Notes under the pieces: model-generated
Databases searched by the model: none
Told to the model about the DNA's origin: nothing
The model's input: only the letters and a program-made list of their open reading frames with translations
From: Blautia sp. An249
Lineage (GTDB): Bacteria > Bacillota > Clostridia > Lachnospirales > Lachnospiraceae
Reading direction: 5' to 3'
Length of the DNA stretch: 64,000 nt
Assembly: GCF_002159835.1 (NCBI RefSeq)
Contig: NZ_NFJL01000002.1
Location: forward strand, 310,001 to 374,000
Position numbers and translations under genes: made by a program
In this document: piece after piece, positions 1 to 64,000 of the stretch
Position numbering within the stretch: position 1 is the stretch's first letter
Layout: every line of letters starts with the position of its first letter

Positions 1-2
1 AA

Positions 3-965
3 GGGCTGGTTGATCTGTTCGGAGGAATGGAAGACCTGCAGCGAAAAGTAATCCGCTGTGTGGGAAATCCCGAAGAGCGTTTCAGAGAAGACGCCCTGCG
101 GATTCTGCGGGCAGTCCGGTTCTCGGCTCAGCTTGGATTTGACATTTTGCCTGAAACCCGCAGGGCTCTGAGAGCCCTTGCGCCCAATTTACGACTTATC
201 AGCGCAGAGAGAATCCAGACAGAACTGGTGAAAATTCTGGTGTCTCCCCACCCGGAATATTTAAAGATTGCCTGGGAGGAAAAGATAACAAAGGAAATTC
301 TGCCGGAATTTGATGTTCTGATGGAGACGCCCCAGAACACCCCCCACCACTGCATGTCGGCAGGGGAGCATACCCTGAAAAGCATGGAAGAGATTCCTCC
401 TTCGAAGGCGCTGCGCCTGACCATGCTTCTTCATGACATGGGAAAAGGGGTCTGCAGAACCACAGATGAAAACGGCCGGGATCACTTCAAAGGCCATGGA
501 AAGTTCAGTGAAGAAATCGCCAGAGATATTTTAAAAAGGCTGAAATTCGACAACGATACCCTGTACAGGGTGTGTCGGCTGGTAAAATGGCACGATTACC
601 GTCCGGAACCCACTTCCAAAGCGGTGAGAAAGGCGGTAAACAAGATAGGGCCGGATTTGTTTGAAGACTATCTTCTGGTACAAAAGGCAGATGCCCTGGC
701 GCAAAGCGAATATAAACAAGAGGAAAAGCTTCTCCGAATCCGGGAAGTGGAAGGCTTATTCAGGGAGATTCAAAGGGAGAAACAGTGCGTTTCCCTGGAA
801 GAGCTGGCAGTCAGCGGGAAAGATCTGATTGCCCTGGGAATGAAGCCGGGCAGGGAGATGGGCATTCTTTTACATGAACTTTTGGAGATGGTGCTGGAAG
901 ATCCGGCAAAAAATGAGAAAGAATTTTTAAAAGAACAGGTAAAGAAACGGCTGAAAGAAAATTAA
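3..965 (+). CDS. cca: CCA tRNA nucleotidyltransferase, 3' part (5' end outside window)
   Basis: This enzyme adds or repairs the CCA tail of tRNAs from CTP and ATP. The reading frame is open from base 3, so the catalytic head with the GS/DxD motifs lies left of the window and the internal ATG at 27 is not the start. The visible part begins with the family motif around GLVDLFGGMEDL, continues with ERFREDALRILRAVRF (tRNA-binding and nucleotide-selection region), and then an HD-type domain (HTLKSMEE, LLHDMGKG). The HD domain points to the larger bacterial CCA enzyme with a hydrolase domain. The tRNA genes in this window lack encoded CCA, consistent with need for this enzyme. Confidence 0.9.
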   Translation, partial: GLVDLFGGMEDLQRKVIRCVGNPEERFREDALRILRAVRFSAQLGFDILPETRRALRALAPNLRLISAERIQTELVKILVSPHPEYLKIAWEEKITKEILPEFDVLMETPQNTPHHCMSAGEHTLKSMEEIPPSKALRLTMLLHDMGKGVCRTTDENGRDHFKGHGKFSEEIARDILKRLKFDNDTLYRVCRLVKWHDYRPEPTSKAVRKAVNKIGPDLFEDYLLVQKADALAQSEYKQEEKLLRIREVEGLFREIQREKQCVSLEELAVSGKDLIALGMKPGREMGILLHELLEMVLEDPAKNEKEFLKEQVKKRLKEN

Positions 966-980
966 TACATGGTCTTAAAC

Positions 981-1032
981 GGCAAATTCCCCTCATAGAA
1001 TGAAAGGTACAAAGCTATGAGGGGGATTTGCC
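981..1032 (+). promoter_or_regulatory. Stem-loop covering the ribosome-binding site of the CotS-like gene
   Basis: Bases 981-998 and 1015-1032 form an 18-bp inverted repeat with one mismatch and a 16-base loop. The right arm contains the purine-rich Shine-Dalgarno stretch (GAGGGGG, 1019-1025). It has no T-tract, so it is unlikely to be a simple terminator. It may limit translation of the next gene. Confidence 0.55.
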
Positions 1033-1033
1033 G

Positions 1034-2020
1034 TTGTATGATTATGGGTTAAGCGTACTGGAGCAATATGGTCTTAGCGCCGCCAGAAGCTGGCGGGGAC
1101 GGGGAGCGCTGCTGTGTCAGACACAAAATGGCTTAGTGATGATTCGGGAATTTAACGGATCAGAAACAAAGCTTAAGTATCAGCGGGCTCTTCTTCAGAA
1201 AATACAGGAGAGCCGGATTTGCCGGACCGATTATCTGTTTCCCACTTTAGAGGGAGATTTAGTGGCCAGGGACAAAGACGGGGCAGCCTATACTCTGCGC
1301 AGATGGTATGAAGGAAGGGAGTGCGACACAAAGTCCCGGGAAGATATTTTAAGGAGCGTCAGGGCATTGGCAGACTTACATAAAGGAATGCGGCTGGAGT
1401 TCCAGGAAAACTATGCAGCCCGTTCCCAGAGAGAGGAATACCAGCGCCACAACCGGGAACTAAGAAAAATACAGAAATTTATCCGAAAGAAAAAAGCAGA
1501 AAATGATTTTGAGAAAATGTATGCCCTCAGCGCTCAGTGGTTTCTGGAAAAGGCGGCTGAAGCCACAGAGAGACTGGAAAATTCCGGCTACCGGGAACTT
1601 CTGGAAGAATCCAGAAAACGGGGATGCATCTGTCACGGGGAATTTAACCAGCACAATGTACTTTTTACAGAGAATGGCATTGCCGTTACCAACTTTGAAC
1701 ACTGGTGCTACGACATTCAGATGGCGGATTTGTACCGTTTCATGAGAAAGATACTGGAAAAATATAACTGGAATCTGGAACTGGCTCAGGAAATGGTAAC
1801 CGCCTATCAGGAACGAAAAGAGATTACCCGGGGAGAAATGGAAAATCTGAAGCTGCGGTTTCAGTATCCGGAGAAATACTGGAAGCTGGCAAATTACTAT
1901 TTTTCCCACAAAAAAATCTGGATTTCAGAGAAAAATGTGGAAAAACTCCGGATTTTGGTGAAACAAAGAGAGGTCTGGGAGGATTTCGGCGAAAAATGTT
2001 TTAAGAAATTCTTATTTTGA
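1034..2020 (+). CDS. CotS-like spore coat protein / phosphotransferase-fold protein
   Basis: The protein is about 328 residues with the aminoglycoside-phosphotransferase/kinase fold used by spore-coat proteins of the CotS/YutH group. A kinase-like catalytic loop is visible as CHGEFNQHNVLF, followed by VTNFEHW where active kinases usually have a metal-binding Asp (DFD/DFG-like). The HGD Asp is Glu and the second Asp is Asn, so catalysis is doubtful. No ATG starts the frame. TTG at 1034 lies 8 bases after GAGGGGG and is preferred over TTG at 1028, which would be only 2 bases away. Membership in the coat is inferred from family and from the sporulation genes nearby. Confidence 0.7.
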   Translation: MYDYGLSVLEQYGLSAARSWRGRGALLCQTQNGLVMIREFNGSETKLKYQRALLQKIQESRICRTDYLFPTLEGDLVARDKDGAAYTLRRWYEGRECDTKSREDILRSVRALADLHKGMRLEFQENYAARSQREEYQRHNRELRKIQKFIRKKKAENDFEKMYALSAQWFLEKAAEATERLENSGYRELLEESRKRGCICHGEFNQHNVLFTENGIAVTNFEHWCYDIQMADLYRFMRKILEKYNWNLELAQEMVTAYQERKEITRGEMENLKLRFQYPEKYWKLANYYFSHKKIWISEKNVEKLRILVKQREVWEDFGEKCFKKFLF

Positions 2021-2021
2021 A

Positions 2022-2050
2022 TTTATCTTTACGGATATTTGTAATATAAT
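2022..2050 (+). promoter_or_regulatory. Probable sigma-A promoter of the phosphohexomutase gene
   Basis: TTTATC (2022-2027) and TATAAT (2045-2050) are separated by 17 bases, 33 bases ahead of the start codon. The -10 is perfect and the -35 weak. Confidence 0.5.
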
Positions 2051-2082
2051 AAGGGAAAAGAATTGTATAGGGAGGTACAAAT

Positions 2083-3816
2083 ATGGATTACAAAGAAGTA
2101 TATCAGGAATGGCTGGAGAACCCATACTTCGATGAAAACACAAAAGCAGAATTAAAAGCAATTGAGGGAGACGACAAGGAAATTAAAGAGCGTTTTTACA
2201 TGGACTTGGAGTTTGGTACAGCAGGCCTGAGAGGGATTATTGGTGCAGGTACAAACCGCATGAATATCTATGTAGTCCGCAGGGCAACACAGGGACTTGC
2301 AAACTATATTCTTTCCGTTGGAAAACAGAGCCAGGGCGTGGCAATCGCTTACGATTCCAGACATATGTCTCCGGAATTTGCACAGGAAGCGGCACTATGC
2401 CTGGCTGCCAATGGAATTAAAGCTTATATTTTCGAATCTTTAAGACCGACTCCGGAGCTGTCATTTGCCCTTCGTCATTTGGGATGCGTAGCCGGAATTA
2501 ACGTAACGGCAAGCCATAATCCGCCGGAATATAATGGGTATAAGGTATACTGGGAAGACGGCGCACAGATTACGCCTCCTCATGACAGCGGTATTATGGG
2601 AGAAGTGAAGGCAATTTCCGACTGGAATACGGTAAAAACCATGGACAAGGCAGAAGCGGAAAAAGCAGGCCTCTACGAAGTGATCGGACAGGCCATTGAC
2701 GATGCTTATATCGCTGAGCTGAAGAAACAGATTCTGCATATGGAAGCCATTGAAAAAGAAGGAAAGAATCTGAAAATCGTATATTCTCCCCTTCATGGAA
2801 CCGGCAATATTCCTGCCAGAAGAGTTCTGAAGGAACTGGGATTTGAAAATGTATATGTGGTAAAAGAGCAGGAACTGCCGGATGGAGATTTCCCCACAGT
2901 CAGCTATCCAAACCCGGAAGCTGCAGAAGCATTTGAACTGGGCTTAAAACTGGCAAAAGAAGTGGACGCAGATCTGGTACTGGCAACAGACCCGGATGCA
3001 GACCGTCTGGGCGTACGTGTGAAAGACAAAGACGGAGTTTACCATGATTTAACCGGAAATATGTCCGGATGCCTGCTGGCGGAGTATGAGATTGGACAGA
3101 GAAAAGCCATCAATGGAGAACTTCCGGAAGACGGCGCCTTAGTATCTACCATCGTTACCAGCAATCTGGCCGGAGCCATTGCAAAATCATACGGAGTGAA
3201 ATTTATCGAGGTACTGACCGGCTTTAAGTACATCGGACAGCAGATTTTGGGCTTTGAAGAAAGCGGAAAAGGCACCTACTTATTCGGCTTTGAAGAAAGC
3301 TACGGCTGCCTGATCGGCACATACGCAAGGGATAAAGACGCCATTGTGGCAACCATGGCTCTGTGCGAGGCTGCAGCTTATTATAAGACCCAGGGCAAGA
3401 CCTTATGGGATGCTATGATTGATATGTACGAGAAATACGGCTACTACAAAGACGCCATTCAGTCAGTCACTCTGAAAGGAATTGAAGGTCTTCAGAAGAT
3501 TCAGGAAATCATGAATACCCTTCGCGAGAAACCGCCGGTAGAAATCGGAGGATATAAAGTAACTTCCACCAGAGATTACAAAGAAGACAAGGTGGTTGAT
3601 CTGGCAACCGGAGAAGAAAGCAGGACAGGCCTTCCTTCTTCCAACGTACTCTACTATGATCTGACAGACGACGCATGGCTTTGCGTAAGACCGTCGGGAA
3701 CAGAACCGAAGGTAAAATTCTATTATGGCGTAAAAGGAACATCTCTGGAGGACGCAGATAAAAAATCTGAAGAAATGGGAAAAGCTGTTCTGGAAATGGT
3801 GAATTCCATGATGTAA
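2083..3816 (+). CDS. pgcA: Alpha-phosphoglucomutase / phosphomannomutase
   Basis: This cytosolic enzyme interconverts glucose-1-phosphate and glucose-6-phosphate (or the mannose forms), linking glycolysis to glycogen and cell-wall sugar nucleotides. All family signatures are present in 577 residues: the active-site serine loop TASHNPPEYNGYKVY near residue 145, the metal-binding loop DPDADRLGV near residue 305, the sugar-binding loop GFEESYG near 405, and the phosphate-binding RPSGTEPKVKFY near 540. Length is normal for the PgcA group. GGAGG lies just before the ATG. A separate promoter precedes it, so it is probably monocistronic. Confidence 0.93.
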   Translation: MDYKEVYQEWLENPYFDENTKAELKAIEGDDKEIKERFYMDLEFGTAGLRGIIGAGTNRMNIYVVRRATQGLANYILSVGKQSQGVAIAYDSRHMSPEFAQEAALCLAANGIKAYIFESLRPTPELSFALRHLGCVAGINVTASHNPPEYNGYKVYWEDGAQITPPHDSGIMGEVKAISDWNTVKTMDKAEAEKAGLYEVIGQAIDDAYIAELKKQILHMEAIEKEGKNLKIVYSPLHGTGNIPARRVLKELGFENVYVVKEQELPDGDFPTVSYPNPEAAEAFELGLKLAKEVDADLVLATDPDADRLGVRVKDKDGVYHDLTGNMSGCLLAEYEIGQRKAINGELPEDGALVSTIVTSNLAGAIAKSYGVKFIEVLTGFKYIGQQILGFEESGKGTYLFGFEESYGCLIGTYARDKDAIVATMALCEAAAYYKTQGKTLWDAMIDMYEKYGYYKDAIQSVTLKGIEGLQKIQEIMNTLREKPPVEIGGYKVTSTRDYKEDKVVDLATGEESRTGLPSSNVLYYDLTDDAWLCVRPSGTEPKVKFYYGVKGTSLEDADKKSEEMGKAVLEMVNSMM

Positions 3817-3854
3817 GAGAAACCGTGATTCTTTCATAGTTTTCTTTAAAAACC

Positions 3855-3883
3855 TTGACAAACATAGGGAAAAGGTATATAAA
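3855..3883 (+). promoter_or_regulatory. Strong sigma-A promoter of the HU gene
   Basis: TTGACA (3855-3860), a 17-base spacer and TATAAA (3878-3883). This gives a leader of about 58 bases before the HU start. Confidence 0.75.
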
Positions 3884-3947
3884 TTATGAATAGGGTTGTA
3901 GAGAAGAACTAGGAATAACAACGAGAGAATTTAGAGGAGGAAACACC

Positions 3948-4223
3948 ATGAACAAAACAGAGTTAATTGCAGCTATGGCCAATGAAACAAATCTTTCTAA
4001 AAAGGACGTTGAGGCAGTTTTAAAGTCATTTATCGACGTAGTTTCCAAAGAATTACAGAATGACGGAAAAGTTCAGTTAGTTGGATTTGGAACATTTGAA
4101 GTGTCAAAAAGAGCTGCAAGAGAAGGCAGAAATCCTCAGACTGGTGCAACCATGAAGATTGAAGCTTCCAAAGCTCCGAGATTTAAAGCCGGAAAAGCTT
4201 TAAAAGATATGGTAAACGCTTAA
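3948..4223 (+). CDS. hup: HU family DNA-binding protein
   Basis: A 91-residue histone-like protein that bends and compacts DNA in the nucleoid. It starts MNKTELIAAMA and carries the HU signature around VQLVGFGTFEV and REGRNPQTG, the flexible arm that inserts into the minor groove. Length and sequence are typical of the single HU of Firmicutes. GAGGAGG precedes the ATG. It has its own strong promoter and is followed by a terminator, so it is a one-gene unit. Confidence 0.97.
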   Translation: MNKTELIAAMANETNLSKKDVEAVLKSFIDVVSKELQNDGKVQLVGFGTFEVSKRAAREGRNPQTGATMKIEASKAPRFKAGKALKDMVNA

Positions 4224-4245
4224 TATCACAAATAGAAAAATGCAG

Positions 4246-4276
4246 AAGGCCGTTACGAATGTGACGGCCTTTTTCA
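4246..4276 (+). terminator. Rho-independent terminator of hup
   Basis: A 10-bp stem (AAGGCCGTTA / TGACGGCCTT, one G-T pair) is followed by TTTTTC. Confidence 0.85.
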
Positions 4277-4278
4277 TT

Positions 4279-4397
4279 TAATAGGAAACTGCGTTCCCTA
4301 TTAAACAAAACGCTCCGCTATGGATGCGACCAGATGTATGTGGAATTATGACTGCCTGCGGCAGTCTGCATCTGGCGCGCAAAGAGTACAAGTCCCT
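4279..4397 (+). repeat. Dispersed intergenic repeat, copy 1
   Basis: It begins with an inverted repeat (TAATAGGAA...TTCCCTATTA) and ends GCATCTGGCGCGCAAAGAGT. The same two ends recur at 21,991-22,066, and the first part at 14,111-14,150. This copy is the longest: it has about 50 extra bases with a GACTGC/GCAGTC hairpin between the two ends. Further small hairpins follow up to 4,442 (TCCCTC/GAGGGA and AAGAGGAC/GTCCTCTT). No protein is encoded. Confidence 0.65.
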
Positions 4398-4497
4398 CAT
4401 GAGCGAGGGATATAGGGAGTTGAAGAGGACTTGTCCTCTTTGTTCTATTCACAGGAGAGGGTAGTATCCTATGATACAAAAACTTCAGGAGGAAAAT

Positions 4498-4737
4498 ATG
4501 AGATTAGACAAATTTTTAAAGGTTTCCCGTCTGATTAAACGGCGGACAGTGGCCAATGAAGCCTGCGACGCCGGCCGGGTACTGCTCAATGACAAACCGG
4601 CGAAGGCCTCTGTTTCAGTAAAAGCAGGAGACAAAATTGAAATTCAGTTCGGAACCCGGAATGTAAAAGTAAAGGTTCTGGAAGTAAAAGAAACTGTGAG
4701 AAAAGAAGAAGCAGAAAAACTGTATGAGTATCTGTAA
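4498..4737 (+). CDS. rqcP: S4-domain RNA-binding protein RqcP (YabO)
   Basis: A 79-residue S4 RNA-binding protein. In Firmicutes RqcP works with RqcH on stalled 50S subunits to add C-terminal alanine tails during ribosome quality control. The S4 core MRLDKFLKVSRLIKRRTVA and VLLNDKPAK is plain. An upstream in-frame ATG at 4471 exists, but AGGAGG (4488-4493) lies directly before the ATG at 4498, which matches the family start. It opens the conserved rqcP-yabP-yabQ-divIC-spoIIE order. The RQC partner mutS2 (rqcU family) lies elsewhere in this window. Confidence 0.9.
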   Translation: MRLDKFLKVSRLIKRRTVANEACDAGRVLLNDKPAKASVSVKAGDKIEIQFGTRNVKVKVLEVKETVRKEEAEKLYEYL

Positions 4738-4809
4738 GAAGTCCCGGTCTGTTCTAAGGAAACTGATGCGTTCATAGAATAAAAAGAAAGAACACATCAG
4801 GAGGTTGTT

Positions 4810-5103
4810 TTGGAAGAGAGAAAAAACAGTCCCTTCCAATCGCACCGGCTGCTGCTGGAGGATCGGCAGAGGGGAACAGTTACGGGTGTAATGGATGTAA
4901 AATCTTTTGATGAAAAGCTCATTCTATTGGCAACAGAATATGGCCTGATCACATTAAAAGGAGAAAAGCTTCATATCAATCAGCTGGATCTGGAAAAAGG
5001 AGAAGTGGAATTAAGCGGCAGGGTGGACAGTGTGGTCTATACGGAGAAACGGGGCTACGGCCAGAAGAAAGAAGAATCTCTGCTTGGCCGGCTGTTTCAG
5101 TAG
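4810..5103 (+). CDS. yabP: Sporulation protein YabP
   Basis: A 97-residue protein of the YabP family, needed for spore formation in Bacillus, where it is made in the mother cell under sigma-E. It shows the family core with SHRLLLEDRQRGTVTGVMDV and the pattern of beta strands through HINQLDLEKGEVELSG. The start is TTG, placed by AGGAGG seven bases upstream. A CATAGAATA sequence about 35 bases upstream resembles the -10 of sporulation sigma factors, but the -35 is not clear. yabQ follows six bases after the stop. Confidence 0.9.
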   Translation: MEERKNSPFQSHRLLLEDRQRGTVTGVMDVKSFDEKLILLATEYGLITLKGEKLHINQLDLEKGEVELSGRVDSVVYTEKRGYGQKKEESLLGRLFQ

Positions 5104-5109
5104 AAATCC

Positions 5110-5607
5110 ATGAGTTCTTATATGAACCACGAACTTCTGATGTTCTGCCATTCCTTTTTTACCGGAATCCTTCTGTTGGTTATTTATGACGTGCTGAGGA
5201 TTTTGCGTAAAGTTTTTCCCCATCGTTCCTGTTTTGTGTCGGCAGAAGATCTCATTTACTGGATGGGATCCGGTATTCTCATTTTTATGGAAATGTACAG
5301 GCAAAACCAGGGGATTGTGCGGACCTATATCTTTGCAGGAACTCTGGTAGGGATGGTTGTCTACCATTTTACAGTCAGCTCCCTGTTTGTGCGGTTCACT
5401 GCCAAAATTCTTGAAATCCCGGTGAAGTATCTGTTTTTTTTAACAAAAAGGTTGATATTTAGCTATAGACGTTGTAGAATTTCAGTATATAGCCATTCTC
5501 GTCAAGTTGTGGCGAAAATACGAAAAAATCAGAAAAGGTCAGAGGATTTTAATGAAGTCAAAGAAGCGGAAAGCAATTCTGAAGAGAAACCGAATGGGCA
5601 TGGTTAG
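5110..5607 (+). CDS. yabQ: Spore cortex biosynthesis protein YabQ
   Basis: A 165-residue membrane protein of the YabQ family, required for cortex formation in Bacillus spores. Two to four hydrophobic segments are visible in the first 120 residues (for example FFTGILLLVIYDVL and the stretch from GILIF to VYHF), followed by a basic and then acidic soluble tail. The tail overlaps the start of divIC by 56 bases. Its place between yabP and divIC matches Bacillus subtilis. Confidence 0.88.
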   Translation: MSSYMNHELLMFCHSFFTGILLLVIYDVLRILRKVFPHRSCFVSAEDLIYWMGSGILIFMEMYRQNQGIVRTYIFAGTLVGMVVYHFTVSSLFVRFTAKILEIPVKYLFFLTKRLIFSYRRCRISVYSHSRQVVAKIRKNQKRSEDFNEVKEAESNSEEKPNGHG

Positions 5608-5857
5608 TATCGCGGTTGTTGCCCTGCTGCTTTTTGGCGTACTCTTTGTGGAAGGACGTTCTTTAAGCAGCAGGCTGAGTTCGTATGATAAAGAAGTAGA
5701 AGATCTCAATGACAGAATTGAAGAAGAAAACGAAAGAACGAAAGAAATTGATGAATTAAAAGAATATATGGATACGGATGAGTATGCAGAGGAAGTTGCC
5801 AGAGATAAACTGGGACTTGTAAAAGATAATGAAATTGTGTTTAAAGAGTCAGAATAA
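5552..5857 (+). CDS. divIC: Septum formation initiator DivIC/FtsB
   Basis: A small bitopic division protein of about 101 residues. A basic N-terminus (MKSKKRKAILKRNRMG) precedes one membrane segment (VSIAVVALLLFGVLFV), then a coiled coil (SYDKEVEDLNDRIEEENE) and the end YAEEVARDKLGLVKDNEIVF, the DivIC/FtsB signature. It works with FtsL and DivIB at the septum. ATG at 5552 follows AGAGG and is preferred over an upstream in-frame GTG/ATG option at 5507. Confidence 0.88.
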   Translation: MKSKKRKAILKRNRMGMVSIAVVALLLFGVLFVEGRSLSSRLSSYDKEVEDLNDRIEEENERTKEIDELKEYMDTDEYAEEVARDKLGLVKDNEIVFKESE

Positions 5858-5899
5858 ACCTATTTATGGAGAAAAGTTTTTTTATCCGGCATTCTGAAT

Positions 5900-5932
5900 T
5901 TGACAAAGATTTTGCCCCGGATCCTTTATACT
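5900..5932 (+). promoter_or_regulatory. spoIIE promoter with 21-bp spacer and overlapping 0A-like box
   Basis: TTGACA (5900-5905) and TATACT (5927-5932) are separated by 21 bases instead of the usual 17. TGACAAA (5901-5907) overlaps the -35 and matches the 0A box TGNCGAA at six of seven positions. Bacillus spoIIE and spoIIG promoters have this wide spacing and need phosphorylated Spo0A. Confidence 0.7.
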
Positions 5933-5968
5933 GTTTTCCTAATGAGAATAGTAAGGGGAGGGGAACAT

Positions 5969-7459
5969 ATGCAGGAATGGATTATTGCCATGCTCGTAAT
6001 CAGCGCGCTTCTGATTATACGGGACATGGCAAAAACTATTTTGTCAGATCAGGTTTGGAAGGAAGAGACGCTTCCTCTGTACGACATTCATCCGCAGAAG
6101 GAAAAAGTGGAAAAATATGCGGAATCTTTTCAGAAACTGGCAGATACCTTTTACGGAATGCCCTATCGGAAAGATTATTTAAGCAGCAGACAGATTGATG
6201 CCGTTCTCAGAGAAGTGAATGATCATCTCTGCAGTAAATGCTACCAGAGGCAAATCTGCTGGGGAGAACACTCGGAGAGTATGTACCAGGGCGCCTGCGG
6301 ACTGATTCGGGCCATTGAGGACTCCGATGAGGAGAAAATCCGGAAGACCCGCGGCGACTGGATGGGAGTCTGCGCCCGGGCCGGCCAGTTTTATGAAGAG
6401 GCGGAGAGATATTTTCAGAGAGAAAAGCAAAATCTTATCTGGAATAACCGGATGATAGAAAACCGGATGGCTGTGGCTCAGCAGATGACGGAGATTTCCA
6501 GAATCATGAGAATGGTAGCCGATGATCTTTATGACATTTCCCAGCCGCCTGCAGAGTTTCAGGAAAATCTCAGAAAGAAGCTGCGGAAACGTCAGGTGAT
6601 TCTGAAAAACGTCTGGATACTGGACAAGCCCCAGGGGAAAAAACAGGCGTTTCTGACCATGCGGGCCAGAAGCGGTCAGTGCATTTCCATGGTGGAAATC
6701 GGGAAATATTTATCGGAATCCTGCGACTGCCCGATGACCCCTTCTCATGACAGCCGCTGTATTGTCAATGGAGAATACCATACGGCTCATTTTGTGGAGG
6801 ACGCCAGTTTTCAGGTGATGCACGGGGTGGCGCGGGTGGTGAAAGATCAGGAAAAAGTCTCCGGAGACAATTATTCCTGTCAGGAAGAAGAGGACGGACA
6901 GTTCATTATGTGTCTGTCAGACGGAATGGGTTCCGGTATGGAGGCATGCAGGGAAAGCGAAGCAGTGGTGGAACTTCTGGAACAGTTTCTGGAATCCGGT
7001 TTTTCCCAGGAGACGGCGGCCAGAATGGTAAACGCCGCTTTGGTATTGCGCCAGCAGGAGGAGATGTTTTCCACAGTAGATATATGCGCGCTGGATTTAT
7101 ACAGCGGAATCTGTAATTTTTTAAAGGCCGGGGCGGCGACTACCTTCATAAAAAGAGAAAACTGGGTGGAAGCTATTACAGCTCAGAGTCTGGCGGCAGG
7201 GCTGGTTCATCAGATGGATTTCGAGACGGCGTCCAGGAAACTGTATGACGGCGACTTTCTGATCATGGTTACTGACGGCGTTTTAGACGCTCTGCCCATG
7301 GATAAAGAGGAAGAAACCATGAAAGAGATTATTATGGAGGTTCACGATCAGACTCCAAAGGAATTAAGCAGGGGGATCTTAGAGCGGGTTCTCAGTTATG
7401 CGGATTTTAAGCCGCAGGATGATATGACGGTTCTGGTGGCAGGAGTCTGGAGCAAGTGA
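5969..7459 (+). CDS. spoIIE: Stage II sporulation protein E, short form
   Basis: SpoIIE is the PP2C-type phosphatase that dephosphorylates SpoIIAA and so activates sigma-F in the forespore. This form has about 496 residues; Bacillus SpoIIE has about 830. Only one short hydrophobic segment (WIIAMLVISALLII, residues 4-17) replaces the ten-span membrane domain. The central cysteine-containing region (CSKCYQRQICWGEH) and the full phosphatase domain follow, with CLSDGMGSGMEA, VDICALDLYSG and MVTDGVLDALP. ATG at 5969 follows AAGGGGAGGGG. The longer frame to 5900 would start inside the promoter. TilS and Hpt follow closely. Confidence 0.9.
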   Translation: MQEWIIAMLVISALLIIRDMAKTILSDQVWKEETLPLYDIHPQKEKVEKYAESFQKLADTFYGMPYRKDYLSSRQIDAVLREVNDHLCSKCYQRQICWGEHSESMYQGACGLIRAIEDSDEEKIRKTRGDWMGVCARAGQFYEEAERYFQREKQNLIWNNRMIENRMAVAQQMTEISRIMRMVADDLYDISQPPAEFQENLRKKLRKRQVILKNVWILDKPQGKKQAFLTMRARSGQCISMVEIGKYLSESCDCPMTPSHDSRCIVNGEYHTAHFVEDASFQVMHGVARVVKDQEKVSGDNYSCQEEEDGQFIMCLSDGMGSGMEACRESEAVVELLEQFLESGFSQETAARMVNAALVLRQQEEMFSTVDICALDLYSGICNFLKAGAATTFIKRENWVEAITAQSLAAGLVHQMDFETASRKLYDGDFLIMVTDGVLDALPMDKEEETMKEIIMEVHDQTPKELSRGILERVLSYADFKPQDDMTVLVAGVWSK

Positions 7460-7494
7460 AATTAAATTGGAACGAAAGAGGACGGGGAAGACAC

Positions 7495-8886
7495 ATGATT
7501 AAAAAGATAGAGAATTATATAAGAGAAAACGGTCTTTTAGAGAAAGGGGATAAAATCCTGCTGGGACTGTCCGGCGGAGGAGATTCCATGGCTCTTTTGT
7601 CTGTTTTCACGGAACTGAAGGAAGAGTGGGAGCTGGAACTTCACGGAGTGCATGTGCATCATGGAATCCGTGGAGAAGAGGCGGACAGAGACGAAGAACT
7701 TGTACGAAAAGCCTGCGAAGATCTGCAGATTCCCTATACATGCTATCGGTACGATGTACAGAAGATGGCAAGAGAAGAAAAAATGGGAGTAGAAGAAGCA
7801 GGCCGCAAAGCCAGAAATGAGACTTTTGAAGACGTTCTGAAGAAATGGCAGGGAGATAAGATAGCCCTGGCCCACCATAAGAATGATCTGGCGGAGACTA
7901 TGCTCCATCACCTGGCAAGAGGAACCGGATTACGGGGGATTGGAGGAATCCGTCCCATGTCCGGAAAGATTATTCGGCCTCTTTTATGTTTAGAAAAGAA
8001 AGAAATTGAGCATTATTTAAAGGAAAAGGAAATTCCCTACGGTCTGGACAGTACGAATTTATCCGATTCCTATACCCGCAATCGGATTCGCCATCAGGTT
8101 CTGAACACTATGGTCAGAGAGGTGAATCAGGAAGCGGTGGCCCATCTGGCAGAGGCGGCGGAGATCGCCTGGGAAGCCGATGAATATTTACGGGCCATGT
8201 CGAATATGCATCTGGAGATTTACAGCAAAAAGACGGACAGAGGAATTGTCCTGGAAGAAGAAATCTTCAAAGAGCCGCATATTATCCGTATGTACGTTTA
8301 TCAGAGAGTTCTGGAACTTCTTCTGGGGAATAAACGGGATATTTCCAGAGTTCATATGAAACAGATTGAGACCCTGATAAAGAAAAACGTGGGGAAGAAA
8401 GTAAGCCTGCCCTACGAACTGGAGGCCAGAAGAACTTACGGGGGAATTCTGTTTGCCAGGAAAACGGAGGCCGGGAAACTTCTTCTGGAAAAAGCAATTT
8501 TAAAAGAACCGGTATTGCTTCATATGGACGGCCCCACCTATATTCCGGGCGGGAAAATCATATCCAGAAAATTTGTTTATCAGGGAGAAGAGATTCCGGA
8601 AAAGACATATACGAAATGGTTCGATTATGGTAAAATAAAAAAGAAACTATGCATCCGTCCCGGAATGGAGGGAGATTTCCTCATAGTAAACCGGGAGGGA
8701 AATAAGAAAAAGCTGAACAGATATTTCGTGGATCATAAGGTGCCGAGAGAAGACAGAAATAAGATTTTGCTGATTGCAGAGGAGAATGAGATTCTCTGGG
8801 TATTGGGAATGCGCATCAGTGAAAAGTATAAAGTGACCAATGAAACGAAAGAAATTCTGGAGCTGAGATACGAAGGAGGAAAATAA
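7495..8886 (+). CDS. tilS: tRNA(Ile)-lysidine synthetase
   Basis: TilS converts C34 of the tRNA-Ile CAU anticodon to lysidine with ATP, which changes decoding from Met to Ile and is essential. The PP-loop LLGLSGGGDSMALL lies near residue 22, HHKNDLAETMLHH near 125, and the RNRIRHQ motif near 195. The C-terminal tRNA-recognition domain is complete (VDHKVPREDRNKILLI). Total is about 463 residues. ATG at 7495 follows GAGGACGGGGAAG. A GTG at 7456 would overlap the spoIIE stop and is less likely. Confidence 0.93.
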   Translation: MIKKIENYIRENGLLEKGDKILLGLSGGGDSMALLSVFTELKEEWELELHGVHVHHGIRGEEADRDEELVRKACEDLQIPYTCYRYDVQKMAREEKMGVEEAGRKARNETFEDVLKKWQGDKIALAHHKNDLAETMLHHLARGTGLRGIGGIRPMSGKIIRPLLCLEKKEIEHYLKEKEIPYGLDSTNLSDSYTRNRIRHQVLNTMVREVNQEAVAHLAEAAEIAWEADEYLRAMSNMHLEIYSKKTDRGIVLEEEIFKEPHIIRMYVYQRVLELLLGNKRDISRVHMKQIETLIKKNVGKKVSLPYELEARRTYGGILFARKTEAGKLLLEKAILKEPVLLHMDGPTYIPGGKIISRKFVYQGEEIPEKTYTKWFDYGKIKKKLCIRPGMEGDFLIVNREGNKKKLNRYFVDHKVPREDRNKILLIAEENEILWVLGMRISEKYKVTNETKEILELRYEGGK

Positions 8887-8887
8887 A

Positions 8888-9412
8888 ATGTCTGAGCAGA
8901 TTCGCGTGATGATTGGCGAGGCAGAGACAGATAAACGGATTCGCGAACTGGGTGCGAAGATCAGTGCAGATTATGCGGGAAAAGAAATACACATGATTTG
9001 CGTCTTAAAGGGCGGGGTGTTCTTTATGTGTGAACTGGCCAAAAGAATTACCGTTCCTGTATCGCTGGACTTCATGTCTATATCCAGTTATGGGGACGAT
9101 ATTAAATCCAGCGGCGTTGTTAAAATTACGAAAGACTTGGATCAGCCCCTGGAAGGAAAAGACGTACTGGTTGTGGAAGATATTATTGATTCAGGGAGAA
9201 CGTTAAGTTATTTACTGGAAATTTTAAAAGGGAGAAATCCGGAAAGCATCCGCTTATGTACGCTGCTGGATAAGCCGGACAGAAGAGTAAGGGATGTTCA
9301 TGTGGATTACTGCGGTTTTGAAATTCCTGATGAATTTGTTGTGGGCTATGGACTGGATTATGCACAGAAGTACAGGAATCTTCCGTTTATCGGCGTTGTA
9401 GAGACAAATTGA
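8888..9412 (+). CDS. hpt: Hypoxanthine phosphoribosyltransferase
   Basis: A 174-residue purine-salvage enzyme that makes IMP/GMP from hypoxanthine or guanine and PRPP. The PRPP-binding motif VLVVEDIIDSGRTL and the N-terminal CVLKGGVFFMCELAKR are diagnostic. It begins one base after the tilS stop with AGGAGG in the end of tilS, so the two are translated together. tilS-hpt-ftsH order is conserved in Firmicutes. Confidence 0.95.
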   Translation: MSEQIRVMIGEAETDKRIRELGAKISADYAGKEIHMICVLKGGVFFMCELAKRITVPVSLDFMSISSYGDDIKSSGVVKITKDLDQPLEGKDVLVVEDIIDSGRTLSYLLEILKGRNPESIRLCTLLDKPDRRVRDVHVDYCGFEIPDEFVVGYGLDYAQKYRNLPFIGVVETN

Positions 9413-9428
9413 AAGGAGATTTGGACAA

Positions 9429-11273
9429 TTGAACAGACAATCCGGCAGAATTGGTCTATATATCCTATTAATTATCATGCTGATTGTAGGATATTTGTTT
9501 TTAAATCAGCAGGTCAATACACAGAGCAATTATACTCTGGATCAGTTTGAACAGGCTGTAGAAGAAGGAAAGGTGGCAGGGATTGAAATCCACCAGAATA
9601 AAGAAACTCCCACCGGCCGTATTCAGGCAGTCCTGGAAGACGGAAGTCAGAAACAGTTTTACGTGACAGACGTAAATGAAGTAGAAGATATGGTTAAGGG
9701 GAAAGAGATTGCAGTACAGGTTTATAACGTTCCTCAGGAAAATGCGTTTCTTTCCACCATTCTTCCGGTGCTGATCACCTCCGGTCTGATCCTGTTTTTA
9801 TTTATGTTCATGTCCAGGCAGATGTCAGCGGGCAGCTCAGGCAATTCCAAGATGATGAACTTCGGAAAAAGCCGTGCGAGAATGACGAATCCGGATGAAA
9901 AGAAAGTGACCTTTAATAATGTGGCTGGACTTCAGGAGGAGAAAGAAGATCTGGAAGAAGTTGTAGACTTTCTCAAAGCGCCGCAGAAATATACCAACGT
10001 AGGAGCCAGAATTCCCAAGGGCGTTCTCTTAGTCGGACCGCCCGGAACCGGAAAGACGTTACTGGCGAAAGCTGTGGCCGGAGAAGCGGGAGTGCCGTTT
10101 TTCTCTATCTCTGGTTCTGACTTTGTGGAAATGTTTGTAGGTGTGGGCGCTTCCCGTGTGAGAGATTTATTTGAAGACGGGAAGAAACATGCTCCCTGTA
10201 TTATATTTATTGACGAGATTGACGCGGTTGCCCGACAGAGAGGAACCGGTATGGGCGGAGGCCATGACGAGAGAGAACAGACCCTGAACCAGCTTCTGGT
10301 GGAAATGGACGGTTTTGGGGTGAATGAAGGGATTATCGTGATGGCAGCCACCAACCGGGTGGATATTCTGGATCCGGCGATTCTGCGTCCGGGCCGTTTT
10401 GACCGTAAGGTGGCGGTGGGACGTCCGGATGTAAAAGGAAGAGAGGAAATTCTCCAGGTACACGCCAAAGATAAACCTCTTGCAGAAGACGTGGATTTGA
10501 AACAGATTGCCCAGACTACGGCAGGATTTACCGGAGCGGATCTGGAAAATCTGTTAAATGAGGCCGCTATTTTAGCAGCCAAGGAAAACCGCCTCTATGT
10601 GATGCAGAAAGATATTAAAGCGGCGTTTATTAAAGTGGGAATCGGGGCTGAGAAGAGAAGCAAGGTGATTTCTGAAAAAGAAAAGAGAATTACCGCTTAC
10701 CACGAAGCCGGCCATGCCATCTTATTCCATGAATTGCCGGATATGGGCCCGGTTTATACGATCTCCATCATTCCAACAGGAATGGGGGCCGCCGGTTATA
10801 CTATGCCCCTTCCGGAGAAAGACGAAATGTTTAATACCAGAGGCAAGATGCTGCAGGATATTACAGTACTTCTGGGCGGACGTGTGGCAGAGGAAATTAT
10901 ATTTGACGATATAACCACAGGAGCCTCCAATGATATTAAACGGGCTACAAATACGGCGAAGGCTATGGTAATGAAATACGGAATGTCTGAGAAACTGGGT
11001 CTGATTGCTTATGGCGATGAGGATGATGAGGTCTTCATCGGAAGAGATCTGGCTCATACCCGGGGTTACAGCGAACAGGTAGCGGCATCCATTGACGAAG
11101 AAATTCACATGATTATCGACCGCTGCCATGAGAAAGCGAAGGAAATTATAATGAAGCACGAAGAGGTACTTCATAAGTGCGCGAGACTGTTACTGGAAAA
11201 GGAAAAGGTTCATCGGGAAGAGTTTGATGCACTTTTTACAGAGGATTTAAAGAGCGAACCGGCGGCTGACTAA
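9429..11273 (+). CDS. ftsH: ATP-dependent zinc metalloprotease FtsH
   Basis: A membrane-anchored AAA+ protease of 614 residues that degrades unassembled membrane proteins and regulators. Order: membrane segment near residues 7-24, periplasmic-side domain, second membrane segment ([21 protein letters not shown]), AAA+ module with Walker A GPPGTGKT, Walker [12 protein letters not shown], the SRH ([20 protein letters not shown]), and the zinc site HEAGH with the third ligand Asp downstream. The start is TTG with AAAGGAGA eleven bases upstream. It ends the spoIIE-tilS-hpt-ftsH run. Confidence 0.96.
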
Positions 11274-11414
11274 AAATATGCACAAAAAAATAGCTTAAAT
11301 TTTGTAAGATTTATGCACACTTTTTCGTTGACCCATGGTATATTATATATCGTAAAAACCCCCCAATACATTATATAGTTTTTGCTACACCCCATTAAGA
11401 AGAAATACCTTCTC

Positions 11415-11446
11415 CAAAAAAGACAGCTTACGAGCTGTCTTTTTTC
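11415..11446 (+). terminator. Rho-independent terminator after ftsH
   Basis: The stem AGACAGCT/AGCTGTCT with a TACG loop is followed by six or more T. The preceding AT-rich stretch (11,274-11,414) holds no gene I can support. Confidence 0.85.
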
Positions 11447-11489
11447 CTTTTCTTCCCAAAGAAAGAGAGAAGGCCATAAGAAAAAAATG

Positions 11490-11518
11490 TTGTATCCCAT
11501 TGGCAAGTAGGATAAAAT
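11490..11518 (+). promoter_or_regulatory. Probable promoter of the GH13 gene
   Basis: TTGTAT (11490-11495), 17 bases, TAAAAT (11513-11518), 30 bases before the start codon. Confidence 0.55.
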
Positions 11519-11548
11519 AAAAGTAACAGACATGAAAAGGGGAATAGT

Positions 11549-13663
11549 ATGACAGATCAAAACAAAGATTCGTTAGTATCGTTACAATATATATTAAATA
11601 TGCGTCCGGTTTTTAACCAGGATGCACTTTTCAGCGACGGAACAGAGAATTACCGTATCCCCATGGAGCCTAATGTGGGCGACGCCGTTACCATTCGTTT
11701 CCGGACATTAAAAAATAATGTGGATTTAGTATATCTGATTCATGGAGAGACCCGTAAACAGATGAGCCTTGCAAAGACAGAAAAAGGATTCGATTATTAT
11801 GAAACAAAGATTGTGGTAGGACAGGAAGCCTACGAATATTATTTTGAAATCCATTCCGGACTGATGAAGTGTTATTATAATTTAAGAGGCAGCAGTACGG
11901 AGATTCAGGAGCAGTTTTCTTTTCGGATTATTCCCGGTTTTAAAACCCCTGACTGGGCGAAAGGAGCCGTTATGTATCAGATTTATGTGGACCGGTTCTG
12001 CAGAGGAGATGATACAAACGATGTGGAAACAGGAGAATACAGCTATATAGGTGATATTAGTGTAAAAGTGGATGACTGGGATAAGCCTCCTGCGGTCATG
12101 GGTGTACGGGAGTTTTACGGCGGAGATCTTCAGGGAGTCCGGGATAAGCTGGATTATCTGCAGGATCTGGGTGTGGAAGTGATTTATTTAAATCCTATTT
12201 TTGTATCTCCCAGCAATCACAAATATGACTGTCAGGATTATGACTATGTGGATCCCCATTACGGGAAGATTGTGGAAGACGGCGGAGAGTGCCTGCAGCC
12301 GGGAGATCTGGATAATAAACACGCGACAAAGTATATCAAACGTGTAACTGACAAAAAGAATCTAAACGCCAGCAATGCTTTTCTGGCCAATTTAATCGGA
12401 GAAATCCACAAAAGAGGTATGAAGATTATCCTGGACGGCGTTTTTAACCACTGTGGTTCCTTCAATAAATGGATGGATCGGGAACGGATTTATGAGAATC
12501 AGGAGGGATATGAACCGGGAGCTTATATATCAGCAGACAGTCCCTACCGTTCCTTCTTTAAATTTAATGATGAAAGCCAGTGGCCTTATAATGGAAGCTA
12601 TGACGGATGGTGGACCCATGATACCCTTCCCAAATTAAATTATGAGGAACCATCCCGTAAATTATATAATTATATTCTGGATATTGGAAGGAAGTGGGTC
12701 TCCGCCCCTTATTATGCAGACGGATGGCGTCTGGACGTGGCGGCGGATCTGGGACACACCAATGAATTCAACCATGAATTCTGGAAAGATTTCCGGAAGG
12801 CAGTAAAAGAGGCAAACCCGGAAGCTTTAATACTGGCGGAGCATTATGGAGCTCCCAAGGGCTGGCTGATGGGCGACGAGTGGGATACGGTGATGAACTA
12901 CGATGCCTTTATGGAGCCGCTGACCTGGTTTTTAACCGGAATGGAAAAGCACAGCGACGAATACCGGGAAGATTTGCTGGGAAACAGCGATGCCTTTATC
13001 GGCGCCATGAAAACCCATATGGCGTCTATGCATCCTTCCTCCCTTCAGACGGCCATGAATGAGCTGTCTAACCATGATCACAGCCGTTTTTTAACCAGAA
13101 CCAACCGGAAAGTGGGCAGAATTTCCTATGCAGGAGCGGAGGCGGCTTCTGTGGGAATTAATAAGGCAGTGATGCGGGAGGCAGTTGTGGTGCAGATGAC
13201 GTGGCCGGGAGCGCCTACCCTGTATTACGGCGACGAAGCGGGCGTCTGCGGATTTACAGATCCGGACAGCCGGAGAACCTATCCCTGGGGTCATGAAGAT
13301 CAGGAACTGATAGAATTTCATAAAATGATGATAGGAATCCATAAAAAATATCAGATTCTCATCAGCGGTTCGGTTAAGTTTCTGTGGAATGATTATCAGG
13401 GGTTAAGTTATGGAAGATTTTCTGATAAAGAACAGATGATTGTTGTGCTGAATAACAGAGACGAAGAGAGAAATGTGGATATTCCGGCATGGAAAACAGG
13501 GATTTCCAGAAGAGAGGAAGCTGTCTTTACACGGATTGCAGTTACAGGAAGAGAAGAGTTTAGTGCAACGGAGGTGGAATATACAGCTTCAGCAGGAATT
13601 CTGCATGTTCCCCTTCCGGCATATGGAGCGGTGGTGTTATATCACAGGGATAAGAAAAAATAA
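11549..13663 (+). CDS. GH13 alpha-glycosidase (neopullulanase/cyclomaltodextrinase type)
   Basis: A 704-residue intracellular glycoside hydrolase family 13 enzyme. There is no signal peptide. The N-terminal 130 residues look like a CBM34-type beta domain (VTIRFRTLKNNVDLVYLI). The catalytic barrel follows: region I DGVFNHCG, region II DGWRLDVAADL with the nucleophile Asp, region III LILAEHYG with the acid Glu, region IV LSNHDHSRF with the transition-state Asp. It should cleave alpha-1,4 linkages in maltodextrins or cyclodextrins. An insertion between barrel strands (DDTNDVETGEYSYIG) is typical of this group. It has its own promoter and stands alone. Exact substrate cannot be set from sequence. 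Confidence 0.85.
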   Translation: MTDQNKDSLVSLQYILNMRPVFNQDALFSDGTENYRIPMEPNVGDAVTIRFRTLKNNVDLVYLIHGETRKQMSLAKTEKGFDYYETKIVVGQEAYEYYFEIHSGLMKCYYNLRGSSTEIQEQFSFRIIPGFKTPDWAKGAVMYQIYVDRFCRGDDTNDVETGEYSYIGDISVKVDDWDKPPAVMGVREFYGGDLQGVRDKLDYLQDLGVEVIYLNPIFVSPSNHKYDCQDYDYVDPHYGKIVEDGGECLQPGDLDNKHATKYIKRVTDKKNLNASNAFLANLIGEIHKRGMKIILDGVFNHCGSFNKWMDRERIYENQEGYEPGAYISADSPYRSFFKFNDESQWPYNGSYDGWWTHDTLPKLNYEEPSRKLYNYILDIGRKWVSAPYYADGWRLDVAADLGHTNEFNHEFWKDFRKAVKEANPEALILAEHYGAPKGWLMGDEWDTVMNYDAFMEPLTWFLTGMEKHSDEYREDLLGNSDAFIGAMKTHMASMHPSSLQTAMNELSNHDHSRFLTRTNRKVGRISYAGAEAASVGINKAVMREAVVVQMTWPGAPTLYYGDEAGVCGFTDPDSRRTYPWGHEDQELIEFHKMMIGIHKKYQILISGSVKFLWNDYQGLSYGRFSDKEQMIVVLNNRDEERNVDIPAWKTGISRREEAVFTRIAVTGREEFSATEVEYTASAGILHVPLPAYGAVVLYHRDKKK

Positions 13664-13693
13664 GGATATTCACAGAGAAATAACAAAAAAATT

Positions 13694-13720
13694 CAAGCCT
13701 CTCAGCAATTGAGAGGCTTG
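13694..13720 (-). terminator. Terminator of tRNA-Tyr, probably shared with the GH13 gene
   Basis: An 11-bp perfect stem (CAAGCCTCTCA / TGAGAGGCTTG) with a 5-base loop. The minus-strand side is followed by a run of T, so it ends tRNA-Tyr. On the plus strand only AAAACTTT follows. Confidence 0.8.
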
Positions 13721-13736
13721 AAAACTTTGGTTAAAA

Positions 13737-13818
13737 TGGATGGAGAAGGATTCGAACCTTCGAAGGCGTTGCCAACAGATTTACAGTCTGCCCCCTTTGG
13801 CCACTCGGGAATCCATCC
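13737..13818 (-). tRNA. tRNA-Tyr (GTA)
   Basis: On the minus strand the 7-bp acceptor GGATGGA/TCCATCC, the anticodon arm CAGACTGTAAATCTG with anticodon GTA, a long variable arm (class II) and the T arm GAAGGTTCGAATCCTTC fold as a tRNA. CCA is not encoded. Confidence 0.95.
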
Positions 13819-13911
13819 GCAGGTACTTTTTGGTACTGTCCCATTATATAGGAAGTTTGGAAAAAATGCAAGCACTTTAATAAAGATTCCAAAAGTACAG
13901 TCACACAATCG

Positions 13912-13940
13912 TTGACAAAGGCATAGGAATATAGTATTCT
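13912..13940 (+). promoter_or_regulatory. Promoter of the riboswitch-controlled efflux gene
   Basis: TTGACA (13912-13917), 17 bases, TATTCT (13935-13940). The resulting transcript has a leader of about 265 bases. Confidence 0.75.
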
Positions 13941-13999
13941 ATAAAAAATCTCTTTGCACTGCATTGCATTCTTTAGAGAGTGTAGAATCAACAGTACAA

Positions 14000-14108
14000 A
14001 CTGATCAGGCGATGGAAGTTTTATCCATAGGCCGGGCTGCTTCGGCGGCAGCAGATGAAAGCTGACACATCTGCGGGACAGTAGTATGTTCTGCAGGTGT
14101 GTTTTTGT
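14000..14108 (+). ncRNA. NiCo (Ni2+/Co2+) riboswitch with terminator platform
   Basis: The leader matches the czcD/NiCo aptamer as I know it: CTGATCAGGC, a short arm, GGCCGGGCTGC-TTCG-GCGGCAGCAGATG, an arm, CATCTGCGGGACAGT. The conserved purine-rich strands around the four-way junction are present. ACATCTGCGG (14067-14076) can instead pair with CTGCAGGTGT (14091-14100), followed by GTTTTTG, to make a terminator. The two folds exclude each other, so metal binding should turn the gene on. The gene controlled is a cation-diffusion-facilitator exporter, the usual partner. Confidence 0.88.
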
Positions 14109-14110
14109 GT

Positions 14111-14150
14111 GTAATAGGAAATTCCGTCGGGTTTCTTATTACATAAAAAG
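14111..14150 (+). repeat. Dispersed intergenic repeat, copy 2 (short)
   Basis: GTAATAGGAAATTCCGTCGG...TTATTACATAAAAA is nearly identical to the first 40 bases of the copy at 21,991. It lies inside the leader of the efflux gene, just after the riboswitch terminator. The GCATCTGGCGCGC end is missing. Confidence 0.65.
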
Positions 14151-14211
14151 TCCTTCAGACAGGATGCAGGTGTCATAGAGTTATCTTAATTTTAAACAGG
14201 AGGTAACCAAT

Positions 14212-15153
14212 ATGGAGAAAACAGAAACATTAAAACAACAGAAAAAGACGGTGTCAGACGAACGTTCTCAGGATATGAAAATTGCTATGCGGATTTCTTA
14301 TGTCAGTATTCTGGTAAATGTGGTTTTATCCTTATTTAAACTGCTGGCCGGAATTCTGGCCCATTCAGGCGCTATGATTTCCGATGCGGTTCATTCTGCG
14401 TCCGATGTCTTCAGCACGTTTATTGTGATGATTGGAGTCCATGTTTCCAGTAAGAAATCCGATAAGGAACACCAGTATGGACATGAACGAATGGAATGTG
14501 TTTCCTCGATTATACTGGCCGTTCTTCTGTTTCTTACCGGTCTGGCCATCGGAGTCAGCGGAGCACAGAAGATTTTCCAGGGAAACGGGAGCGCTGCTCT
14601 GGCAATTCCGGGCCGGCTGGCGTTGATTGCGGCAATTGTATCCATTGGAATTAAAGAATGGATGTTCTGGTATACGAGAGCAGGGGCTAAGAAAATCAAT
14701 TCAGGAGCCTTAATGGCAGATGCCTGGCATCATCGTTCCGACGCTCTTTCCTCTGTCGGCTCTTTTATCGGTATTTTCGGAGCGCGGATGGGATATCCGA
14801 TTATGGATCCTCTGGCCAGTATTGTGATTTGTTTCTTTATCGGGAAGGCAGCTTATGATATTTTTAAAGATGCCATGGATAAAATGGTGGATCGTTCCTG
14901 CGACGAAAAGACTCAGGAAAAGATGCGGAAAGTGGTATTGGAACAGGAGGGAGTCTTTCGTATCGATGTGATGCGCACACGGCTATTCGGGGCAAAGATG
15001 TATGTGGACCTGGAAATTGCCGCAGATGGAAATCTTTCCCTGAGCGAATCCCATCAGATTGCGGAGGCAGTGCACAGAGCCATTGAGAACAATTTCCAGG
15101 AAGTAAAACACTGTATGGTTCATGTGAATCCCATACAGGAAGAAAAGCGATAA
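14212..15153 (+). CDS. Cation diffusion facilitator exporter, probably Ni2+/Co2+
   Basis: A 313-residue CDF-family inner-membrane antiporter that exports divalent metal ions in exchange for protons. Six hydrophobic segments are expected. The two metal-site motifs are visible: SDAVHSASDVF in helix 2 and ADAWHHRSDALSS in helix 5, both HxxxD type. The C-terminal cytoplasmic dimerisation domain (DVMRTRLFGAKMYVDLEIAAD, CMVHVNP) is complete. Specificity for nickel and cobalt is inferred from the upstream riboswitch, not from the protein. AGGAGG precedes the ATG. Confidence 0.9.
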   Translation: MEKTETLKQQKKTVSDERSQDMKIAMRISYVSILVNVVLSLFKLLAGILAHSGAMISDAVHSASDVFSTFIVMIGVHVSSKKSDKEHQYGHERMECVSSIILAVLLFLTGLAIGVSGAQKIFQGNGSAALAIPGRLALIAAIVSIGIKEWMFWYTRAGAKKINSGALMADAWHHRSDALSSVGSFIGIFGARMGYPIMDPLASIVICFFIGKAAYDIFKDAMDKMVDRSCDEKTQEKMRKVVLEQEGVFRIDVMRTRLFGAKMYVDLEIAADGNLSLSESHQIAEAVHRAIENNFQEVKHCMVHVNPIQEEKR

Positions 15154-15251
15154 AGGGTTCTGCACAAAGGGTGCAGGTCTTTCAATTCTGAGGGGCCTGT
15201 ACCCGTTTTCTTTCATACAGACTGAAAATATTAAAAATTCATAAAAAGCTA

Positions 15252-15280
15252 TTGACATTTCCAGGAAGTTAGCGTATGCT
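15252..15280 (+). promoter_or_regulatory. feo promoter with overlapping palindromic operator
   Basis: TTGACA (15252-15257), 17 bases, TATGCT (15275-15280). The palindrome TTAGC-GTAT-GCTAA (15269-15282) overlaps the -10. The spacing and TTAG/CTAA ends resemble DtxR/IdeR-type iron boxes, so iron-dependent repression is likely. AACTAAC-type sequences recur at about 15,299 and 15,852-15,880. Confidence 0.6.
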
Positions 15281-15348
15281 AATTTGTAGAGTTGGTCGAA
15301 ACTAACTTATAGGTAGGTTAATCGGATTCAGGCAAAGGAGAGGATTCT

Positions 15349-15561
15349 ATGCAGCCATTGGTATTTTTACAAAGCGGAGAAAGCGGTATCATTAAACGGG
15401 TAGGCGGCGCCACAGAAACGAGAAGATTTCTGGCGGGTCTGGGTTTTGTGGAAGACACTACGGTCAGTGTAATATCAAGGCTTAACGGCAGTCTGATTGT
15501 AAATGTGAAGGACTCCCGTGTGGCAATTAATGAAGATATGGCCAGAAGAATCATGGTTTAA
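15349..15561 (+). CDS. feoA: Ferrous iron transport protein A (first)
   Basis: A 70-residue SH3-like FeoA protein, a small cytosolic partner of the FeoB iron channel. Conserved features are GGATETRRFLAGLGF and the VSVISRLNGSLIVNVKDSRVAI strands. It is the first of two feoA genes ahead of feoB. Clostridia often carry two. AAAGGAGAGG precedes the ATG. Expression should follow the iron-box promoter directly upstream. Confidence 0.9.
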   Translation: MQPLVFLQSGESGIIKRVGGATETRRFLAGLGFVEDTTVSVISRLNGSLIVNVKDSRVAINEDMARRIMV

Positions 15562-15612
15562 TCAGAATCCTACTGATGAGAGTGACAGAGAAGGAAAGGG
15601 AGGAGAAACGTG

Positions 15613-15837
15613 ATGACACTGCGGGATGCAAAAGTTGGCACAACCGTTGTGGTAACCAGAATTGAGGGAGACGGCGCTTATAAACGCCGTATCATGGATA
15701 TGGGAATCACAAAGGGATGCGAGATTTATATCCGGAAAGTTGCACCTCTTGGAGATCCGGTGGAAGTAACCATCAGAGGATATGAACTGTCTCTGAGAAA
15801 ACAGGATGCTTCGTGTGTGCAGGTAACACAGAAATAG
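15613..15837 (+). CDS. feoA: Ferrous iron transport protein A (second)
   Basis: A 74-residue second FeoA with the typical core TRIEGDGAYKRRIMDMGITKGCEIYIRKVAPLGDPVEVTIRGYELSLRK broken here only for length: begins TRIEGDGAYKRRIMDMG, ends with the classic GYELSLR motif. It is closer to textbook FeoA than the first copy. ATG at 15613 is eight bases after GGAGGAG. A GTG directly before it (15610) is possible. feoB follows after 59 bases that contain further AACTAA repeats. Confidence 0.9.
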   Translation: MTLRDAKVGTTVVVTRIEGDGAYKRRIMDMGITKGCEIYIRKVAPLGDPVEVTIRGYELSLRKQDASCVQVTQK

Positions 15838-15896
15838 GAGATGTTTTTGTTTGAAACTAAAGTTAATTAAAACTAACTATTTAGGAGGATATAAAG

Positions 15897-18086
15897 ATGG
15901 CAATTAAGATTGCGCTTGCCGGAAACCCGAACTGCGGTAAGACTACGATGTTTAACGCGCTGACAGGTGCGAACCAGTACGTAGGCAACTGGCCGGGCGT
16001 TACGGTGGAGAAAAAAGAAGGAAAGATAAAAAAATCAAAATCAGGGGAAGAAATTATTGTAACAGACCTTCCCGGGATTTATTCACTGTCCCCATATACA
16101 CTGGAAGAGGTGGTAAGCCGCGATTATCTTTTAAGGGAAAATCCGGATGTGATTATTAACTTAGTGGACGCCACCAATATTGAACGAAATCTGTATCTGA
16201 CCACCCAGTTAATGGAAACAGGGGTTCCGGTGGTTATTGCCTTAAATATGGCGGATTTGATGGAAAAGAATGACATACGTATTGATGTGAAACGTCTCGG
16301 CATGCTTCTGGGATGTCCGGTGATTAAGACTTCCGCATTAAAAGGGGACGGATTAGACGAAGTGGTAAACGAGGCCGTCCGTTCTGCCAGAAAGAAAGAA
16401 GTGAAACTTCCGGGAAATATTTTCAGCGATGATATAGAAAAAGCAATTGCAGATGCGGAAGAACAGCTTCAGGGAGTTGTTGCGGAAAATAAGAGCAGAT
16501 GGTATGCAATTAAATTCCTGGAAAATGACAGCAAAGTGGCAGAAACCATGAAGCTGGATAATCAGGCTTCTCAGCAAATCCGTATGGCGGCAAAGGAACT
16601 GGAAGAGAAGCACGACGATGATATGGAAAGTATTATTACCGACGAGCGGTATCAGTATATCCAGAAGTTAGTGTTAACTACTGTGAAAAAAGCAGCACAT
16701 AAACTGACCCTTTCCGATAAGATAGATAAAGTAGTAACCAACCGTATCTTAGGGATCCCGATTTTTATTGCAGTCATGTTTGTGGTATATTACATATCCG
16801 TAACGACCATAGGAACCATTGTAACAGACTGGACCAATGATACCTTTGTTGGGGCTATTCAGGAGGCAGTCGGCGGATTTCTTACAAATATCGGCGCCGG
16901 AGATCTGGTAATCAGCCTGGTAGTGGACGGCATTATCGGCGGTGTGGGCGCTGTATTGGGATTTGTACCCCAGATGGCCATTTTGTTCCTGTTTTTATCT
17001 ATTTTGGAAGACTGTGGTTATATGGTACGTATTGCCTTTGTTATGGACCGTGTATTCCGTCATTTTGGCCTGTCCGGCAAGAGTTTTATTCCTCTTTTAA
17101 TCTCTTCCGGCTGTGGAATCCCTGGAATCATGGCTTCTAAGACCATTGAGAATGACAATGACAGAAGACTGACAATCATGACCGCAACCTTTATTCCCTG
17201 CGGAGCAAAACTTCCGGTTATTGCTTTAATGGGAGGCGTTATGGTCAGCTATTCCACTGGAAGCTATGAAGCAGGCGGAATTATGGCTCCATTGATGTAC
17301 CTGATTGGAATTGTGGCAGTCTTAGTGGCAGCCATTATGTTAAAGAAGACAAAACCGTTTTCCGGCGAACCGGCTCCTTTTGTAATGGAACTTCCCCAGT
17401 ATCATCTTCCGTCTGCGAAGACCGTGCTGCTCCATGTGTGGGAGAGACTGAAAGGCTTTATTATTAAAGCCGGAACCATTCTTTTCCTGGCATGTGTGGT
17501 TATGTGGTTCTTAGCCGGATTCGGATTTGCAGACGGCGGATTTGGGATGGTGGAAGACAGCAACGAAAGTCTTCTGGCAGTAATCGGAGGAGTTATCGCT
17601 CCTGTCTTTGCTCCTCTCGGATTCGGCGAATGGCAGCCGGTTGCCGCTTCCCTGTCAGGATTTACGGCAAAAGAGGCAATTGTTTCTACCATGGGCGTTC
17701 TGGCAAATGTAAGCGAAGAGATGGCGGAAGATACTCTGACCGTAGGAGCCGCAATTCAGACCTGGTTCCCAAGCGCACTGGCAGCCTTTTCTTTCCTGTT
17801 ATTTAACCTTCTGAATTCTCCGTGTCTGGCAGCAATTGCAACTATGGCACAGCAGATGCAGTCCAGAAAATGGTTCTGGTTTGCCATTGTATTCCAGAAT
17901 GTATTTGCATATCTTGTATGCCTGAGTGTATACCAGATTGGCCTCTTATTTACAGGCGCCGGCTTTACCATTGGAAGCCTTGTGGGAATTCTAGTCCTTT
18001 TGGTAATGCTGTTCTTCCTGTTCCGGCCGGATCCTTATAAAAACAGGAAAATGTATACAAAACGTTCTGTACAGACTGCAGAATAA
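15897..18086 (+). CDS. feoB: Ferrous iron transport protein B
   Basis: The main Fe2+ uptake protein, 729 residues. It has an N-terminal G domain (G1 GNPNCGKT, G3 DLPG, G4 NMAD, G5 near TSALKG), a helical GDI-like domain (residues ~165-250), and a polytopic membrane core with two Gate motifs (around SSGCGIPGIMASKTIEN and AKEAIVSTMGVL). Length is normal for the Firmicutes form. AGGAGG precedes the ATG. The four small genes downstream complete the locus. Confidence 0.96.
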   Translation: MAIKIALAGNPNCGKTTMFNALTGANQYVGNWPGVTVEKKEGKIKKSKSGEEIIVTDLPGIYSLSPYTLEEVVSRDYLLRENPDVIINLVDATNIERNLYLTTQLMETGVPVVIALNMADLMEKNDIRIDVKRLGMLLGCPVIKTSALKGDGLDEVVNEAVRSARKKEVKLPGNIFSDDIEKAIADAEEQLQGVVAENKSRWYAIKFLENDSKVAETMKLDNQASQQIRMAAKELEEKHDDDMESIITDERYQYIQKLVLTTVKKAAHKLTLSDKIDKVVTNRILGIPIFIAVMFVVYYISVTTIGTIVTDWTNDTFVGAIQEAVGGFLTNIGAGDLVISLVVDGIIGGVGAVLGFVPQMAILFLFLSILEDCGYMVRIAFVMDRVFRHFGLSGKSFIPLLISSGCGIPGIMASKTIENDNDRRLTIMTATFIPCGAKLPVIALMGGVMVSYSTGSYEAGGIMAPLMYLIGIVAVLVAAIMLKKTKPFSGEPAPFVMELPQYHLPSAKTVLLHVWERLKGFIIKAGTILFLACVVMWFLAGFGFADGGFGMVEDSNESLLAVIGGVIAPVFAPLGFGEWQPVAASLSGFTAKEAIVSTMGVLANVSEEMAEDTLTVGAAIQTWFPSALAAFSFLLFNLLNSPCLAAIATMAQQMQSRKWFWFAIVFQNVFAYLVCLSVYQIGLLFTGAGFTIGSLVGILVLLVMLFFLFRPDPYKNRKMYTKRSVQTAE

Positions 18087-18138
18087 ATGATACGATGAAA
18101 TAGTCTCAGACAGATGAGAGACTGTTGAAGAAAATGAG

Positions 18139-18173
18139 GGATGAAATTGCTGCTTTATGCAGCGGTTTCATCC
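18139..18173 (+). other. Intercistronic stem-loop after feoB
   Basis: A 15-bp stem (GGATGAAATTGCTGC / GCAGCGGTTTCATCC, two G-T pairs) with loop TTTAT and no T-tract. It probably trims or stabilises the feo mRNA between feoB and its small partners rather than ending it. Confidence 0.5.
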
Positions 18174-18208
18174 TTATCCATACCTAAAAGTGCCAGGAGG
18201 GAATTCAG

Positions 18209-18376
18209 ATGATAGCGAACATTATAATTTTAGGACTGATCTTTCTTTATTGTACCTGCCTTATTTTCCGGCAGATAAAAAACAGAAAAAATCCGGGGGC
18301 AGGCTGCTGTGGCTGCAGCGGATGCAGCAGCTGCAAAGGGGGCTGTGCAGGATGCGGGGAAGAAAAGCTGCCGTAA
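18209..18376 (+). CDS. FeoB-associated Cys-rich membrane protein
   Basis: A 55-residue protein: one membrane segment (IANIIILGLIFLYCTCLIF), a basic stretch, then eight closely spaced cysteines (GCCGCSGCSSC and GGCAGCGEE). This is the small Cys-rich family found next to feoB in Clostridia. A role in handling Fe2+ at the channel is inferred from this association and has not been shown for this sequence. AGGAGG lies seven to twelve bases before the ATG. Confidence 0.88.
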   Translation: MIANIIILGLIFLYCTCLIFRQIKNRKNPGAGCCGCSGCSSCKGGCAGCGEEKLP

Positions 18377-18395
18377 AGAAAAGGGAGGATAAAAC

Positions 18396-18518
18396 ATGGG
18401 GAATTCAACAGGTTCCATGATGTATATGTTCGGAGCAGTTATTTTGCTCTATTTTATAGGCGTGGGAATTTACCAGCTTTGTGTATTTATCAGAAATAAG
18501 TGGAGAAACAGAAAGTAA
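18396..18518 (+). CDS. Small single-span membrane protein in feo locus
   Basis: A 40-residue frame: MGNSTGSMMYMF, one membrane segment (GAVILLYFIGVGIYQLCVF) and a basic tail (IRNKWRNRK). AGGGAGG precedes the ATG by eight bases and it lies 19 bases after the Cys-rich gene and 11 before the next, so it is translated as part of the operon. I do not recognise a family. A role as an accessory subunit of the iron transporter is inferred from position only. Confidence 0.65.
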   Translation: MGNSTGSMMYMFGAVILLYFIGVGIYQLCVFIRNKWRNRK

Positions 18519-18529
18519 AGAGGGAAACG

Positions 18530-18910
18530 ATGGCAGATATAATTATTTTAATCGCAGTTGCCGTGATAATTGCGCTGGCCCTTAAAGGCACGGTGAAACA
18601 TTTTAAAGGAGAAGGAGCCTGCTGCGGAGGAGGTTCCAAAGGACTGATAAAAGAAACCAGGAAAACCCTGGAACATGAAAAAATCGGCGAGAAAACAATC
18701 CAGATTGAAGGCATGCACTGCGACCACTGCAGGCAGAGCGTGACTCGTGCCCTGAACCGGATTGACGGGGTAGCGGCAAATGTAGATCTGAAGAAAAAAC
18801 AGGCAGTGGTATCCTTTGATCGTCCCATAGATGAGAAACGGCTGAAAGAAGCTGTGGAAGCAGAAGGGTTTCAGGTGGTATCTCTACGTGACTCAGGATA
18901 CATTGGATAA
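18530..18910 (+). CDS. Membrane-anchored heavy-metal-associated (HMA) domain protein
   Basis: A 126-residue protein with an N-terminal membrane segment (ADIIILIAVAVIIALAL), a short cysteine patch (GACCGGGSKG) and a complete HMA domain with the GMHCDHC metal-binding motif followed by VTRALNRIDGVAANVD. HMA domains normally carry Cu+ or similar ions, so its place at the end of a feo operon is notable. ATG at 18530 follows AGAGGGA; an upstream ATG at 18500 lies inside the previous gene. Iron-linked or copper-linked function is undecided. Confidence 0.82.
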   Translation: MADIIILIAVAVIIALALKGTVKHFKGEGACCGGGSKGLIKETRKTLEHEKIGEKTIQIEGMHCDHCRQSVTRALNRIDGVAANVDLKKKQAVVSFDRPIDEKRLKEAVEAEGFQVVSLRDSGYIG

Positions 18911-19075
18911 AATATGTACTATTTTAGAGTGTCAGCCGGGTTTCTTACTGGAATATGAGCCAGATGAAAAAAATAAAATGTTTGAAGAAAATCTATTGAC
19001 ATACATTAAAAAATAGAGTGTATTAAATATAGTTAAAGAAGGCAAGGCTTTAACGGAAAGATGGGAGGTTGAAAC

Positions 19076-19327
19076 ATGACAGAAGAAACAAAAATGATTT
19101 TAGCGAAGCTGTCAGAAATGGATAATAAAATAACAGACATCCAGTTGACACTTGAAAACGAAACAAACCGCAATATCAAAATTATTGCAGAAGGTCATCT
19201 TGACTTAAGCCGAAAACTTGATGAAGCCTTAAAGGTGGAGAATGAAAAGGAGATGCTTTTAATCTGAGTAAATCGGTTGGAGAACGAATTAAGACGGTTA
19301 AAAGACAGAATTGATGCAATAGCATAA
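19076..19327 (+). pseudogene. Coiled-coil hypothetical protein gene with in-frame stop
   Basis: The frame starts MTEETKMILAKLSEMDNKI, has a coiled-coil heptad pattern, and after TGA at 19265-19267 continues in the same frame with VNRLENELRRLKDRIDAIA and a stop at 19325. The continuation keeps the coiled-coil pattern, so TGA probably replaces a CGA (Arg) codon. The product would be 63 residues instead of 83. Function of this small family, common in Lachnospiraceae, is unknown. A promoter-like TTGACA (18996) and GGGAGG before the ATG are intact. Confidence 0.65.
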
Positions 19328-19420
19328 ACGGAACCAGGGAGGGCGGGCTTGCCACCGCTCCCCGACAAAGAAAGAATATCACGAAAATTGAAATAAATCA
19401 ATAAGTTGTTATTTATTAAA

Positions 19421-19456
19421 GACACAGGAATGGAAAATTTGCTCCTGTGTCTTTTC
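19421..19456 (+). terminator. Rho-independent terminator
   Basis: The stem GACACAGGA / TCCTGTGTC is followed by TTTTCC. It ends the coiled-coil gene transcript. Confidence 0.75.
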
Positions 19457-19572
19457 CTATGAAAAAACATGCAAATAGGAAGTTATTGTATCATCTTCGT
19501 GACAAAATCCGTGACAAAATTTTTAAAAAACTGTGTTTTAGGATACAACACAGAAAAGTAAGCAAGGGTAAA

Positions 19573-19628
19573 AAAACAGCGTATTTTCAAGGCTTTTCAC
19601 TACTTTTACCAAAAAAATACGCTGTTTT
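19573..19628. repeat. 15-bp perfect inverted repeat, likely terminator of tRNA-Ser
   Basis: AAAACAGCGTATTTT (19573-19587) and AAAATACGCTGTTTT (19614-19628) face each other across 26 bases. On the minus strand it lies directly after tRNA-Ser and has T-rich arms, so it may end that transcript. The loop also contains TTTTACC complementary to GGTAAAA before the left arm, giving an alternative fold. Confidence 0.5.
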
Positions 19629-19634
19629 CAATAG

Positions 19635-19721
19635 CGGAGATGGTGGGAGTCGAACCCACGCGCCCTTGCGGACCTATCGCATTTCGAGTGCGACCTCTTA
19701 CGACCACTTGAGTACATCTCC
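19635..19721 (-). tRNA. tRNA-Ser (CGA)
   Basis: On the minus strand, acceptor GGAGATG/CATCTCC, anticodon arm GCACTCGAAATGCG with anticodon CGA, long variable arm (GGTCCGCAAGGGCGC) and T arm GTGGGTTCGACTCCCAC. Discriminator G; CCA not encoded. Confidence 0.95.
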
Positions 19722-19777
19722 ATTACAGTTCTTTATTATATCTGTAATTAAAGAAAAGGTCAAATTCTTTTTTATAA

Positions 19778-19806
19778 TTGACGAAACTTTCGGATTCCAG
19801 TATGAT
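19778..19806 (+). promoter_or_regulatory. Promoter of cysK-cysE
   Basis: TTGACG (19778-19783), 17 bases, TATGAT (19801-19806), 33 bases before the cysK start. No T-box or other leader structure fits in this short space. Confidence 0.65.
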
Positions 19807-19838
19807 GATGGTATTACAGAATAAGGAGGACTCAGAAA

Positions 19839-20774
19839 ATGGCAGGAATATATAAAAGTACATGGGATTTCATAGGGAATACTCCTTTGATGGAGGCAGT
19901 TGGACTGGAGAAGACCCATCAGTTAGAGGCACGGATTTTAATGAAGCTGGAATACCTGAATCCGGCAGGAAGTATTAAGGATCGTGCAGCAAAGTATATG
20001 ATTCAGGACGCAGAAGAAAAAGGAATCTTGAAAAGGGGAAGCGTCATCGTAGAGCCTACTTCCGGAAATACGGGCATTGGCCTGGCGTCCCTTGCCGTTT
20101 CCAGAGGGTATCGTGTTATTTTGACTATGCCGGAAACAATGAGTCCTGAGAGAGTCAATATTTTAAAAGCCTATGGGGCGGAAGTCGTTTTAACACCGGG
20201 AGCAAAGGGTGTGGCAGGAGCAGTGGAAAAAGCAAGAGAGATTGCAGAAAGCTTTCCGGACAGCTTTATACCGGATCAGTTTTCCAATCCGGCTAATGCA
20301 AAGGCGCACAGGGAGACCACAGGGCCGGAAATCTGGAGAGACACCGAGGGACAGGTGGATCTTTTTGTAGCCGGGGTAGGAACCGGCGGAACCTTAACAG
20401 GGGTTGGAGAATATCTTAAATCATGCAAACCGGATATCCAGGTGATAGCAGTGGAACCGGCAGAGTCGCCCCTTATTTCCACAGGGACAGCCGGCAGCCA
20501 TGGCATACAGGGAATCGGCGCAAACTTTATACCGGATTTACTGAACAGGGAGATTTACGATGAAGTTCTTCCGGTGGAAACGAAAAATGCAGTGGCAACA
20601 GCAAAAGAACTGTCAAAGGAAGGAATTTTAACAGGGATTTCTTCAGGAGCCGCAGCATTTGCAGCTCTTGAACTGGCAAAAAGGGAGGAAAACAGAGGAA
20701 AGACAATTGTGGCAATTCTTCCGGATTCCGGAGATCGTTATTATTCTACGGCTCTGTTTCAAAATGAAATCTGA
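19839..20774 (+). CDS. cysK: Cysteine synthase A (O-acetylserine sulfhydrylase)
   Basis: A 311-residue PLP enzyme making cysteine from O-acetylserine and sulfide. The PLP lysine motif GSIKDRAAKYMI lies near residue 45, the substrate loop PTSGNTGIGLA near 73, the phosphate-binding glycine loop GTGGTLTG near 180, and the C-terminal PDSGDRY near 298. GGAGG lies before the ATG. The gene for its substrate supplier, serine acetyltransferase, follows after 15 bases, so the two form a complete cysteine pathway and probably the cysteine synthase complex. Confidence 0.95.
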   Translation: MAGIYKSTWDFIGNTPLMEAVGLEKTHQLEARILMKLEYLNPAGSIKDRAAKYMIQDAEEKGILKRGSVIVEPTSGNTGIGLASLAVSRGYRVILTMPETMSPERVNILKAYGAEVVLTPGAKGVAGAVEKAREIAESFPDSFIPDQFSNPANAKAHRETTGPEIWRDTEGQVDLFVAGVGTGGTLTGVGEYLKSCKPDIQVIAVEPAESPLISTGTAGSHGIQGIGANFIPDLLNREIYDEVLPVETKNAVATAKELSKEGILTGISSGAAAFAALELAKREENRGKTIVAILPDSGDRYYSTALFQNEI

Positions 20775-20789
20775 GAAAGGAAGTTAGAA

Positions 20790-21725
20790 ATGGAAAATAA
20801 AAAAGAGGCAATCGCAGAAACAGTAGAAGAACTGGCGAAACGATATGGACAGGAGGAGCTCTTTCATGAAAAGGCAGGCAGAAGTCTGCCGAACCGGGAA
20901 GTGATTATAGAAATCATTCGAAATCTGCAGAAAGTGATTTTTCCCGGATATTTTGCTGTGGACAGCAGTGCGGAAAATTTTCCCAAACATTATTTGGGGT
21001 ATCATTTGAATCATTTATACGATCGGCTGAAAGAACAGGTGCAGGTGGCTCTTTTTTACCAGGCCCGGGGAGAAAGAGACAGGAAAGAAATGGAAGAAGA
21101 AGGAGTTCGTATCTGCAATCAGTTTTTCAGAAGACTTCCCTATATTCAGGATATGATTCTGAAAGATGTGCAGGCAGGATTTGACGGGGACCCGGCAGCG
21201 AAAAGCAAAGAAGAGATTATTTTCTGCTATCCGGGACTGTTTGCGATTTTTGTATACCGTCTGGCCCATGAATTATATATGCAGAAGGTTCCTTATATCC
21301 CGCGCATTATGTCGGAATATGCCCATGGGGAAACAGGGATAGACATTAATCCGGGAGCCACGATTGGAGAGTACTTCTTCATCGATCACGGTACCGGTGT
21401 GGTAATTGGTGAGACAACAGAAATCGGAAATAACGTGAAACTCTATCAGGGTGTAACCTTAGGCGCTCTTTCCACAAGACTGGGTCAGCAGTTGTCAGAT
21501 GTGAAGAGACATCCCACCATTGGAAACAATGTGACCATCTATTCCAACTCTGCTGTCCTGGGCGGAAACACAGTGATTGGAGAGAATACCACCATAGGAG
21601 GAAATACCTTTATTACGGAATCCATACCGGCGAATACAAAGGTATCGGCAAAGAGCCCGGAATTAGTGATAAAACAGCCGAAAACAGAGGTTGCATCCGC
21701 CAATGTCTGGGAGTGGGAGAATTAA
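20790..21725 (+). CDS. cysE: Serine O-acetyltransferase
   Basis: A 311-residue acetyl-CoA:serine acetyltransferase. The N-terminal helical domain (residues 1-190) is followed by the left-handed beta-helix with hexapeptide repeats: IDINPGATIGEYFFIDHG, VVIGETTEIGNNVKLYQGVTLG, GNNVTIYSNSAVLGG. The catalytic His/Asp pair lies in FIDHGTG and the upstream IDINPG. The C-terminus ends VASANVWEWEN and lacks an obvious GDGI tail. It is the long form common in Clostridia, sometimes called EpsC. It is cotranscribed with cysK. Confidence 0.93.
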   Translation: MENKKEAIAETVEELAKRYGQEELFHEKAGRSLPNREVIIEIIRNLQKVIFPGYFAVDSSAENFPKHYLGYHLNHLYDRLKEQVQVALFYQARGERDRKEMEEEGVRICNQFFRRLPYIQDMILKDVQAGFDGDPAAKSKEEIIFCYPGLFAIFVYRLAHELYMQKVPYIPRIMSEYAHGETGIDINPGATIGEYFFIDHGTGVVIGETTEIGNNVKLYQGVTLGALSTRLGQQLSDVKRHPTIGNNVTIYSNSAVLGGNTVIGENTTIGGNTFITESIPANTKVSAKSPELVIKQPKTEVASANVWEWEN

Positions 21726-21760
21726 TTTTTAAAAAAATTTAAAAAAATTCGAAAATACTA

Positions 21761-21789
21761 TTGACATTCTTCTAAGAGTAAGCTATAAT
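21761..21789 (+). promoter_or_regulatory. Consensus promoter of the tRNA-Gly pair
   Basis: TTGACA (21761-21766), 17 bases, TATAAT (21784-21789): a perfect sigma-A promoter 20 bases before the first tRNA. Confidence 0.88.
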
Positions 21790-21808
21790 TCATATCGTTG
21801 TAGCGATT

Positions 21809-21879
21809 GCGGGTGTAGTTCAATGGTAGAACACTAGCCTTCCAAGCTAGATACGTGGGTTCGATTCCCATCACCCGCT
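21809..21879 (+). tRNA. tRNA-Gly (TCC)
   Basis: Acceptor GCGGGTG/CACCCGC, anticodon arm CTAGCCTTCCAAGCTAG with anticodon TCC, T arm GTGGGTTCGATTCCCAT. Discriminator T; no encoded CCA. Confidence 0.95.
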
Positions 21880-21882
21880 TAT

Positions 21883-21955
21883 GCGATAGTGGCGTAGTTG
21901 GTAACGCGCGACCTTGCCAAGGTCGAGACCGCGGGTTCGAGCCCCGTCTATCGCT
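21883..21955 (+). tRNA. tRNA-Gly (GCC)
   Basis: Acceptor GCGATAG/CTATCGC, anticodon arm CGACCTTGCCAAGGTCG with anticodon GCC, T arm CGGGTTCGAGCCCCG. Three bases after the first tRNA-Gly, so cotranscribed. No encoded CCA. Confidence 0.95.
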
Positions 21956-21960
21956 CTGAG

Positions 21961-21989
21961 AGGAGTCTGAGAACAGACTCCTTTTTTTG
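21961..21989 (+). terminator. Terminator of the tRNA-Gly operon
   Basis: Stem AGGAGTCT / AGACTCCT with loop GAGAAC, then seven T. Confidence 0.9.
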
Positions 21990-21990
21990 T

Positions 21991-22066
21991 GTAATAGGAA
22001 ATTCCGTCGGATTTTCTATTACATAAAAAACGCTCTGCTGCATCTGGCGCGCAAAGAGAACAAGTC
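21991..22066 (+). repeat. Dispersed intergenic repeat, copy 3
   Basis: GTAATAGGAAATTCCGTCGG...CTATTACATAAAAAACGCTC, then GCATCTGGCGCGCAAAGAGA. Both ends of copy 1 and the first part of copy 2 are shared. The first 33 bases form an inverted repeat (TAATAGGAAA/TTTTCTATTA). It lies between the tRNA terminator and the VOC gene. Confidence 0.65.
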
Positions 22067-22087
22067 GAATCTGGAGGGGTATGGACG

Positions 22088-22453
22088 ATGAAATTAAAAA
22101 ATATTCTGATTGTTGTTAAAGATATTGAAAAATCAAAACAATTCTATCATGATTTGTTTGGCCTTGACAGGATCCTGGACAATGACGGCAACATGATTTT
22201 AACGGAAGGTCTTGTACTTCAGGAAGAAAAAATCTGGAAGGATTTTCTGGGAAAAGAAATTACGGCAAAAAACAATTCCTGTGAACTGTATTTTGAGGAA
22301 CAGGATATAGAGGGATTTGTTGAAAAACTGGAAAAATTATATCCCTCCATAGAGTACGTGAACCGGCTTATGACTCATAGCTGGGGACAGAAGGTTATTC
22401 GCTTTTACGATTTAGACGGGAATTTAATTGAAGTGGGAACGCCCATGCAATAG
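22088..22453 (+). CDS. Glyoxalase/VOC superfamily protein
   Basis: A 121-residue protein of the vicinal-oxygen-chelate fold with paired beta-alpha-beta-beta-beta modules: KLKNILIVVKDIEKSKQFY at the start and IRFYDLDGNLIEVG at the end. The terminal Glu of that motif and His/Gln positions are metal-ligand candidates. Members include lactoylglutathione lyases, fosfomycin-resistance enzymes and bleomycin-binding proteins. Substrate cannot be inferred. GGAGGGG precedes the ATG by eight bases. Confidence 0.82.
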   Translation: MKLKNILIVVKDIEKSKQFYHDLFGLDRILDNDGNMILTEGLVLQEEKIWKDFLGKEITAKNNSCELYFEEQDIEGFVEKLEKLYPSIEYVNRLMTHSWGQKVIRFYDLDGNLIEVGTPMQ

Positions 22454-22523
22454 GGAAGAAGTGCTTTATTTTATATTAAGAAAGTGTTACAATAGATGCA
22501 TACTGAAAAAAGGAGGCAGCACA

Positions 22524-22961
22524 ATGGAATTTGAAAGATTACAAAAAGATATGATACAAGCCATGAAGGCGAAGGATAAACCGAGAAAAGAGGCAATCTC
22601 TTCTCTGATTGCAGCGATTAAGAAAGTGGCCATTGATGAAGGCTGCAGGGATGAAATCAAGGAGGAACTGGTAGATCGGGTTATTTTAAAGGAACTGAAA
22701 ACAGCCAAAGAGCAGTTGGATACCTGTCCCAAAGAAAGAACTGATTTACTGGAGGAATACCAGATCCGCCACGATGTGATAAAAGAGTATGCTCCTGCAC
22801 AGCTGAGTCTGGAAGAAGTTAAAGAAATCCTTACGGAGAAATTTTCAGAAGTACTGGCAACAGGCAATAAAGGCCAGATTATGAAGGCTGTTATGGCAGA
22901 ATTAAAAGGAAAGGCAGACGGAAAAGTCATTAACCAGGCGGTAACCGAACTTTGCCGGTAG
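22524..22961 (+). CDS. yqeY: GatB/YqeY domain-containing protein
   Basis: A 145-residue YqeY-family protein, related to the tRNA-binding tail of the GatB amidotransferase subunit. Family features: FERLQKDMIQAMKAKDKPRKEAI at the start, AYAPAQLSLEEV-like core (VIKEYAPAQLSLEEVKEI), and MKAVMAELKGKADGKVINQAV at the end. AAAGGAGG precedes the ATG at 22524; an upstream in-frame option at 22428 overlaps the VOC gene and lacks a good site. The cell role of YqeY is not settled. Confidence 0.9.
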   Translation: MEFERLQKDMIQAMKAKDKPRKEAISSLIAAIKKVAIDEGCRDEIKEELVDRVILKELKTAKEQLDTCPKERTDLLEEYQIRHDVIKEYAPAQLSLEEVKEILTEKFSEVLATGNKGQIMKAVMAELKGKADGKVINQAVTELCR

Positions 22962-23056
22962 AAATTGCATAATTGCCGGTTCTGTGATATGATGGTTAAG
23001 ATATGAGGGGAATTTAGGAAAAGGAGGAAGACGGCCGCCGGCCGGAAAATAAGCAC

Positions 23057-24136
23057 ATGAAAAAACGTATTTTAACAGGAGGTATCCTGCTTTCCCTATC
23101 ACTGATGATGGCGGTGCCTGCGCAGGCAGCAGTGCTTGAATATCAGGACGCTGTAAACGTGATGAAACAAGACAATAAAACCCCTGAAATTCGTACAATA
23201 AAGATAAATGCCAAACGTTCGGCGAAACTGGTGGAATATGAGGAAGATCTGTATATTTCGGCGAAAGCCGCTATGATTCGTCAGCTTCCCAGCGAGAAAA
23301 GCAAAGCGGTAAAGAAACTGGTGCTGGGAGACGAAGTGCACCAGACCGGAATCTGTGACAATGGCTGGACGCAGATTTCCTACACAGGAGCAGATAAAAA
23401 AGAGCAGATTGGATACGTAGACGGAGGCAAGCTCTCTGATAATTCTCAGATCCAGAAAGTGAAAGAAGAGGTAACCGTTAATACAGACTTTAATGTTCTG
23501 GATTATCCGGGAATGAAAGACGGTCTGGAACTGGGGGAGGTCATTGAAGATGATGAAGTAACCCGTACCGGAATCTGCAACAAAGTATGGAGCCGTATTT
23601 CTTTTAAAGATATTGAAGGAAAACAGGTGACCGGATTTATTCCCACCAGTTATCTGAATGTGGAAGAAGAAACAGAAGAAGAGACAGAGGAAGCAGACAC
23701 AGAAGAGGGAATGATACATAAAACTGCCGGAGATAGCGTATTTGTAGACGCCGTGGACGGAGTTACAGAAACCATGGATGGAGTAGAAGTGCAGGATGGC
23801 GTATTAGTGGGAGACATTGAAGATGTTCCGGCCAACGCCAAGCTGAAATCTCTGGGAACCTTCCGGATTACCCATTACTGTCCGTGCAGTATCTGCTGCG
23901 GTCCGTGGGCGGATGGAATTACTTCAACAGGCGTAACGGCACAGACCAATCATACCATTGCGGTAGAACCTTCCCAGATTCCTTATGGTTCTAAGGTTGT
24001 GATTAACGGACAGGTTTATACAGCAGAAGATTGTGGCGGCGGTATTACGGAGAACTGCATTGACGTTTATGTAGCGTCCCATGAAGAAGCTTATGAAAAA
24101 GGTGTATATTATACAGATGTTTATCTGATACAGTAA
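23057..24136 (+). CDS. Secreted SH3/3D-domain cell-wall protein
   Basis: A 359-residue exported protein. A signal peptide (MKKRILTGGILLSLSLMMA, cleavage near AQA-A) is followed by two SH3-like repeats (residues ~65-130 and ~135-200, each with RTGICxxxWSRIS/QTGICDNGWTQIS), an acidic linker rich in Glu/Thr, and a 3D domain. The 3D domain shows FRITHYCPCSICCG, STGVTA, IPYGSKVVINGQVY and AEDCGGGITENCIDVYV, the Asp-Asp-Asp pattern of MltA-like lytic enzymes and resuscitation-promoting factors. It should act on peptidoglycan. The extra cysteines in the 3D domain may form disulfides. Confidence 0.85.
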   Translation: MKKRILTGGILLSLSLMMAVPAQAAVLEYQDAVNVMKQDNKTPEIRTIKINAKRSAKLVEYEEDLYISAKAAMIRQLPSEKSKAVKKLVLGDEVHQTGICDNGWTQISYTGADKKEQIGYVDGGKLSDNSQIQKVKEEVTVNTDFNVLDYPGMKDGLELGEVIEDDEVTRTGICNKVWSRISFKDIEGKQVTGFIPTSYLNVEEETEEETEEADTEEGMIHKTAGDSVFVDAVDGVTETMDGVEVQDGVLVGDIEDVPANAKLKSLGTFRITHYCPCSICCGPWADGITSTGVTAQTNHTIAVEPSQIPYGSKVVINGQVYTAEDCGGGITENCIDVYVASHEEAYEKGVYYTDVYLIQ

Positions 24137-24170
24137 ATTTTAATACGGTAACTATCAGGCAAAAGTAAAG

Positions 24171-24204
24171 AGGTGCTGCAGAATTTTTTCTGCGGCACCT
24201 TTTA
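24171..24204 (+). terminator. Terminator after the 3D-domain gene
   Basis: A stem of AGGTGCTGCAGAA with TTCTGCGGCACCT closes a T-rich loop and is followed by TTTTA. Confidence 0.8.
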
Positions 24205-24231
24205 TATCGCAGAAAAGTACGCCATATTGTT

Positions 24232-24261
24232 TTGTATTCCAATATTATCCTATGTTATAAT
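24232..24261 (+). promoter_or_regulatory. Promoter of the aldose-epimerase gene
   Basis: TTGTAT (24232-24237), 18 bases, TATAAT (24256-24261), about 36 bases before the start. Confidence 0.55.
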
Positions 24262-24296
24262 AGATGAAAATAAAAGAACGGTGGAGGAACGTTTAT

Positions 24297-25175
24297 ATGG
24301 GAATGTATACCATAAGAAATCAGGAACTTGTTATTGAAGTTCACAGTTTCGGGGCGGAACTGAAATCCTTAAAAGATCAAAGCACCGGCCGTGAATATCT
24401 CTGGCAGGCGGATCCGGCTTACTGGAAGAGGACTTCTCCCGTGCTGTTTCCTTTAGTGGGAAATTACAAAAACAAAGAGATGCGTTACCAGGGAAACATC
24501 TATCCCATGTCACAGCACGGATTTGCCAGAGATAAAGAATTTACCTGCATCCGCCAGGAGGAAAAGGAGCTCTGGTTTCGTCTGGAGGCAGATGAAGAAA
24601 CGAAGAAGAGTTATCCCTTTGCCTTCGTCCTGGAAATCGGATATGAACTGACAGAGTCCAGAACGGTGAAAGTAACCTGGAAGGTGACAAATCAGGATGA
24701 CAAAGAAATGTTCTTTTCCATTGGAGGACATCCGGCTTTTTACTGCCCTTTAAATCCCGGGGAGAAGCAGACAGACTATTCTATTTATCTGGAAGGAGCG
24801 AAGGAGATTACAAGCAGAAGAATCGGCGAGGGAGGACTGGCTACAGATACGTTGGTTACATATCCTCTGGAAGAGAGCTGTCTGCCCATTGATGCCCATT
24901 TATTTGACTACGATGCGCTGGTCGTGGAAAATCACCAGACACAGAAAGTGAGTCTTCTGGATCCGGGAAAACATCCCTATGTGACGGTTTCCTTTGACAC
25001 GCCGTTGTTTGGCCTCTGGTCGCCGCCGAAAAAGAATGCTCCCTTTGTCTGCATCGAACCCTGGTACGGAAGATGCGATCACGAGAAGTTTGAGGGTACC
25101 CTGGAAGAAAGGGAATGGGGGAATCGTTTATCCCCGGGAGAGGTATTTGAAGCCTTTTATACCATTTCCATTTAG
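24297..25175 (+). CDS. Aldose 1-epimerase family protein (LacX-like)
   Basis: A 292-residue galactose-mutarotase-fold protein. The galactosidase locus directly downstream makes a role in anomer interconversion of galactose or glucose plausible. Visible features: GAELKSLKDQSTGREYLWQADPAYWKRTSPVLFPLVG (given here as two parts: GAELKSLKD and YWKRTSPVLFPLVG), the catalytic-region HGFARDKEF, FSIGGHPAFYCPL with a conserved His, and CIEPWYGRCD near the end with the catalytic Glu candidate. ATG at 24297 follows GGAGG; the upstream ATG at 24264 lacks a site. Confidence 0.85.
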   Translation: MGMYTIRNQELVIEVHSFGAELKSLKDQSTGREYLWQADPAYWKRTSPVLFPLVGNYKNKEMRYQGNIYPMSQHGFARDKEFTCIRQEEKELWFRLEADEETKKSYPFAFVLEIGYELTESRTVKVTWKVTNQDDKEMFFSIGGHPAFYCPLNPGEKQTDYSIYLEGAKEITSRRIGEGGLATDTLVTYPLEESCLPIDAHLFDYDALVVENHQTQKVSLLDPGKHPYVTVSFDTPLFGLWSPPKKNAPFVCIEPWYGRCDHEKFEGTLEEREWGNRLSPGEVFEAFYTISI

Positions 25176-25186
25176 AGAAAAGAAAG

Positions 25187-25233
25187 AATATCGTATAAAC
25201 CTGACAATCAGAAAGGTTTATACGATATTTTTA
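25187..25233. terminator. Bidirectional terminator between lacX-like and araC-like genes
   Basis: A 16-bp perfect stem (AATATCGTATAAACCT / AGGTTTATACGATATT) with T-runs on the plus side and an A-rich flank that reads as T on the minus side. The two genes are convergent here. Confidence 0.85.
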
Positions 25234-26097
25234 TTGGGGGAGAACTCCCTGGTGAATGGCATTTTCTGACCGCCAGATACGGGGAGATTTGCCGTATACA
25301 TTTTTGAATGCCCTGGAAAAGTGAAGGGGATTGGAATATCCCACAGCATTGGATATATCCTGTACCGAAAGTTTTGTCAGTTTCAAAAGTTCGGCAGCCT
25401 TTATCATCCGGTAGTGGATTAAAAATTCCTGGGGTGTCTGCCCCAGCGCCTGACGGAAAATGGTGCCGAAGTAACTGCGGTTTAGACCACATCTGGCGGC
25501 AATATCCTCCACGGAAATATCGTTCTGGAAATTCTGTTCTACAAAGGTAATGGCCTCCCGGATATAAAAATCCTGTATTTTCCCACTGGAGGAAAGATGA
25601 TAAGGAGCTATGGAGCGGGTCAGATAATCCAGAAAGAGGAAACCATGTCCCAGAAGATGGAAGGGAGATTCCTTGGGGTGGTGTACAATATAAAGCATTT
25701 CTTCCATCATTTTAATTCCCAGTTCTTTGGAATGGGAGCGATAGATGGGGGAATTGGGAGAGAGTCCGGCAATCTGCAGGGATTCTTTTACCCGGAGGCC
25801 GTCAAATTCGATCCAGACATATTCCCAGGGCAGATTGGTATCAGCAGTATAGGTACAGACCTGATCAGGAAAAAGCATAAAGCCCTGTCCGCTTTTAACC
25901 TGGTAGGTATGAGAATGCCTGTGGGTATCGTTGGCTGTTAAAACACCGGTTCCGGAAATCACATAGTGAAACAGATAATGAGTTTTGGCCACCGGTCCGA
26001 ATGAGTGAGAAGGCTTACACTGTTCCCATCCGTATTGATACAAAACAAGATCAATGAAGGTTTCATTGGGAAAGATAGAGAATAAAAAATTGTCCAT
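25231..26097 (-). CDS. AraC family regulator of the raffinose-type locus
   Basis: A 288-residue transcription factor. The N-terminal cupin-like sensor (HYVISGTGVLTAND, VKSGQGFMLFP, YVWIEFDG) is typical of MsmR/RafR-type sugar regulators. The C-terminal pair of helix-turn-helix motifs is complete: ISVEDIAARCGLNRSYFGTIFR and LSVQDISNAVGYSNPLHFSRAFK, ending GKSPRIWR. It is divergent from the sugar transporter operon with 169 bases between. It probably activates that operon when an alpha-galactoside is bound. The stop codon lies within the shared terminator. Confidence 0.88.
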   Translation of the reverse strand: MDNFLFSIFPNETFIDLVLYQYGWEQCKPSHSFGPVAKTHYLFHYVISGTGVLTANDTHRHSHTYQVKSGQGFMLFPDQVCTYTADTNLPWEYVWIEFDGLRVKESLQIAGLSPNSPIYRSHSKELGIKMMEEMLYIVHHPKESPFHLLGHGFLFLDYLTRSIAPYHLSSSGKIQDFYIREAITFVEQNFQNDISVEDIAARCGLNRSYFGTIFRQALGQTPQEFLIHYRMIKAAELLKLTKLSVQDISNAVGYSNPLHFSRAFKNVYGKSPRIWRSENAIHQGVLPQ

Positions 26098-26266
26098 AAA
26101 ATCACTCCTTTTCTGTATTATATACCAAAATGCTAGGAGACTTCAAATTATATAGATATATCTAGCATATAGATATAAAACCTTTAATGTACTGGCATTT
26201 TGGCAAGCATATTGAGATGTTATAATAGATGCAGCATTAAGCAAGACGAGAAAGGAGAGGGAATTT
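26098..26266. promoter_or_regulatory. Divergent control region of the sugar locus
   Basis: CCAAAATGC (26125-26133) and GCATTTTGG (26195-26203) form inverted copies of one site, each close to a promoter. TAGATATATCTA (26153-26164) is a 12-base palindrome between them. The transporter side has a perfect TATAAT (26221-26226) but no good -35: 17 bases upstream stands TTTTGG, part of the right site. This fits an activator-dependent promoter bound by the AraC-type protein. Confidence 0.55.
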
Positions 26267-27553
26267 ATGAAAAGGAGAAATCAGGCAATAGCCGTAACGC
26301 TCGTGGGCTGTATGACGGCTGCCGCCCTTTTTGCCGGCTGCGGCGGGAAGGAAAACACCGGGAAGACAGAGATTGAAATTGTCCAGTACAAACCGGAAGC
26401 AGCAAAATATTTTGATGAGCTGGAAGAAGAATTCAATGCCACTCATGACGACATCCATTTAACCATTGATTCTCCCAACGATGCCAGCACCATTTTGAGG
26501 ACCCGGTTTATCCGGGAGGACTATCCGGACATTATCGGAATAGGAGGAGACATCAACTATTCCTACTATGTGGATGCGGGCATTCTGGCAGATGTTTCAG
26601 ATTATGAAGGGTTAAAGGACATCAAATCTGCTTATCTGGACATTGAAGAGGCTCTGGAAATCGTTCCCACAGAAGGCACTTATGCGGTTCCCTATGTGGC
26701 AAATGCAGCAGGTATCCTCTATAACAGGGATTTGTTCGAGGAACATGGATGGAAAATACCAAATACCTGGGAGGAACTGATGACCCTGTGTGAAGACATT
26801 AAAAGCGAGGGGATCTTACCTTTCTATTTCGGATTTAAGGATACCTGGACCTGTCTGGCTCCCTGGAACTCCATGGCAGTAGATCTGGCTCCGTCGGATG
26901 TCTGCAAACAGGTAAACCGGGGAGAAACCACATTCTCCAAAGAGTATGAGGAAGTATCAGAGAAATATCTGGAGCTGTTAAATTACGGACCGGAGGATCC
27001 CTTTGCCTATGGCTACAATGATGCATGTACTGCTTTTGCCAATGGACAATCCGCCATGTATCCTATCGGAAGTTATGCAGTGCCGCAGATTCTGTCTGTA
27101 AATCCGGAGATGAATATTGACTCCTTCGTGATGCCGGCAGGGGATACTGCAGAGCAGAATACACTGAACTCCGGTGTGGATTTGCATTTCTGTGTAACTG
27201 AGGACAGCCCCAATAAAGAAGCTGCCTATGAAGTTCTGGATTTCCTGCTGGAAGATGAAAATATCCAGAAATACATCGACGATCAGAATGCGATTCCATG
27301 TAAAGAGGGAGAGTTTGAATTGGCTCCTATGCTGGATGGAATGAATACCTTCATTGAAGAAGGAAACATGACTGACTTTCAGGATCATTATTATCCGTCA
27401 GAAATGGCAGTGGATGCACAGATCCAGACCTTCCTGATTAATAAGGATGTGGATGCCTTCCTTCAGAAATTTGACAAGGACTGGCAGCGGTATAACCGGG
27501 ATACCATCCGAAAAGTACAGGAATATGAAGAAAATCATGGTGAAAACCAATAG
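26267..27553 (+). CDS. Sugar ABC transporter substrate-binding lipoprotein
   Basis: A 428-residue family-1 extracellular binding protein anchored by a lipid. The signal peptide ends in a lipobox (LFAGCGG, Cys at residue 25). The mature part shows IEIVQYKPEAAKYFDELEEEF and later TYAVPYVANAAGILYNRDLFEEHGWKIPNTWEEL (two pieces: YAVPYVANAAGILYNRD and IPNTWEEL), characteristic of oligosaccharide binders such as MsmE/RafE. It should bring raffinose-type sugars to the two permeases. AAGGAGAGG precedes the ATG. It heads a five-gene operon. Confidence 0.92.
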   Translation: MKRRNQAIAVTLVGCMTAAALFAGCGGKENTGKTEIEIVQYKPEAAKYFDELEEEFNATHDDIHLTIDSPNDASTILRTRFIREDYPDIIGIGGDINYSYYVDAGILADVSDYEGLKDIKSAYLDIEEALEIVPTEGTYAVPYVANAAGILYNRDLFEEHGWKIPNTWEELMTLCEDIKSEGILPFYFGFKDTWTCLAPWNSMAVDLAPSDVCKQVNRGETTFSKEYEEVSEKYLELLNYGPEDPFAYGYNDACTAFANGQSAMYPIGSYAVPQILSVNPEMNIDSFVMPAGDTAEQNTLNSGVDLHFCVTEDSPNKEAAYEVLDFLLEDENIQKYIDDQNAIPCKEGEFELAPMLDGMNTFIEEGNMTDFQDHYYPSEMAVDAQIQTFLINKDVDAFLQKFDKDWQRYNRDTIRKVQEYEENHGENQ

Positions 27554-27570
27554 GAAAGGGGAGAGAGACG

Positions 27571-28443
27571 ATGAGGAAAATAAATGAGAGAAAACGTACC
27601 TATCTGCTGATCACCATACCGATTCTGGCCCTGTTTATATGTTTTAACACCGTGCCGTTAATTAGGGGATTTATTTACAGCTTCACAAACTTTAAAGGAT
27701 TTGGTGATTACGACTGGGTAGGCCTTCGTAACTATGTGGATCTGTTTTCGGATCCCCGTGTAGGTTCTTCTTATTGGTTTACGTTCCGTCTGGCAGTTGT
27801 ATCAACCATTGTTACCAACGTGATCAGCCTGATTCTGGCTTTGGGACTGAACAGTAAAATCAAAGCGAAGAGTTTCTTCCGTGGCGCTTACTTTATCCCC
27901 AATGTTCTTGGCGCCCTGGTAGTGGGCTATATTTTCAACTACTTCTTTACCTATATTCTTCCGGAACTGGGAAAAATGATGGGAAGCGGCGCATTAAGCA
28001 GCAGTATGCTTTCCAATACAAAAACGGCCTGGATTGCCATCGTAGTTGTATGTGCATGGCAGGCAATCGCCATGAACACCATTATTTACATATCCGGACT
28101 TCAGACGGTGCCGGAAGATGTTTATGAAGCGGGCTCTCTGGACGGAGCTACCGGCTGGAAGAAGTTTAAACATCTGACCTTCCCTCTGATTGTGCCGTTC
28201 TTTACAATTAATATGGTTTTATGTATCAAGAACTTCCTGATGGTATTTGATCAGATTATGGCATTAACCAAAGGTGGTCCTGCACAGAGTACAGAATCTA
28301 TTTCTTATCTGATCTATAACAACGGTATGTCCGGCGGACAGTTCGGATTCCAAAGCGCCAATGCGGTTATCTTCTTTATTGTAATTGTATTGATTTCTGC
28401 TACGCAGATGACCATATCCGCACGAAAGGAGGAACAGTTATAA
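27571..28443 (+). CDS. Sugar ABC transporter permease (MsmF/RafF type)
   Basis: A 290-residue inner-membrane permease with six predicted helices, starting with LLITIPILALFICFNTVPL. The EAA loop that docks the ATPase is visible as VYEAGSLDGATGWKKFKHLTFPLI. It works with the next permease and the binding protein. No ATPase gene is in the locus, so a shared MsmK-type ATPase encoded elsewhere is expected, as known for Firmicutes carbohydrate importers. The stop overlaps the next gene by one base. Confidence 0.92.
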   Translation: MRKINERKRTYLLITIPILALFICFNTVPLIRGFIYSFTNFKGFGDYDWVGLRNYVDLFSDPRVGSSYWFTFRLAVVSTIVTNVISLILALGLNSKIKAKSFFRGAYFIPNVLGALVVGYIFNYFFTYILPELGKMMGSGALSSSMLSNTKTAWIAIVVVCAWQAIAMNTIIYISGLQTVPEDVYEAGSLDGATGWKKFKHLTFPLIVPFFTINMVLCIKNFLMVFDQIMALTKGGPAQSTESISYLIYNNGMSGGQFGFQSANAVIFFIVIVLISATQMTISARKEEQL

Positions 28444-29285
28444 TGAAAGCAAAAACAGAACATGGTACCAACTGGACAGTTACCATTCTATTGATTCTGG
28501 GATTGATCACCATCGTGTTCCCGTTATACATGACGATTGTCATTGCATTTAAGCAGCCTTCGGAAATGACCAACAGCATTGCAGGTATTCTGTCTCTGCC
28601 CAAATCCTGGAGCCTCAGCAACTTTAAAGAAGCCATGGAAGTGACAGATTTCTGGAATTCTCTGAAAAACAGTTTACTGATAACAGGAGTTACAGTCGTG
28701 TTGTCTATTGTAATTCATTCTCTTATGGGATATGCTATAGGAAGAAATAAAGCACACAGTAAATTTTACAGCTTTGTTTATTTGTTTATAGTAAGCGGTA
28801 TGTTCGTTCCCTTCGCGATTCTGATGATGCCTCTGGCAAAACAGACCGCAGAAATGGGACTGGGAAACTGGGTAGGCGTTATCCTGCTGTATGTAGTATT
28901 TTATATGCCGATGAACGTACTGCTGTATTCTGGCTACTTAACTAATATTCCAATGGCTTTGGAAGAAGCAGCGCGGGTGGACGGAGCCAGTACCTGGAGA
29001 ACGTACTGGAAGGTGATTTTCCCCATTATGAAACCCATGCACGCAACGGTAGCTGTTATTACTGCTCTGGCCGTATGGAACGACGTAATGACGCCCCTTG
29101 TTATTATGTCAGGTACCGGACAGAATACCCTGCCTCTGGCACAGCTTAATTTCCAGACCCAGTTCGGAACCAACTATAACCTGGCCTTTGCCTCTTACTT
29201 ATTAGCCTTAATTCCAATTGTCATTTTCTATATTGTATGCCAGAAGCAGATCTTAAATGGTGTGGTAAACGGAGCAGTAAAATAG
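28443..29285 (+). CDS. Sugar ABC transporter permease (MsmG/RafG type)
   Basis: A 280-residue CUT1-type permease. The first helix is VTILLILGLITIVFPLYMTIVIAF, and the EAA motif is LEEAARVDGASTWRTYWKVIFPIM. It ends in a hydrophobic helix and KQILNGVVNGAVK, the usual end of this subunit. It overlaps the previous permease by one base (TAATG), which indicates coupled translation and equal amounts of the two halves. Confidence 0.92.
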   Translation: MKAKTEHGTNWTVTILLILGLITIVFPLYMTIVIAFKQPSEMTNSIAGILSLPKSWSLSNFKEAMEVTDFWNSLKNSLLITGVTVVLSIVIHSLMGYAIGRNKAHSKFYSFVYLFIVSGMFVPFAILMMPLAKQTAEMGLGNWVGVILLYVVFYMPMNVLLYSGYLTNIPMALEEAARVDGASTWRTYWKVIFPIMKPMHATVAVITALAVWNDVMTPLVIMSGTGQNTLPLAQLNFQTQFGTNYNLAFASYLLALIPIVIFYIVCQKQILNGVVNGAVK

Positions 29286-29322
29286 CCGAAGAAAATAATT
29301 GATAGATATAAGGAGAGCTAAA

Positions 29323-31521
29323 ATGGGAATTACTTATAACAGCAATAACCAGCTATTTACTTTAGAGACTCAGAATACGACATACCAATTTCAGGTGGAT
29401 ATTTGCGGATTTCTTCTGCATCTGTATTATGGGAAAAAGGTGAGCGGAAATATGAACTATCTTCTGACCTTTTATGACAGAGGATTTTCCGGTAACCCCA
29501 ATGATGCAGAAGCCGACAGAACCTATTCCATGGATGCTCTGCCCCAGGAATTCCCCAGCCTGGGAACCGGCGACTATCGAAATTGTGCTCTTATTATGGA
29601 AAACAGCGACGGGAGTTTCAGCTGTGATTTAAGATACCAGAGACATGAGATAAAGAAAGGAAAATATCAGCTGGAGGGACTTCCGGCCGTATATGCAGCA
29701 GAAGAGGAGGGGGAGACTCTGGAGATTTTCCTGGAAGATCCGGTAACTGGCGTCCAGGCCATTCTTTATTATGGCCTGCTCCCGCAATATGACATTATTA
29801 CGCGAAGCGTGAAACTTATCAACCGGGGAGAAGGAAAAGTTTATATCCGAAAGGCGGCTTCCGCCTCCCTGGACTTCCTGAGCGGAGATTATGATGTAAT
29901 AACTTTTTATGGCAGACATGCCATGGAAAGAAATGTCCAGAGATTACCTGTCAGCCACGGCCGGCAGGTAATCGGAAGCAGCCGGGGCACTTCCAGTCAT
30001 CAGTATAATCCGGCCATGATTCTGGCGGAGAAAAACACCGGGGAAAAGGCCGGAGGCTGCTATGGAATGACCTTTGTTTACAGCGGAAATTTTGAAGGTG
30101 CGGTGGAAAAGGATCAGTATAATCAGACCAGAATGATGATGGGGCTTTCGGAAACCATGTTCCGTTATCCACTGGATCCGGGGGAAGATTTCTGGGTACC
30201 GGAGACTGTTCTGACGTACTCCGCCGAAGGACTTAACGGTTTGTCCCGAAATTACCACCGCTGTTTCAGAAACAATCTGTGCAGAGGAAAATACAAAAAC
30301 GCTGCCCGGCCTATTGTAATCAATAGCTGGGAAGCGGATTATTTCAATTTCACAGGAGAAAGTTTCCTGGAACTGGCAAAGGAAGCGGCCGATTTGGGAA
30401 TTGAGACGGTGGTTTTAGACGACGGCTGGTTCGGAAAGCGAAACGACGACAATACCAGTCTGGGTGACTGGGTGGTAAATGAGAAGAAACTGGGCTGCTC
30501 TCTGGGAGAGCTTATCCGCAGGGTAAATGCGCTGGGGGTGAGATTCGGAATCTGGATTGAACCGGAGATGATTTCAGAAGACAGCGAATTATACCGGGCG
30601 CATCCGGACTGGGTGCTTCGGATCCCGGGCAGGGCTCCGGTGCGGGCGAGAAATCAGCTTGTCCTGGACTTTTCCAGAAAAGAAATCCGGGATTATGTAT
30701 TCGATCAAATCTGCAGTATTCTGGATCAGGGCAATGTGGAATACATCAAGTGGGATATGAATCGCAGCCTGTCAGACATTTATTCGGGATCCACGCAGGA
30801 TCAGGGACGGGTACTGCATGATTATGTTCTGGGTGTTTATGATTTCATGGAGAGAATGCTCAGGAGGTATCCGGATATTCTGCTGGAGGGCTGCAGCGGA
30901 GGAGGCGGACGCTTTGACGCAGGAATGCTCTATTATGCCCCTCAGATTTGGTGCAGCGATAATACAGACGCAGTGGATCGGGTGGAAATCCAGTATGGAA
31001 CATCCTTTATCTATCCTGTCTGCTGCACAGGTTCCCATGTTTCCGATGTCCCCAATCATCAGACCGGGCGCAGCACACCGCTGAAAACAAGAGGGGTAGT
31101 GGCCATGGCGGGAACCTTTGGTTACGAGTGGAATCTGCGGGTTCTTTCGGAGAAAGAAAAAGAAGAAATCCGTCAGCAGATCAGGGACTATAAGCGTTAT
31201 GAACCCTTAATCCGGACAGGAGACTATTACCGGCTGTCCTGTCCTCAGACGGATGAAATCGGCGCCTGGGCGTTTGTATCTCCCGACAGGGAGAAAGTTC
31301 TTTTAAATGTTGTCATGCTGAAGAAACATGGCAATATGACCATCAATTATGTGAAACTGCAGGGGCTGGATCCGGATAAGATTTATCAGGATCAGAATTA
31401 CAGAAGGAGCTACAGCGGTTCTGCTCTGATGGAGGCAGGTCTTCCCCTTCCTATAGAAAGCGGAGAATATCTGGCCTATCAGTTTTATCTGCGGGAAATA
31501 ACCGAGGAAAAAGAGGAATAG
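29323..31521 (+). CDS. GH36 alpha-galactosidase
   Basis: A 732-residue cytosolic alpha-galactosidase that removes galactose from raffinose, stachyose or melibiose. An N-terminal beta-supersandwich domain precedes the barrel. The nucleophile motif is YIKWDMNRSLSD and the acid/base motif WCSDNTDAVDRVEIQYG, with GCSGGGGRFDAGMLYY between, all standard for GH36 of the tetrameric AgaA type. DDGWFGKRNDD provides substrate-binding Asp residues. ATG at 29323 follows AAGGAGAG; an upstream ATG at 29299 is less likely. Cytosolic location matches uptake of intact oligosaccharide. Confidence 0.95.
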   Translation: MGITYNSNNQLFTLETQNTTYQFQVDICGFLLHLYYGKKVSGNMNYLLTFYDRGFSGNPNDAEADRTYSMDALPQEFPSLGTGDYRNCALIMENSDGSFSCDLRYQRHEIKKGKYQLEGLPAVYAAEEEGETLEIFLEDPVTGVQAILYYGLLPQYDIITRSVKLINRGEGKVYIRKAASASLDFLSGDYDVITFYGRHAMERNVQRLPVSHGRQVIGSSRGTSSHQYNPAMILAEKNTGEKAGGCYGMTFVYSGNFEGAVEKDQYNQTRMMMGLSETMFRYPLDPGEDFWVPETVLTYSAEGLNGLSRNYHRCFRNNLCRGKYKNAARPIVINSWEADYFNFTGESFLELAKEAADLGIETVVLDDGWFGKRNDDNTSLGDWVVNEKKLGCSLGELIRRVNALGVRFGIWIEPEMISEDSELYRAHPDWVLRIPGRAPVRARNQLVLDFSRKEIRDYVFDQICSILDQGNVEYIKWDMNRSLSDIYSGSTQDQGRVLHDYVLGVYDFMERMLRRYPDILLEGCSGGGGRFDAGMLYYAPQIWCSDNTDAVDRVEIQYGTSFIYPVCCTGSHVSDVPNHQTGRSTPLKTRGVVAMAGTFGYEWNLRVLSEKEKEEIRQQIRDYKRYEPLIRTGDYYRLSCPQTDEIGAWAFVSPDREKVLLNVVMLKKHGNMTINYVKLQGLDPDKIYQDQNYRRSYSGSALMEAGLPLPIESGEYLAYQFYLREITEEKEE

Positions 31522-31525
31522 TAGA

Positions 31526-33376
31526 ATGAAAAAAGGAATAGAAAAATTCCGGGAACGTCTGAACACACATATAGAGGAACTGAAGTGGCTTTATATGGAA
31601 CTGTATGACAATGAGGCCATGTTTGCCGAACTCTGCGCTCAGATGGAGGAATTTTATACCCAAAGAAATGAAAAACTTAAAGAAAGAGACAGAAACCGGG
31701 AGGAAAACCCTAAGTGGTACCGGGATAAAGGGATGCTCGGCATGATGCTTTATGTGGATAACTTTGCCGGGAATCTGAAAGGCGTAAAGAAAAAACTGAC
31801 ATATTTAAAGGAATGTAATGTAAGTTTTCTTCATCTGATGCCTTTTCTGGATACAGTAAAGGGAAAGTCTGACGGCGGATATGCCGTTGCAGATTTTAGG
31901 AAAGTCCGGCCGGATCTGGGAACCATGGAGGATCTTGCAGCGCTGGCGGAAAAATGTCATGAGATGGATATGAACGTATGCATGGATTTCGTTATGAATC
32001 ATACGTCAGAGGGCCATGAATGGGCAGTCCGGGCACGCCGGGGAGAAGGAGAATACATGAGCCGGTATTTCTTCTATGATAACCCGCAGATTCCTGAAGA
32101 ATATGAAAAGACGGTTCCACAGGTCTTTCCCACAACGGCTCCTGGAAATTTTACGTATCTGCCGGAAATCGGCCATTACGTAATGACCACCTTTTATCCT
32201 TACCAGTGGGATTTAAACTACGGTAATCCCAGGGTATTTAATGAAATGATGTATCATTTTCTGTTTTTTGCCAATCAGGGAATGGACATTATCCGAATTG
32301 ACGCAGTTCCCTATATCTGGAAGGAGCTGGGAACTTCCTGCAGAAACCTGAAGCAGGTGCATACCATTGTCCGGATGATGCGGATGATTGGCGAGATTGT
32401 CTGCCCGGCTACAGTACTTCTGGGAGAAGTGGTTATGGAGCCGGAAAAAGTAGTTCCCTATTTCGGTACGGTGGAAAAACCGGAATGCCATATGTTATAC
32501 AATGTAACTACTATGGCTACTACCTGGCACAGTGTGGCCACACAGGAAACCCGGCTTTTGAAAAAGCAGCTGGATATTGTAAACAGCCTTCCTAAAGAAT
32601 ATACGTTCTTAAATTATCTGCGCTGCCATGACGACATTGGCTGGGGGCTCGACTATGGAACCCTGAATCAGTGGGGAATGGAAGAGGTTTTGCACAAACA
32701 GTTTTTAAATGATTATTTCACCGGAAAGTTTACCGGAAGTGAAAGCCGGGGAGAACTTTATAACGACGATCCGGTGACAAAAGACGCCAGATTCTGCGGC
32801 ACCACCGCTTCTATGTGCGGTGTGGAAAGCGCCGGATTTGAACAGGATCCCGGGAAGATGGAAACAGCCATCCGGAAAGTGGAAATGCTTCATGCCTACA
32901 TGTTTATGCAGGCCGGTATTCCCATGATTTACAGCGGTGATGAGATTGGACAGGTCAACGATTATCACTATAAGGAAGACAGGGAGAAGAGGGAGGATTC
33001 CCGCTACATCCACCGGGGACAGTTTAAGTGGGATTTGGCACGTAAAAGAAAAAATTCTTTAAGTGTGGAGGGGCGTATTTTCAAAGCCCTGCAGAAGATG
33101 GAGGAGATTCGTGGTCAGAACCCGGTCTTTGAACCGGACGCAGAAACTTATACACGGGACATGGGAGATCCCCGGATTTTATGTATTGTAAGAAAGTGGA
33201 AAGACAGAATGCTCACAGGCATCTTCAACTTCTCTGACTCTCCGAAACAGGCTGCCCTGCCTGAGAAAAAGGGTGTTTGTAAGGATTTATTAAGAAATAA
33301 AAAATTAGAAAACGATTTCATTAATTTGTTACCATTCGGTTTTGTATGGGCCGAAACCAGAGAAGAGGACGCCTGA
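31526..33376 (+). CDS. GH13 sucrose-active enzyme, amylosucrase/sucrose-hydrolase type
   Basis: A 616-residue family-13 enzyme with the architecture of subfamily 4. An N-terminal helical domain (residues 1-90) precedes the barrel. Motifs: MDFVMNHTSEGHEWA (region I), DIIRIDAVPYIWKELG with the nucleophile Asp (region II), LLGEVVMEP with the acid Glu (region III), LRCHDDIGWG (region IV), and the subfamily-typical GGYAVADFRKVRPDLGTMEDL. It should take the sucrose left by the alpha-galactosidase and either hydrolyse it or transfer its glucose. Hydrolysis versus glucan synthesis cannot be decided from sequence. It starts four bases after the previous stop. Confidence 0.85.
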   Translation: MKKGIEKFRERLNTHIEELKWLYMELYDNEAMFAELCAQMEEFYTQRNEKLKERDRNREENPKWYRDKGMLGMMLYVDNFAGNLKGVKKKLTYLKECNVSFLHLMPFLDTVKGKSDGGYAVADFRKVRPDLGTMEDLAALAEKCHEMDMNVCMDFVMNHTSEGHEWAVRARRGEGEYMSRYFFYDNPQIPEEYEKTVPQVFPTTAPGNFTYLPEIGHYVMTTFYPYQWDLNYGNPRVFNEMMYHFLFFANQGMDIIRIDAVPYIWKELGTSCRNLKQVHTIVRMMRMIGEIVCPATVLLGEVVMEPEKVVPYFGTVEKPECHMLYNVTTMATTWHSVATQETRLLKKQLDIVNSLPKEYTFLNYLRCHDDIGWGLDYGTLNQWGMEEVLHKQFLNDYFTGKFTGSESRGELYNDDPVTKDARFCGTTASMCGVESAGFEQDPGKMETAIRKVEMLHAYMFMQAGIPMIYSGDEIGQVNDYHYKEDREKREDSRYIHRGQFKWDLARKRKNSLSVEGRIFKALQKMEEIRGQNPVFEPDAETYTRDMGDPRILCIVRKWKDRMLTGIFNFSDSPKQAALPEKKGVCKDLLRNKKLENDFINLLPFGFVWAETREEDA

Positions 33377-33383
33377 TAAGCAT

Positions 33384-33420
33384 ATGCCGCATAAGAAGAA
33401 AATTGCTTCTTATGCGGCAT
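33384..33420. terminator. Bidirectional terminator of the sugar operon and metY
   Basis: A 15-bp perfect stem (ATGCCGCATAAGAAG / CTTCTTATGCGGCAT) between convergent genes, with TTCTAT after it on the plus strand. Confidence 0.78.
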
Positions 33421-33436
33421 TCTATATGTTCAGGAT

Positions 33437-34717
33437 TTATGCATTTTTTAAAGCCTGTTCCAGATCCTCCAGAATATCGTCGATGTTTTCGATTCCCACA
33501 GACAGGCGAATCATTCCCGGAGAAACGCCGGCTGCAGCAAGCTGTTCATCGTTCATCTGACGGTGGGTATGGCTGGCCGGATGGAGAACGCAGGTTTTCG
33601 CATCAGCTACGTGGGTACAGATGGTGGCCAGTTTCAGACTGTCCATAAAACGTACGGCAGCTTCCCGTCCGCCTTTTAAATCAAAGGAAATAACGCCGCA
33701 GGTGCCCTTTGGCATATATTTCATGGCCAGATCATGGTATTTGTCATCGGGAAGTCCGGCGTAGTTGACGGTACCGACTTTCTCATGGGCGTGAAGGTAT
33801 TCGGCAACCTTCTGGGCATTGTAGCAGTGGCGCTCCATGCGAAGAGGCAGAGATTCCAGGCCCAGATTTAAAATGAAAGCATTTAAGGGAGAGGGAATGG
33901 AACCCAGGTCACGCATAAGCTGAGAGGTTGCTTTGGTAATATAAGCAGCTTCGCCAAAAGCTTCTGTATAGACGATGCCATGGTAGGACTCATCCGGTTC
34001 TGTCAGTCCGTGATACTTATGTCCGTAAGCGCTCCAGTCGAAGTGTCCGCTGTCAATGATAGCGCCGCCTACCTGAGTGGAATGTCCATCCATGTATTTG
34101 GTGGTGGAATGGGTGACAATGTCTGCGCCCCACTCAAAAGGCCGGCAGTTTACCGGAGTGGCAAAGGTATTGTCCACAATCAGGGGTACCTGATGGGCAT
34201 GGGCAATCCGGGCAAATTTCTCAATGTCCAGCACAACCAGGGCCGGATTGGCGATAGTTTCACCGAACATTACCTTGGTATTGGGCCGGAAGGCTTTGGA
34301 AATTTCCTCTTCGCTGGCGTCCGGATCCACGAAGGTGCTCTCAATTCCCAGCTTTTTCAGAGTTACAGACAGTAAATTAAAGGTTCCGCCGTAAATGGTG
34401 GAAGAAGCCACCACATGATCCCCGGCTTCGCAGATGTTGAAAATGGCATAGAAGTTGGCAGCCTGGCCGGATGAAGTCAGAAGGGCGGCAACGCCGCCTT
34501 CCAGATCGGCAATCTTGGCAGCTACACAGTCATTGGTGGGATTCTGCAGACGGGTATAGAAATAACCGTTGTCTTTTAAATCAAATAAGCGTCCCATTTC
34601 TTCAGTGGTGTCGTATTTGAATGTGGTGCTCTGATAAATCGGGAGCATACGGGGTTCCCCCTTCTTAGGTGTATAACCGGAATGGAGGCATTTGGTTTCG
34701 ATTCTGTAGTCGCTCAT
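33437..34717 (-). CDS. metY: O-acetylhomoserine sulfhydrylase
   Basis: A 426-residue PLP enzyme of the Cys/Met-metabolism family that makes homocysteine directly from O-acetylhomoserine and sulfide. The N-terminal TKCLHSGYTPKKGEPRMLPIYQSTTF and YTRLQNPTNDCVAAKIADLEGG (given as parts) are characteristic. The PLP lysine sits in HSTTKYMDGHS near residue 210, and the C-terminal motif is HTHRQMNDEQLAAAGVSPGMIRLSVGIE (parts: RLSVGIENIDDIL). No SAM riboswitch is visible in the 50 bases between the gene and the tRNA-Phe terminator. GAAAGGAG precedes the ATG. Confidence 0.92.
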   Translation of the reverse strand: MSDYRIETKCLHSGYTPKKGEPRMLPIYQSTTFKYDTTEEMGRLFDLKDNGYFYTRLQNPTNDCVAAKIADLEGGVAALLTSSGQAANFYAIFNICEAGDHVVASSTIYGGTFNLLSVTLKKLGIESTFVDPDASEEEISKAFRPNTKVMFGETIANPALVVLDIEKFARIAHAHQVPLIVDNTFATPVNCRPFEWGADIVTHSTTKYMDGHSTQVGGAIIDSGHFDWSAYGHKYHGLTEPDESYHGIVYTEAFGEAAYITKATSQLMRDLGSIPSPLNAFILNLGLESLPLRMERHCYNAQKVAEYLHAHEKVGTVNYAGLPDDKYHDLAMKYMPKGTCGVISFDLKGGREAAVRFMDSLKLATICTHVADAKTCVLHPASHTHRQMNDEQLAAAGVSPGMIRLSVGIENIDDILEDLEQALKNA

Positions 34718-34765
34718 AGGTGAAAATCTCCTTTCAAATAAGTAAGTTTTCAGTAAACTAAGAAG

Positions 34766-34800
34766 GACTGCTGCAAAGAATCATTCTGCAGCAGCCCTTA
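34766..34800 (-). terminator. Terminator of tRNA-Phe
   Basis: On the minus strand, GGGCTGCTGCAGAA and TTTGCAGCAGTCC pair across TGATTC and are followed by TTCTTAGTTT. Confidence 0.75.
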
Positions 34801-34804
34801 GTCA

Positions 34805-34877
<73 letters not shown>

Positions 34878-34972
34878 CTGTCTTTTTAAATTCCTTTGCA
34901 ATCATAGCATATTATAGGAAAAAATTCAATAAAAAGATGAAAAAACAGGGAAAAGAAACGCTCCGTCCCTGT

Positions 34973-34987
34973 GTGACTTAGTCACAG
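34973..34987. promoter_or_regulatory. Crp/Fnr-like palindrome upstream of the thioredoxin pair
   Basis: TGTGACT-T-AGTCACA is a perfect inverted repeat with TGTGA/TCACA half sites as in Crp-family boxes, but with a 5-base centre instead of 6. It lies 78 bases before the reductase gene. A Crp/Fnr-type regulator is encoded just beyond the two-gene operon. Confidence 0.45.
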
Positions 34988-35064
34988 AGAAAGGAAAAAA
35001 GAGGAAGTAAAATAATATCATAATAAAAAGAGAAAAATAAGAAAGCCAATGAGGTGAGGCAATT

Positions 35065-35952
35065 GTGAGAGAAGAAAATTTAGTAATCATCGGAGCCGGT
35101 CCGGCGGGGATTTCCGCAGCCCTGTATGCAGTCCGGGCCAGTGCGTCGCCGTTAATTATATCAAAAGGGATTGGAGCCTTGCAAAAGGCAAAGAAAATTG
35201 AAAATTTTTACGGCGGAGCAGTCTCCGGTCAGGAATTATATGAAAACGGAGTCAATCAGGCCAGAGACTTAGGCGTTTCCTTTCTGGAGACAGAAGTTCT
35301 GGGAATGGAGGAAGTGGAGGAAGGATTTCAGATTACCACTCCGGAAGGCATTATTCACACACAGAGTGTGATTCTGGCAACCGGATCCAGACGTTCCGCC
35401 CCGAAAATTCCCGGACTGAAAGAACTGGAAGGAAAGGGAGTCAGTTACTGTGCCGTCTGCGATGCTTTTTTCTATCGAAAGAAGAAGGCGGCGGTACTGG
35501 GAAACAGCGACTTTGCCCTTCATGAAGCAGAGGTGTTAAGCAATCTGGCAGCAGAGGTAACCATCTTAACCAATGGAAAAGAGGAGAACTTCTCCAGGGA
35601 GTGTCCTTTTCCTGTGGAAACAGCCCCCATCGCCCGGTTAGACGGAGAGAAAAAGTTAGAGGGCGTGACCTTTGAAGACGGAAGCGGCATTGGCACAGAC
35701 GGCCTTTTTGTAGCCCTGGGAACGGCGGGAAGTGCAGAGATTGCCAGGCAGATGGGCGCAGAGCTGACGGAGAAAGGCCATGTGGTGGTGGACAGTCAGA
35801 TGCAGACGTCCATTCCCGGACTCTATGCTGCCGGAGACTGCACCGGAGGGCTGCTGCAGATTTCCAAAGCCGTCTACGAAGGAACCGTGGCCGGGATTGA
35901 GGCGGCGAAATATGTGAAAAGCAAAAAGAATAAAATAGAAAAAGAAAATTGA
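35065..35952 (+). CDS. Flavin thioredoxin reductase-like protein lacking NADPH motifs
   Basis: A 295-residue FAD protein. The FAD motif is VIIGAGPAGISAALYA, the redox-active pair is CAVC in SYCAVCDAFFY near residue 132, and the second FAD motif is GLYAAGDCTGGLLQISKAVYEG near 255. The NADPH segment that is normally GGGDSA/VxxxHRRxxxR reads GNSDFALHEAEVL and VTILTNGKEENF, so neither pyridine-nucleotide motif is present. This is the pattern of ferredoxin-dependent flavin thioredoxin reductases described in clostridia. GTG start after GAGGTGAGG. The thioredoxin gene follows after 13 bases. Confidence 0.85.
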   Translation: MREENLVIIGAGPAGISAALYAVRASASPLIISKGIGALQKAKKIENFYGGAVSGQELYENGVNQARDLGVSFLETEVLGMEEVEEGFQITTPEGIIHTQSVILATGSRRSAPKIPGLKELEGKGVSYCAVCDAFFYRKKKAAVLGNSDFALHEAEVLSNLAAEVTILTNGKEENFSRECPFPVETAPIARLDGEKKLEGVTFEDGSGIGTDGLFVALGTAGSAEIARQMGAELTEKGHVVVDSQMQTSIPGLYAAGDCTGGLLQISKAVYEGTVAGIEAAKYVKSKKNKIEKEN

Positions 35953-35965
35953 GAGGAGAACAAAA

Positions 35966-36268
35966 ATGGCAAAAACAATTACAAAGGCAAATTTTGAAAG
36001 TGATGTATTACAGGCAGAAGGAAGAGTTCTGGTGGATTTCTGGGCCACCTGGTGCGCGCCCTGCAGACGGCAGGCAGGCGCCATTGACGAACTGGCAGCC
36101 GAGGGTTATCAGGTAGGAAAGATTGATGTGGATCAGGAACCGGATCTGGCAGGAACATTTGAAGTTATGAGTATCCCCACCCTGATCGTTTTTGAAGGGG
36201 GAAAAGAAGTGAAACGTTTCGTAGGACTGCAGTCCAAAGCCGTTTTAGAAGCCGCTCTGAAAGAGTAA
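35966..36268 (+). CDS. trxA: Thioredoxin
   Basis: A 100-residue thioredoxin with active site FWATWCAPCRRQ; Ala replaces the usual Gly in WCGPC. The cis-Pro loop MSIPTLIVFEGGKEV and the lysine/glycine C-terminal helix are typical. It is the presumed partner of the flavin reductase upstream, with which it is cotranscribed. GAGAGGAG precedes the ATG. It is shorter at helix 2 than standard thioredoxin (AIDELAAEGYQVGKIDVDQE follows directly). Confidence 0.9.
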   Translation: MAKTITKANFESDVLQAEGRVLVDFWATWCAPCRRQAGAIDELAAEGYQVGKIDVDQEPDLAGTFEVMSIPTLIVFEGGKEVKRFVGLQSKAVLEAALKE

Positions 36269-36288
36269 AAACATAAAGAAACAAAAAA

Positions 36289-36332
36289 AGCTTTACCGGG
36301 AAGATCACAGCTCCCGGTAAAGCCTTTTTTTA
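36289..36332. terminator. Bidirectional terminator between trxA and crp/fnr gene
   Basis: Stem GCTTTACCGGGA (36290-36301) / TCCCGGTAAAGC (36312-36323), with seven T on the plus side and seven A (T on the minus strand) on the other. Confidence 0.9.
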
Positions 36333-36976
36333 TCCAGAAGTTCAATTCCCTTCCGGGATACTTTTAAACTGCCTTCCGAAGAGAGCTGCTTTAGAATCCG
36401 GCTGACAGATTCTCTGGCGCTTCCTATATCTTTCGCCAGATGTTCCTGAGTAATGGTAAGCACAGAAGTATTCTCCTGAGCAGATTCATCCAGAAGGAAA
36501 GCGATGATTCTCTGGCGCAGAGTCAGAAAGAAGGTCCGCTCCAGGGCATGAATCACATCCGAAAAATGTTCCGTGGTCAGTTTGTATATAAAATTTTCCA
36601 CATAGATATTCTGTTTCATAAAAGAAGAGAAGAAAGGAGCAGGCAGAAGAAACAGATCGCAGTCCGTCTCCGCATCAATCTGTACATCAAAGGTAATGGA
36701 GGAGAGCATGCAGGAGGCCGAGAGGGTACAGACGTCATTGTCCCGCAGCCGGTACAAAGTCGCTTCCCTTCCGTCCTCTGAGAGCAGATAAACCCGCAGG
36801 ATCCCCTTCCGGATAAAAATCGTTCCCAGACAACTGGATTTTTCCGACTGGATAGCCTCATTGGCCCGGTAGGACAGACAGTAGGTGTTTTCGGCCAGAA
36901 GGTCTTTCTCCCGCTCTGTCAGATGTTCCCAGAAGGAAAATCTGTGATAAAAAGAATAACACTGTTTTTTCGTCAT
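36305..36976 (-). CDS. Crp/Fnr family transcriptional regulator
   Basis: A 223-residue regulator. The N-terminal cyclic-nucleotide-binding-like beta roll spans residues ~20-130 (SCLGTIFIRKGILRVYLLSEDGREATLYRL in parts: IFIRKGILRVYLLSEDGREA), with DNDVCTLSASCML typical of clostridial members. The C-terminal winged helix (ITQEHLAKDIGSARESVSRILKQLSSEGSLKV, recognition helix GSARESVSRILKQL) is complete. Cysteines are present but not in the Fnr four-Cys layout. ATG at 36976 follows AGGGAGG; GTG at 36997 would include that site. Its target may be the neighbouring reductase-thioredoxin pair, which it faces. Confidence 0.87.
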   Translation of the reverse strand: MTKKQCYSFYHRFSFWEHLTEREKDLLAENTYCLSYRANEAIQSEKSSCLGTIFIRKGILRVYLLSEDGREATLYRLRDNDVCTLSASCMLSSITFDVQIDAETDCDLFLLPAPFFSSFMKQNIYVENFIYKLTTEHFSDVIHALERTFFLTLRQRIIAFLLDESAQENTSVLTITQEHLAKDIGSARESVSRILKQLSSEGSLKVSRKGIELLDKKRLYREL

Positions 36977-37077
36977 GATGACCGTCCTCCCTTTCACAGA
37001 TTTATTGTATCTTATGTCCCCGGGTTTTTCAATGACCTCTTATTTCTCAGGGGATCTCAGGAGAACCGGGAATTTCG

Positions 37078-37106
37078 TTGACAAGAAAAAAGCACATGAC
37101 TATAAT
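37078..37106 (+). promoter_or_regulatory. Consensus promoter of the radical SAM gene
   Basis: TTGACA (37078-37083), 17 bases, TATAAT (37101-37106), 31 bases before the chosen start. Confidence 0.85.
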
Positions 37107-37137
37107 ATTGGATAACGTATCAGAAAAGGAGCCGGGC

Positions 37138-38805
37138 ATGAAAAAAATGATTCTAGCGGCGGTCAACGCCAAATATATTCATTCCAATCTGGCGGTGTAC
37201 AGTTTAAAGACATACTGCCAGAAAAAACAGGGGATCGGGATTGGGTTAAAGGAGTATACCATCAATCAGCAAAAAGAAGAAATTATGCGGGATCTCTACG
37301 GGGAAAACCCGGATGTGCTTGCGTTTTCCTGCTATATCTGGAATATTTCTATGGTAAAAGAACTTCTTTGTGAACTGTCAAAAGTTCTTCCCCATACCTG
37401 TTTCTGGGTGGGCGGTCCGGAAGTTTCCTATGATGCCAGGCAGTTTCTGGAAGAGAACCCCTGGGTGACCGGGGTTATGAAGGGAGAAGGGGAGGAAACT
37501 TTCTCCTGTCTGGCCGGGTATTATATAAAAGGCGAAGGGGAACTGGAAAGGATAGAGGGGATTACCTTCCAAAAGGACGGAGAAATTCTGGAAAATCCCT
37601 GGAGAGAACCCCTGGATTTAGACACCGTGCCCTTTGTCTATGAACAACTGCAGGAATTTCAGAACCGGATCCTATATTATGAAAGCAGCAGGGGCTGTCC
37701 TTTTTCCTGCAGCTACTGCCTGTCTTCTGTGGATAAAAGACTGCGTTTCCGCAGTCCGGAAAGAGTGAAAAAAGAGCTGCAGTTCTTCCTGGATTGGCAG
37801 GTTCCCCAGGTGAAATTCGTCGACCGTACCTTTAACTGTAAAAAAGATCATGCCCTTGAAATCTGGAAGTATCTGGCGGAACATGACAATGGAATCACCA
37901 ACTTTCATTTTGAGATTTCTGCAGACTTACTTACGGACGAGGAAATTCAGTTGATGAAAAAGATGCGTCCCGGACTGATTCAGTTGGAAATCGGCGTACA
38001 GTCTGTGAATGAAGACACCCTGAAAGCCATCGGACGGAAGATGGACTTTTCCAGGGTAAAGGAAAGGGTCCGTCAGGTAAAAGAAGGGGGGAACATCCAC
38101 CAGCACCTGGATTTGATTGCAGGACTGCCCTGGGAAGATCTGGAGAGCTTTCACCGCTCCTTTGAGGAAGTTTACGCCCTGGAACCGGAGCAGCTTCAGC
38201 TTGGATTTTTAAAAGTGCTAAAAGGATCCAGAATGTATGAAGAGGCAAAAAACTGCGGATGCGTCTACCAGGGAAAAGAGCCTTATGAAGTCCTGTTTAC
38301 CCGCTGGATTTCCTACGGGGAGCTGCTTCAGCTGAAAACGGTAGAAAGTATGGTGGAGATTTACTATAACAGCTGTCAGTTTGTAAACACTTTAAAAACC
38401 ATTCTTCCCTGGTTTACAGATGCCTTTACCTTTTATCTGGAGCTGGGCAATTATTATGAAGAGCAGGGGTATCTTCTCCTTTCCCATTCCAGGCTGCGCC
38501 GATACGAAATCCTGCGGGAATTTCTGAAAAAGCAGAAACAGATTCCCCTAAGGGAGGCAGAAGAAGCAATGCTTCTGGATCTGTATCTGAGGGAGCGGTT
38601 AAAGAGCCGTCCGGCATGGGCGCCTGAGAGAGGTTCTTATGAGAAGAAACTCAACCGGTTGCGAAAGAAGAGGCAGATCCCTAAAACAGCCCATATCGAA
38701 GTATTTGAACCGGGCCGTATCCTGCTGTTTGATTATGAAAACCGGGATCCCCTGACGAAAAACGCCAGAGTAGAAGAGTTAGACTGGAATCTGGACGAGG
38801 AATAA
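37138..38805 (+). CDS. B12-binding domain radical SAM protein (DUF4080 type)
   Basis: A 555-residue protein with an N-terminal cobalamin-binding fold (residues 1-140; NPDVLAFSCYIWNI, FWVGGPEVSYDA), a radical SAM barrel with the 4Fe-4S motif SSRGCPFSCSYCLSS near residue 190, HxxxDLIAGLPWED later, and a C-terminal DUF4080-like region. Radical SAM enzymes of this layout methylate or rearrange unreactive carbons, but no substrate is known for this group. ATG at 37138 follows AAGGAG. The frame extends upstream to 37078, but that codon is the -35 box of the promoter. Confidence 0.87.
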   Translation: MKKMILAAVNAKYIHSNLAVYSLKTYCQKKQGIGIGLKEYTINQQKEEIMRDLYGENPDVLAFSCYIWNISMVKELLCELSKVLPHTCFWVGGPEVSYDARQFLEENPWVTGVMKGEGEETFSCLAGYYIKGEGELERIEGITFQKDGEILENPWREPLDLDTVPFVYEQLQEFQNRILYYESSRGCPFSCSYCLSSVDKRLRFRSPERVKKELQFFLDWQVPQVKFVDRTFNCKKDHALEIWKYLAEHDNGITNFHFEISADLLTDEEIQLMKKMRPGLIQLEIGVQSVNEDTLKAIGRKMDFSRVKERVRQVKEGGNIHQHLDLIAGLPWEDLESFHRSFEEVYALEPEQLQLGFLKVLKGSRMYEEAKNCGCVYQGKEPYEVLFTRWISYGELLQLKTVESMVEIYYNSCQFVNTLKTILPWFTDAFTFYLELGNYYEEQGYLLLSHSRLRRYEILREFLKKQKQIPLREAEEAMLLDLYLRERLKSRPAWAPERGSYEKKLNRLRKKRQIPKTAHIEVFEPGRILLFDYENRDPLTKNARVEELDWNLDEE

Positions 38806-38819
38806 AGGAGGCAGAATCT

Positions 38820-39449
38820 GTGGCAACGAAACGTACAAAAGAAATTTTAGCTCTTCTGGACGAACATTACACAAGAGAATACAAATGTTATCTGAATCAT
38901 GAAAATCCGGGGCAGCTTTTAATCGCCACCATCCTGAGCGCCCAGTGTACAGACGCCAGAGTAAACGTGGTGACAAAAGATCTGTTTCAGAAGTATCCTT
39001 CCATGGAGGCCTTTGCCAATGCGGATCTCAATGAACTGGAGCAGGATATTAAGCCCACCGGGTTTTATCATAATAAAGCCAAAAACATTCTGGGGTGCGC
39101 CAGAAAGATCATGGATACCTACCACGGAGAAGTGCCAAGCCGGCTGGAAGATTTGATAACCCTTCCCGGAGTGGGACGAAAGACCGCCAATGTGATCCGG
39201 GGCAATATTTTCCATGAGCCCAGCATTGTGGTAGATACCCACGTAAAGCGGATTTCCCGAAGGCTGAGACTGACAAAGGAAGAAGATCCGGTAAAAATTG
39301 AAATGGATTTAATGAAAGTCCTTCCAAAAGATCACTGGATTTTGTATAATATACAGATTATCACATTTGGACGTCAGATTTGTTTTGCAAGAGGTCCGAA
39401 ATGTGAAGAATGCTTCCTTACCAAATACTGTAAGGAACGCAGAAAGTAA
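38820..39449 (+). CDS. nth: Endonuclease III
   Basis: A 209-residue DNA glycosylase/AP lyase for oxidised pyrimidines. The helix-hairpin-helix with catalytic Lys is LPGVGRKTANVI and the catalytic Asp follows in VVDTHVKRIS. The C-terminal iron-sulfur motif C-X6-C-X2-C-X5-C is CFARGPKCEECFLTKYC. GTG start with AAGGAGG upstream, 14 bases after the radical SAM gene, so the two are probably cotranscribed. Confidence 0.95.
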   Translation: MATKRTKEILALLDEHYTREYKCYLNHENPGQLLIATILSAQCTDARVNVVTKDLFQKYPSMEAFANADLNELEQDIKPTGFYHNKAKNILGCARKIMDTYHGEVPSRLEDLITLPGVGRKTANVIRGNIFHEPSIVVDTHVKRISRRLRLTKEEDPVKIEMDLMKVLPKDHWILYNIQIITFGRQICFARGPKCEECFLTKYCKERRK

Positions 39450-39487
39450 CAGGTAAACGCCGTCTATATCACAAAGAGGTGAGTAAA

Positions 39488-39592
39488 ATGGGAATGTTTG
39501 ATCCGAAAAAGAGAAGACTTGTGGCTGCGATAATAGCCATTCTTTTAGTGATTGCCATGGTAGTGCCCACGGCCGTATCCTATCTGATGTAA
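39488..39592 (+). CDS. 34-residue single-span membrane protein
   Basis: A short frame: basic N-terminus (MGMFDPKKRR), then one hydrophobic helix (LVAAIIAILLVIAMVVPTAV) and a three-residue tail. AGAGGTGAG precedes the ATG by six bases and the gene lies between nth and the next gene with no room for other elements. Its layout resembles small Firmicutes membrane peptides such as Prli42, but sequence similarity is too short to claim. Function unknown. Confidence 0.6.
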   Translation: MGMFDPKKRRLVAAIIAILLVIAMVVPTAVSYLM

Positions 39593-39606
39593 AACGGGAG
39601 AGACGT

Positions 39607-40188
39607 ATGAAAGAAACAGAGAGTAAAAGGCAGATTCCCCAGAGCTGGGAACTGCTTGTCACAAAGTGGATTGCCCTTTCGGGAACCTCTGTCCTTCTCA
39701 GGGAAAAAGAAGAAGAACTGGAGCAGAGGTTTTCCAGGGATTTTCTCCGTCTGGCGGGAAACTTAAAAGAATATGAAAATATACAGAAAGAACAGGACTT
39801 TATAAAAAGAGAAAAAGAAGCAATCTTCTATCCTCTGGGAGAGGGAGGTATTTTCAGTGGTCTGTGGAAGATGGCAGAAGAATACGGGAAGATCGGGATG
39901 GACATCGACGTCAGAAAGATTCCCATTCGCCAGGAGACGGTGGAGATCACGGAGCTGTATAATCTGAATCCGTATCTTCTGCATTCTCAGGGCTCTTTTT
40001 TAGTTGCCGCACCCCATGGAAACGCCCTTCTTCGACGTCTGAAGGAGGCAGGGATTGAGGCCTGCATCATCGGAGAGACCACCAGAGGCCCGGCCAGAAG
40101 ACTTTACAACGGAGAACATATCCGCTATCTGGATCGGCCTGGAAAAGACGAATTAGAGAAAATAGGGAGAGCATTATGGCAAAGTTAA
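39607..40188 (+). CDS. AIR synthase-related C-terminal domain protein
   Basis: A 193-residue protein resembling only the C-terminal half of the AIR synthase/HypE fold: GLGEGGIFSGLWKMAEEYG-like (EGGIFSGLWKMAEEYG), MDIDVRKIPIRQETVEI, NPYLLHSQGSFLVAAPHGNALLRRLKEAGIEACIIGE (parts). The ATP-binding N-terminal domain with its Gly-rich strip is missing; instead the first 70 residues are helical and unrelated to me. It cannot be a full PurM or HypE enzyme. Its end overlaps trmL by 13 bases, suggesting translational coupling. Role unknown. Confidence 0.68.
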   Translation: MKETESKRQIPQSWELLVTKWIALSGTSVLLREKEEELEQRFSRDFLRLAGNLKEYENIQKEQDFIKREKEAIFYPLGEGGIFSGLWKMAEEYGKIGMDIDVRKIPIRQETVEITELYNLNPYLLHSQGSFLVAAPHGNALLRRLKEAGIEACIIGETTRGPARRLYNGEHIRYLDRPGKDELEKIGRALWQS

Positions 40189-40679
40189 ATATCGTACTTC
40201 ATGAACCGGAGATTCCGGCAAATACGGGAAATATCGGCAGAACCTGCGTGGCCACGGGAACGCGGCTGCATCTGATCGAACCGCTGGGATTTCGTCTCAA
40301 TGAAAAAGCCATTAAACGGGCAGGGATGGATTACTGGAAGGATCTGGATGTAACCACTTATCTGGATTATGAGGATTTCTTAAAGAAAAATCCCGGCGCC
40401 AAAATCTATTATGCCACTACCAAGGCCCCCAGAACCTATGCGGAAGTGGAGTTTGAAGAAGACTGTTACATTATGTTCGGAAAAGAAAGCGGAGGAATTC
40501 CGGAAGAAATTCTGCTTGAGAATCAGGCCACAGCCATACGGATTCCCATGATCGGGGACATCCGTTCTTTAAATCTGAGCAATTCTGTGGCTGTTATCTT
40601 ATATGAAGCCCTTCGTCAGCATCAGTTTGATCATATGCAGCTGGAGGGACAATTGACAAAATACCACTGGAAAGAGTAA
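40176..40679 (+). CDS. trmL: tRNA (cytidine/uridine-2'-O-)-methyltransferase TrmL
   Basis: A 167-residue SPOUT methyltransferase that methylates the ribose of the wobble nucleotide in tRNA-Leu isoacceptors. Motifs: NIVLHEPEIPANTGNIGRTC at the start, MFGKESGGIPEEIL near residue 97, and the knot motif IPMIGDIRSLNLSNSVAVILYE near 128. The last codons and the stop lie inside a hairpin shared with the convergent histidine kinase gene. Confidence 0.95.
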   Translation: MAKLNIVLHEPEIPANTGNIGRTCVATGTRLHLIEPLGFRLNEKAIKRAGMDYWKDLDVTTYLDYEDFLKKNPGAKIYYATTKAPRTYAEVEFEEDCYIMFGKESGGIPEEILLENQATAIRIPMIGDIRSLNLSNSVAVILYEALRQHQFDHMQLEGQLTKYHWKE

Positions 40680-40695
40680 GTTATGCTCTTTCCAG
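40667..40695. terminator. Hairpin spanning both stop codons of convergent genes
   Basis: CTGGAAAGAG (40667-40676) pairs with CTCTTTCCAG (40686-40695). The 9-base loop TAAGTTATG carries the trmL stop (40677-40679) and, on the other strand, the kinase stop (40681-40683). No long T-run follows on either side, so termination may be modest. Confidence 0.55.
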
Positions 40696-42081
40696 GGAAA
40701 AAATAAATTCCGTACCGACTCCTTCGGTACTAATCACATCGATATTCTGCCCGTGGGCGCTCAGAATTTCTTTTACGATAGACAGACCCAGGCCGGTGCC
40801 TTTGGGATCTTTGCCCCGGGAAGAATCAATCTTATAAAACCGTTCCCAAATCTTAGAGAGATTTTCTTTGGAAATCCCAATTCCCCTGTCCTTGACAGAA
40901 ACGAAAACCTTACCGTTTTTCTCTGTGGTTTCAATGGTAATCGAAGCGTGATCCGGGCTGAATTTAATGGCATTATCCAGCAGGTTGTATAAAACCTGCT
41001 GAATCTGTTCTTCATCTGCCCTCACCTGGAGAGACGCTCCCATGAGAATCAGTTCCAGCTGTATCTTGCGGGGAGTACAGATTCCCTCGAAAACACTGGC
41101 CGTGCTTTTAATAATCTGATTAATGTCAAAGGACTGGATATTCATCATCCGGGTATGAACATCCAGAGCATTTAAAGTGAGAAGACTGCGGGTGAGCTTC
41201 TCCAGCCGCTCCGTTTCATGAGCCACAATTCCCAGATACCGGTTCTGCATTTCATAGGGAATGGTGCCGTCCTGAATGGCCTCCACATAGCCTTTAATAG
41301 AAGTAAGGGGCGAACGGAAATCATGGGAGATATTGGCGATAAATTTCTGCTGGTATTCCCCGGTTTCATTCATTCTGTCGGACATATAGTTTAAAGTATT
41401 GGCCAGGTAACCGATTTCGTCGCTGCTGTTTACCGGAATCCGGTAGTCCAGGTTTCCCCGGGCAAATTCCTGGGCTCCCTCAGTAATTTTCTGCAGGGGT
41501 CTGAATACGGTCAGTGAAAAAATGAAAAAAGTACTCAGAAACAGCAGAAAAATCAGGAAAAAGAGCAGTACGCCAACTGCCACAATCTGATCCCGTTCCT
41601 GATAAAGAACTTCCAGGGGATAATGAAAGACAATATATCCCTTCGGCGTCATATTTGCAGTGACAGGAGCCATAACGCTTAGCATATCTTCGGAAAAATT
41701 TCCGAAAAAGTCGCCGGTGGTATAATAACTCTCACCCCAGAGGGTAGGATCAAAACCATCTACCGGCACAGGCTGGGAGACGGTTTCCCGGGAATTGTAG
41801 ATGATCTCATTCTGGCTGTTGATTACCCAGATAATGGCGTCCTGATAGGCGGCCAGGGCCGAGAGATTCTTTCCCAGGGCAGATATATTGCGGTAGGACA
41901 TCTGATACTTAAAGGTAGAGTCAGAGGCGATGGCTGTGCATTCCTGATATAAATCCTGACTGACAGATGTTTCCAGCTTTCTTTCCACTAAGTGAGCTCC
42001 TAAAGTGGTGGTCAGAAAGAGCCCCAGACATCCCAGCAGCAGGTAAATAAGCAGAAATCTCCAGTAAAGTTTCTTTTTCAC
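40681..42081 (-). CDS. Sensor histidine kinase
   Basis: A 466-residue membrane kinase. Membrane segment 1 is near residues 7-28 (LLIYLLLGCLGLFLTTTLGA), an extracellular sensor of about 135 residues follows, membrane segment 2 is near 165-190, then HAMP, HisKA with phospho-acceptor His in FIANISHDFRSPLTSIKGY near residue 253, and HATPase with N box DNAIKFSP, G1 KDRGIGIS and G2 GTGLGLSIVKEIL. The signal is unknown. Its start overlaps the response regulator by four bases. Confidence 0.93.
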   Translation of the reverse strand: MKKKLYWRFLLIYLLLGCLGLFLTTTLGAHLVERKLETSVSQDLYQECTAIASDSTFKYQMSYRNISALGKNLSALAAYQDAIIWVINSQNEIIYNSRETVSQPVPVDGFDPTLWGESYYTTGDFFGNFSEDMLSVMAPVTANMTPKGYIVFHYPLEVLYQERDQIVAVGVLLFFLIFLLFLSTFFIFSLTVFRPLQKITEGAQEFARGNLDYRIPVNSSDEIGYLANTLNYMSDRMNETGEYQQKFIANISHDFRSPLTSIKGYVEAIQDGTIPYEMQNRYLGIVAHETERLEKLTRSLLTLNALDVHTRMMNIQSFDINQIIKSTASVFEGICTPRKIQLELILMGASLQVRADEEQIQQVLYNLLDNAIKFSPDHASITIETTEKNGKVFVSVKDRGIGISKENLSKIWERFYKIDSSRGKDPKGTGLGLSIVKEILSAHGQNIDVISTEGVGTEFIFSLERA

Positions 42082-42779
42082 GGGTTTTTCACCTCAAATT
42101 TATAGCCGATTCCCCACACGGTAGCTAAAGACCAACGGGGATGATCTTTGATTTTTTCCCGGATGCGTTTGATATGCACATCCACAGTGCGGGTATCTCC
42201 AATATACTCATACCCCCAGATGTGATCCAGAAGCTGCTCTCTGGTAAACACCTGATTGGGAGAGGCGGCCAGAAAGTAGAGAAGTTCCAGCTCTTTGGGA
42301 GGCATGTCGATCTGCTGCCCCAGATATACTACAGAGTAATTTGTCAGGTTAATGGAGAGATCCGGGTAATCCACCCGTTTTTCCGCGGAGGGCACAGCGG
42401 GCTGTTTTACATGGAAACGGCGCAGAACCGCTTTCACACGGGCTACCAGCTCCTTGGAGTCAAAGGGCTTAATCATGTAATCATCAGCGCCCAGCTCCAG
42501 CCCCAGCACCTTATCAAAGGTCTCTCCTTTGGCAGAGAGCATAATGATGGGCACATCGGAAGTATGGCGGATTTCCCGGCAGACCTGATAGCCGTCCATA
42601 CCCGGAAGCATCAAATCCAGCAGGATTAAATCCGGCTGAAAGGTTTTAAATTTTAATAAGGCCTCTTCCCCGTCATTGACAATCAGGGGATCAAAGCATT
42701 CTTTGGTCAGATACAAAGCGATGAGCTCTGCAATATTGTTATCATCGTCTACGATTAAAATCTTCTGTTTTGCTGCCAT
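42078..42779 (-). CDS. OmpR-family response regulator
   Basis: A 233-residue regulator with receiver domain (ILIVDDDNNIAEL, phosphorylated Asp in PDLILLDLMLPGMDG near residue 53, Lys in DDYMIKPF) and an OmpR-type winged helix (LTNYSVVYLGQQIDMPPKELELLYFLA in parts: IDMPPKELELLYFLA; YIGDTRTVDVHIKRIREKI). It is the partner of the kinase encoded directly downstream. GGAGA-type site precedes the ATG. Confidence 0.95.
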   Translation of the reverse strand: MAAKQKILIVDDDNNIAELIALYLTKECFDPLIVNDGEEALLKFKTFQPDLILLDLMLPGMDGYQVCREIRHTSDVPIIMLSAKGETFDKVLGLELGADDYMIKPFDSKELVARVKAVLRRFHVKQPAVPSAEKRVDYPDLSINLTNYSVVYLGQQIDMPPKELELLYFLAASPNQVFTREQLLDHIWGYEYIGDTRTVDVHIKRIREKIKDHPRWSLATVWGIGYKFEVKNP

Positions 42780-42799
42780 AACTGCAGTCTCCTTTCCGC

Positions 42800-45181
42800 T
42801 TACTTTTTAAAATTTACAATGGTTACGCCGGCATCGCCTTCCCCGAATTCGCCGAGACGATAAGAATCTACATATTTTAATCTGCGCAGATAGTTATGAA
42901 CGCCTTTTCGAAGAGCGCCGGTGCCCTTTCCATGAACGATCCGTACACTGGACATATGAGCCAGATACGCGTCGTCCAGATATTTATCCAGCTCAGAAAT
43001 GGCTTCATCCACTGTTTTTCCCAGGAGATTAATCTCCGTGGAAATGGTGGCGGACTTAGACATCTTAATCTTTCCGGCTCCGGTCCGCTGTAAAGTGGGG
43101 CCAGTAATTACCGGTTCATCCAGAAGCTCCAGATCGGTGATGGGCACCTGGGAGCGGAGGATTCCCATCTGGACAAAGACATTGCCTTTGGCATCCGGGC
43201 GGGAGCTGACTGTTCCCTTTAAATTCATACTGAGAACCTTCACGGCATCACCGATGGAAAGATCCGAAGCTTTTAACTGCTTTTTCGGTTTGGGAGCCCG
43301 GGCTTTCATGGAAAGCTGCTTCTCTGTTTTAGAGAGTTTTTTCCTTAAATTCTGCCGTTCTTTTTCCACTTCACTTAAATTCACATGATCTTTCTGGAAC
43401 TTATGGAACATTTTCATGGTCTGATCTGCATACTCTTTTGCATCGGCCAGAATGTGAAGGGCTTTTTCGTTTGCCTCGCTGAGGATACGTTCCCGCTGCT
43501 GATTCAGTTTCTCCCGGCGCTGGGTCATTTCTTCTTTTAACTGACGGATTTCCTCCTTATAGCGGGCAATCTCCGCCCGTTCGCTTTCAATGGTAATCCG
43601 GTTCTGCTCCAGAGTGGCAAGAACATCCTCAAAGGATTCGTCCTCTTTGCTGATCTGTTCCTTAGCCTGATGGATAATGTAATCGGGCAGCCCCAGCTTT
43701 GAGGAAATGGCAAAGGCGTTACTCTTGCCCGGAACACCGATTAAAAGCCGGTAAGTGGGGCGCAGAGTCTCCACATCAAATTCGCAGGAAGCATTTTCCA
43801 CACCTTCGGTGGAAAGGGCATAGACCTTTAATTCACTGTAATGGGTAGTGGCCATGGTTCGGATCCCCTGCCCATGCAGGTGGGAGAGGATGGAAATGGC
43901 CAGGGCCGCCCCTTCTGTGGGATCAGTTCCTGCCCCCAGCTCGTCAAAGAGAACCAGGGAATTGGCGTCGGCCTTTTCCAGAAAAGAAACCACGTTGGTC
44001 ATATGGGAGGAAAAGGTACTTAAAGACTGCTCAATGCTCTGTTCATCTCCAATATCCGCATAAACTTCCTGAAACAGAGAGAGAACGGACCGATCGGCAG
44101 CAGGAATATGAAGGCCGGCCTGTCCCATTAAGGTCAGAAGCCCCACGGTTTTCAGAGAGACCGTTTTACCGCCGGTATTGGGACCGGTAACCACCAGGAG
44201 ATCGAAATCTTCTCCCAGACGAATATCAATGGGAACCACCTGCTTTTTGGAAATCAGGGGATGGCGGGCCTTTCTCAGACGGATGACCCCATTATCCTGA
44301 AAAACAGGTTCTGTGGCATTTTGTTCCATGGCCAGAGACGCTCTGGCAAAAATGAAATCCAAATCCACCAGAATCTGCAAATCTGCAGCGATTTCTTCTG
44401 TGTGCTCCTGGATTTTCACACTGAGCTCTGCCAGTATTTTCTCAATTTCCTTTTGTTCCTGCAGCTCCAGTTCCCGCATTTCATTGTTTAATTTTACAAT
44501 ACTCATGGGCTCTATAAATAAGGTAGCGCCGGTAGAAGACTGATCGTGGATCATTCCCGGCACCTGGTTCTTATATTCGGCTTTTACCGGAAGACAGTAA
44601 CGGCCGTTTCTCATGGTAATGACGGAATCCTGCAGATACGTGCGGGCATTGCCGTTTACAAAAGCATTTAACTGGGTATGGATGCGGTCGTTAATTACCT
44701 TCATGCTCCGTCGTACATGACGAAGTCCCATACTGGCATCGTCACTGATTTCTTCTTCGGAGAGAATGCAGCGGCGGATTTCCATGGCCAGGGGAGTAAG
44801 AGGCTCCAGAGTCTGGAACATGCCGGATAAAGAATCCTGGATTTCCTCCCCTCTTTCGGAGCGTCCGTAGGATTTTACCCGTCCTGCGTTTTCCAGAAGA
44901 GAGCACACAGCCAGAATTTCTCCGATTCCAAGGGAGCTTCCGATTTCCAGCCGTTTCAGAGAAGGACGTACGTCTTTGGCATTCCCAAAGGAAATCCGTC
45001 CCTTGCGGAATAAATGACTCAGAGAGTCTTTCGTCTGAGTCTGCATATGGCGGATCTCCTCCAGATTATCGGAAGGAAGGAGATTTCGGCATTTCTCTTT
45101 TCCCAGGGGGGAAGAAGCATAGTTTGTCAGTTGTTCGATTATTTTATTGTATTCAAGAGCGTTCAGCGCTTTATTATTCAT
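42800..45181 (-). CDS. mutS2: Endonuclease MutS2 / ribosome-collision factor
   Basis: About 793 residues. It has the MutS-like core and ATPase: Walker A TGPNTGGKTVSLKTVG near residue 330, Walker B SLVLFDELGAGTDP near 408, a long coiled coil, and a C-terminal Smr domain with HGKGTGALRKGVHNYL. The usual LDLRG of Smr reads INLLGK. MutS2 limits recombination and, as RqcU in Bacillus, splits collided ribosomes upstream of RqcH/RqcP. rqcP is also in this window. The ATG at 45193 contains the Shine-Dalgarno GGAGG, so the start is set at 45181. Confidence 0.94.
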   Translation of the reverse strand: MNNKALNALEYNKIIEQLTNYASSPLGKEKCRNLLPSDNLEEIRHMQTQTKDSLSHLFRKGRISFGNAKDVRPSLKRLEIGSSLGIGEILAVCSLLENAGRVKSYGRSERGEEIQDSLSGMFQTLEPLTPLAMEIRRCILSEEEISDDASMGLRHVRRSMKVINDRIHTQLNAFVNGNARTYLQDSVITMRNGRYCLPVKAEYKNQVPGMIHDQSSTGATLFIEPMSIVKLNNEMRELELQEQKEIEKILAELSVKIQEHTEEIAADLQILVDLDFIFARASLAMEQNATEPVFQDNGVIRLRKARHPLISKKQVVPIDIRLGEDFDLLVVTGPNTGGKTVSLKTVGLLTLMGQAGLHIPAADRSVLSLFQEVYADIGDEQSIEQSLSTFSSHMTNVVSFLEKADANSLVLFDELGAGTDPTEGAALAISILSHLHGQGIRTMATTHYSELKVYALSTEGVENASCEFDVETLRPTYRLLIGVPGKSNAFAISSKLGLPDYIIHQAKEQISKEDESFEDVLATLEQNRITIESERAEIARYKEEIRQLKEEMTQRREKLNQQRERILSEANEKALHILADAKEYADQTMKMFHKFQKDHVNLSEVEKERQNLRKKLSKTEKQLSMKARAPKPKKQLKASDLSIGDAVKVLSMNLKGTVSSRPDAKGNVFVQMGILRSQVPITDLELLDEPVITGPTLQRTGAGKIKMSKSATISTEINLLGKTVDEAISELDKYLDDAYLAHMSSVRIVHGKGTGALRKGVHNYLRRLKYVDSYRLGEFGEGDAGVTIVNFKK

Positions 45182-45327
45182 CATAACCTCCATGAAGTCC
45201 GTTTATCTAGACACATTTTACCGTATTTGGGAAACAAAAGAAAGATAAAATTCAAAGTCTTCTGGCTTTTCCGGGAAAGTCAAGTTATAATAAAGCAATA
45301 ACCGTGGTGTACAAGGGAGGAATGCAG

Positions 45328-45945
45328 ATGAAGTACAAAGGCTGGAAAAAAAGAGGAACAGGGATTGTTCTGGGAGTATTCTGTCTGTCTGTTTTTCTGG
45401 GCGGATGCAGTCTTCTGGATAAGATTGATGAGAAGGCCAACGAAAAGGTGGATGAATTTTTCTCCAGTGATACGCAGGAACTGGAGGATAAAGACAGCGT
45501 CAGGGTGAAACCCCTGCCTACGCCTCTTCCCACCTCCACACCGGTACCGACCTTAAGTCCCAAACCTACGGAAACGCCTGTGCCCACCCCAATCCCGACG
45601 GCGACACCGACTCCTGCGCCAAGTCCCAGTGTATTGCCCACCCCTACGCCGGGAATTACAGGAACACCCACACCCACGCCTGCTGCAGCAGGAGGGGACT
45701 ATATTCTGCCAGAGAGCAGCAGCCGGTATCTGACCCGGGAGGAAGTCAGCGGACTGAACTATGAACAAAAGCAGATGGCAATCAATGAAATCTATGCCCG
45801 CCATGGATACCGTTTTACTATGAAAGAGGTACAGGACTATTTCAATCAGAAATCCTGGTATCAGGGAACTGTGGATCCGGCCAATTTCAGCGAGTCCGTC
45901 TTTAACCAGTATGAAGCAGCCAATATACAGCTTTTAAACCAGTAA
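45328..45945 (+). CDS. YARHG-domain lipoprotein with Pro/Thr linker
   Basis: About 205 residues. The signal peptide ends in a lipobox ([10 protein letters not shown]), so the protein is lipid-anchored outside the membrane. A low-complexity linker of about 60 residues rich in Pro and Thr (for example [25 protein letters not shown]) spans the wall. The C-terminal YARHG domain carries [13 protein letters not shown] and [12 protein letters not shown] at 45328 is eight bases after GGAGG; the two earlier ATGs lie before or inside that site. YARHG domains are extracellular with unknown ligand. Confidence 0.88.
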
Positions 45946-46042
45946 AATCTGATTTTATTCATAAAAAATTCATAAGTATTTGATAGAATAATCGACAGTT
46001 GGCAGTCGGGATTTTAATTTTGATGAATGTCAGGAGTCAGTT

Positions 46043-47341
46043 ATGCAGTGGAAAAAGAAAAAAGAGGGAAATGAAAACCCGGAAAACTATTATTTTATCA
46101 AAGAAACTATAAAAAAGAACGGGAAGAAGGAACGGATTCTAAAAACCGGGTATCTTCTGGGAGCGGGGATTTTGTTCGGTCTGGCCGCCGCCGCTGCCTT
46201 TACTCTGGCTGCGCCGCAGTTTTTGCAGATAAATGAAGAAAATGCAGAAAAGACTCAAAAAGTTCAGATTCCTGTTGATTCTCCACAGGAGCAGGAGGAA
46301 ACAGAAGAAAATGCCCAGGTGCAGGAACAGGAAAAGCCGGAGGCTGCCTCGTCTGCACAGACAGAGAAAAACGCTCTGGAGCAGTATGAGAGCGCGTATC
46401 AGGAGATTCTTACTATTGCAGAAAAGCCTCAGAAAGCTTTGGTAACCGTTTACGGAGAATCCGAAGATGAAAACCTTCTGGATAAAACCAGGCTGACCTA
46501 TGGTCTGGCCTCCGGAATCATTTATATGGAAAACGAAAACGAATATTATATTCTGACAGAGACAAAGGCCGTAGAGAATGCAGAAACCCTGTGGGTTACT
46601 TTTCAGGACGGTAAAACAGTGAAAGGAAACCCAAGAAAAAGCGATCCCCGCACGGGGCTTGCGGTGATGACCGTGGAAAAAGAAAAAATTCCCCAGGATA
46701 CCAGAGCGGGATTGTATGTGGCATCCCTGGGAAATTCCTATAGTCTCTTTCGGGGGAAAGGCGTGATTGCCCTGGGGAATCCATCCGCCTATTCAGATTT
46801 GGTATCTTATGGCGTGATTACCTCTGTGGCCAATGAATACCAGTCCATAGACGCCCGGTATAACCTGCTGATGACAGATATACTGGGAGAGGAACAAAGC
46901 AGCGGAGTTCTGCTGAATAACCAGGGGGAAATCATCGGTCTGATTGTACAGCCCCAGGAGGGACAGAACGCTTCCTCCAGTATGGTAAAAGCCCTGGCCG
47001 TCTCCCAGTTAAAACCTCTGCTGGAAATCCTTTCCAATGGGGAGACGATTATGTATCTGGGAATCAAAGGGGAGGAAGTGGACGAAAGTTCACAAAGCAG
47101 AGGCATTCCTCAGGGAATTTATGTGGATTCGGTGGAAAGGGATTCTCCGGCTATGAAAGCGGGAGTCCAAAGCGGAGACATCATCTGTTCTCTGAACGGA
47201 GAACCGGTGGCAACTATGCAGGAATACAGCACCTATCTGCAGAAATGCAAAGAAGGCCAGAAGATAAAAGTGGTTCTGAAGCGGAGAGGAACCGAGAACT
47301 ACGAGAAAATGGAATATACAATGATAGTAGAAGGAATTTAG
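46043..47341 (+). CDS. HtrA-like membrane protein with PDZ, catalytic His missing
   Basis: A 432-residue protein: cytoplasmic basic start, one membrane segment (TGYLLGAGILFGLAAAAAFTLAA near residue 35, given as parts), a Glu/Gln-rich linker, a trypsin-like HtrA domain and a C-terminal PDZ domain (PQGIYVDSVERDSPAMKAGVQSGDIICSLNGEPV in parts). In the protease domain the usual TNxHV reads ILTETKAVENA, so the His is absent; Asp is kept in DPRTGLAVM; the GNSGGPL segment reads EEQSSGVLLN. With His lost it is probably a pseudoprotease that still binds peptides. yhaM follows after 14 bases. Confidence 0.85.
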   Translation: MQWKKKKEGNENPENYYFIKETIKKNGKKERILKTGYLLGAGILFGLAAAAAFTLAAPQFLQINEENAEKTQKVQIPVDSPQEQEETEENAQVQEQEKPEAASSAQTEKNALEQYESAYQEILTIAEKPQKALVTVYGESEDENLLDKTRLTYGLASGIIYMENENEYYILTETKAVENAETLWVTFQDGKTVKGNPRKSDPRTGLAVMTVEKEKIPQDTRAGLYVASLGNSYSLFRGKGVIALGNPSAYSDLVSYGVITSVANEYQSIDARYNLLMTDILGEEQSSGVLLNNQGEIIGLIVQPQEGQNASSSMVKALAVSQLKPLLEILSNGETIMYLGIKGEEVDESSQSRGIPQGIYVDSVERDSPAMKAGVQSGDIICSLNGEPVATMQEYSTYLQKCKEGQKIKVVLKRRGTENYEKMEYTMIVEGI

Positions 47342-47355
47342 AAAGGCAGATTAAC

Positions 47356-48303
47356 ATGCGATTTATAAACGAGTTACACGAAGGCGACAGAGTGGGAGCC
47401 ATTTATTTATGCAAACAGAAACAGGCAGCCGTTACCAAAAACGGAAAGCCCTATGAAAATGTGATACTTCAGGATAAAACCGGAACCATAGACGCCAAAA
47501 TCTGGGATCCCAATTCCAGCGGAATTGACGATTTCGACGCACTGGACTATGTGGAGGTTGTGGGAGAGGTAAGCAGCTTTGCCGGAGCTTTGCAGGTTAC
47601 CATCCGAAGGGCCAGAAAAGCAGGAGAGGGCGAATACGATCCCAAAGATTATCTCCCGGTGAGCGAAAACAGCACCGAAGATATGTACGGTCAGCTTGTG
47701 ACTTATATTAACAGTATAAAAAACCCCTACCTGGTTCAGCTTCTGAACAGACTGTTTGTGGAAGACGCGGAATTTCAGAAGAATTTTACCAGCCATTCCG
47801 CAGCCAAAACCGTACATCACGGATTTATCGGAGGGCTGCTGGAACATACCCTGAGTGTGGTAAAACTCTGCGATTATTACTGCACCCGCTACCCGATTTT
47901 AAAGAGAGATCTGCTGATCAGCGCCGCTCTTTGTCATGACATCGGAAAAACGAAAGAGCTGTCTGCCTTTCCGTTAAACGACTACACGGATGAAGGGCAG
48001 CTTCTGGGACACATTGTGATTGGAACAGAAATGATTCATGACATTATCAGAACCATTCCGGATTTCCCCCGGAAGCTGGAAAACGAACTGAAACACTGTA
48101 TCATCGCCCATCATGGAGAGCTGGAATACGGTTCCCCCAAGAAACCGGCCCTGGCAGAGGCAGTGGCTTTAAACCTGGCAGATAATACAGACGCCAGAAT
48201 GGAAACGCTTACAGAAATCTTCTCCAATGCAGGAGCCAAAAAGGAATGGCTGGGATTCAACCGGCTGTTCGAGAGCAACTTACGAAGAACCAGCGAAGTA
48301 TAA
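47356..48303 (+). CDS. yhaM: 3'-5' exoribonuclease YhaM
   Basis: A 315-residue nuclease with an N-terminal OB-fold (KNGKPYENVILQDKTGTIDAKIWD) and an HD phosphohydrolase domain: HHGFIGGLLEHTLSV, SAALCHDIGKTKEL and HCIIAHHGELEYGSPKKP supply the metal ligands. YhaM trims RNA 3' ends in Firmicutes. ATG at 47356 gives the family start MRFINELHEGDRV; the longer frame to 47245 lies inside the HtrA-like gene. Only a weak AAAGG site precedes, so translation may be coupled to the upstream gene. Confidence 0.93.
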   Translation: MRFINELHEGDRVGAIYLCKQKQAAVTKNGKPYENVILQDKTGTIDAKIWDPNSSGIDDFDALDYVEVVGEVSSFAGALQVTIRRARKAGEGEYDPKDYLPVSENSTEDMYGQLVTYINSIKNPYLVQLLNRLFVEDAEFQKNFTSHSAAKTVHHGFIGGLLEHTLSVVKLCDYYCTRYPILKRDLLISAALCHDIGKTKELSAFPLNDYTDEGQLLGHIVIGTEMIHDIIRTIPDFPRKLENELKHCIIAHHGELEYGSPKKPALAEAVALNLADNTDARMETLTEIFSNAGAKKEWLGFNRLFESNLRRTSEV

Positions 48304-48326
48304 ATAAAACAGAATGCAGAAAAGAA

Positions 48327-48367
48327 AGGACTGCTGCTGTTTTTGCAAAGGCAGAAACAACAGCAGT
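48327..48367 (+). terminator. Terminator after yhaM
   Basis: GACTGCTGCTGTTT and AAACAACAGCAGTC pair with one mismatch across a 13-base loop; CTCTTTGG follows. The T-tract is poor. Confidence 0.6.
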
Positions 48368-48437
48368 CTCTTTGGCCTTTACGGGAAAAAAAACAGCCCG
48401 CGGATAAAAGAAAGAATAGAAGCAGGAGAACGTTTGA

Positions 48438-49802
48438 ATGATAACATATAAGAAAAACGATGAAGTAACCCTGGTAATTACGGACATGGGAAACGATGGA
48501 GAAGGAATAGGAAAAGCCGACGGCTACACGGTATTTGTAAAAGACGCAGTCATCGGCGACCACATCCGGGCCAAAATCATTAAAGCGAAAAAAAGTTACG
48601 GATACGGCCGGCTGATGGAAATTCTGGAGCCCTCCCCCTTCCGCCGGGAGACCAAATGTCCCATCGCCCGACAGTGCGGCGGCTGCCAGTTACAGGCATT
48701 AACCTACGAAAAACAGCTGGAATTTAAAGAGAAAAAAGTCCGGGATCACCTGGAGCGGATTGGGGGATTTACCCAGATTCCCATGGAGCCGATTATCGGC
48801 ATGGAAGAGCCTTATTACTACAGAAATAAGGCCCAGTTTCCCGTGGGAAAAAACAAAGAAAAGGAAATCATTACCGGCTTTTACGCCGGCCGCACCCACA
48901 GCATCATCAATAACCGGAACTGCTGTCTGGGAGCCAAAGGCAATGAAGAGATTTTAAATCGTGTACTTTCTTATATGAAAGAGTATCGGGTGGAACCCTA
49001 CGACGAACAGACAGGAAAAGGTCTGGTCCGTCACATCCTGATCCGCTGCGGGTTCACCAGCGGAGAGTGGATGGTCTGTGTGATTGTTAACGGAGAACGT
49101 CTGCCCCGGGAAGAAAAGCTGGTGGAAACATTAAAAACCATCCCCAAAATGACAAGCATTACCTTAAACGTCAACAAGAAACGAAACAACGTCATCCTGG
49201 GAGAACAGATTCGCCTGCTCTGGGGACAAACGTATATCGAAGACTCCATCGGAGACATCACCTACCGGATTTCGCCTCTTTCCTTCTACCAGGTGAATCC
49301 CGTCCAGACCCGGAAATTATATGAAAAAGCCCTGGAATATGCCGGTCTTACCGGTAATGAAACCGTATGGGATCTTTACTGCGGAATCGGCACAATTTCC
49401 CTGTTTCTTTCCCAGAAAGCGAAGCAGGTGTACGGCGTGGAAATCGTTCCCCAGGCCATAGAAGACGCCAGGGAAAATGCCCGAAGAAACGGAATTAAGA
49501 ACGCGGAATTTTTCGTGGGAAAGGCGGAGGAAGTCCTCCCGGAGAAGTACCGCAGGGAGGGGATTTACGCGGATGTGATTGTGGTGGATCCGCCCCGCAA
49601 AGGCTGCGACGTACAGCTTCTGGATACCATTGCCGCCATGCAGCCAAAGCGCGTGGTGTATGTAAGCTGCGACAGCGCAACCCTGGCCAGAGATCTGAAA
49701 TACCTGTGCGAAAGAGGGTACCGGCTGGACAGAATCTGTCCAACAGACATGTTCCCACAAACGGTTCACGTCGAAAGTATCGTGAAATTAGTGCGGAAAT
49801 AG
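48438..49802 (+). CDS. rlmD: 23S rRNA (uracil-C5)-methyltransferase RlmD-like
   Basis: A 454-residue RNA m5U methyltransferase. An N-terminal TRAM domain (residues 1-60; DMGNDGEGIGKADGYTVFV), four cysteines of a 4Fe-4S site (CPIARQCGGC and CCLG), SAM motif DLYCGIGTISLFLS near residue 312, VVDPPRKGCD near 385 and the catalytic Cys in YVSCDSATLARD near 412 are all seen. Several Firmicutes have two or three paralogs; exact position methylated is uncertain. Its 3' end borders a mobile element, a known integration hotspot (rum/rlmD). Confidence 0.92.
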   Translation: MITYKKNDEVTLVITDMGNDGEGIGKADGYTVFVKDAVIGDHIRAKIIKAKKSYGYGRLMEILEPSPFRRETKCPIARQCGGCQLQALTYEKQLEFKEKKVRDHLERIGGFTQIPMEPIIGMEEPYYYRNKAQFPVGKNKEKEIITGFYAGRTHSIINNRNCCLGAKGNEEILNRVLSYMKEYRVEPYDEQTGKGLVRHILIRCGFTSGEWMVCVIVNGERLPREEKLVETLKTIPKMTSITLNVNKKRNNVILGEQIRLLWGQTYIEDSIGDITYRISPLSFYQVNPVQTRKLYEKALEYAGLTGNETVWDLYCGIGTISLFLSQKAKQVYGVEIVPQAIEDARENARRNGIKNAEFFVGKAEEVLPEKYRREGIYADVIVVDPPRKGCDVQLLDTIAAMQPKRVVYVSCDSATLARDLKYLCERGYRLDRICPTDMFPQTVHVESIVKLVRK

Positions 49803-49885
49803 GCGGTTTTCCGGCGTTTCTTGGGTAAGGTTCAGTGTATTTGCCACCGATTTGCCACCCTAAAAAATAAAATTTAATAAAAATT
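49803..49885. other. Candidate attachment-site end of the integrated element
   Basis: Between the rlmD stop and the integrase terminator lies TTTGCCACC-GATTTGCCACC, a short direct repeat, then AT-rich DNA. The integrase gene points at rlmD. Position indicates the left attachment site lies in or just after the rlmD 3' end; the core cannot be set without the right end, which I did not find in the window. Confidence 0.4.
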
Positions 49886-49930
49886 AAAAATACGGCTGAA
49901 CACTATGAACAGTGTGTCAGCCATATTTTT
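49886..49930 (-). terminator. Terminator of the integrase gene
   Basis: AATACGGCTGAACAC and GTGTGTCAGCCATATT pair across TATGAACA, with A/T runs on both flanks. On the minus strand it directly follows the integrase stop. Confidence 0.8.
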
Positions 49931-49935
49931 TATGC

Positions 49936-51153
49936 TTACATAGCTTTTTCAAATACGTCAACAGCGGTCTGCTGCATGACTTTGGTATTGAATGTATAGG
50001 TTTGCAAGGTGGTTTCGATATTTTTATGCCCTAATCGCTCCATAACTGTTTTAGGGTTTACACCCTTTTCAGCAAGTATTGTTCCGTGAGTGTGTCTGAG
50101 GCTATGGGAGTGGAAAAGAACATTTCCCAGTTCATAATGAATAACTCTTGCACAATACTTGAAGGAGTCCGGCGTGACCAATTCCCCGTTTTCTTTTACA
50201 CATAAGGGCATGATCTCTTTATGTACTACATTCACATCAGCCCGGACTTGGACAATAGACTGATCCGGTAGCAGATAAGTCTTTAAGTAGAATTGACCGT
50301 ATTTCAAACGATTGATTTTTCTTTGCTTTATGGTGTGCTTCAACGCCTGTTCCAACGTATTACCTATTTTAATTGTCCGGTATGATTCATATTTAGGTGG
50401 TTTGATGAACCATGTTTTATCCCTTTTCCGCATCTGTCCATTAATATGTAGTTCATGTTTAGAAAAGTCCACATCTTCATTCAAGTCAATGGCAAACGTT
50501 TCCCCTATGCGTGTACCGGAATAATAAGGTAAAAGCAGGGACATATGAAAATAATTGTCTTCCGGGAAACGGGCTAATATTCTTTCAAATTCTTCTTTAG
50601 GGCAAACATACTCGATCTTTTCTTTTGCGTTTACGTCAATGGGCATTTTGCCAATTTTTACTGGTATACAGGGGTTCGCTTGAATATATTTTAGTGGCAA
50701 GATAGCATAATTCAATGCGCCCTGTAAGCAGGTCAGGGTATTCTTAATCATACTTTTGGAAAATCCCTTTAGTTTCATATTGTTTACCCATTCCTGAACT
50801 TTATCAGATGCATACTGAAAACTGCTTAACCGATATATACCAAAAGTGGGTTTTAGGTGAAGCCTAATTTTGGACTCATAGTCTCGCCATGTTTCATAAG
50901 AATAGCCGTGGTCAATATTCTTTTTGATTGCGGTTTCTAACCAATAGTCAAGATAATCCGCAACGCTTATATCTTTGGGAGAAAAGGCACGTCCGGTATT
51001 GTTGTATTCAGCAATGGCGGCTGCCCTTGCATCCAGTGCTTCCTTTTGTGTACGGAAACCACCTTTTTCAATTTTGTGACGTTCACCATTGATTCTTGCT
51101 GTGTCAAAATAATATGACCATGTTTTTCCTCTTTTTCTTACACCTTCTGCCAT
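49936..51153 (-). CDS. int: Tyrosine-type site-specific integrase
   Basis: A 405-residue phage/ICE integrase. An N-terminal arm-binding domain (RGKTWSYYFDTARINGERHKIEKGGFRTQKEA in parts), an SAM-like core-binding domain (VADYLDYWLETAIKKN), and a catalytic domain with the first Arg in YYSGTRIGETFAID, HSLRHTHG (H-x-x-R), LGHKNIETTLQTYTFN containing the His/Trp position and the nucleophile Tyr. All catalytic residues are present, so it should be active. It lies 133 bases from rlmD, as expected for an element integrated at that gene. Confidence 0.93.
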   Translation of the reverse strand: MAEGVRKRGKTWSYYFDTARINGERHKIEKGGFRTQKEALDARAAAIAEYNNTGRAFSPKDISVADYLDYWLETAIKKNIDHGYSYETWRDYESKIRLHLKPTFGIYRLSSFQYASDKVQEWVNNMKLKGFSKSMIKNTLTCLQGALNYAILPLKYIQANPCIPVKIGKMPIDVNAKEKIEYVCPKEEFERILARFPEDNYFHMSLLLPYYSGTRIGETFAIDLNEDVDFSKHELHINGQMRKRDKTWFIKPPKYESYRTIKIGNTLEQALKHTIKQRKINRLKYGQFYLKTYLLPDQSIVQVRADVNVVHKEIMPLCVKENGELVTPDSFKYCARVIHYELGNVLFHSHSLRHTHGTILAEKGVNPKTVMERLGHKNIETTLQTYTFNTKVMQQTAVDVFEKAM

Positions 51154-51269
51154 AAAATCAGTCCTTTCTTTTCTTGTAAATGCAGGACTGAAATGATATA
51201 ATCAATATGCATAGCTTTTTTTTAGTTTTCACTGATCGTATCATCAGTCCGGCTTAATTAAAGTTACTG

Positions 51270-51306
51270 AATCCCTGACTGCTGCAACAGTTGGGGATTT
51301 TTTTAT
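51270..51306 (+). terminator. Plus-strand terminator in the integrase upstream region
   Basis: AATCCCTGACTG and CAGTTGGGGATT pair (with wobble pairs) across CTGCAA, followed by TTTTTTATT. No plus-strand gene lies just upstream, so it may end an antisense or readthrough transcript across the integrase gene. Confidence 0.6.
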
Positions 51307-51310
51307 TAAA

Positions 51311-51392
51311 CTACGGTTCAGTCTACGGTTCAGTCTACGGTTAAAATGGGTGAACCCCCTTGATTTTACTGGCGGTTACGGTTTCTACGGTT
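51311..51392. repeat. CTACGGTT iterons
   Basis: The 12-base unit CTACGGTTCAGT is repeated at 51311 and 51323, then CTACGGTT at 51335 and again at 51385, with GCGGTTACGG between. Direct spacing of 12 bases suggests protein-binding repeats such as integrase arm sites, excisionase sites or a replication origin. Confidence 0.7.
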
Positions 51393-51455
51393 ACGATTGC
51401 ATACTATACTACTATATATATTATAAAAATTTATAAAAAACTTTCTGATTATCTA

Positions 51456-51484
51456 TTGACATACGTACACGTATATGATATTAT
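51456..51484 (+). promoter_or_regulatory. Phage-type promoter with palindromic operator
   Basis: TTGACA (51456-51461), 17 bases, TATTAT (51479-51484). ATACGT-AC-ACGTAT lies inside the spacer (51461-51474), a likely repressor site. AAGGAGGTG follows before the next start. Confidence 0.7.
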
Positions 51485-51509
51485 ATATACATAAGGAGGT
51501 GAGAAACAG

Positions 51510-51623
51510 ATGAGTAAAAAGAAACAAAAGAAAAAGAACCTGATAAAACTTATTATAGAACTGTTAATTGCGCTAGGAACGTTTCTAACAGGACTTGCAA
51601 GTTTTATACAGGCTCTCAAGTAA
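51510..51623 (+). CDS. 37-residue basic membrane peptide
   Basis: A short frame starting MSKKKQKKKN followed by a hydrophobic segment (LIKLIIELLIALGTFLTGLASFIQAL) and a stop. It has a strong promoter with operator and a near-perfect AAGGAGGTG site, and is followed by a GGGGC-GAAA-GCCCC hairpin. Layout resembles small membrane-active phage or type I toxin peptides, but I do not recognise a named family. Confidence 0.6.
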   Translation: MSKKKQKKKNLIKLIIELLIALGTFLTGLASFIQALK

Positions 51624-51679
51624 AGGATAGGGGCGAAAGCCCCGATTCCTTAATAAAAGTATAACTCATCTAGAAAAAA

Positions 51680-51841
51680 ATGAAAAGCCTAAAATTCAAA
51701 GAAATATTTATCATTGCGGCGTGGATTATTTTTATAGGAAATAAGAGTATGTATTCTGCTATTCTTCTTATGTGTGCAGGGATATACTTATCAGTGGAAA
51801 CGATACCTGAAATAATAAAAGAAATAAAAAGGTTGGTGTAA
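51680..51841 (+). CDS. 53-residue hypothetical membrane protein
   Basis: Two hydrophobic stretches (IFIIAAWIIFIG and MYSAILLMCAGIYLSV) and a charged tail (IPEIIKEIKRLV). The site before the ATG is weak (A-rich only), and the stop lies two bases before the next start. It may be a small holin-like protein or an unexpressed frame. Confidence 0.45.
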   Translation: MKSLKFKEIFIIAAWIIFIGNKSMYSAILLMCAGIYLSVETIPEIIKEIKRLV

Positions 51842-51843
51842 GA

Positions 51844-52029
51844 ATGGAAGAAAAAAGAAAAAGGCCACAAGATAAGTGGGATGCAAAAGCAGGGATGATT
51901 TCCAAAACCTATAAGGTGAATAAAAAGGTAGCGGAGGAGTTTCAGGAAGCCTGTAAAAAGGCAGGCGTGGCAATGGGGACTCAGCTTACTAAGATGATGA
52001 AGGACTTCATAGAACAGAATAAGGAATAG
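51844..52029 (+). CDS. Small phage protein, ribbon-helix-helix-like
   Basis: A 61-residue basic protein: MEEKRKRPQDKWDAKAGMI, then SKTYKVNKKVAEEFQEACKKAGVAMG and QLTKMMKDFIEQNKE. A beta strand followed by two helices fits Arc/MetJ-type DNA-binding proteins. Similar small proteins sit near integrases in Lachnospiraceae elements. A regulatory role is inferred. Confidence 0.6.
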   Translation: MEEKRKRPQDKWDAKAGMISKTYKVNKKVAEEFQEACKKAGVAMGTQLTKMMKDFIEQNKE

Positions 52030-52069
52030 GAAAAGGCGTCTGAGAAATCAGGCGCTTTTTGTGTGGATG

Positions 52070-52393
52070 ATGTTTAATTATTACGGAACCAAATGGAAAA
52101 AGAAAAGAGAGAAGATACTACGACTGGATGGGTATAGGTGCCAGATAGCTAAGAGATACGGAAGGGTAGAAGAGGCAGCAGTTGTACATCATATCTATCC
52201 GGCGTAAGAGTATCCAGAATATGCCTGGGAAGACTGGAACCAGATAAGTGTAAGCAGAGCAACCCATAACAAATTGGAAGACAGAAAGACAGGAAAACTG
52301 ACAGAGTTAGGAAAGGACTTACAAAGAAGAACAGAACCAGGAGTGAATTGGAGGCGAGAACGTGGTAAGTACAGAAGTAAAAATGATATGTAA
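52070..52393 (+). pseudogene. HNH endonuclease gene with internal stop
   Basis: The frame starts MFNYYGTKWKKKREKILRLDGYRCQIA, reaches VVHHIYPA and stops at TAA (52205-52207), then continues EYPEYAWEDWNQISVSRATHNKLEDRKTGKLTELG to 52393 (quoted in parts). The two halves join into one phage HNH nuclease: His pair before, Asn/His (THNKLEDR) after the stop. One base change (GAA to TAA) explains it. Such genes usually sit beside terminase small subunits, as here. Confidence 0.75.
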
Positions 52394-52571
52394 AAGCATC
52401 GGCGAATTAACAAAAGAAATAAAAATGCTCCGAAAAACATTAGAAAGGAATGAATGGCTGAAAAATGCAAGTGCTACCTCTGAAAAAGGAGAATATGAAG
52501 CCCCCTGCCTGCTCGGGAAGGAATTTAGAAGCATCTACTGGACGGGGGTAGCATCTTCCAACTCTATGTAA
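52362..52571 (+). CDS. Small phage hypothetical protein
   Basis: A 69-residue frame starting at GTG after GGAGGCGAGAAC. Helical first half (MICKSIGELTKEIKMLRKTLERNEWLK in parts), no recognised domain. It overlaps the HNH frame by 32 bases and precedes the terminase genes. Likely a real late-gene cluster member, function unknown. Confidence 0.55.
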   Translation: MVSTEVKMICKSIGELTKEIKMLRKTLERNEWLKNASATSEKGEYEAPCLLGKEFRSIYWTGVASSNSM

Positions 52572-52594
52572 AATACAGGAAAGGGGGAAAAAGA

Positions 52595-52981
52595 ATGGAA
52601 AGTGCAAAGAATAGAAAGACAAAAATCACACGTTTGTTTAACAAAACAGTAGAAAATATGCGAGTTCTCGGCACATTCCGAAAGAAATTTGAAGCCTCCG
52701 TAAGGAGATACGCAGAGCTTGCAATCCAATATGAAATTTTGAGTGATAAGTGGTATGAAGATGGCTGTAAGATAACGGAGAAGTATACAAACAAAAATGG
52801 CGCCACCAATTTAAGGAAGACGGCTCTTTACATGGCGATGGAAAACCTGCGGAAAGAGCTCATAGACATGGAAAATACTTTCGGGCTGACTCCGAAGGGG
52901 CTTAGGCAAATAAAAGCCAAAGGCCTGGAAGAAAAGAAAACAAGTGCTTTGGATGCGGCACTGGAGCGGATGAGTGAATAA
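52595..52981 (+). CDS. Phage terminase small subunit, P27 family
   Basis: A 128-residue DNA-recognition subunit for phage packaging. It has the P27-type helical pattern: VRRYAELAIQYEILSDKWYEDG in parts, then MENTFGLTPKGLRQIKAKG near the end, a common C-terminal motif. AAAGGGGG precedes the ATG. The large subunit starts within its last codons. Confidence 0.82.
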   Translation: MESAKNRKTKITRLFNKTVENMRVLGTFRKKFEASVRRYAELAIQYEILSDKWYEDGCKITEKYTNKNGATNLRKTALYMAMENLRKELIDMENTFGLTPKGLRQIKAKGLEEKKTSALDAALERMSE

Positions 52982-54197
52982 GTATAAAAATTGGGATACT
53001 GTTTTTCAGTATGCTGAGGACTGTATATCCGGGAAACGGGTGGCGAACAAATACCGGATAAAGGCATGCCAAAGATTTTTGGAAGATTATGAGAGTGGGA
53101 GATACGACTTTGATCCGAAAGATGCGGAATTTGTTATCCGAATCATCGAAAACACCATTTGCCACCAACAGGGAGAAGACAAGGACGGTGTGCCATTGCG
53201 CGGAAGACCGTTCCTGTTGATGGATTTCCATAAATTCATTATATATAATATTCTTGGATTTTACATGAAAGACACCAGAATCAAACGATTCCATGAGTGT
53301 CTTGTTTTTATACCCAGAAAAAATGTAAAAACTAGTTTTGCCGGTGCACTTGCATACGCCCTAGGGCTTTTGTATCGATTATCAGGGACTAAAATCTATG
53401 TTGTGGCAGCGGCGCTGAAGCAGACATTGGAGACGTACAACTTTGTAAAATACAACATAATAAGAATGGGGGAATGGGATGAAGACGGCGGACATTTTCA
53501 TATTATCGACAACAACAATGAACATTCTTTAAAAGCTGAGATTAGCGGAGGATTGATTGAATTAAATGCCCTGGCGGCAAACCCGGACGCACAGGATTCC
53601 TTTAACTGCAATATTGCTATTGCGGATGAGATCCACGCCTTCAAAAAGCCCAAGCAGTACACACTGTTTAAAGAGGCAATGAAGGCCTACCGGAATAAAT
53701 TGATGATCGGGATTTCAACAGCAGGTGATGATCCAAACAGTTTTTTAGCGCAGCAGGTTGCATATGGGAAGCGTGTCCTTGATAAGCAGGTAGAGAATGA
53801 ACAGTATTTTTTCTTCATCTGTGAAGCTGACCCAGTAAAAACAGAGGAAGGAAAAGAATATATCGACTTTATGGATCCGAAATCCCAGGAGATGGCAAAT
53901 CCGGCTTACGGAGAATCCGTTCAGCCGGAAGAGTTGATGGAAGAAGCCAGACAGGCGCGGGACAATCCGCAGCTTCGCAAAGATTACTTTGCGAAATCCC
54001 TGAACGTATTTACCAGTGCCATGGACGCCTATTTCGATATGGCGGTCGTGCGGGCTTCGGATGAGAAATACAACTGGACATTGGAGGAACTGGCAAAGCT
54101 GCCGATTAACTGGTATGGTGGAGCTGATTTATCAAAGATGTATGACTTAACCGGGACTGCACTTCACGGGAGATATAAAGCGTGTCAATGGACTTAG
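52974..54197 (+). pseudogene. Phage terminase large subunit, 3' end lost
   Basis: The first 400 residues match the ATPase and start of the nuclease part of a large terminase: ATPase loop FIPRKNVKTSFAGALAYALG, Walker B IAIADEIHAF, motif GISTAGDDPNSFLAQQ, then WYGGADLSKMYDLTG, which holds the first nuclease Asp. At about 54,180 the sequence changes to an unrelated minus-strand fragment and the frame stops at 54,197. About a quarter of the usual protein, with the other nuclease acids, is missing. It starts at GTG, overlapping the small subunit. Confidence 0.85.
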
Positions 54198-54330
54198 CAT
54201 TAGAGGAAGATACAGCTGACCCGGATGCAGTCGTAATGAAAGCGTCAAACCCGGCTGCCTTGACCTTTCTCATCATTGCCTCTGCGTTGGCCTTGACACT
54301 GTACGCGCCGACCTGTACCTTGTAGACGCT
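54181..54330 (-). pseudogene. Endolysin tail fragment (SPOR domain)
   Basis: On the minus strand VYKVQVGAYSVKANAEAMMRKVKAAGFDAF (parts) is a SPOR peptidoglycan-binding repeat as found at the C-terminus of phage amidases, followed by NAKSIDTL, the beginning of a Cpl-7-type repeat that is cut at about 54,181. Both ends are truncated. It has no start codon of its own. Confidence 0.7.
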
Positions 54331-54505
54331 CCATACGGGAGATTTCCTTCCCAAGGTCGGAGATTTCCTGCTCCATGCGGGAATAGGTGGCGTCATCCTC
54401 AGCGGACAGCACACCCTTATCAGTCCTGTGGGAATCCAGGAATGCCTTCGCCGCTTCCCATGCCTTTGCCCTTTTTTCTCTCATTTCTAAAATCGTCATA
54501 GCCAT
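54326..54505 (-). pseudogene. Major capsid protein, N-terminal fragment
   Basis: The frame starts MAMTILEMREKRAKAWEAAK and runs through YSRMEQEISDLGKEISRMERL, the N-terminal scaffold helix of HK97-type capsid proteins with the start preserved. It breaks at about 54,330 and reads on in the wrong frame into the endolysin fragment. The rest of capsid, head-tail and tail genes are gone. Confidence 0.75.
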
Positions 54506-54512
54506 GTCCTCC

Positions 54513-55253
54513 TTAAAATCTTAATAAATCAAGCCGCTCGTAGAGGCTGTCTACGCTGCGGCCTTCCGGTTCGGTTTTCGGTTTCGTTTTGCATTTCGCC
54601 GCGATCTTATCCATGAGGGAGTTGACCACGGCGGCTTTAGAATAAAGCATGGTGACCGCTGGCGGCTCCATGTCCTCTGGCAGTTCTGTCCTTCCCAGAA
54701 TCCCATCGGCAAATCCAAGCTCCACCGCCTTATGGGCATCCATCCAGGTTTCCGCATCCATGAGATGGGAGAGCTTTGCACGAGACAACCCCGTCTTGAT
54801 CTCATAGGCATTGATGATGGAGTCTTTTACACTGGATAACATCTCAATGGCCTTCTGCATCTCAGCGGAATCTCCCCATGCAACCGTAGCCGGGTTATGC
54901 ACCATCATCATCCCCACCGGGGAGATCAGCACCTTTGTGCCTGCCATCGCAATGACAGAAGCAGCGCTTGCCGCAATGCCGTCAATCTTGACCGTCACGT
55001 CATGGGGATAATCCATCAGCATGTTATAGATCTGGGCTGCCGCCACGCAGTCCCCACCGGGTGAATTGATCCAGACGGTGATATTGCCGGATCCTGCCAT
55101 CAGTTCCTCTTTAAAAAGAGCCGGCGTGATATCATCATCAAACCAGCTCTCCTCGGCGATTGTGCCGTTTAAGAACAGCGTTCTCCCCACTGTTTTCGTC
55201 TGATTCTCCTGGTCCGTCACCGTTCTGTTCTTCCACTTCCAGAACTTCTTCAT
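54513..55253 (-). CDS. ClpP-like phage head maturation protease
   Basis: A 246-residue S14-family prohead protease: GNITVWINSPGGDCVAAAQIYNML, catalytic Ser in IDGIAASAASVIAMAG near residue 98, catalytic His in MMMVHNPATVAWG near 123, Asp downstream. It cleaves the scaffold part of the capsid protein. ATG at 55253 follows AAAGGAGGAAGG. It overlaps the portal gene end by 116 bases in another frame. The frame is intact although its capsid substrate is truncated. Confidence 0.88.
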   Translation of the reverse strand: MKKFWKWKNRTVTDQENQTKTVGRTLFLNGTIAEESWFDDDITPALFKEELMAGSGNITVWINSPGGDCVAAAQIYNMLMDYPHDVTVKIDGIAASAASVIAMAGTKVLISPVGMMMVHNPATVAWGDSAEMQKAIEMLSSVKDSIINAYEIKTGLSRAKLSHLMDAETWMDAHKAVELGFADGILGRTELPEDMEPPAVTMLYSKAAVVNSLMDKIAAKCKTKPKTEPEGRSVDSLYERLDLLRF

Positions 55254-56385
55254 CGGTTCCTTCCTCCTTTCCAGCCCCGGACGCCGCAAAGATTCCTGCG
55301 TCCTTCAGCTTTGTCATATTTCCATTGATCAGGTACAAATCGCCGCCTTCCTCCGCCGGGATGCGGTCCAGGTTTTCCAACTCCCGAATATCGTTGGCGC
55401 TCATCCAGCCGTTCTGCCTGCCCACAGCGTAGCCGTTCATGCGGCTTGCATAATCGCCCCGCAGGAGCCCTTCCACGTTGAAGCGGACAAAATACCGCTT
55501 TTTCTCATCCGCAGAAAACAGGGTCCTTTGGATGGACTGCTCCCAGCGCACCAGCCAGGGTTCCAGGGTGTATTTCACAAACTCCAGGGACTGCTGCTCA
55601 ATGTTGGAGAAGCTGGATTTCTCCAGGTCACCGACCATGTGGGGCGGCACCCGGAAGATCCTTGCGATCTCATTGATCTGGAACTTCCTTGTTTCCAGGA
55701 ACTGCGCCTGCTCCGGCGAGATGGAGATGGGCGTGTATTTCAGCCCCTCCTCAAGCACAGCGATCTTGTTGCTGTTTGCCGAGCCCCCGAACTGACTCAT
55801 CCAGGAATCCCGCACCCTCTGCGGGTCCTTGATGGTTCCCGGATGCTCCAGCACACCGCTTGGCTGCGCGCCATTTGCAAAAAATTTGGAGCCGTATTCC
55901 TCTGTGGCAATGGCAAGGCCGATTGCGTTCTTTGCCATCGCAATGGGGGAGTAGCCCACCAGCCCGTCAAAGCCAAGGCCTGGGATATGTAGCACATCCG
56001 AAGGCTTCAGCCGGACAATGCTGCCTTTAGAAATCGGCGCATCGTCTGCACTGGTAGTGTATTCGTAATAAAGCTGCCCCTTATCATCCCTGTCCACCGC
56101 CATCCGGTCAGGCATCAGGGGATAGAGCGCCATCACTTCACCGCGTCCGTTCCGGATGATTTGCGCATAGGCATTCCCCCATAGGAGAAGGTGCGTCATG
56201 AGCGTCTCCCTAGACACGAAGGAACTCATCTCCGGGTTCGGCTCATCATGGAGCAAAAGATACAGCGGATGGTCAAGGGCTTTCTCCTTGCCGCCGTCCT
56301 CCTTATAGCGGTAGAGGTGGAGTGGCAATCCCGCCACAGCCTCCGCCAGAATACGGACGCAGGAATACACCGCCGTCATCTGCAT
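55138..56385 (-). CDS. Phage portal protein, HK97 family (original start lost)
   Basis: The portal forms the ring through which DNA enters the head. From the internal ATG at 56385 the protein has 415 residues: MTAVYSCVRILAEAVAGLPLHLY, GLGFDGLVGYSPI, FRVPPHMVGDLEKSSFSNIEQQS (parts). The same frame continues upstream to about 56,502 with SIGLFRSRDKPQNRTTGSAYSF, which is the normal portal N-terminus, but no start codon remains there because the sequence changes at about 56,503-56,505 to the end of the ATPase gene. The internal start would drop about 40 residues. Confidence 0.85.
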   Translation of the reverse strand: MQMTAVYSCVRILAEAVAGLPLHLYRYKEDGGKEKALDHPLYLLLHDEPNPEMSSFVSRETLMTHLLLWGNAYAQIIRNGRGEVMALYPLMPDRMAVDRDDKGQLYYEYTTSADDAPISKGSIVRLKPSDVLHIPGLGFDGLVGYSPIAMAKNAIGLAIATEEYGSKFFANGAQPSGVLEHPGTIKDPQRVRDSWMSQFGGSANSNKIAVLEEGLKYTPISISPEQAQFLETRKFQINEIARIFRVPPHMVGDLEKSSFSNIEQQSLEFVKYTLEPWLVRWEQSIQRTLFSADEKKRYFVRFNVEGLLRGDYASRMNGYAVGRQNGWMSANDIRELENLDRIPAEEGGDLYLINGNMTKLKDAGIFAASGAGKEEGTDEEVLEVEEQNGDGPGESDENSGENAVLKRHNRRGELV

Positions 56386-56532
56386 CGCGGAACGTTCATT
56401 GACACGCTTGCCCGAAGAGCTTCCTCCAAAGAAAAAGCTGTAGGCACTGCCTGTAGTACGGTTCTGGGGCTTATCCCTGGAACGGAAAAGCCCGATGCTC
56501 TTCGAAAATAGAATTGTTGTTTTTTCTGGCGA

Positions 56533-57852
56533 TCAGCCGTCCAGCAGCCAATCCACAAGGTTCAAGGACTTGATACCGTCATAAGAGACGTCTAGCCCCG
56601 GCTCAAGGGACAGCACGATCTTTTCGTAATTATCCCGGATCTTTTGCAATGGGGCAAGCTCCCGTTTGCGGACATCCTCGCTCTGCATGGATTCCGTCAC
56701 CTGAATATAGAGTTTGTCGTCAGCCGTGGTGGCGATGAAATCCACTTCCTGATTGTCGATCTTCCCAATGGCCACATCATAGCCCCGGCGGAGCAGTTCG
56801 AAGTAGACCACATTCTCAATGGCGTGTCCGCTGTCCCGGTTGCGGAATCCCAGCAAGAAGTTCCGAAGCCCGATGTCCACGATATAGTACTTGCCCAGGG
56901 TGCGCAGGTATTCCTTGCCCTTGATGTCAAACCGCTTGATTTCATAAAAGAAGTAGCTTTCCAACAGTGCGGCGATATAGGCCTGCACCGTGTGGGTGCT
57001 GGGGGTTCCTCTGCGTTTACCATCCTCCAGGAGTCCTTCGTTCATCAGCGTGTTGCCAATAGAGGAAACTGAAACGCTGCTGCCAATGTTGTCCGCAAGG
57101 AACAGGACGATCTTACGCAGAAGCGCAGAGTCGGTGATCTGTCGCTGGCCGCGTCGTTTTTCCCGCTCCAGGATATCCCGCACCACCACGGTGGAGTAAA
57201 TGCCTTCCAGAAGGCTCAGGGCTTTTTCCTGATCCAGTCCGATATCCGCGATCCCAGGCATCCCGCCAAAACGCATATAGGCGTCAAATACTTCCCGCAG
57301 GTCATAGCGTTCGCCGTTTTTATCAAACACTTGCCGGTGAGTTCCGCCCAAGGCGCTGATGGTTTCCCGAACTTCAAAGTTGTGGAAGTCCAGGAACTCT
57401 CGGAAAGAGAGCGGCAACATTTTAATCTCCACGCACCGACCGGAGAGATAGGTGGAATACTCGGAGGACAGCAGGTAGGCGTTGGAGCCGGTAATGTAGA
57501 TGTCGCAGTCCAGATCCACCCGGAAGGAGTTGACCGCATCTTCCCAGGCATCGATTCGCTGCAGCTCGTCAAAGAAGAGGTACATCCGCTTGCCCGGAAC
57601 GGCTCGCTCCTTGACATAGTGGTACACCTCATCCGAGGTCATGCTCCGAAAATCGTGGGATTCAAAGTTCATCTCCACGATCTGTTCCTGCCCTATGCCG
57701 GTTTCCCGTAAATGCTGAATCATCAGCTTCAGTAGGCTGGATTTGCCGCAGCGGCGGATACCGGTGATGACCTTTACCGGTTCCGTGTCCTGAAAACCGA
57801 TGAGTTTTTTCAAGTATCGATCCCGGTTCTTGAGTTCATGTGATTCTATCAT
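56533..57852 (-). CDS. AAA ATPase with DUF4143 domain, inserted cargo gene
   Basis: A 439-residue protein: Walker A TGIRRCGKSSLLKLM near residue 30, Walker B YLFFDELQRI near 95, sensor TGSNAYLLSSEYSTYLSGR, and a C-terminal DUF4143 domain with nuclease-like IDNQEVDFIATT near residue 370. Family proteins are common in gut bacteria and archaea; their function is unclear. It has its own promoter (57876-57904) and AGGAGG. It sits between TerL and portal of a prophage, where no such gene belongs, and its insertion removed the portal start. Confidence 0.9.
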   Translation of the reverse strand: MIESHELKNRDRYLKKLIGFQDTEPVKVITGIRRCGKSSLLKLMIQHLRETGIGQEQIVEMNFESHDFRSMTSDEVYHYVKERAVPGKRMYLFFDELQRIDAWEDAVNSFRVDLDCDIYITGSNAYLLSSEYSTYLSGRCVEIKMLPLSFREFLDFHNFEVRETISALGGTHRQVFDKNGERYDLREVFDAYMRFGGMPGIADIGLDQEKALSLLEGIYSTVVVRDILEREKRRGQRQITDSALLRKIVLFLADNIGSSVSVSSIGNTLMNEGLLEDGKRRGTPSTHTVQAYIAALLESYFFYEIKRFDIKGKEYLRTLGKYYIVDIGLRNFLLGFRNRDSGHAIENVVYFELLRRGYDVAIGKIDNQEVDFIATTADDKLYIQVTESMQSEDVRKRELAPLQKIRDNYEKIVLSLEPGLDVSYDGIKSLNLVDWLLDG

Positions 57853-57875
57853 GGCGCATTCCTCCTGTCGTTCCT

Positions 57876-57904
57876 ATTATAGCACAAATTTTAGAAAAAA
57901 TCAA
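57876..57904 (-). promoter_or_regulatory. Promoter of the AAA/DUF4143 gene
   Basis: On the minus strand TTGATT, 17 bases, TATAAT. The stretch is AT-rich, unlike the phage genes around it. Confidence 0.75.
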
Positions 57905-57955
57905 ATTTGTTCTATTAACAGCATAAACTTTCTGTTTTCGACAAAAAATGCACTG

Positions 57956-59559
57956 TCAGATAAACAACAGACCACGGCTGTCATAAACCGAAGCGCCTGA
58001 ATCGTTCCCACAACGAATTGCACGATCAAGCCCCATAATGGTGGCGATTGCTCCATCTATTTTTTCTGTAGATTTTTCCTTGTCCGCTTTGATATTACCC
58101 GCCGGATCGGTACGGATGAAGATGTTATCCATCATCCACCGCATCACCGGGTGGCCGCCGTGGGCGATTTTCTGTTCCAGTACCAGCTTCATCAGTTCCT
58201 TGGTCGGCGGAGACATATCCTTAAAGCCCTGCCCGAAGGGAACGACTGTGAATCCCATGCCTTCCAGGTTCTGTACCATCTGCACAGCGCCCCAGCGGTC
58301 AAAGGCGATCTCCCGAATATTGACCCGCTCGCCCAACTGCTTGATGAATTTCTCAATGTAGCCGTAACTACATTGCCCTCAGTAGTCATCAGCGCACCTT
58401 GCCGTTCCCACAGGTCATAGGGAACATGATCTCTGTACACACGCAGGTCAAGTGTATCTTCCGGTATCCAGAAATAAGGCAGGATGTAGTATTTATCCTC
58501 CTCATCCAGCGGCGGAAACACCAGCACGAAGGCCGTAATATCCGTGGTAGAAGACAAGTCCAGCCCGCCGTAGCAGATGCGTCCTTCCAGATCGTCTTCG
58601 GAGACCGGAAACGCACAGGCGTCCCACTTGTCCATCGGCATCCAGCGGACAGACTGCTTTACCCACTGGTTTAGCCTAAGCTGCCGGAAAGCGTTCTCCT
58701 CGCCGGGATTCTGTTTCGCGGATTCACAGGCAGCCTCCACTTTGTCAATGCCGACCGTGATACCGAGAGAAGGATTGGCCTTTTTCCACACCTTCGGATC
58801 AGTCCAATCCTCATCAGGTTCCGCACCGTAAATGACCGGATAGAAGGTTGGATCGACCTTCCTGCCGTCGAGTATGTCCTGTGCTTTCTGGTGGACTTCA
58901 TAACAAATGGTGTTTGTATCATTTCCGGCAGTGGTAATCAGGAAATACAACGGCTGCATTCTGGCATCACCGGAGCCCTTAGTCATTACATCAAAGAGTT
59001 TCCGATTCGGCTGTGTGTGCAGCTCATCGAATACCACACCGTGTATATTAAAGCCATGCTTACTGTAGGCTTCAGCTGAGAGCACCTGATAGAAGCTGTT
59101 TGTTGGCTCGTAGATAATGCGTTTTTGAGAGGTCAGTATTTTGACGCGTCGATTCAGCGCCGGACACATTTTCACCATATCCGCAGCGACATCAAAAACG
59201 ATGGTGGCCTGCTGCCTATCAGCAGCGCATCCATAGACCTCGGCGCGTTCCTCACCGTCACCGCAGCAAAGGAGTAGGGCGACAGCAGCGGCCAGCTCTG
59301 ACTTTCCCATCTTCTTTGGAATTTCGATGTAGGCCGTATTGAACTGCCGGTAACCATTCGGCTTCAGGACACCGAACAGGTCGCGGATGATTCGTTCCTG
59401 CCAGTCGATCAGCTCGAAGGGCTTTCCTGCCCATGTTCCCTTGGTGTGGGTAAGCTGCTCGATGAACATCACTGCGAAGTCCGCCATTTTCTTACTGTAA
59501 TGCGAAGTCTCTGCCATGAAGCGGGTCGGTTTATAGTTTTTCAGTTTTCGCATTGGCAT
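57956..59559 (-). pseudogene. Phage terminase large subunit, frameshifted
   Basis: The first part runs from ATG 59559 (after AAAGGAGG): MRKLKNYKPTRFMAETSHYS, ATPase loop EIPKKMGKSELAAAVALLL, Walker B GVVFDELHTQPN, LITTAGNDTN, nuclease Asp in CYGGLDLSSTTDI. Near 58,365-58,370 the frame is lost after GNVV. The next frame continues with INIREIAFDRWGAVQM-like sequence (VNIREIAFDRWGAVQ), DNIFIRTDPAGNIK and the end at 57956. One missing base (or four) explains the break. No active enzyme is expected. Confidence 0.85.
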
Positions 59560-59674
59560 GATGGCGCCTCCTTTCAGAGCAAAATAAAAGATCGCCATAG
59601 CGATCCGGTATTGGTACGAGAGAAAGAGCCTCTTGGCTCAGTCTCCCGGAATATTCATATTCAGGGTTTTATGC

Positions 59675-59923
59675 TTAGTTGTAGTTTTCAAGCAGGATGC
59701 AAAGAGCCATCTCTGCTTCGTTGCAGGTGGGATGAATATCCCAGCCTTTGTCGTAGTTACAAACGGTCTCATCGTCAATCTTGATCATGAGCTTGCTGAT
59801 CCTGCCGCCGTTTATACCGTAGGTCTCGCTCGGCTCATCATGGTGCTTTACCCAGTAGTGACACTTGGTGTATTTTTCCTTGTCCTTGGCCCCCGGGATG
59901 CCGATAACTCCTTCGCTCCACAT
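59675..59923 (-). CDS. Phage hypothetical protein (82 residues)
   Basis: A small soluble protein, MWSEGVIGIPGAKDKEKYTKCH then GGRISKLMIKIDDETVCNYDKGW and CNEAEMALCILLENYN. The pattern of conserved Trp/Cys is found in hypothetical proteins of Clostridia elements. It ends 115 bases before TerL and starts four bases after the next gene upstream. Function unknown. Confidence 0.7.
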   Translation of the reverse strand: MWSEGVIGIPGAKDKEKYTKCHYWVKHHDEPSETYGINGGRISKLMIKIDDETVCNYDKGWDIHPTCNEAEMALCILLENYN

Positions 59924-59927
59924 TTTC

Positions 59928-60293
59928 TTATGCCTCCTTTACCGTCATCTTGAAGGCTGGGATGAGGGCGTGCTCGTCGCTTCCGAAGTGGGTGTAGCGC
60001 TCCTTGACCTTTACAATTCCGTCCAGCGTGCAGCCGAGCTCCTCGAATTTAGCAATGGTTTCGATCAAGCTGCTGAAGGTGGAGCTGATGGTGAATTCTT
60101 TTATTCCGAGCTTCCGGCAATCTGCAAGGATCGCTTCGATGTCGTAATCCCAGATGACGTCAGCGAAGTTCGGCAGGTCATTTCCAGCTTCCTTGCTGTA
60201 AAGGTAGGCCTGTCCCAGTGTCCACTGACATCCGCTCTCTTCCCAGCGCATTCCTGGTTTCGCGTTTTCTATGGCTTCGATTGTGTACTTCAT
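59928..60293 (-). CDS. Phage hypothetical protein (121 residues)
   Basis: Starts MKYTIEAIENAKPGMRWEES; middle CRKLGIKEFTISSTFSSLIETIAKFEELGC suggests an alpha/beta fold (quoted in parts: KEFTISSTFSSLIETI). It follows a conserved control block (60,330-60,421) shared with another gene of this element, so it is probably an operon head with the 82-residue gene behind it. Function unknown. Confidence 0.7.
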   Translation of the reverse strand: MKYTIEAIENAKPGMRWEESGCQWTLGQAYLYSKEAGNDLPNFADVIWDYDIEAILADCRKLGIKEFTISSTFSSLIETIAKFEELGCTLDGIVKVKERYTHFGSDEHALIPAFKMTVKEA

Positions 60294-60329
60294 GGTGTTT
60301 CCTCCTTGTGGTTGTTTTCCCTTTTGGTA

Positions 60330-60421
60330 TGTACATATATCACTCTAAACGCTTGTAATAGCAAGCTATTTATCGAAATATATGTGACAATTTTGCGTGA
60401 AATTCTGAGGCATAAATCGTA
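60330..60421 (-). promoter_or_regulatory. Duplicated control block A
   Basis: ATATATCACTCTAAACGCTTG and, farther on, ATTCTGAGGCATAAATCG are closely matched at 61,370-61,440 (block B). Each block lies upstream of a minus-strand gene. On the minus strand the order is AAATCG..., GCTTGCTA, TTTAGAGTGATATAT. See block B. Confidence 0.5.
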
Positions 60422-60435
60422 CCTTTTCATCCATA

Positions 60436-60660
60436 TCAGCTCACTACCTTCCGTATACGATCAATGCCGTAGATGACACTCAGGCCGGAACCGTTGTCCC
60501 AATTCACTATGAGACTCCCGGTATCGTCGACTCCTGTGACGGTTCCCTTGGTGCCGATGGGAGGAGCCTGTACATCGTCCATCTGTAGAAGTTCCACACG
60601 AGTGCCTGCCGGATATCGAGAGCGGAGCGCTGCAAGCTGCTCTTTCGTGATCATTCGCAT
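60436..60660 (-). CDS. DUF4314 domain protein
   Basis: A 74-residue protein almost entirely made of a DUF4314 domain: YPAGTRVELLQMDDVQAPP, IGTKGTVTGVDDTGSLIVNWDNG, SGLSVIYGIDRI. The SH3-like beta barrel is typical of phage and ICE proteins in Clostridia; no function known. It overlaps the upstream gene by ten bases. Confidence 0.85.
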   Translation of the reverse strand: MRMITKEQLAALRSRYPAGTRVELLQMDDVQAPPIGTKGTVTGVDDTGSLIVNWDNGSGLSVIYGIDRIRKVVS

Positions 60661-61319
60661 GCCGCCACCCCCTTTTTGGGTGCGCCGTTTTTCCAGCTTG
60701 AGTTGCCGGAGAGGTTTTTAAGGAGAATCTTGCGCTCTGCCTTATATTCGTTTCCGATGAAACCAAGTCGCAGGAGGAAACAGCGGAATGCGTACTTTTC
60801 ATTGGCTACTTCCTTTTCATTGGCGCTGATACGTTTCAAATCTCGGCTCATTTTGCCAAGGGCGTTAATGAAGTGAGTGTAGGCTTTGACCGTTTCTGGC
60901 TCCGGCATCTCTGTGAACCAAGGGAAGCTGACCGTATCCTCTGACACCTCAATGTCAAGGTCGTCAATGCCGAGTGCCTTCTTGATGAGGTGCTCCTTGG
61001 CGGTGAGGAGGTTGGTAAGGTTTCCGACCGCCACCTTGTCGAGTGGGAGGCTGATTGTGAGGCCGATGGCTTTGTCGTCGCTTTCGTCTTCCTCGGTATC
61101 CTCCGGTGTGAAGCCGTCCGCGATCAGGTTGTGGATGAGGCGTTCCAACTTGTCTGCGTCATCACAGGTTACACCGCCTTCTTTGTCGACCGTGATGTCG
61201 CCAATCTGGTAGGCGCAGGTTGGCATTCGCATGTAGACTGCCTTGTCGCCGGTGAGATTTTCGATGGCTGCAACCAATGCCTTCCTGTCGTTTCCAATTA
61301 CGTTGTAATTTGCTTTCAT
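60651..61319 (-). CDS. Phage 'virulence-related' family protein
   Basis: A 222-residue protein of a family often labelled virulence-related in clostridial elements, without experimental basis. It starts MKANYNVIGNDRKALVAAIE and has GLTISLPLDKVAVGNLTNLL in the middle and KYAFRCFLLRLGFIGNEYKAERKILLKNLSGNSSW at the end (parts). The last motif (RCFLLRLGFIG) is its best marker. GGAGGAA precedes the ATG. Probably a DNA-associated accessory protein. Confidence 0.8.
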   Translation of the reverse strand: MKANYNVIGNDRKALVAAIENLTGDKAVYMRMPTCAYQIGDITVDKEGGVTCDDADKLERLIHNLIADGFTPEDTEEDESDDKAIGLTISLPLDKVAVGNLTNLLTAKEHLIKKALGIDDLDIEVSEDTVSFPWFTEMPEPETVKAYTHFINALGKMSRDLKRISANEKEVANEKYAFRCFLLRLGFIGNEYKAERKILLKNLSGNSSWKNGAPKKGVAACE

Positions 61320-61369
61320 GAGTGTGTTCCTCCTTTATGGAATTAACGTTTTAGACTGTGCCTTGCGGC

Positions 61370-61440
61370 TGTTATATAATCACTCTGAAAGCCTTATTTA
61401 TCAAGCGATTTCTAGCATTTTCTGAGGTAGAAAATCGCCA
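61370..61440 (-). promoter_or_regulatory. Duplicated control block B
   Basis: TATATAATCACTCTGAAAGCC, TTATTTATCAAGCGATTT and TTTCTGAGGTAGAAAATCG parallel block A at 60,330-60,421 in sequence and order. It lies upstream of the virulence-related gene. Probably promoter/operator repeats that coordinate the two operons. Confidence 0.5.
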
Positions 61441-61464
61441 AAGAATTCGAGCGGAAATTGTGTA

Positions 61465-62729
61465 CTATACACTTGCCGTAGGAGATGTCTCGACTTCCTT
61501 TGCCAGAGCTGAATAAAGGATCTTTTCGCTGTTTCTTATTACATACACATTTTCCGTATCGCCGGTATTCTCCACATAGCGGCGAAGGATGACAGAGGCG
61601 TATTTTGGATCAAGCTCCATCATGTAGCAGATACGGTTCAGCTGCTCGCAGGCCATCAGTGTGGAGCCGGAGCCGCCGAAGGTATAATAACGACAGAATT
61701 CTCCTGAGTGGAGTTCTGAATAGGATAGCACAGAAGGTCGAGTGGCTTTGAGGTCGGGTGATCCTTATTGCGCTTTGGCTTATCGTAGTTCCAGATGGTG
61801 GTTTGCTTGCGGTCGGAGTACCACGGGTGTTTGCCGTTTTGTAAGAAACCGTAGAGCACAGGCTCATGCTGCCATTGGTAATCGGAGCGACCGAGTACGA
61901 GACTGTTCTTTACCCAGATGCATACACCAGCGAGATGGAAACCTGCGTCGATGAATGCTTTTCTGAAAGTGAGCCCTTCAGTATCTGCATGGAAGCAGTA
62001 AGCAGCTCCACCTTTTTCGAGGTGCTCAGCCATGTTCTTAAAAGCAGCCAGCAGGAAATTATAAAATTCCTCGCCCTTGAGAGAGTCGTTTTGGATCGCA
62101 AGGCCGTCTGAGGCTTTAAAGGATACGCCGTAGGGTGGATCGGTCAGAACAAGATTTGCTTTCTTGCCGTCCATGAGTTTCTCCACATCTTCTGGCGAGG
62201 TGGCATCTCCACACATGACTTTATGCTTGCCGACCGTCCAGATGTCGCCGAGCTCCACGAAGGAAGCTTTCTCAAGAGCAGCAGTGAGGTCAAAGTCATC
62301 ATCAGCGATATTTTTTTCATTCCCTGTGCCGAGCAGCTTATCCAGCTCACCGGCATCAAAGCCGAGGAGCGAGAGGTCAAAGGACTGATCCTGCAGGTCA
62401 GATAATTCGACCGACAGCATTTCCTCATCCCAGCCTGCGTTTAGTGCCAATTGATTGTCCGCAAGGATATATGCACGTTTCTGTGCTTCCGTCAGGTTTT
62501 CAGCAAAGACGCAGGGTACGGTTTCATAACCTTCCTCGCGGGCAGCCGTGATGCGGCCGTGACCGACGAGAATGTTATAATCTGAGTCAATAACAGCAGG
62601 GCTCACAAAGCCGAATTCCCGGAGAGAGGCGCGCAGCTGTGCGATCTGTTCTTTACTATGCGTCCTGGAATTTCGGGCATAGGGCACCAGCTTATCAATG
62701 GGTACCTGTTCTAATTTTTGTGTGTTCAT
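61465..62729 (-). pseudogene. ParB-domain DNA methyltransferase, frameshifted
   Basis: An N-terminal ParB-like domain (VPIDKLVPYARNSRTHSKEQ, ILVGHGRITAAREEG) is followed by a DNA N-methyltransferase with catalytic VLTDPPYGVSFKA near residue 195 and, in a second frame, TFGGSGSTLMACEQLNR, the SAM motif, then ELDPKYASVILRRY. The frames change at about 61,686: GTC GTT ATT then AT ACC TTC, one base short of an in-frame Asp codon. Order (catalytic before SAM motif) is beta class. Probably inactive. Confidence 0.85.
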
Positions 62730-63311
62730 TTACATATTCCTCCTGCTTCGAAGCAGCTGTTCCATTACGCTGTCCTGCGGGCTGCCCTCAAAAGGCTCGG
62801 TGCAGTTTTGCTTCACAATATCGTAGATCTCATACCAGAGCAGGTTGGCCTGCTTCTGAAAATTCATCAAAAGCTGTGTAAAAGGACTTGCAATTGCAGC
62901 GCCGGTAGTCGGGTGCTTTCCGAGCATACCGTATTTGCTGACCGCTTCCGAGCACTGAATATATCGGGCAAAGGCCTCAGAATAGCTTTCAAGCAGGCGC
63001 TTGTTTACCAGTCTTTCGCAGCCGCGCTCCTTGAGCCACAGCCATGTTTCCTTATAGATTTCATCTGCGCCAAGGGGCTTACCGTCCTTCTGCAGAGAAG
63101 AAAGATAGTCGTCCGGACTTGGCATATCCATGCCTTCCAGCTCTACACCGTCACCGATTTCGTCAACATCGAAGTCGGTCATGTCATTGGTGAAGTCCGG
63201 CAACTCCATGCGTTTTGCAGGTGCGCCTTTCATAATTTTGTCGGCGAGGGCGTCTGGCTTGGAGCCAGCTTTGATACGCCGCCCGCCGCGATAGGTTCCG
63301 TCTTTCGCCAT
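62730..63311 (-). CDS. Phage terminase small subunit, P27 family (second)
   Basis: A 193-residue protein starting MAKDGTYRGGRRIKAGSKPD, with YKETWLWLKERGCERLVNKRLLESYSEAFARYIQCSEAV (parts) and the P27 end SPFTQLLMNFQKQANLLWYEIYDIVKQNC (parts). ATG at 63311 is chosen from the MAKDG start seen in the family; the frame stays open to 63476. It abuts the methyltransferase gene and differs from the plus-strand small subunit at 52,595. Confidence 0.82.
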   Translation of the reverse strand: MAKDGTYRGGRRIKAGSKPDALADKIMKGAPAKRMELPDFTNDMTDFDVDEIGDGVELEGMDMPSPDDYLSSLQKDGKPLGADEIYKETWLWLKERGCERLVNKRLLESYSEAFARYIQCSEAVSKYGMLGKHPTTGAAIASPFTQLLMNFQKQANLLWYEIYDIVKQNCTEPFEGSPQDSVMEQLLRSRRNM

Positions 63312-63427
63312 GTTAATCACTTCCATTTCTATGGTGCAGGGTTTAATACCCTGTTTGAATTGCAATTTTTGCGTAAAAGACCCCGCGCCGTTTTCCGGGC
63401 AAAAGGGTCGTAGAGATTTTGACCGCC

Positions 63428-63775
63428 CTACCGGTCGCCACGCTCGCGGTGAATCTTCTCGTGACACGAACGACAAAGACTCATGAGGTTGGACTCGTCA
63501 TTCGATCCTCCCTCGGAAAGAGGCACGATGTGGTGGACTTCTTCAACCGTGACATAGCGTCCGTCTTTTAAGCACTGCTCACAAAGCGGGTGCTTGTGGA
63601 CATATCTGTCTCGGATTCGTTTCCAAGCTCTGCCGTAGCGTTTGCCGGGAGAGTAGCCGCGCTGGAACTTCTCGTAGTGCTGTTCCATAACCTTGGCATG
63701 CTCCTCACAATAAACGCCGTCCGTAAGATGTGGGCAGCCGGGATAGCGGCACGGTCGTTGTGGTTTTCTTGGCAT
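63428..63775 (-). CDS. HNH endonuclease (phage)
   Basis: A 115-residue HNH nuclease: zinc knuckle CRYPGCPHLTDGVYCEEH at the start, YGRAWKRIRDRYVHKHPLCEQCL, EEVHHIVPLSEGGSNDESNLMSLCRSCHEKIH with the catalytic His pair and Asn/His (quoted in parts). HNH proteins beside terminases aid packaging in HK97-like phages. Unlike the plus-strand HNH at 52,070, this frame is intact. AAAGGAGG precedes the ATG. Confidence 0.9.
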   Translation of the reverse strand: MPRKPQRPCRYPGCPHLTDGVYCEEHAKVMEQHYEKFQRGYSPGKRYGRAWKRIRDRYVHKHPLCEQCLKDGRYVTVEEVHHIVPLSEGGSNDESNLMSLCRSCHEKIHRERGDR

Positions 63776-63804
63776 AAGCCGTGCCTCCTTTCAGGGCATA
63801 AAGA

Positions 63805-63833
63805 AAGCCCTGCAGGACAAACCCGCAAGGCTT
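63805..63833 (-). terminator. Terminator upstream of the HNH gene
   Basis: On the minus strand AAGCCTTGCGGG and TCCTGCAGGGCTT pair (wobble pairs included) across TTTG, followed by TCTTTA. Confidence 0.65.
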
Positions 63834-63937
63834 GTGTGCTGCGCGTGCAGCAGTTCCTTTATTCTTTTCGCTGATTATATACTATCATAAAGGGCGGGTG
63901 GGCATCTTAGGACAAAGCAGGACATTTCGGGCGCATT

Positions 63938-64000
63938 TCAAATTACAATAGGATCATCAGGGAGCGTCATATGCAGAAGTGCTTTTCCATGCCAGCGCCT
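63938..64000 (-). CDS. C-terminal end of an unidentified gene (partial)
   Basis: On the minus strand an open frame enters from the right edge, reads RRWHGKALLHMTLPDDPIVI and stops at 63,938. Twenty residues are too few to identify. The rest of the gene lies outside the window; the gap to the HNH gene (about 160 bases) holds only the terminator. Confidence 0.4.
   Translation of the reverse strand, partial: RRWHGKALLHMTLPDDPIVI

Follow-up and report, generated by a model that had tools for sequence, protein, structure and literature searches.

According to the accessible text of PMC12988326, PDC-S01 ranks fourth in frequency among the defences of prokaryotes, and the PDCs are unvalidated; in that of PMC13356809, PDC-S01 is the most frequent individual locus of a rumen survey. 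These parts of the two accounts mention neither a phage slot nor an operator, in contrast to the unit described here, which has a private palindrome and lies in a cargo slot. The closest parallel for the slot is found in P2, a temperate phage in which exchangeable defence and toxin-antitoxin cargo occupies a set site next to cos, with gpA on one side and the portal gene gpQ on the other. The phages and the place are different here: the slot lies between terL and portal within the head genes and often has a hairpin at its 3' border. Defence was tested for the P2 cargo and is a prediction for the terL-portal cargo.

The window, i.e. the whole stretch of DNA analysed, comprises 64,000 nucleotides from Blautia sp. 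An249. It shares the order terL, portal, Clp protease with Candidatus Heliusviridae (PMC9226167); the core-gene list, in the accessible part of that paper, says nothing of cargo in the terL-portal interval. Among the nine shared core genes of the family, these three were the only ones sought and all were seen in the window. The 3' part of the window terL reaches identities of up to 94% with gut phage records, and two fetched records are labelled Ca. Heliusvirales. In the accessible text of the literature searched, including PMC12988326, PMC13356809, PMC11318856, PMC9122126, and PMC9226167, neither a terL-portal cargo slot nor a DUF4143 operator is described. Both the terL-portal setting and the candidate operator are new for the known candidate family PDC-S01. 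The explanation that we favour, with moderate confidence, is that the gene forms a self-contained moron, a cargo unit housed in a slot for accessory genes that Heliusviridae-type phages have between terL and portal, with a predicted self-regulated role in defence or addiction.

The ATPase gene and its product

The gene lies on the minus strand between terL and portal, as annotated below:

56533..57852, minus strand: AAA_14 and DUF4143 ATPase gene (PADLOC PDC-S01), intact ORF of 439 aa
58192..59598, minus strand: 5' part of terL (ATPase and nuclease domains), frameshifted relative to the 3' part
57956..58336, minus strand: 3' part of terL in a separate frame; the TerL stop at 57956 borders the slot
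55138..56385, minus strand: portal ORF, taken from its first ATG in frame; the frame is open back to 56532

In the order of transcription, terL occupies two overlapping frames (59598-58192, 58336-57956) and is followed by the ATPase gene (57852-56533) and the portal frame. A previous reading of the sequence alone had placed an AAA/DUF4143 gene here, and its product indeed matches both Pfam domains above gathering score (AAA_14, E 6.7e-34; DUF4143, E 6.1e-15). The PADLOC profile PDLC04787 covers residues 6-438 (E 1.1e-152), which assigns the protein to PDC-S01 by family profile. A search of the protein against NCBIfam returned no match, and no solved structure was found by sequence at E 0.01. 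The Walker A and B motifs are intact, with G31, G36, K37, S38, D95, and E96 invariant among 46 aligned sequences, and these residues are likewise present in paralogs.

A first structure model was poor (mean pLDDT 64.1). A second, made with five more sequences, reached 74.6, with residues 200-221, 278-283, and 301-339 below 50. Foldseek ranked clamp loaders as the best matches of the first model and again placed them first for the second. The AAA+ domain (model residues 1-208) aligned with Cdc6/Orc1 (2qby_B; Z 13.8, rmsd 3.5, 189 aligned), Avs5 (9nc9_D; Z 13.6, rmsd 3.8, 161 aligned), and RFC (9peo_C; Z 13.6, rmsd 4.7, 178 aligned). Cdc6/Orc1, the clamp loaders, and the Avs STAND ATPases have the AAA+ fold in common with the protein at 11-16% identity, and since these matches tie within 1 Z, function cannot be drawn from the fold. 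No DNA-binding domain was found by fold in a list that covers residues 1-323, the middle region of the model being too weak; our guess would be a winged helix in the region preceding the C-terminal domain.

DUF4143 is, we assume, a member of the PD-(D/E)XK clan, and the modelled helix-strand order of the C-terminal domain is compatible with a restriction-nuclease fold. Among the distinct rows of 39 proteins, the C-terminal motif reads [EQ]-[VI]DF, then Q[VIS], and the catalytic D...(D/E)xK of active nucleases was not found. Because the lysine is missing from the ExK position, any cutting activity is doubtful. The second ATPase of one viral contig (L095) has IEVK at this position.

Loss of the portal start

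The portal frame resumes right after the ATPase stop and contains no ATG, GTG, or TTG before 56385, as the sequence-only reading had observed. It had further supposed that insertion of the gene removed the portal start. The comparison with a relative, L100, contradicts this and localizes the following features:

56493..56495, minus strand: junction of a 71-nt deletion, with one-base ambiguity, by comparison with L100
56494..56498, minus strand: GCATC, the 5' arm of a hairpin that relatives keep whole

L100 and the window are identical in the two flanks of a single clean 71-nt gap. The window deletion starts within the hairpin, and the missing 71 nt comprise what remains of the hairpin together with the ribosome site and the ATG of the portal gene, a stretch also retained in L012 and L013. 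The identical flanks, together with the stretch kept in these two loci, indicate that the portal start was lost in a later and separate deletion, and the ATPase gene was present before that loss. Nor is there support for the gene having broken the head operon, or for the proposal that disabled head genes keep the remnant as a carrier, given this separate deletion and given that the portal gene follows the ATPase gene in L093, L094, L095, L098, L099, and L105. In one IMG/VR contig (L092), both terL parts, the ATPase, the portal, the protease, and the second terL fragment are 100% identical in protein sequence to those of the window, and L092 is for this reason not independent evidence. By their coordinates, L093 and L039 carry terL in one frame, in contrast to two in the window.

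Further features of the window concern the state of the phage remnant. Another terminase pair, comprising a Terminase_4 small subunit and a large subunit with TerL_ATPase only, lies on the plus strand at 52595-54197 and meets the minus-strand head genes; this arrangement is probably a composite of two phage remnants. Downstream of the Clp-type protease, a short unassigned ORF and a SPOR-domain fragment lie on the minus strand at 54106-54505, where the head operon seems to be cut short, probably within the capsid gene. A minus-strand gene with ParB_N and N6_N4 methylase domains (61465-62729) seems, by reading of the sequence, to run on in a different frame at 61465-61731 and is apparently frameshifted.

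A cargo slot between terL and portal

Scanning IMG/VR with terL yielded 80 loci, the top-scoring ones of 600 or more matches, and 77 of the 80 had a usable terL end and portal. In this sample of best matches, terL and portal were adjacent in 41 contigs and separated by a longer gap in 36, and the ATPase was found in one (L105). A portal-based scan was likewise confined to the 80 top-scoring of 600 or more matches, so that counts from either scan are no census; its query was the portal of L105, which is itself an ATPase carrier. Pooling both scans with contigs found through the ATPase gave 157 viral loci. After removal of 18 lacking a usable terL-portal pair and of those with identical flanks (139 to 110), 51 adjacent and 59 longer-gap contigs remained, with near-copies among them and with each of the two scans contributing no more than its 80 top matches. 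Gaps were measured from the terL stop to a methionine inside the portal gene (adjacent, 110-146 nt; longer, 203-3359 nt), so the shortest of the longer gaps carry only some tens of extra bases. By eye, adjacent genes are roughly 8-25 nt apart with a ribosome site between them. An ORF of at least 60 aa is held by 48 of the 59 longer gaps, and 11 contain none of 60 aa passing the filter.

The terL-portal place is a cargo slot and not a site of fixed order that was broken once; the premise that head gene order is normally fixed at this point does not agree with the 51 adjacent and 59 longer gaps among the 110 contigs. As expected of moron cargo, the ATPase gene is optional, has its own predicted promoter, lies between conserved phage genes, and is absent in close relatives. 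The gene might alternatively serve its carrier phage, through packaging, head assembly, or late gene control, which would account for its site in the head operon. Its location between packaging and head genes and its AAA+ fold are in line with this. We nevertheless regard such a role as improbable, as most relatives do without the gene (51 of 110 adjacent; carried by one of 77 in the terL-based sample of 80 top matches), bacterial loci keep it where no portal was found, and unrelated cargo occupies the same place.

That cargo is diverse. The commonest filler is a PAPS reductase/SspD-like gene (11 of the 59 longer gaps), and a cluster of seven was taken for tail proteins by eye, its L129 member having no Pfam match. 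The DUF4143 ATPase fills seven gaps, a count that is no rate since six of the seven contigs came from the ATPase query. The remainder include RelB with ParE (four), HepT with MntA (one), AbiD (one), PDC-S29 (one), XRE-type HTH proteins (two, plus L125), an HNH-like protein below the Pfam cutoff (L219), and many that are unassigned. Six named phage records were compared at the slot. Streptococcus phage Javan191 carries DinJ and a toxin annotated as Doc, with a hairpin that looks similar by eye, and Javan105 carries a MerR-family regulator. In Terrisporobacter phage TPDSL_ph1, Gardnerella phage vB_Gva_AB1, and the two Ca. Heliusvirales records, the next gene follows terL directly, in one case annotated only as a hypothetical protein.

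Fillers also differ in their borders. First-placed PAPS reductase and tail-like genes start 8-15 nt past the terL stop and lack the hairpin. Where a unit brings its own leader, as do the ATPase, HepT/MntA, and two of four RelB/ParE pairs, its 3' end is commonly GCATC...GGTGCTTTT, after which come a spacer of similar kind and the ribosome site of the portal. This hairpin occurs in 17 of the 59 longer gaps vs. none of the 51 adjacent ones. It is present in 11 of 16 gaps whose first ORF is in sense and at least 80 nt from terL, compared to 4 of the 32 other ORF-holding gaps (Fisher p 1.5e-4, for a pattern chosen post hoc and uncorrected for kinship and near-copies). A common 3' border, combined with the terL 5' border, means that cassettes could be swapped by homologous recombination. 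In L095, two DUF4143 ATPases of different subfamilies are separated by a second terL 3' end (37 residues, 97%), an arrangement that looks like one such swap.

As a separate observation, the PAPS reductase/SspD-like filler (e.g. L142:3570-4349 and 10 similar loci) starts 8-13 nt past terL with no leader of its own.

Promoter and candidate operator

Upstream of the ATPase gene, the following elements were identified:

57876..57904, minus strand: ATPase promoter, TTGATT, 17 nt, TATAAT, with TG ahead of the -10 box; 10 of 12 consensus matches
57903..57930, minus strand: 28-bp near-palindrome, a candidate operator, overlapping the -35 box by two bases
57879..57891, minus strand: third half-site AAATTTGTGCTAT, overlapping the -10 box

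The promoter-like site, in line with the promoter named in the sequence-only reading, is kept in relatives. Three promoter-like sites occur in the upstream region, compared with 1.4 +/- 1.0 in shuffles, so the consensus is weak by itself and conservation is the better evidence for it.

The 28-bp palindrome has a single match in the window and in its own genome (G000). Genomes G006, G016, and G039 contain one match each, always at the ATPase gene, and in G014 the site was not found at one mismatch. Among loci of at least 73% identity with at least 100 nt upstream, a near-palindrome precedes the gene in 88 of 90; L059 scored too low, and L034 passed the score but was excluded as non-palindromic. 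It usually ends at or in the -35 box and is followed by the third half-site over the -10 box, the match in L091 differing from the site at the -35 box. In the 80 distinct sequences (81 minus L034), symmetric partners were paired in 80% of cells vs. 28-48% when slid, counting G-T as paired, and columns 11/18 and 12/17 covary; these figures are biased upward, as candidates were scored against one palindromic 28-mer. With the same bias, the covariation score was reached by 1 of 500 shuffles and the number of cells with both sides changed by 6 of 500. No signal came from counting the pairs in which both sides had changed, a count that 286 of 500 shuffles reached. The position at the -35 box marks the palindrome as a DNA site rather than a transcript element.

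Several paralog groups show a similar layout with different sequences. In these groups, from the same genus, the arms differ at or near the -35 box (GTTTTTGGA/TCCAAAAAC, TTTTTGCGG/CCGCAAAAA, GTTTGTAAAATC/GATTTTACAAAC, TTTCCCAAAATCAA/TTGATTTTGGGAAA), and the palindrome types include TTTTGCGG and GTTTTTGGA. Upstream inverted repeats scored above all 30 shuffles for 13 of 38 distant paralogs vs. 5 of 34 control genes (Fisher p 0.064), and some paralog groups have no upstream inverted repeat of this kind. The predicted operator is well supported near the window gene and suggestive in distant paralogs. A palindrome at the -35 box, similar in layout and different in sequence across several paralog groups, is a feature new to the PDC-S01 family. 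As the site is used once, beside a single gene, it is more in keeping with self-regulation than with control by a host regulator that serves many targets. These patterns suggest that the ATPase gene is self-regulated through the 28-bp palindrome, and we infer that the ATPase itself may be the binder.

In one DUF4143 paralog group (L258-L260, L266, and L267), the top inverted repeat is mostly close to the start codon and not at the -35 box, and it beats all shuffles only in L258.

Turnover, spread, and retention

On a tree of 102 portals, which leaves out the 8 of 110 contigs with fewer than 200 portal residues, the ATPase label needs five changes, and also five by the starred branches alone. 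Carriers neighbour adjacent-type relatives: L092 with L102 and L103, L093 with L120, and L095 with L223. The ATPase gene was gained or lost at least five times among these portals.

Most bacterial copies lie outside the terL-portal slot. Of 84 bacterial loci, 64 of which have at least 1000 nt on both sides, terL protein sequence persists upstream in nine and portal downstream in four; beyond these nine, L019 has a terL remnant at the nucleotide level. In L017, L019, L020, L083, and L005, the gene and its promoter stand beside terL remnants with no portal within the 1.5-4 kb flank. Marginal terL scars at L015, L021, L024, and L089 (18-24 nt matches) were left uncounted; the query included 12 nt of cargo. 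The sequence-only reading had stated that it would be refuted if the gene had a fixed position next to terL and portal of active phages. This holds only in part: the position recurs in predicted viral contigs, and in named phages all homologs (17 records) are less than 60% identical. Plasmids provided 232 records with a homolog, one at 60-80% identity and 231 below. A viral scan with the L009 paralog returned no match and one with the L002 paralog three loci.

Near-identical copies (95-100% identity) occur in loci named Mediterraneibacter, Blautia, Scatomonas, and Merdisoma. Such copies across different gut genera, together with the nuclease-like C-terminal domain, might indicate that the gene inserts itself by homing or transposition. 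This is the least probable of the explanations weighed here: no terminal repeats or conserved ends across insertions were seen among the relatives compared, the slot is bordered by the terL stop and by a hairpin that also accompanies unrelated cargo, and the catalytic ExK lysine is absent. Flanking repeats, which the sequence-only reading had suggested looking for, do not mark the gene as mobile by itself. A 12-bp inverted repeat, TCGAAAATAGAA/TTCTGTTTTCGA (56502-56513/57930-57941), resembles element ends, yet relatives do not keep it and it is put down to chance.

The gene has been retained as a protein-coding unit. Pairwise dN/dS against the window ATPase is 0.033-0.062 in 12 of 13 loci, with the thirteenth saturated and the values of L012 and L013 resting on about ten changes each; as pairwise values span the whole history, they show that the protein was kept and not when. 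The frame is open in 74 of 76 full-length copies, in a search that favours intact ones, and the two exceptions (L057, L059) may reflect faults in start estimation. One could read the gene as a neutral passenger in a dying prophage, since the window remnant is broken, with a frameshifted terL and no portal start. Already disfavoured, this reading is very improbable in view of the low dN/dS, which averages phage and host life, and of the open frames, albeit from a search that favours intact copies.

Predicted function

A role of the ATPase in defence or addiction is suggested by its family, its slot company, and its retention. The sequence-only reading had regarded the gene as cargo acting in defence or addiction; the cargo status and the promoter have held up, while for the function the company of toxin-antitoxins, AbiD, and PDC-S29 and the PADLOC assignment point in this direction. 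The gene could instead serve addiction only, as a single-gene stability module that is toxic if de-repressed and keeps the prophage remnant with no anti-phage effect. The slot is common to type II toxin-antitoxin pairs, and the frame is still open beside the terL remnants of L017, L019, L020, L083, and L005. Toxin-antitoxin operons are autoregulated, and the private candidate operator resembles theirs. Yet there is no second gene to act as an antitoxin: 469 flanking ORFs fell into 417 clusters, the largest present in 6 of 80 loci, and neither a conserved neighbour nor two adjacent co-evolving genes of a type II system were found in these loci. Addiction only is accordingly considered unlikely. 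Toxin-antitoxins are often anti-phage too, so the addiction and defence readings overlap.

In the favoured reading of a self-regulated cargo unit, the unit consists of a candidate operator with promoter, one ATPase gene, and, in relatives, a terminator-like hairpin, and it is bordered by the terL stop on one side and the ribosome site of the portal on the other. Cassettes would be exchanged by recombination within the terL 3' end and the hairpin/portal homology. In a lysogen, the unit would be expressed from its own promoter, and the hairpin would keep cargo transcription off the head genes. The ATPase protein would bind its own palindrome and repress itself. An infecting phage or lost repression would free the AAA+/DUF4143 protein, which would then counter phage growth, through superinfection exclusion or abortive infection, or act as an addiction factor. 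In the window copy, the 71-nt deletion later cost the portal its start. 

More tentatively, and at somewhat short of an even chance, PDC-S01/DUF4143 ATPases in general may be single-gene modules, each recognizing a private palindromic operator over its own promoter. The operators would have diverged in sequence by paralog group under a constant layout, an insulation that would allow several paralogs to coexist in one genome, and the modules would be traded via the terL-portal slot of Heliusviridae-type phages, bounded by terL and hairpin, and outlasting the phage. PDC-S01 is common yet unvalidated in the accessible accounts, and a one-gene unit with a candidate operator, empty and filled sites, and slot companions makes it directly testable. 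The terL-portal slot is also a simple place to seek more defence genes in gut phages.

Four hairpin-bearing cargo regions are unassigned or barely assigned (L127:6666-7610, L139:4118-4393, L216:3024-3752, L209:2732-3786) and are candidates for new defence or exclusion genes. Finally, a gene of another DUF4143 subfamily (L002-like) is found on a viral contig at L322:2501-3706, with apparent tail genes adjoining and its own GTTTTGCGG palindrome; this site is perhaps a second structural-operon slot.
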